Assembly: GCA_041690355.1 (NCBI GenBank)
Contig: JAWLHK010000018.1
Span: 70,730-84,332, forward strand
DNA: 13,603 nucleotides
Source: JAWLHK01 sp041690355 [NCBI: bacterium]
GTDB taxonomy: Bacteria; J088; JAWLBW01
Reading direction: 5' to 3'
Shown: piece by piece, positions 1-13,603 of the stretch
Layout of the letters: each line of letters begins with the position of its first letter
How positions within the stretch are numbered: position 1 is the first letter of the stretch
The notes under the pieces: generated by a model
Told to the model about the DNA's origin: nothing
Seen by the model: the letters and a program-made list of their open reading frames with translations, nothing else
Databases searched by the model: none
Position numbers and translations under genes: made by a program

Positions 1-75
1 GGAGAGGGGGATCAGGAACCTGGAATCGCCGCCCCGCAAGGAGAGGGGGATCAGGAACCCGGAATCGCCGCCCCG
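1..75. repeat. 39-bp tandem repeat, two copies
   Basis: Two direct copies, 1-39 and 40-75, have a 39-bp period. The second copy stops after 36 bp where the permease stop codon begins. They differ at one base within the shared 36 bp (T at 21, C at 60). Each begins GGAGAGGGGGATCAGGAACC. The array starts at the window edge, so the true copy number is unknown. It lies directly downstream of the minus-strand permease gene; no T-tract marks it as a terminator. Confidence 0.85.
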
Positions 76-1107
76 TCACGACCAGCGGAAGATGCGCAGC
101 GCGAGCGCGAAGGTGAGGGCGCCCCACGCCGCCAGAACCACCAGGGGGAAACTCACGGCCGCCAGGCCCGCTCCTTCGTTGATGATCGCGCGCAGGCTGT
201 CGTTCAGCGCCGTGAGCGGAAGAATGCGGATGGCGGGCTGCATCCACGACGGAAAGTTTTCGGCCGAGAAGAAGACCCCCGACAGCACGAACATCGGCAG
301 CATGACCGCGTTCATGAGCCCCGACACCGTCTCGGCCGTGCGCGCGCGGCTGGCCGTGAGCACCCCGACCCCCGCGAACGACATCGCGCCGAGCACCGCC
401 ACGAGCCCGATCAGCGGGATGCTTCCTTGGATGCGGATGTCGAAGGCCAGGTGGCCGAATCCCAGGAGCACGGCCACTTCGAAGAACAGAAAGATGAGCC
501 GCGCGATCATGTGCGAGAACAGATAGTCGCGCTTGCGCATCGGCGTGGCCAGAAAACGCTTGAGCAGCTTGCGCGTGCGGGTCTGCACGATGACCCAGCC
601 GATGCCCCACATGCTCGCGCTCATGATGTTCATGCCGATGAGGCCGGGGAGCAGAAAGTCGATGTAGCGCGAACCCTGCGCGACGACGGTCTCCTCGCGC
701 GTGGGCAGCGGGTCGGTTCGTCCCGCGGCGGTCTGCAGTACGCGATCGACCCGGAGCACGAGCGCCTGCGTTTCGGGACGGGTCGGATCGTACCGGTATT
801 CCACCGGCGTGCCGCCGCCTACGGCCAGATAGGCGCGTCCCCGCGAGAGCCACAGCTGGGCCTCGGCTTCGGTGGCCCCGGTCACGATGAGCGAGTGCTC
901 CCGGTCGAGCAGCGCCACGCGCGCCGCCTGCTCCGCGCCGGGGAGAACGACGATCGGCATGCGCGGCTGCGCGCCCGAGCGAAAAGCGAGCCCCAGCGCC
1001 AGCGCGAGAAGAATCGGAAATCCGAAGACCCAGAACAGCGTGCCCGGCTCGCGCACATACTCCCGCAGGCGGGCCAGGGTGAGTTGCCAGAGAGGTGAAT
1101 TCCGCAT
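76..1107 (-). CDS. ABC-2 type transporter permease
   Basis: This 343-aa protein is the membrane subunit of an ABC-2 family exporter. A first hydrophobic segment lies at about residues 23-42, just after a short basic N-terminus. A soluble extracytoplasmic region runs from about 45 to 145. A C-terminal block of about five hydrophobic segments (about 150-340) contains the stretch MLPMFVLSGVFFSAENFPSW, typical of ABC2_membrane proteins. The ATG lies 2 nt after the TAA of the ATPase gene, with a purine-rich GAGAG just before it, so the two are translationally coupled. The exporter core is therefore one ATPase plus one permease, and probably works as a dimer of each. The substrate cannot be read from sequence; related pairs export drugs, polysaccharides or lipids. 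Confidence 0.92.
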   Translation of the reverse strand: MRNSPLWQLTLARLREYVREPGTLFWVFGFPILLALALGLAFRSGAQPRMPIVVLPGAEQAARVALLDREHSLIVTGATEAEAQLWLSRGRAYLAVGGGTPVEYRYDPTRPETQALVLRVDRVLQTAAGRTDPLPTREETVVAQGSRYIDFLLPGLIGMNIMSASMWGIGWVIVQTRTRKLLKRFLATPMRKRDYLFSHMIARLIFLFFEVAVLLGFGHLAFDIRIQGSIPLIGLVAVLGAMSFAGVGVLTASRARTAETVSGLMNAVMLPMFVLSGVFFSAENFPSWMQPAIRILPLTALNDSLRAIINEGAGLAAVSFPLVVLAAWGALTFALALRIFRWS

Positions 1108-1109
1108 CG

Positions 1110-2027
1110 TTACTCTCGCAGGCTTCGGCCGGTGAGCGATACGAAGACGTCTTCGAGCGTGGCCTGGCGCGTCGAAAGGCTGGTCAGCGCCACGCCGTGT
1201 TCCCGCAGTTTTCGCACGAGCTCGGGTAGCGTCTCGTGCAGGCTGCGCACGGTCAGGCGCCAGTGTCCGCCCGCGTCGCCGGCTTCAATCACGCCCGGCA
1301 GATCGGACGGAAAGGCGGCGGGAAGCGTACGATCGGTCGCGAACTCGATGACCTGATCGGCGCCGAGCCCGCCGATGAGCTCCTGCGGCGTGCCGAGCGC
1401 GATGATTTTCCCGTGGTCGACGATGGCCACCCGATCGCAGAGCTTCTCGGCTTCGTCCATGTAATGCGTGGTCAGCAGCACGGTTCGCTGGTTCTGTTTG
1501 TAGGCGTTGACGAGGTCCCATACCTGGCGCCGCGATTGCGGATCGAGCCCGGTCGTCGGCTCGTCGAGAAAGAGCAGATCCGGCGCGCCGACGAGGGCAC
1601 ACGCGATGGCCAGACGCTGCTTCTGTCCGCCCGAGAGCTTGCCCACCCAGCTGTTCCGCTTCTCCTCCAGACTCACGTCGGCGAGCGTCTCTTCGACGGT
1701 GCGTCCGCGACGGTAGAAGCTGCGGAACAGGGTGAGCGTCTCGTAGACGGTCAGCTTGTCGGTGAGCTGGGTCTCCTGCAGGGCGACGCCGATGCGCTGA
1801 CGCAGTTCCTCATTGTGCCGGCCCCAGGTCTGACCGAGAACGCGCACGTCGCCGGCGGTCGGCTCCAGAAGCCCTTCGAGAATCTCGACGGTCGTGGTCT
1901 TGCCCGCGCCGTTGGGTCCGAGGAGGCCGAAGCACTCGCCCGCCGGGATGGACAGGTCGAGGCCGTTCACGGCCCGCACGCCCCCCTCGTATTCCTTCAC
2001 CAGTCCACTGACTTCGACCGCGTTCAT
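1110..2027 (-). CDS. ABC transporter ATP-binding protein
   Basis: This 305-aa cytoplasmic ATPase powers the adjacent ABC-2 permease. From the ATG at 2027 it shows Walker A GPNGAGKT (37-44), Q-loop Gln84, signature LSGGQ (131-135), Walker B LLFLDEP (151-157) and H-loop His188. All catalytic residues are intact. A C-terminal regulatory domain of about 85 residues follows, ending in the ATLEDVFVSLTG motif common to CcmA/NatA/DrrA-type ATPases. An upstream in-frame start at 2090 would add 21 residues of atypical composition, so I prefer 2027, where the family's usual N-terminus (EVSGLVKEY) begins. No strong promoter is evident upstream, in the repeat-rich gap 2028-2206. Confidence 0.95.
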   Translation of the reverse strand: MNAVEVSGLVKEYEGGVRAVNGLDLSIPAGECFGLLGPNGAGKTTTVEILEGLLEPTAGDVRVLGQTWGRHNEELRQRIGVALQETQLTDKLTVYETLTLFRSFYRRGRTVEETLADVSLEEKRNSWVGKLSGGQKQRLAIACALVGAPDLLFLDEPTTGLDPQSRRQVWDLVNAYKQNQRTVLLTTHYMDEAEKLCDRVAIVDHGKIIALGTPQELIGGLGADQVIEFATDRTLPAAFPSDLPGVIEAGDAGGHWRLTVRSLHETLPELVRKLREHGVALTSLSTRQATLEDVFVSLTGRSLRE

Positions 2028-2091
2028 CCCAGAAAGGGTACCATAAGCCACCGCACGCGGAATGGGTTGTCGATGGTGCCGGACTGGCACG

Positions 2092-2119
2092 AGCGCCGAG
2101 CGCTAAGCGCTAAGCGCTG
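2092..2119 (+). repeat. AGCGCYR heptamer array (copy 1)
   Basis: Four tandem 7-mers, AGCGCCG, AGCGCTA, AGCGCTA and AGCGCTG, lie in the gap between the cupin and ABC ATPase genes. A reverse-oriented array of the same family lies at 2183-2197. The segment 2107-2120 can pair with 2183-2196 (14 positions, one G-T). The same gap holds a separate perfect 10-bp inverted pair, 2035-2044 and 2133-2142 (AGGGTACCAT / ATGGTACCCT). Confidence 0.8.
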
Positions 2120-2182
2120 AACATGGCCGGTGATGGTACCCTCAGCGAACCTTGGGCCTTATTTCAGATTGGTGCTTGATGC

Positions 2183-2206
2183 TCAGCGCTTGGCGCTTCG
2201 CCGCGC
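2183..2206 (-). repeat. AGCGCYR heptamer array (inverted) with hairpin after cupin stop
   Basis: On the minus strand, directly after the cupin TGA (2207-2209), the sequence folds as GCGC-GGCG-AAG-CGCC-AA-GCGC (2186-2206). It continues as AGCGCCA and AGCGCTG heptamers. The hairpin is GC-rich but has no following T-run, so it is at most a weak or Rho-assisted terminator or a 3' end-stabilising structure. Confidence 0.55.
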
Positions 2207-2572
2207 TCAGCGGCGATCGCGGTGCACGGTGAACGGCGAGAAGGCGGGGGTGCAGATGGCGATGTACTCGGCGCCATCTTCTTCGGGGGTGCTGTAGCGG
2301 ATCCACTCGCCCGGCTCGGTGATGACCGTCTGGCCGGCCCGGACTTCGAGGACGCCCCCCTCGTGCTCGACGCGCAGCATGCCGCTCAGGACGAGGGTGA
2401 TTTCGCGGAATTCCGGCGTCTGTCCCGGCTCGGTCCAGCCGCCGGGCGAACGCATGCGGGCCACGCTGATGTTCGTGTCGCCGCTGTTGACCCGCCCGAC
2501 GAACTCTTCGATTCGCTTCGGCTTGGTTCCGGCGGCTTCGACAAGGGAGGGAGCACCGATCAGCTTGGGCAT
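2207..2572 (-). CDS. Cupin-domain protein
   Basis: A 121-aa single-domain cupin. The barrel core is visible from about residue 35 to 110: SPGGWTEPGQTPEFREITLV, then a glycine turn LSGML, then AGQTVITEPGEWIRYS. The usual cupin His ligands (HxH in motif 1, His in motif 2) are absent. Glu54 and Glu57 sit in motif 1, and Trp90/Arg92 follow the PG turn, so any metal site would be acidic or absent. Enzyme activity is therefore uncertain; ligand binding is possible. It lies 43 nt downstream of the GNAT gene on the same strand and is probably co-transcribed with it. No good ribosome binding site precedes the ATG. Confidence 0.85.
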   Translation of the reverse strand: MPKLIGAPSLVEAAGTKPKRIEEFVGRVNSGDTNISVARMRSPGGWTEPGQTPEFREITLVLSGMLRVEHEGGVLEVRAGQTVITEPGEWIRYSTPEEDGAEYIAICTPAFSPFTVHRDRR

Positions 2573-2615
2573 GCGGTATAGCTTGCCACAGGATCCCTCT
2601 GAAAACCAATTTGGA

Positions 2616-3134
2616 TCAGGGACGGGAGGATGTCAGGGGGCGATGGGGCAGAACCAGGCGGCGCACCATCCGGTAGCGCAGAAAGAGAACGCCACCGCGT
2701 TCGACCCGTTCGACCTCTTCGACCGTGAAACCGTGCCGCCCGAAGAGCGGACGGCTGAATTCGCTCGCTTCCGTGTACAACAGCGGAAGGCCGCGCCGCC
2801 CGGCTTCTTCGAGGAGCGCCGTCAGCAGACGCGAGCCGACGCCGCGCCGGGCCGCTGCAGGAGCAACATAAAGCGAAGTCACATGCCCGTCGGCGCCCAA
2901 TCCGGCAAAGCCGAGCAGACCCGAGTCATCCTCGGCAACGAGGGTCCACGCGTCGAGGATGAAGGCAGAGAAGCGTTCGGTTTCCTGCGCGAAGGCGGCC
3001 CAGGCTTCGACCTGCTCTGCGGAATAGCGCGAAGGGCCCAGCGCGCGCACGCTCTCGGCGAACAACGCGGCAAGACCGGGAACGTCGGCCGAAGAGGCCG
3101 GGCGCAGGCGAACGTTGGCGGCGCGGGAGGTCAA
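2616..3134 (-). CDS. GNAT family N-acetyltransferase
   Basis: About 172 aa, starting from a TTG at 3134 that overlaps the upstream gene's stop as TTGA. A GTG at 3173 is the alternative start and would add 13 residues. The conserved domain begins at VRLRPASSADVPGL. Motif A, LYVAPAAARRGVGSRLL, contains the acetyl-CoA pyrophosphate loop RRGVGS (about 96-101). The late GNAT motif LFGRHGF is at about 130-136. The fold predicts acetyl-CoA-dependent acetylation of a small amine or a protein N-terminus/lysine; the substrate is not predictable. The overlap with the SpoIIAA-like gene and short gap to the cupin suggest one transcript of three genes. Confidence 0.88.
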   Translation of the reverse strand: MTSRAANVRLRPASSADVPGLAALFAESVRALGPSRYSAEQVEAWAAFAQETERFSAFILDAWTLVAEDDSGLLGFAGLGADGHVTSLYVAPAAARRGVGSRLLTALLEEAGRRGLPLLYTEASEFSRPLFGRHGFTVEEVERVERGGVLFLRYRMVRRLVLPHRPLTSSRP

Positions 3135-3502
3135 TAGGCGGCGAAGCCCCGCTCGCGCAGGTATTCCATGCACTCGTCACGCGACCGGCAGATCTTCATG
3201 TCGGTCCCCGAAAGCGTCATGGCAACTTTGGCGAGCACGCGCAGGATGGCGCGGTCGACGAGCGCGACCTGAACCGGCTGGAGGTGCCGGATGTCTTCAA
3301 AACAGCTGGCGAAGCGGCGCGCATACCCTTCGGTCGCGTGGGCGAGGTCGCTGGCGTCGTGGAAGATGCCGACTTTGCGTCCGCCCTCGGACAGCCCGAT
3401 GACGAGCTGATGCAGCTTCGTGCACAGCGCCTGGGCCTCCTGTTCGTTGCCCGTGCCGTCGTGAACAACCAGTATGACGTTACCCTGTACAGAAATTCCC
3501 AT
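3131..3502 (-). CDS. SpoIIAA/STAS-like small protein
   Basis: A 123-aa soluble protein with no signal peptide or membrane segment. Its pattern is beta-rich N-terminus (ISVQGNVILVVHDG), a central VGIFHDASDLAHATEGYARRF, then VQVALVDRAILRVLAKVAM, and a C-terminal SRDECMEYLRERG. This resembles SpoIIAA-like (STAS-fold) proteins, which often end in a 'sree A..WL' helix. The assignment is by pattern only, and function is unknown. The ATG is preceded by GGGGGAG at 7-nt spacing, and a promoter lies at 3540-3567. It is probably the first gene of a SpoIIAA-like–GNAT–cupin unit. Confidence 0.75.
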   Translation of the reverse strand: MGISVQGNVILVVHDGTGNEQEAQALCTKLHQLVIGLSEGGRKVGIFHDASDLAHATEGYARRFASCFEDIRHLQPVQVALVDRAILRVLAKVAMTLSGTDMKICRSRDECMEYLRERGFAAY

Positions 3503-3539
3503 GGAGCGTCTCCCCCCCGAAGCGCAGTGCCAATCGAAA

Positions 3540-3567
3540 AGTATAGCGCGAACTGCGGAATGCGCAA
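3540..3567 (-). promoter_or_regulatory. Sigma70-type promoter for SpoIIAA-like/GNAT/cupin unit
   Basis: On the minus strand a -35 TTGCGC (3562-3567) and a -10 TATACT (3540-3545, 5 of 6 to consensus) are 16 bp apart. They lie about 40 bp upstream of the ATG at 3502. The expected start site is near 3533. Confidence 0.5.
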
Positions 3568-3587
3568 ACCCGCCGGAGAGCCTGCCG

Positions 3588-4058
3588 TCAGTGTTTGTGG
3601 CCGTCTTTCCCGTTCGCTTTCGGCGGCCGGACGCCGATGCTGCGCAGCCAGGTGTACAGGGCCGTCTTGTCGTCGTCAGAGAGCGCGGCTTCGGGATGCA
3701 TGACCACGTAGATCGGCAGCGGCATGTTTCCCTCGGCGACCTCTTCCCAGACCTCTTCGAGCTTCTCGCGCTTCTTTTTGGCCGAGTACACGTTCCACAT
3801 CGAAAAATTCAGGTGCTCGCGGCCGTGGTTCACGTCGCGCGCCACGAGCCAGCTCATGGGCGCCACCCAGGCATACCAGGGCCACCGCGTCTCGTGGGAG
3901 TGGCAATCGAAGCAGGCGCGGCGCAGGATGGCATCGATGTGCTGCGGCGTGACAATGGGCGTGCCGACGGGAGGATTTTCCCGCTTGACCGGAATGAGCT
4001 GGATGACGAGGAGCAGCGCGAGCGGAATGCCGGCGCCGAGAGCAAGTTTCTTCTTCAT
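3588..4058 (-). CDS. Haem-binding domain protein (CxxCH, membrane anchored)
   Basis: 156 aa. The N-terminus is MKKK followed by a hydrophobic segment (about 5-23), either an uncleaved signal anchor or a signal peptide. It exports a domain carrying one c-type haem motif, CFDCH (49-53), followed by SHETRWPWYAWVAPMSW. That block is characteristic of the small haem-binding family usually annotated 'heme-binding domain-containing protein'. A C-terminal helix follows (DDKTALYTWLRSIG), with MPLP (about 110-115) offering a possible distal Met ligand as in cytochrome c. It ends in a His/Lys-rich tail. It is likely periplasmic and may handle electron transfer or haem sensing. The gene appears monocistronic, with a weak candidate promoter at 4128-4156. 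Confidence 0.88.
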   Translation of the reverse strand: MKKKLALGAGIPLALLLVIQLIPVKRENPPVGTPIVTPQHIDAILRRACFDCHSHETRWPWYAWVAPMSWLVARDVNHGREHLNFSMWNVYSAKKKREKLEEVWEEVAEGNMPLPIYVVMHPEAALSDDDKTALYTWLRSIGVRPPKANGKDGHKH

Positions 4059-4127
4059 GGTAACTCTGTCGTTCTCGGCGCGAGCCGATCAGCCGCAGGC
4101 GCCCGGGGAGATTCCCCATGGAACCTT

Positions 4128-4156
4128 AGTGTAGTGCGCCCGCGGCCCGCCCGCAA
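4128..4156 (-). promoter_or_regulatory. Candidate promoter for haem-binding protein gene
   Basis: Minus strand -35 TTGCGG (4151-4156), 17-bp spacer, -10 TACACT (4128-4133). The -10 matches 4 of 6 and the -35 only 3 of 6, so this is tentative. It lies about 70 bp upstream of the ATG at 4058. Confidence 0.3.
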
Positions 4157-4180
4157 CGGCGCTGTGCGCGGAATGCGGCA

Positions 4181-4924
4181 TCAGGGGAGGGCGGCAGCCG
4201 AGGGTCGGCGCAGGCTCCCCCCGCGCAACGCTCCGGTCACCGAGGCGCGGAAGTTGGGAAGCCGATCTGCATAGGGCCGGCTGTCGAGCGGAGGCAGGAA
4301 TTCGACATCCACCGTTCCGCTCGACGGCACGAGCCGCCCGCGCGGCAGCACCTGCTGTGCGCCGTGCAGCAGAACGGGGGCGATCGGGCGCCCCGCCTCG
4401 AGGGCGATGCGCAGCGGCACTTCGTCCATGGGGAGGATCCGCGTATCCCAGGAGCGCGCCCCCAACGGTGACAGCATGATCAGCCCGCCCGAACGCACGT
4501 ACCCGACCGCCTCGGCCTCGCCGGAGCCGGGCGCAGCCGGGTCGAACAGGGCGAACGGCTGGCGCAGCAGGCGGCGTGCCCACGGCCGGCGGGCCGTCGA
4601 CGGGCGGCAGGCTGCCCTGAAGGGGAGGGGCAGGGCGGTCGAGAGGATGAGCGGATCGAGCAGGCTCGCATGATTCCACACGACGACCGCGCCGTCGTGG
4701 GGGAGCCGCTCGCTGTTCCACGTCCGCACCCGGATCCCCAGTGCGCGGAGCAGCGCTTCGGCGGCCTGCCGGTATTCTGCGCTCCCGAACGGCGCCTGGC
4801 GCAGAACGTTTCGTCGCCGCAGCAGCGCCGTGCCCACGCGCAGCAGGCGTAAGGGAAAAAGAAAGCGGTCGGCGGCACGGGCGGGCGGCACCTGGTGGCC
4901 GACCGGCGGCTGCAGGCCGCGCAT
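4181..4924 (-). CDS. PlsC-like acyltransferase with degenerate FPEGTR motif
   Basis: 247 aa from the ATG at 4924, chosen because a strong GAGGAGG (4930-4936) precedes it by 5 nt. A GTG at 4990 is possible but has no good ribosome binding site. It resembles the 1-acyl-glycerol-3-phosphate acyltransferase (PlsC) family. The catalytic HX4D is intact as NHASLLD (His85, Asp90). The later substrate motif, normally FPEGTRS, reads LSPLGARS (151-158), with Leu in place of the conserved Glu. Block IV is recognisable as IAPVLLHG. A short hydrophobic/basic segment (about 20-36) could contact the membrane. It is probably a phospholipid or lipid acyltransferase, but the altered motif makes substrate and activity uncertain. 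Confidence 0.75.
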   Translation of the reverse strand: MRGLQPPVGHQVPPARAADRFLFPLRLLRVGTALLRRRNVLRQAPFGSAEYRQAAEALLRALGIRVRTWNSERLPHDGAVVVWNHASLLDPLILSTALPLPFRAACRPSTARRPWARRLLRQPFALFDPAAPGSGEAEAVGYVRSGGLIMLSPLGARSWDTRILPMDEVPLRIALEAGRPIAPVLLHGAQQVLPRGRLVPSSGTVDVEFLPPLDSRPYADRLPNFRASVTGALRGGSLRRPSAAALP

Positions 4925-4929
4925 GCGGG

Positions 4930-4936
4930 CCTCCTC
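4930..4936 (-). promoter_or_regulatory. Ribosome binding site deciding the acyltransferase start
   Basis: GAGGAGG on the minus strand, 5 nt before the ATG at 4924. It is the best Shine-Dalgarno sequence among the minus-strand genes here, and argues for the internal ATG over the GTG at 4990. Confidence 0.65.
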
Positions 4937-5113
4937 GGGGGGCACGTCGGGACGGCGCAGGATGGAAACCGGACGTTTCACGGCGTTCACTCTAGGGCAC
5001 GCGCCCCGCTCGAACCATCACGGGCGGCCTCGGCATTGCAGGTCGGTGGCTCAGAATGCTTCGCGTAGAAGGGGTTCTGCCCGAAAAGCGCTGCGTTGTG
5101 CGGTGATTGCTGC

Positions 5114-5142
5114 TTGCCAGGATGGGTGCGACTTCGTAGACT
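5114..5142 (+). promoter_or_regulatory. Sigma70-type promoter for surE-pcm
   Basis: -35 TTGCCA (5114-5119, 5 of 6) and -10 TAGACT (5137-5142, 4 of 6) with an optimal 17-bp spacer. The predicted leader to the surE GTG is about 100 nt. Confidence 0.5.
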
Positions 5143-5251
5143 GAACAGGCGGCTCGGGTCGCGCCTGCTTCGACGGCGGGCCGACGGGCCGGTGCCGCCA
5201 CTTTATTTCCCCCCGGGGCACCTCTGGCCGGGACATCTCAGGACGTACAGC

Positions 5252-6025
5252 GTGGTCATTCTCGTTTCGAACGATGACGGTATCCGATCGCCCGGCATCA
5301 AGGCGCTTGCCGCAGCAATGGAGCCCATCGGTGAAGTCTTTGTCGTCGCTCCGGATCGGGAACGCAGTGCGGCGGGACACGCCTTGACACTGCACCACCC
5401 GCTGCGCGTCGAAGAGATCCGCCCCGGCTGGTTTGCCGTCGACGGTACGCCGACCGATTGCGTGAATGTCGCCATCAACGGCCGCATGCTGCTCCCCAGG
5501 CGCCCCGATCTGGTCGTCACCGGAATCAACAAAGGGGCCAACGTCGCCGACGACATCACGTACAGCGGCACGGTCGCCGGGGCGATCGAGGGAACGCTGC
5601 TCGGCCTCCCCTCCATCGCGGTGTCGCTCGTCGGCCGCACCGAGTACGATTTCTCGGCGGCGGCGGCGTTTGCCGGCCGGCTCGCCGAGAAGGTGGCCCA
5701 GCACGGGATGCCCGCCGATACGCTGCTCAACGTGAACGTCCCGAACATTCCCGCCGAGAACATCCGAGGCGTGCAGGTGACGCGCATGGGCAAGCGTCAG
5801 TATGGCGACTCCATCGTCGAGAAGACCGATCCGCGCGGACGCAAGTACTATTGGATCGGCGGCGACGAACTGCGGCATGTGCCGGTCGAGGGCTCCGACA
5901 TCTCGGCGGTGCTCAACGGCTACATTTCGGTGACCCCGCTGCACCTCGACCTCACCAATTTTCGCTCGCTCGACGAGGTTCGTTCGTGGACCTTCGACGG
6001 CTGGTGGCTCCCGCAGGCCCGTTAG
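5252..6025 (+). CDS. surE: 5'/3'-nucleotidase SurE
   Basis: 257 aa from a GTG at 5252, preceded by AGGAC at suitable spacing; SurE is normally about 250 aa. The in-frame extension back to 5096 is low-complexity Arg-rich and is rejected. The metal-binding residues are present: NDDG (Asp8, Asp9), Ser39 in DRERSAAGH, and the TGINKGAN motif (Asn93, Asn97). YSGTVAGAIEG follows as expected. SurE is a cytoplasmic divalent-metal-dependent nucleoside monophosphate phosphatase linked to stationary-phase survival. It sits 19 nt before pcm, a classic partnership, and they likely share the promoter at 5114-5142. C-terminal residues GYISVTPLHLDLT are typical. Confidence 0.96.
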   Translation: MVILVSNDDGIRSPGIKALAAAMEPIGEVFVVAPDRERSAAGHALTLHHPLRVEEIRPGWFAVDGTPTDCVNVAINGRMLLPRRPDLVVTGINKGANVADDITYSGTVAGAIEGTLLGLPSIAVSLVGRTEYDFSAAAAFAGRLAEKVAQHGMPADTLLNVNVPNIPAENIRGVQVTRMGKRQYGDSIVEKTDPRGRKYYWIGGDELRHVPVEGSDISAVLNGYISVTPLHLDLTNFRSLDEVRSWTFDGWWLPQAR

Positions 6026-6044
6026 CCGAGGCCGGAAGAACACC

Positions 6045-6677
6045 ATGGTTCATCAGCAGTACGCCGTCGCACGCAAGCGCATGGTCGCCGACCTCGAGCA
6101 GCGTGGTCTTCTGAAGACCGCGGCGCTCCGTGAGGCGTTTCTGCGCGTTCCGCGCGACCAGTTCGTGGCCCCCGCACTCGCCGCGCAGTCGTACCAGGAT
6201 CTCGCCCTGCCGATTCTCGAAAAGCAGACGATCAGCAAGCCGTCGACCGTGGCGCAGATGGTCGAGGCGTTGCAGCCGCAACAGGAGACGGTGCTCGAAA
6301 TCGGCACCGGTTCCGGATACGCCACCGCCGTCCTCTGCGAAGCGGCGGCCCAGGTCTACACCCTCGAGCGTCACCAGCGCCTTTCCATTCGCGCGCGTCG
6401 TATTCTGCAGGAACTCGGCTACCGCAACGTCCGCTTCCGGACGGGCGACGGCGGTGCGGGGTGGCCCGAGGCAGCCCCCTTCACGCGCATTCTCGTCACC
6501 GCCGGCGCTCCATCGGTTCCCCCCGAGCTCGTGGCGCAGCTCACCCCCGGCGGGCGCATGGTCATCCCGCTGCGCGACCGCATGAGCGTCGTCGTGCGCG
6601 CGGCAGAGGGAGACGGCTTCACCGTCGAGGATCTGGGCCCGGCGGCCTTCGTCCCCTTCGTGACCACGCGCCTCTGA
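6045..6677 (+). CDS. pcm: Protein-L-isoaspartate O-methyltransferase
   Basis: 210 aa, the usual length for bacterial PIMT. It transfers a methyl group from S-adenosylmethionine to isoaspartyl residues in aged proteins, starting their repair. The SAM-binding loop is VLEIGTGSGYA (about 83-93). The family block SYQDLALPILEKQTISKPSTVAQMVEAL (49-76) has Lys where the usual motif has Gly (GQTIS) and Gln (SQP). The post-SAM motif VTAGAPSVPPELVAQLTPGG is intact. The ATG is preceded by GGAAGA at good spacing, 19 nt after surE. A GC hairpin and heptamer repeats begin right after the TGA. Confidence 0.96.
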   Translation: MVHQQYAVARKRMVADLEQRGLLKTAALREAFLRVPRDQFVAPALAAQSYQDLALPILEKQTISKPSTVAQMVEALQPQQETVLEIGTGSGYATAVLCEAAAQVYTLERHQRLSIRARRILQELGYRNVRFRTGDGGAGWPEAAPFTRILVTAGAPSVPPELVAQLTPGGRMVIPLRDRMSVVVRAAEGDGFTVEDLGPAAFVPFVTTRL

Positions 6678-6678
6678 G

Positions 6679-6693
6679 CGGCGCGGAGCGCCG
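6679..6693 (+). other. GC hairpin directly after pcm
   Basis: CGGCGC-GGA-GCGCCG: a 6-bp stem with a 3-nt loop, starting 1 nt after the TGA. There is no immediate T-tract; the nearest T-run (6719-6723) is 26 nt on. It could be a weak terminator or 3' stabiliser. Confidence 0.4.
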
Positions 6694-6707
6694 AGCGCCA
6701 AGGGCCA
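6687..6707 (+). repeat. AGCGCYR heptamer array (copy 2)
   Basis: Three 7-bp units, AGCGCCG, AGCGCCA and AGGGCCA, begin 9 nt after the pcm stop. They are the same family as the arrays at 2092-2119 and 2183-2197. Confidence 0.6.
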
Positions 6708-6729
6708 ATAATTCAAGGTTTTTACCAGC

Positions 6730-6802
6730 GCTCTTGCCTGAATTCGTCAATCGTCAATCGTAAATCGTCAATTGAGTGGAGCGCTTGACTTTCGGTCCAC
6801 TC
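6730..6802 (+). repeat. Dispersed intergenic repeat, copy A (CGTMAAT array plus hairpin)
   Basis: After CTTGCC..TGAATT come four 7-bp units, CGTCAAT, CGTCAAT, CGTAAAT and CGTCAAT (6745-6772). A hairpin follows: GAGTGGA (6774-6780), 15-nt loop, TCCACTC (6796-6802). A near-identical arrangement is found at 9945-10021. The loop contains the -35 box used by the next gene. Confidence 0.75.
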
Positions 6803-6812
6803 GCGATAAAAT
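6785..6812 (+). promoter_or_regulatory. Sigma70-type promoter for LysM-M23 lipoprotein
   Basis: -35 TTGACT (6785-6790, 5 of 6) and -10 TAAAAT (6807-6812, 5 of 6) with a 16-bp spacer. The predicted start is near 6819, only 3 nt before the GTG at 6822 and 18 nt before the ATG at 6837. Confidence 0.65.
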
Positions 6813-6821
6813 AATGCCAAC

Positions 6822-7610
6822 GTGCGTGTCAATTACATGATCCTTCGCTTCTTTTTCGCCTTGCTGGTTACGGCGTCTGTGGGTTGCGGGACAACCTACG
6901 GGGTCTATCATCGCGTGGGGGCGGGCGAGACGCTCTATTCCATCGGGCGCTCCTACGACGTCAGCCCCGACGAGATTCGCCTCGTCAACGGCATGCGCGA
7001 CAACACGATTTTTGCAGGGCGCGAACTCTTCATCCCGGGCGCCTCGCAGCCGCGACCCGTGCGCCCCGGCACGCCCGCTGAGCAGGCCGCCGATCCGAGT
7101 CCGCCGGCGGTTCAGCCCCCGCCGGTAGTCTCCGACGCGAACCCTGCGCGTCCCCCGCGCAAGCAGGTCGAAGTCGCGCGGGTGCACCCCGAAGACCTCG
7201 ACAAGCGTTCGGTGCGCAACCAGCGGGCGGGCGAGGGGGCCTTTCTGTGGCCGGTCGACGGCGGCCAGGTCTACTCGCGCTACGGCAAGCGTGACGGTCT
7301 GCAGCACGACGGCATCGATATCTCGGCCCCCGAAGGGACGCCGGTCTTCGCCGCCGCCGACGGGCGGGTCATCTACAGCGGCGACGGCGTGTCGGGCTAC
7401 GGCAACCTGATCATCGTCAAGCACGAAGGGGTCTACGCGACCGTCTACGCGCACAACCGCGAGAACAAGGTTCAGAAGGGCGACTTCGTCTCGCGCGGCC
7501 AGATCATTGCCACCGTCGGACAGACGGGGCGCGCTTCGGGGCCCCATCTGCACTTCGAAGTGCGCAAGAACAGCAAGCCGATCGATCCCACGAATCTCGT
7601 TTCCCGCTGA
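6822..7610 (+). CDS. LysM and M23-peptidase lipoprotein (NlpD-like)
   Basis: 262 aa from GTG 6822, or 257 aa from ATG 6837; neither has a Shine-Dalgarno sequence. A lipoprotein signal peptide (FFFALLVTASVG) ends at a candidate lipidated Cys22 (GTG numbering). One LysM domain (about 29-72) binds peptidoglycan. A Pro-rich linker (about 75-115) leads to an M23/LytM domain (about 140-260). The M23 zinc and catalytic residues are all present: His162 and Asp166 (HxxxD), His211 (YAH), His242 and His244 (HLH). It may therefore be an active endopeptidase, unlike Escherichia coli NlpD and EnvC, whose LytM domains are degenerate and activate amidases. The position after surE-pcm matches nlpD. The role is probably cell-wall remodelling or division from the outer-membrane inner leaflet. 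Confidence 0.92.
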   Translation: MRVNYMILRFFFALLVTASVGCGTTYGVYHRVGAGETLYSIGRSYDVSPDEIRLVNGMRDNTIFAGRELFIPGASQPRPVRPGTPAEQAADPSPPAVQPPPVVSDANPARPPRKQVEVARVHPEDLDKRSVRNQRAGEGAFLWPVDGGQVYSRYGKRDGLQHDGIDISAPEGTPVFAAADGRVIYSGDGVSGYGNLIIVKHEGVYATVYAHNRENKVQKGDFVSRGQIIATVGQTGRASGPHLHFEVRKNSKPIDPTNLVSR

Positions 7611-7635
7611 ACTTCTTCATTGAACCCTGCACTCC

Positions 7636-7686
7636 CCGGTTCCTTGGCCGGGCCGAACGGGCGGCTCGCGGCCGCCCCGGAACCGG
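7636..7686 (+). other. Long GC-rich hairpin after the LysM-M23 gene
   Basis: An outer perfect 8-bp stem CCGGTTCC (7636-7643) / GGAACCGG (7679-7686) encloses an inner perfect 7-bp stem GGGCGGC (7659-7665) / GCCGCCC (7671-7677) with loop TCGCG. No T-tract follows. It lies 25 nt after the stop codon and could be a non-canonical terminator or a processing site. Confidence 0.5.
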
Positions 7687-7743
7687 CCTCGGCGCAGCCT
7701 GCAGAGCATGCCGCTGCGGGGCGGTCTGCAGCGCACCCCGCTA

Positions 7744-7772
7744 GTGACATTCCCCCGTACTCTGGCTACAAT
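7744..7772 (+). promoter_or_regulatory. Sigma70-type promoter for tRNA-Arg
   Basis: -35 GTGACA (7744-7749, 5 of 6), 17-bp spacer, -10 TACAAT (7767-7772, 5 of 6). The predicted start is near 7779, giving a leader of about 79 nt before the mature tRNA. Confidence 0.7.
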
Positions 7773-7820
7773 GGTCGTCTTTACGTGCTTCGGCCGGCGT
7801 CGGTTCTACACTCGGGCTCT

Positions 7821-7874
7821 GGCCCTCGCAGGTCAGTTGGCCCTCGCAGGTCAGTTGGCCCTCGTAGCTCAGTT
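7821..7874 (+). repeat. 18-bp tandem triplication of the tRNA-Arg 5' end
   Basis: Three 18-bp units: 7821-7838 and 7839-7856 are both GGCCCTCGCAGGTCAGTT, and 7857-7874 is GGCCCTCGTAGCTCAGTT. The third unit contains the real tRNA 5' acceptor strand and D-arm start. The two leader copies share two changes, which correspond to tRNA position 8 (T to C) and position 11 (C to G). Confidence 0.92.
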
Positions 7875-7934
7875 GGATAGAGCAGCCGCCTCCTAAGCGG
7901 CAGGTCGCACGTTCGATTCGTGTCGAGGGCACCA
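7858..7934 (+). tRNA. tRNA-Arg (anticodon CCT)
   Basis: A full cloverleaf is visible. The acceptor GCCCTCG (7858-7864) pairs with CGAGGGC (7924-7930). The D-stem is GCTC/GAGC. The anticodon stem GCCGC/GCGGC encloses loop CTCCTAA with anticodon CCT, reading AGG. The variable loop is AGGTC, and the T-arm GCACG/CGTGT has loop TTCGATT. Discriminator A and an encoded CCA (7932-7934) follow. It decodes a rare arginine codon in a GC-rich genome. aspS starts 81 nt downstream with no obvious promoter between. Confidence 0.96.
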
Positions 7935-7951
7935 TCTCCGGTTGATTGCGC

Positions 7952-7969
7952 GCCGGCTTCTACGCCGGC
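7952..7969 (+). other. Hairpin between tRNA-Arg and aspS
   Basis: GCCGGC (7952-7957), loop TTCTAC, GCCGGC (7964-7969). There is no T-run after it. If the tRNA and aspS are co-transcribed it could mark a cleavage or pausing site. Confidence 0.4.
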
Positions 7970-8015
7970 CATGTCGTGTCCGACGCACCCTTTGGTTTCT
8001 CGAGGAATGCATCCT

Positions 8016-9791
8016 ATGTTCCGCAGCAGCTACTGTGTCGATATCGCAGGCGAGCCCATTGGCGCCCGCGTCACCCTGGCCGGTTGGGTTCATCGCCGCC
8101 GCGACCACGGCGGTCTCGTGTTCATCGATCTGCGCGACCGCACGGGTATTGCCCAGGTCGTGTTTTCGCCCGACGTGCAGAAAGCGGTGCACGAAAAGGC
8201 GCATGAGCTTCGCTCTGAGTTCGTCGTCAGCATTACCGGCGTGCTGCGCGCCCGACCGGCAGGCACCGAGAACCCGAACATGCCGACCGGCAAGGTCGAA
8301 GTCTATGCCGATGAGCTGCGCGTGCTCAATGCCGCGAAGACCCCGCCATTTCTCATCGAAGACGACGAGAACGTCAACGAGATGCAGCGGCTGCGGTACC
8401 GCTACCTCGATCTGCGGCGTCCGTTCATGCAGCGCAACCTCATCACCCGGCACCGCGTTTCGTCGCTGGCCCGGCGGTTTCTCGATGACAACGGCTTTCT
8501 GGAGATCGAAACGCCCATGCTCACGAAGAGCACGCCCGAGGGGGCACGCGATTACCTCGTGCCGAGCCGCGTGAACCCCGGAGAGTTCTTCGCACTGCCG
8601 CAGAGCCCGCAGCTGTTCAAGCAGATTCTCATGGTCTCGGGATATGACCGGTACTATCAGATCACGCGCTGCTTCCGCGATGAGGATCTGCGCGCCGACC
8701 GCCAGCCCGAATTCACCCAGATCGATATCGAGACGTCCTTTCTCGACCGCGACGAGTTTCTGCCGCTCATGGAGAGCCTCGTGGGCGGAATCTTCAAAGA
8801 CATCCTCGACGTCGAAATTCCCCTCCCACTCCCGCGCCTGACCTACGCCGAAGCGATGCGCCGCTTCGGGGTCGACAAGCCCGACATGCGCTTCGGCATG
8901 GAACTGCACGAATTGTCGGATCTCTGTGCGAACGTCGACTTCAAGGTTTTTCGCGAAGCAGTCGAGAAGAAGGGAATCGTCAACGTGCTCACCGTAAAGG
9001 GGGGCGCCGAGATGAGCCGCGGCGATCTGGATGCCCTCACCGAGTTTGCCAAAGTTTACGGCGCCAAGGGGCTTGCATGGGTGAAGCTGCAGCCCGACGG
9101 CTGGCAGAGCCCGATCGCGAAGTTCTTCAAAGAAGAAGAGAAGAAAGAGATCGAGCGCCGGGCCGAGGCCGAAACGGGCGATCTGCTGCTTTTCGGTGCC
9201 GACAGTGCCCGGGTCGTACACGCGACCCTGGGTAATCTGCGTGTGCACCTGGCCGAGAAGCGCAACCTGATTCCCGAAGGGGAATACCGGCTGATCTGGG
9301 TCACGGATTTTCCGCTCGTGGAATTTGACGAGGAGGCCAATCGCTACGTGGCCATGCACCATCCGTTCACGGCGCCGATGGACGAGGATCTCGAGAAGCT
9401 GGCCACCGCCCCCGAGCAGGTGCGCGCGAAGGCATACGACATCGTGCTCAACGGCGTTGAACTCGGCGGCGGCAGCATCCGTATCCACCGCCAGGACGTG
9501 CAGCAGCGCATGTTTGAACTGCTCGGTATCGGCGCCGAAGAATCCCAGAAGAAATTCGGCTTTCTGCTCGACGCCCTGCAGTACGGCGCGCCCCCGCACG
9601 GCGGCATCGCCTTCGGCCTCGATCGGCTCATCATGCTGTTGACAGGCTCCAGCTCCATCCGCGACGTCATTGCGTTTCCGAAGACCCAGAAGGCACAGTG
9701 CCTCATGACCGAGGCGCCGAGCGAAGTCGCCGAAACGCAGCTGCGCGAGCTGCACATCAAGACGGTGGGCGTCAAGAAGGAACCGGCCTGA
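8016..9791 (+). CDS. aspS: Aspartate--tRNA ligase (AspRS)
   Basis: 591 aa from the ATG at 8016, with GAGGA (8002-8006) at 9-nt spacing. An in-frame ATG at 8007 lies too close to that site, and the longer frame back to 7920 overlaps the tRNA. Domain order is that of bacterial AspRS: an N-terminal OB-fold anticodon-binding domain (about 1-105), then class II catalytic motifs. Motif 2 is [20 protein letters not shown] and motif 3 is [13 protein letters not shown]. The bacterial GAD insertion lies between them. His31 (RRRDHGG) and Gly83 (RPAGTEN) match residues associated with non-discriminating AspRS, suggesting it may also charge tRNA-Asn. An intrinsic terminator lies at 9875-9920. Confidence 0.97.
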
Positions 9792-9792
9792 A

Positions 9793-9830
9793 CGAATTTA
9801 CGATTGACGAGTGACAATTTACAATTGACC
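9793..9830 (-). repeat. CGTMAAT-type heptamer array (inverted), after aspS
   Basis: Five 7-bp units in reverse orientation, written on the plus strand as ATTTACG, ATTGACG, AGTGACA, ATTTACA and ATTGACC. The array begins within a few nt of the aspS TGA. It is more degenerate than the forward arrays at 6745-6772 and 9963-9990, and lacks their hairpin. Confidence 0.7.
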
Positions 9831-9874
9831 GTTCGAATGGACTGACTTGCGCCCGTTCGAGTTTTCTCTTCAGC

Positions 9875-9920
9875 AACGCCTCTCTCCCACATGTGGAGAG
9901 GGGCGTTTCTGTTTGGTTTT
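9875..9920 (+). terminator. Rho-independent terminator of aspS
   Basis: A 13-bp stem (left arm 9875-9887 AACGCCTCTCTCC, right arm 9895-9907 GGAGAGGGGCGTT, one G-T pair) encloses a 7-nt loop CACATGT. It is followed by the T-rich TCTGTTTGGTTTT. It separates aspS from the pil regulatory region. Confidence 0.85.
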
Positions 9921-9944
9921 CACGGCATTGGGAGATGGGCTGGA

Positions 9945-10021
9945 GCCTTGCCGTCTGAAATTCGTCAATCGTAAATCGTCAATCGTAAATGGAGTGATGC
10001 GCTTCGCTTTCCCGTCCACTC
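9945..10021 (+). repeat. Dispersed intergenic repeat, copy B (CGTMAAT array plus hairpin)
   Basis: The CTTGCC..TGAAATT prefix is followed by units CGTCAAT, CGTAAAT, CGTCAAT and CGTAAAT (9963-9990). A hairpin pair GGAGTG (9991-9996) / CACTCC (10017-10022) follows, with GCGCTT..CTTTC..GTCCACTC in common with copy A at 6730-6802. Where copy A has TTGACT, copy B has TTCGCT. Confidence 0.75.
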
Positions 10022-10195
10022 CGTATCTGGTGCCCGCACTCGAAAGACGATAGAATCTCGACGCGGTCGCAGGCCCGGCAACCGCGGTTCGCGCCGCGGG
10101 AAACCCGCCGGCCCGCTTCGGGAGCGGTTGTTCAAGGTGTCGGCAGCTGAAAAACTACAAAATGCTACAGGAATCTAGTCTAAATAGCCGTAATC

Positions 10196-10211
10196 ACACA
10201 AGATATTGTGT
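10196..10211 (+). promoter_or_regulatory. Perfect inverted repeat, candidate operator 1
   Basis: ACACAA-GATA-TTGTGT: 6-bp perfect arms with a 4-bp spacer, about 80 bp upstream of the -35 box at 10292. This size is typical of dimeric helix-turn-helix binding sites. Its function is inferred. Confidence 0.45.
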
Positions 10212-10243
10212 ACCTTCGCCCTTTGCCCCACAATCTGTAGGTA

Positions 10244-10257
10244 AATTAAGCTTAATT
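10244..10257 (+). promoter_or_regulatory. 14-bp perfect palindrome, candidate operator 2
   Basis: AATTAAGCTTAATT lies 35 bp upstream of the -35 box, in the AT-rich block. It is a good candidate for an operator or an UP-like element; the binding protein is unknown, and the adjacent XRE protein is one candidate. Confidence 0.45.
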
Positions 10258-10291
10258 AAGTGGAACTGTAAGGTAGTTTTGGGTCAAACGC

Positions 10292-10320
10292 TTGACACTT
10301 TGCCTGAAAAGTGGATTAAT
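10292..10320 (+). promoter_or_regulatory. Sigma70-type promoter for XRE-pilMNOP
   Basis: Consensus -35 TTGACA (10292-10297), 17-bp spacer, -10 ATTAAT (10315-10320, 4 of 6). The predicted start is near 10327, about 51 nt before the XRE ATG. Confidence 0.65.
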
Positions 10321-10377
10321 GAGCCTACGCTGAGTAACACGGGTCCGGTTGCATGCGAAGGAAGGGTCCGGGGAGCA

Positions 10378-10587
10378 ATGGCCTTGGCAAAGAATTTTGT
10401 AAAACGGCTGCGGGAAGACCGCCTGATGAGTAAGGCAGAGCTTGCCCGCAAGGCTGGCGTCAGCACGCTGACCATCGATCGCATCGAACGCGGCGAGAAC
10501 TGCCGCATGGATACGAAGCGAAAAATCATCCTTGCGCTTGGATTCAAGCTGTCTGAGCGGAACAATGTTTTTGCGGAAGAAGACTGA
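10378..10587 (+). CDS. Small XRE-family helix-turn-helix regulator
   Basis: 69 aa from the ATG at 10378. GGGGAG lies close before it and AAGGAAGG further up. Almost the whole protein is one HTH_3/XRE domain. FVKRLREDRLMSKAELARKA is followed by the recognition-helix region GVSTLTIDRIERGENCRM (about 27-44) and a closing helix KRKIILALGF. There is no ligand or dimerisation domain beyond this, so it probably binds DNA as a small dimer. It ends 8 nt before pilM and shares its promoter, so it is likely an autoregulator and/or regulator of the pilus operon. That role is inferred from position only. The longer in-frame opening to 10162 is rejected because it would run through the promoter. Confidence 0.85.
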   Translation: MALAKNFVKRLREDRLMSKAELARKAGVSTLTIDRIERGENCRMDTKRKIILALGFKLSERNNVFAEED

Positions 10588-10595
10588 GAGGCGCC

Positions 10596-11654
10596 ATGCT
10601 TGGAAAGCGTAAAGATCTGCTTGGCCTCGATATCGGCTCCAGCTCGATCAAGATGGTCGAACTGAAGAAGAGAAAGAACGCCTACGAATTGGTGAACTGG
10701 GGCGTGGCCCCACTGTCGCCCGACGTCATCGTCGACGGCGCGCTCATGAATTCGAGCGCCATCGTCGACGCGATTCAGGAACTGGTCCTCCAGACCAAGA
10801 CCAAGAACAAGAACGTCGCCAGCAGCGTTTCGGGAACGAGCGTCATCATTAAAAAAATCGCCCTGCCGGTCATGACCCGCCAGGAGCTCCAGGAAAACAT
10901 CAAATGGGAGGCCGAACAGCACATCCCGTTTGATATCAACGACGTGAACGTCGACTTTCACATCCTCGGCGAAGATGGCGAAGAAGCCGGCAAGATGGGT
11001 GTCATCCTGGTCGCTTCGAAGAAAGACCTGGTAAACGACTACACCGGGGTCATCGCCGAGGCCGGTCTGACCCCCCTCTGCGTCGACATCGACGCCTTCG
11101 CTGTCGGCAATGCCTTCGAACTGAATTATCCCGACCGGCTGGCTGAGGTCGTTGCCGTCGTGAATATCGGCGCCGGGGTTTCGAACATCAACGTCATCAA
11201 GAACGGCGTCTCGTCGTTCGTGCGCGACATCAACACCGGCGGCAACGCGGTTACGGAGATGATCCAGAAGAATCTGGGCATCCAGTACGAAGAGGCCGAG
11301 CGCATGAAGCGTGGCGGCGACGAGGGCAGCGACGAAATCATCCCGCAGGAAGTCAACGACATCGTGCGCCAGATCAGCCAGAACCTCGCCGGCGAAATCG
11401 CACGCTCGCTCGACTTCTACTCTGCAACGAACCCGGACGATCGCATCACGAAGCTCTATCTCGCCGGGGGCATGGCCCTCACCGCGGGGCTGGATACGAT
11501 CATCGAACGGACGGTCGGCTATCCCGTTGAATTGATGAATCCTTTCAATAACATTGCCCTTGGCAAGAACGTCGATCCCGCCGCGCTCGCCAAGGTGGCT
11601 CCGGCCCTGGCGGTTGCCGTCGGCCTGGCCATGAGGAGGCTGGACGAAGAATGA
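10596..11654 (+). CDS. pilM: Type IV pilus assembly protein PilM
   Basis: 352 aa, the usual length. This is a cytoplasmic actin/FtsA-like ATPase of the pilus alignment complex. The N-terminal phosphate-1 loop LLGLDIGSSSIKMVEL (8-23) is intact. LPVMTRQELQENIKWEAEQH is a PilM signature. VVNIGAGVSNINVIKNG is the second nucleotide-binding strand pair and LAGGMALTAGLD the adenosine motif near 290. PilM binds the cytoplasmic tail of PilN. The ATG follows GAGAGG, and the stop overlaps pilN as ATGA. Confidence 0.97.
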   Translation: MLGKRKDLLGLDIGSSSIKMVELKKRKNAYELVNWGVAPLSPDVIVDGALMNSSAIVDAIQELVLQTKTKNKNVASSVSGTSVIIKKIALPVMTRQELQENIKWEAEQHIPFDINDVNVDFHILGEDGEEAGKMGVILVASKKDLVNDYTGVIAEAGLTPLCVDIDAFAVGNAFELNYPDRLAEVVAVVNIGAGVSNINVIKNGVSSFVRDINTGGNAVTEMIQKNLGIQYEEAERMKRGGDEGSDEIIPQEVNDIVRQISQNLAGEIARSLDFYSATNPDDRITKLYLAGGMALTAGLDTIIERTVGYPVELMNPFNNIALGKNVDPAALAKVAPALAVAVGLAMRRLDEE

Positions 11655-12223
11655 TCAAGATCAACTTACTTCCGGTCCAGAAGACTTCGCGCAACGACGC
11701 CCTGAAGATTCAGGGTGCCGTCGGGGCCCTGGCCTTGATCGTGACGCTCGGCATCTGCTGGTTCTTCCTTTCCGAGATCAACGGGGAGGTCGAAGCGGCT
11801 CAGCAGCAGATTACCGACACGCGTAACGCCATCAACGATCTGAAGAAGATCGTGGGCGAAATCGAAGACATCAAGAAGCGTAAGGCCGACCTCGAGAAGA
11901 AACTCGAAGTCATCCACGAACTCGAAGCCGGACGCCTCGATACGGTCCGGGCCATGGACGGCATCGCCCGCGCCGTGCCCGAGCAGCTCTGGCTCGACAA
12001 CTACGAGCTCGCCGGCCGCGGAATCAAGCTTTCGGGCCTGGCGACCGACAATCAGGTTATCGCTGAATTCATGCAGAACCTGAGCAGCAATCCTCAAGTC
12101 GCCGGCGTACTTCTGTCAGAAACCGTGCGTCAGACCAAAGAAGGATATGACATCGTGCGCTTCTCAATCTCGCTCAAGTTTGAGCCGAAAGTGCCCGCCA
12201 CGCCCAAGGACAAGCAGGGGTAA
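11651..12223 (+). CDS. pilN: Type IV pilus assembly protein PilN
   Basis: 190 aa. The cytoplasmic N-terminus MIKINLLPVQ carries the INLLP motif that docks into PilM. A single membrane helix (about 20-41) follows. A charged coiled-coil (about 45-90, with KKIVGEIEDIKKRKADLEKK) leads to a periplasmic ferredoxin-like domain containing LDNYELAGRGIKLSGLATDN. It pairs with PilO in the inner membrane. The start overlaps the pilM stop by 4 nt, with AGGAGG about 12 nt upstream inside pilM. Confidence 0.96.
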   Translation: MIKINLLPVQKTSRNDALKIQGAVGALALIVTLGICWFFLSEINGEVEAAQQQITDTRNAINDLKKIVGEIEDIKKRKADLEKKLEVIHELEAGRLDTVRAMDGIARAVPEQLWLDNYELAGRGIKLSGLATDNQVIAEFMQNLSSNPQVAGVLLSETVRQTKEGYDIVRFSISLKFEPKVPATPKDKQG

Positions 12224-12225
12224 CC

Positions 12226-12855
12226 ATGGCGCTTCAGGTCAATATCAACTGGCAGCAGCTCGAGAAGGTTCCGGTCAAGACCAAGGCGGCCGTGCTCGTC
12301 GCCGTTCTTGCACTCATCGGCGGCCTTTTCTACTACTTCCTTTATCTGCCCAAATCGCAGGAGCTCGATCAGCTGAACCAGCAGCTTGCTGAATTGCAGC
12401 GCGAGTACAATGCGACCAAGGCCATCGCCGACAACCTGCCGACCTTCGAAGAAGAGGTTCGCCGCTTGAACGAACGGTTCGCGGTGGCCCTGACGAAGCT
12501 GCCGAACTCGGCCGAGATCGACAAGATTCTCATCGATCTGCCGAACCTGGCCAAGGAAGAGGAGCTGGGCGTCAAATCGTTCAAGCCGGCTCCCAATCGC
12601 GGTAAGGGCTTCTATGCCGTCGTGCCGCTGAACCTCAAGATGACGGGTCCGTACAACCGGTTGGCGAAGTTCTTCGAAAAGATCGGACGGCTCAACCGCA
12701 TCATTGCCGTGCGCGACGTCAAGTTTCGGGTTCTCAGCGGTAAGGGGGTTCGCGAAGGCGAGGTTACCCTCGACGCAGACGTTCAGGCAGAAACGTACAC
12801 GTTCGTCGAGAACCCGGGCGCCGATCCCAAGAACAAGAAGAAGGGCGGGAGGTAA
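12226..12855 (+). CDS. pilO: Type IV pilus assembly protein PilO
   Basis: 209 aa. A short cytoplasmic N-terminus, one membrane helix (about 20-41, VLVAVLALIGGLFYYFLYLP), and a coiled-coil (about 45-85, LDQLNQQLAELQREYNATK) lead to a periplasmic domain. That domain contains LPNSAEIDKILIDLPNLAKE and FYAVVPLNLKMTGPYNRLAKFFEKIGRLNRI, a strongly typical PilO block. It heterodimerises with PilN and binds PilP. It begins 2 nt after the pilN TAA, with CAGGGG upstream. Confidence 0.96.
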   Translation: MALQVNINWQQLEKVPVKTKAAVLVAVLALIGGLFYYFLYLPKSQELDQLNQQLAELQREYNATKAIADNLPTFEEEVRRLNERFAVALTKLPNSAEIDKILIDLPNLAKEEELGVKSFKPAPNRGKGFYAVVPLNLKMTGPYNRLAKFFEKIGRLNRIIAVRDVKFRVLSGKGVREGEVTLDADVQAETYTFVENPGADPKNKKKGGR

Positions 12856-12857
12856 TC

Positions 12858-13388
12858 ATGACGCGCTTCACAGTATTGTCTGTGCTTCTCATTCTTGTCT
12901 TCGTTTCGGGGTGTGGCGAAGAAGACGTCGCCCCGCCGCCGCCGCCCGCAGCTCCGGCCCCGAAGCCGAAGCCCGCTGCGCCGAAGCCGGCGGCGGCTGC
13001 ACAGATCCCTGCTGCGGCCACGGAAACGACTGTCGTTGAGTACACCTACGATGTTTCGATTCGCGACCCCTTTCAGCCGGCCGTCGGCCTGGCCAAGGAT
13101 CGCATCGTGAATCCGACGTGCGGGCCGCTCTGTGAGTACGACCTCTCCCAGTTCCGCATCCGCGGCATCATCTGGGGCATCGCCGAACCGGTCGCCACCA
13201 TGCAGGCCCCCAACGGCAAGGCTTATATCGCCAAGGTCGGTGTGCCCATCGGCAAGAACAACGGCAAGATCGTGAGCATTACGGCAGATGGTCTCGTGGT
13301 GCTCGAAAAGTATGTGAATTACAAGGGTGAAGTCGTGACGAATCGCGTCGATGTCCGGCTTCCCGTCGTGCAGAGCGGTCGTCGGTAA
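12858..13388 (+). CDS. pilP: Type IV pilus lipoprotein PilP
   Basis: 176 aa. A lipoprotein signal peptide ends in VSGC (Cys19). A Pro/Ala/Lys-rich linker (about 26-54) is followed by the PilP beta domain: VSIRDPFQPAVG (about 66-77), then YDLSQFRIRGIIWG and AKVGVPIGKNNGKIVSITADGLVVLE. PilP links the PilN-PilO dimer to the PilQ secretin. Cys88 and Cys92 (CGPLC) are extra cysteines in the domain and could form a periplasmic disulfide. The start lies 2 nt after pilO, with a strong GGGAGGT. Confidence 0.96.
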   Translation: MTRFTVLSVLLILVFVSGCGEEDVAPPPPPAAPAPKPKPAAPKPAAAAQIPAAATETTVVEYTYDVSIRDPFQPAVGLAKDRIVNPTCGPLCEYDLSQFRIRGIIWGIAEPVATMQAPNGKAYIAKVGVPIGKNNGKIVSITADGLVVLEKYVNYKGEVVTNRVDVRLPVVQSGRR

Positions 13389-13394
13389 CGATCG

Positions 13395-13440
13395 TTCTGC
13401 CTGCAGGTCGGCGCTCTTACGTGTCGGAGCGCCGGCAGAA
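13395..13440 (+). other. Intercistronic hairpin between pilP and the next lipoprotein gene
   Basis: TTCTGC (13395-13400) pairs with GCAGAA (13435-13440). CGGCGCTC (13409-13416) pairs with GAGCGCCG (13427-13434). The loop is 10 nt, with an 8-nt bulge on the left arm. It is followed by AAAA rather than T, so it is not an intrinsic terminator for the plus strand. It may set segmental mRNA stability between pilP and the next gene. Confidence 0.6.
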
Positions 13441-13518
13441 AAATGAATTCCCAGGGGTTGCGCCGTTTGCGTCGAACCGCGCCTCCCCAGAAGTGAGAGA
13501 GAGAGAAGGAGCCTTAAG

Positions 13519-13603
13519 ATGAAACGCTCGTTCATGTCCGTCGTCCTGGGCGCTGCCCTTGTTCTGCAAGCCTGCGCCGGGTCACAGGTGCGCGACAGGG
13601 ATT
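13519..13603 (+). CDS. pilQ: Lipoprotein start, probably PilQ secretin (cut by window edge)
   Basis: Only 28 codons are visible, from an ATG at 13519 with AAGGAG at 7-nt spacing. The N-terminus MKRSFMSVVLGAALVLQACA is a lipoprotein signal peptide with lipobox LQAC (Cys19). Its position right after pilMNOP and the export signal suggest the outer-membrane secretin PilQ, which in several deltaproteobacteria-like lineages carries a lipoprotein-type signal. No secretin domain is visible, so the identity is inferred from gene order alone. Confidence 0.6.
   Translation, partial: MKRSFMSVVLGAALVLQACAGSQVRDRD

Follow-up and report, generated by a model that had tools for sequence, protein, structure and literature searches.

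Two tandem copies of a tRNA-Arg(CCU) 5' end in the gene's own leader, most likely a relic of short tandem duplication

The window analysed here, the whole 13,603-nucleotide stretch of DNA, contains a single tRNA gene called by ARAGORN, a tRNA-Arg(CCU) with an encoded CCA end (Table 1), which is placed between an NlpD-like gene and aspS; over positions 6822-13388 the order is the NlpD-like gene, tRNA-Arg(CCU), aspS and then pilM to pilP. Ten proteins of the window were assigned by Pfam to SurE, PCMT, LysM/M23 (the NlpD-like protein), a class II synthetase with a GAD domain (AspRS), PilM, PilP, two ABC transporter parts, a cupin and a GNAT protein. AGG, which this tRNA decodes, accounts for 5 of the 155 Arg codons in eight window genes (2.2 per 1000 codons), and the remark in the original prediction that the tRNA serves a rare codon therefore holds within the window.

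Table 1. Features of the tRNA-Arg(CCU) locus, in window coordinates
Feature	Position	Strand	Evidence
Promoter-like site GTGACA-17 nt-TACAAT	7744..7772	+	Consensus scan, 10/12; 0.1 expected in shuffles
Entire period-18 array, TGG at each unit's edges	7820..7876	+	Repeat search
Leader copy 1 of tRNA positions 1-18 (T8C, C11G)	7822..7839	+	Repeat and pattern search
Leader copy 2, identical to copy 1	7840..7857	+	Repeat and pattern search
tRNA-Arg(CCU), CCA encoded	7858..7934	+	ARAGORN; Rfam RF00005, 67.3 bits over 7858-7931

The repeat search identified three copies of a 21-nt sequence (7820-7840, 7838-7858 and 7856-7876) spaced 18 and 18 nt apart, the first two being identical and the third 90% identical, with two differing positions. 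Identity at a period of 18 begins at 7820, and adjacent units of the array overlap by the three nucleotides TGG. When the 18-mer was searched with N at positions 8 and 11 and up to 3 mismatches allowed, the window gave these three matches and no more, whereas its shuffles gave 0.20 on average and three matches were reached in 0 of 200. The leader copies lie head-to-tail at constant spacing directly 5' of the tRNA gene, and both depart from it by a T-to-C change at tRNA position 8 and a C-to-G change at position 11, two sites that are constrained in a real tRNA. Two perfect 18-bp copies of the tRNA 5' end with both changes in common had been predicted from the sequence, and this anatomy was confirmed; the predicted start of 7821 lies one base 5' of the first 18-mer. 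The 7-nt strand GCCCUCG occurs three times 5' of the 3' strand CGAGGGC.

The promoter-like site fits a transcription start near 7779, from which both copies would fall in the leader of the precursor; on this consensus match the leader would be approximately 79 nt long. An Rfam search of positions 7600-8100 (E up to 1) matched the tRNA itself and, below the gathering score, the strand opposite to it; the leader matched no other family.

Relatives of the window were sought through its proteins. The NlpD search of genome contigs identified no relative of the window, and the AspRS search of genome contigs gave a top identity of 62% among the best 80 of 103 loci. AspRS was also compared in 198 genomes of one phylum, 80 genomes of another (78 of which matched) and 63 genomes of the best class, with an identity of at most 63% among the near-full-length matches listed; the class of genome G311 is represented by one genome, with an AspRS identity of 62%. 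None of the other window proteins searched was found beside AspRS in 96 loci (E up to 1e-8, with an HTH open reading frame excluded). No close relative carrying the locus was thus found among the genomes searched, and since their nearest AspRS is only about 61-63% identical, the source lineage seems to be poorly sampled. Viral contigs yielded neither AspRS nor a doubled 18-bp unit, and a period-18 pattern allowing 1 mismatch gave 6 matches in 297 genomes, none of them with a tRNA called by ARAGORN.

The same arrangement was surveyed at other tRNA genes using a pattern of TCAGNNG shortly upstream of a tRNA carrying AGCTCAG, GG and GTTCGA, with periods of approximately 16-22, in 987 genomes of three phyla (395, 295 and 297). 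A total of 86 matches was obtained (36, 25 and 25 per phylum), all of which were examined for copies of the first 18 bases of the tRNA. From the 381 eligible tRNA sites counted in 39 genomes, a rough chance expectation of 26 was estimated for the first set, in which 36 were observed, so that the matches are roughly at the chance level for a short extra motif. A tRNA was called in the loci of 85 of the 86 matches, the exception being L204. True tandem copies were present in two of the 86, namely at a tRNA-Asn(GUU) gene (locus L131; 18/18 bases, period 18) and at a tRNA-Arg(UCU) gene (locus L138; 16/18 bases, period 20), and all other tRNAs in the survey loci gave 12/18 or less; one of these copy comparisons covered 96 tRNAs, reduced to 83 after removal of repeats and of those with less than 40 nt upstream. 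Among the tRNAs and periods visible to the pattern, such copies thus occurred in 2 of the 987 genomes.

The three cases were compared at their departures and junctions. Departures from the tRNA fall at positions 8 and 11 for the window copies and at positions 7 and 9 for L138, and L131 has none; such variation of the departure sites between cases is expected if there is no common constraint. No microhomology was found at the junctions of L131 and L138, and the window alone has TGG, which indicates that slippage at TGG is not general. A common D-loop breakpoint in the three cases was considered and set aside, as the pattern itself favours units of approximately 18-22 nt starting near base 1. 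Separately, in the L131 leader a second tRNA-Asn-like stretch is broken up by two small palindromes, TCCCGACATGGTCGGGA and TCCCGATTGCATCGGGA, which gives the impression of hairpin elements inserted into a tRNA copy; by eye, the stretch's own leader resembles that of the intact tRNA-Asn in L172. Among viral contigs a single one matched the generic pattern; this stretch (L161:10811-10892) consists of simply repeated TAGCTCAGGC and GGCTCAGGC-like units, which imitate the D-arm motif of a tRNA, and ARAGORN called no tRNA in it.

Both analogues were examined in genus-mates. The tRNA-Asn copy was absent from 14 of 14 other loci (15 fetched, from a genus of 17 genomes), and the tRNA-Arg(UCU) copy was likewise absent from 14 of 14 (15 fetched, with 39 genomes of the genus drawn). 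For tRNA-Asn, the leader of the sister locus L163 is as in L162 and, one base aside, aligns as an empty site, while in L164 and L169 a similar leader is recognisable by eye and lacks the copy. By eye, neither the remaining tRNA-Asn leaders nor any of the 14 tRNA-Arg(UCU) leaders could be aligned with the copy-bearing one, so that absence of the copy from these apparently unrelated leaders denotes non-conservation only. The tRNA-Asn copy is accordingly best read as a recent insertion; the tRNA-Arg(UCU) copy is likely to be one. The array in the window is one duplication round beyond these analogues.

A role for the copies was weighed in models of precursor folding, in which the acceptor stem alone was used because ViennaRNA gave no cloverleaf for the bare tRNA. 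In one such role the copies act as competing decoys, their GCCCUCG pairing with CGAGGGC to give misfolds or alternative RNase P sites that would throttle a rare-codon tRNA, a reading to which the threefold 7-nt strand ahead of the 3' strand and the rarity of AGG in the window genes lend some colour. However, in the equilibrium fold the copies paired with the 3' acceptor strand at 0.0001 and 0.0005 in the observed version, at no more than 0.0074 when unmutated and at no more than 0.016 across all four versions, and G11 of the copies is unable to form the D-stem pair with G24. The mean pairing of the true acceptor stem was 0.975 with the observed copies, and no fold competing with the tRNA was found in this equilibrium model; the degree of structure in the 162-nt precursor is unremarkable (z -1.09, with 23 of 200 shuffles as good). 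Decoy action is therefore considered very unlikely. A different role is conceivable in which leader hairpins of 6-9 bp, formed by the mutated copies, hide the acceptor-like strand and slow RNase P or insulate the folding of the tRNA, the two changes having been selected to render the copies harmless or useful. The minimum free energy structure of the precursor does contain a 9-bp hairpin abutting base 1 of the tRNA, and each copy has its own 6-bp hairpin, stemming from C11G, at -7.8 and -5.7 kcal/mol compared with -0.7 kcal/mol for the matching tRNA segment. Mean pairing of the true stem was 0.947 with unmutated copies and 0.970 with T8C alone, dropped to 0.138 with C11G alone and was restored to the observed value by T8C, which is the one folding result that leans toward the original prediction. 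With both copies deleted the model gave 0.35, but a single copy already gave 0.975, and the value ranged from 0.64 to 0.998 across 11 assumed transcription starts, so that differences of such size are little to be trusted. Also against hairpin selection, the leader is of ordinary stability (matched by 54 of 500 shuffles) and the copy in L131 is unchanged throughout. When all 1,377 double changes of the unit were ranked, the observed pair came 175th by ensemble energy, 135th by stability of the leader, 109th by two-unit stability, 387th by pairing of the true stem and 757th by low pairing of the copies. Selection of T8C and C11G against misfolding was rejected as a candidate on the same ranking, the pair being unexceptional among the 1,377 although C11G by itself does harm in the model. 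The leader hairpins may affect tRNA-Arg(CCU), but the hairpin reading as a whole appears unlikely. Slightly less likely again is the broader proposal that bacteria recurrently gain new leader structure through partial copies of tRNA 5' ends, in which here the hairpins would come from C11G, T8C would spare the true stem, and the leader would insulate folding or delay RNase P processing of a rare-codon tRNA.

It was also considered whether the copies are the scar left by, or the target of, a mobile element integrating at tRNA-Arg(CCU). Genes for tRNA-Arg(CCU) are integration targets in other bacteria, and a Klebsiella phage record was found in which an integrase adjoins a tRNA-Arg. No tandem copy was seen in that record, however, no plasmid or phage record covered 80% of the leader-tRNA query, and none of the ten window proteins searched is an integrase, all belonging to transport, housekeeping or pilus families. 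Integrating elements moreover usually rebuild the 3' end of the tRNA, whereas the copies here are of the 5' end. Of all the readings considered, this one is given the least weight.

Short tandem duplication in two steps, with drift between them, very probably accounts for the leader copies, and it is favoured because the unit runs from base 1, the copies are identical, the changes fall at sites constrained in the tRNA and analogues exist. In the order of events that we infer, 18 bp reaching from the tRNA 5' end to the D-loop would have been duplicated head-to-tail, possibly through replication slippage between TGG at -2 to +1 and the D-loop TGG at 17-19, a route that is plausible for the window and not for the analogues. 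The upstream copy, without tRNA constraint, would then have drifted at positions 8 and 11. In the third and last event the drifted copy would itself have been duplicated, as the identity of the leader copies to each other (18/18) indicates. Because the unit begins no later than base 1, a complete tRNA is kept in the downstream copy and the event would be tolerated; RNase P would remove the copies, if transcribed, along with the leader, and the duplication was probably near-neutral for tRNA-Arg(CCU). Weighing against a relic, the identical changes in both copies could reflect a common constraint, and the hairpins of the copies are more stable than the matching tRNA segment, with C11G alone spoiling the true stem and both changes together not doing so. 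The original prediction had pointed to alternative folds or competing RNase P sites and had offered either a slippage relic or a leader tuning maturation of the tRNA. The relic is strengthened by the head-to-tail order, the identity of the copies and the absence of the analogous copies from the genus-mate loci fetched, and the decoy folds were not borne out when the precursor was folded.

Since the same anatomy occurs at two other tRNA genes, the copies alone are not to be read as regulation. The survey suggests that partial copies of tRNA 5' ends appear occasionally and are tolerated. Such arrangements are rare, though other tRNA genes have them, and the one here most resembles a harmless scar of DNA copying, not a regulatory device. 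The locus thereby offers a calibration, in that a striking tRNA-leader repeat is best explained by ordinary tandem duplication that spares the tRNA.

Among known systems, pairing of a leader with the 3' RCCA is described as extending the acceptor stem and inhibiting RNase P (PMC9433436). The present case is alike in that a leader beside the cleavage site can affect recognition of the precursor, and differs in that the last leader bases, GUUG, do not pair in register with ACCA. None of the titles and abstract openings listed by full-text literature searching reported a leader holding partial copies of the tRNA 5' end, which is weak evidence as few subscription journals are covered. The tandem repeats beside the tyrT gene of Escherichia coli also carry a repeated piece of the tRNA; those repeats are long, lie downstream and contain the 3' end, whereas the unit here is of 18 bp, lies upstream and contains the 5' end. 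Short tandem duplications produced by slippage or template switching are alike in their head-to-tail order, small unit and identical recent copies, and the copies of the analogues are likewise absent from the genus-mate loci fetched; the arrangement differs from them in that the unit is the 5' end of a tRNA gene, in that the copies sit in the leader of a structural RNA and in that two of the three cases (L131 and L138) are without microhomology.
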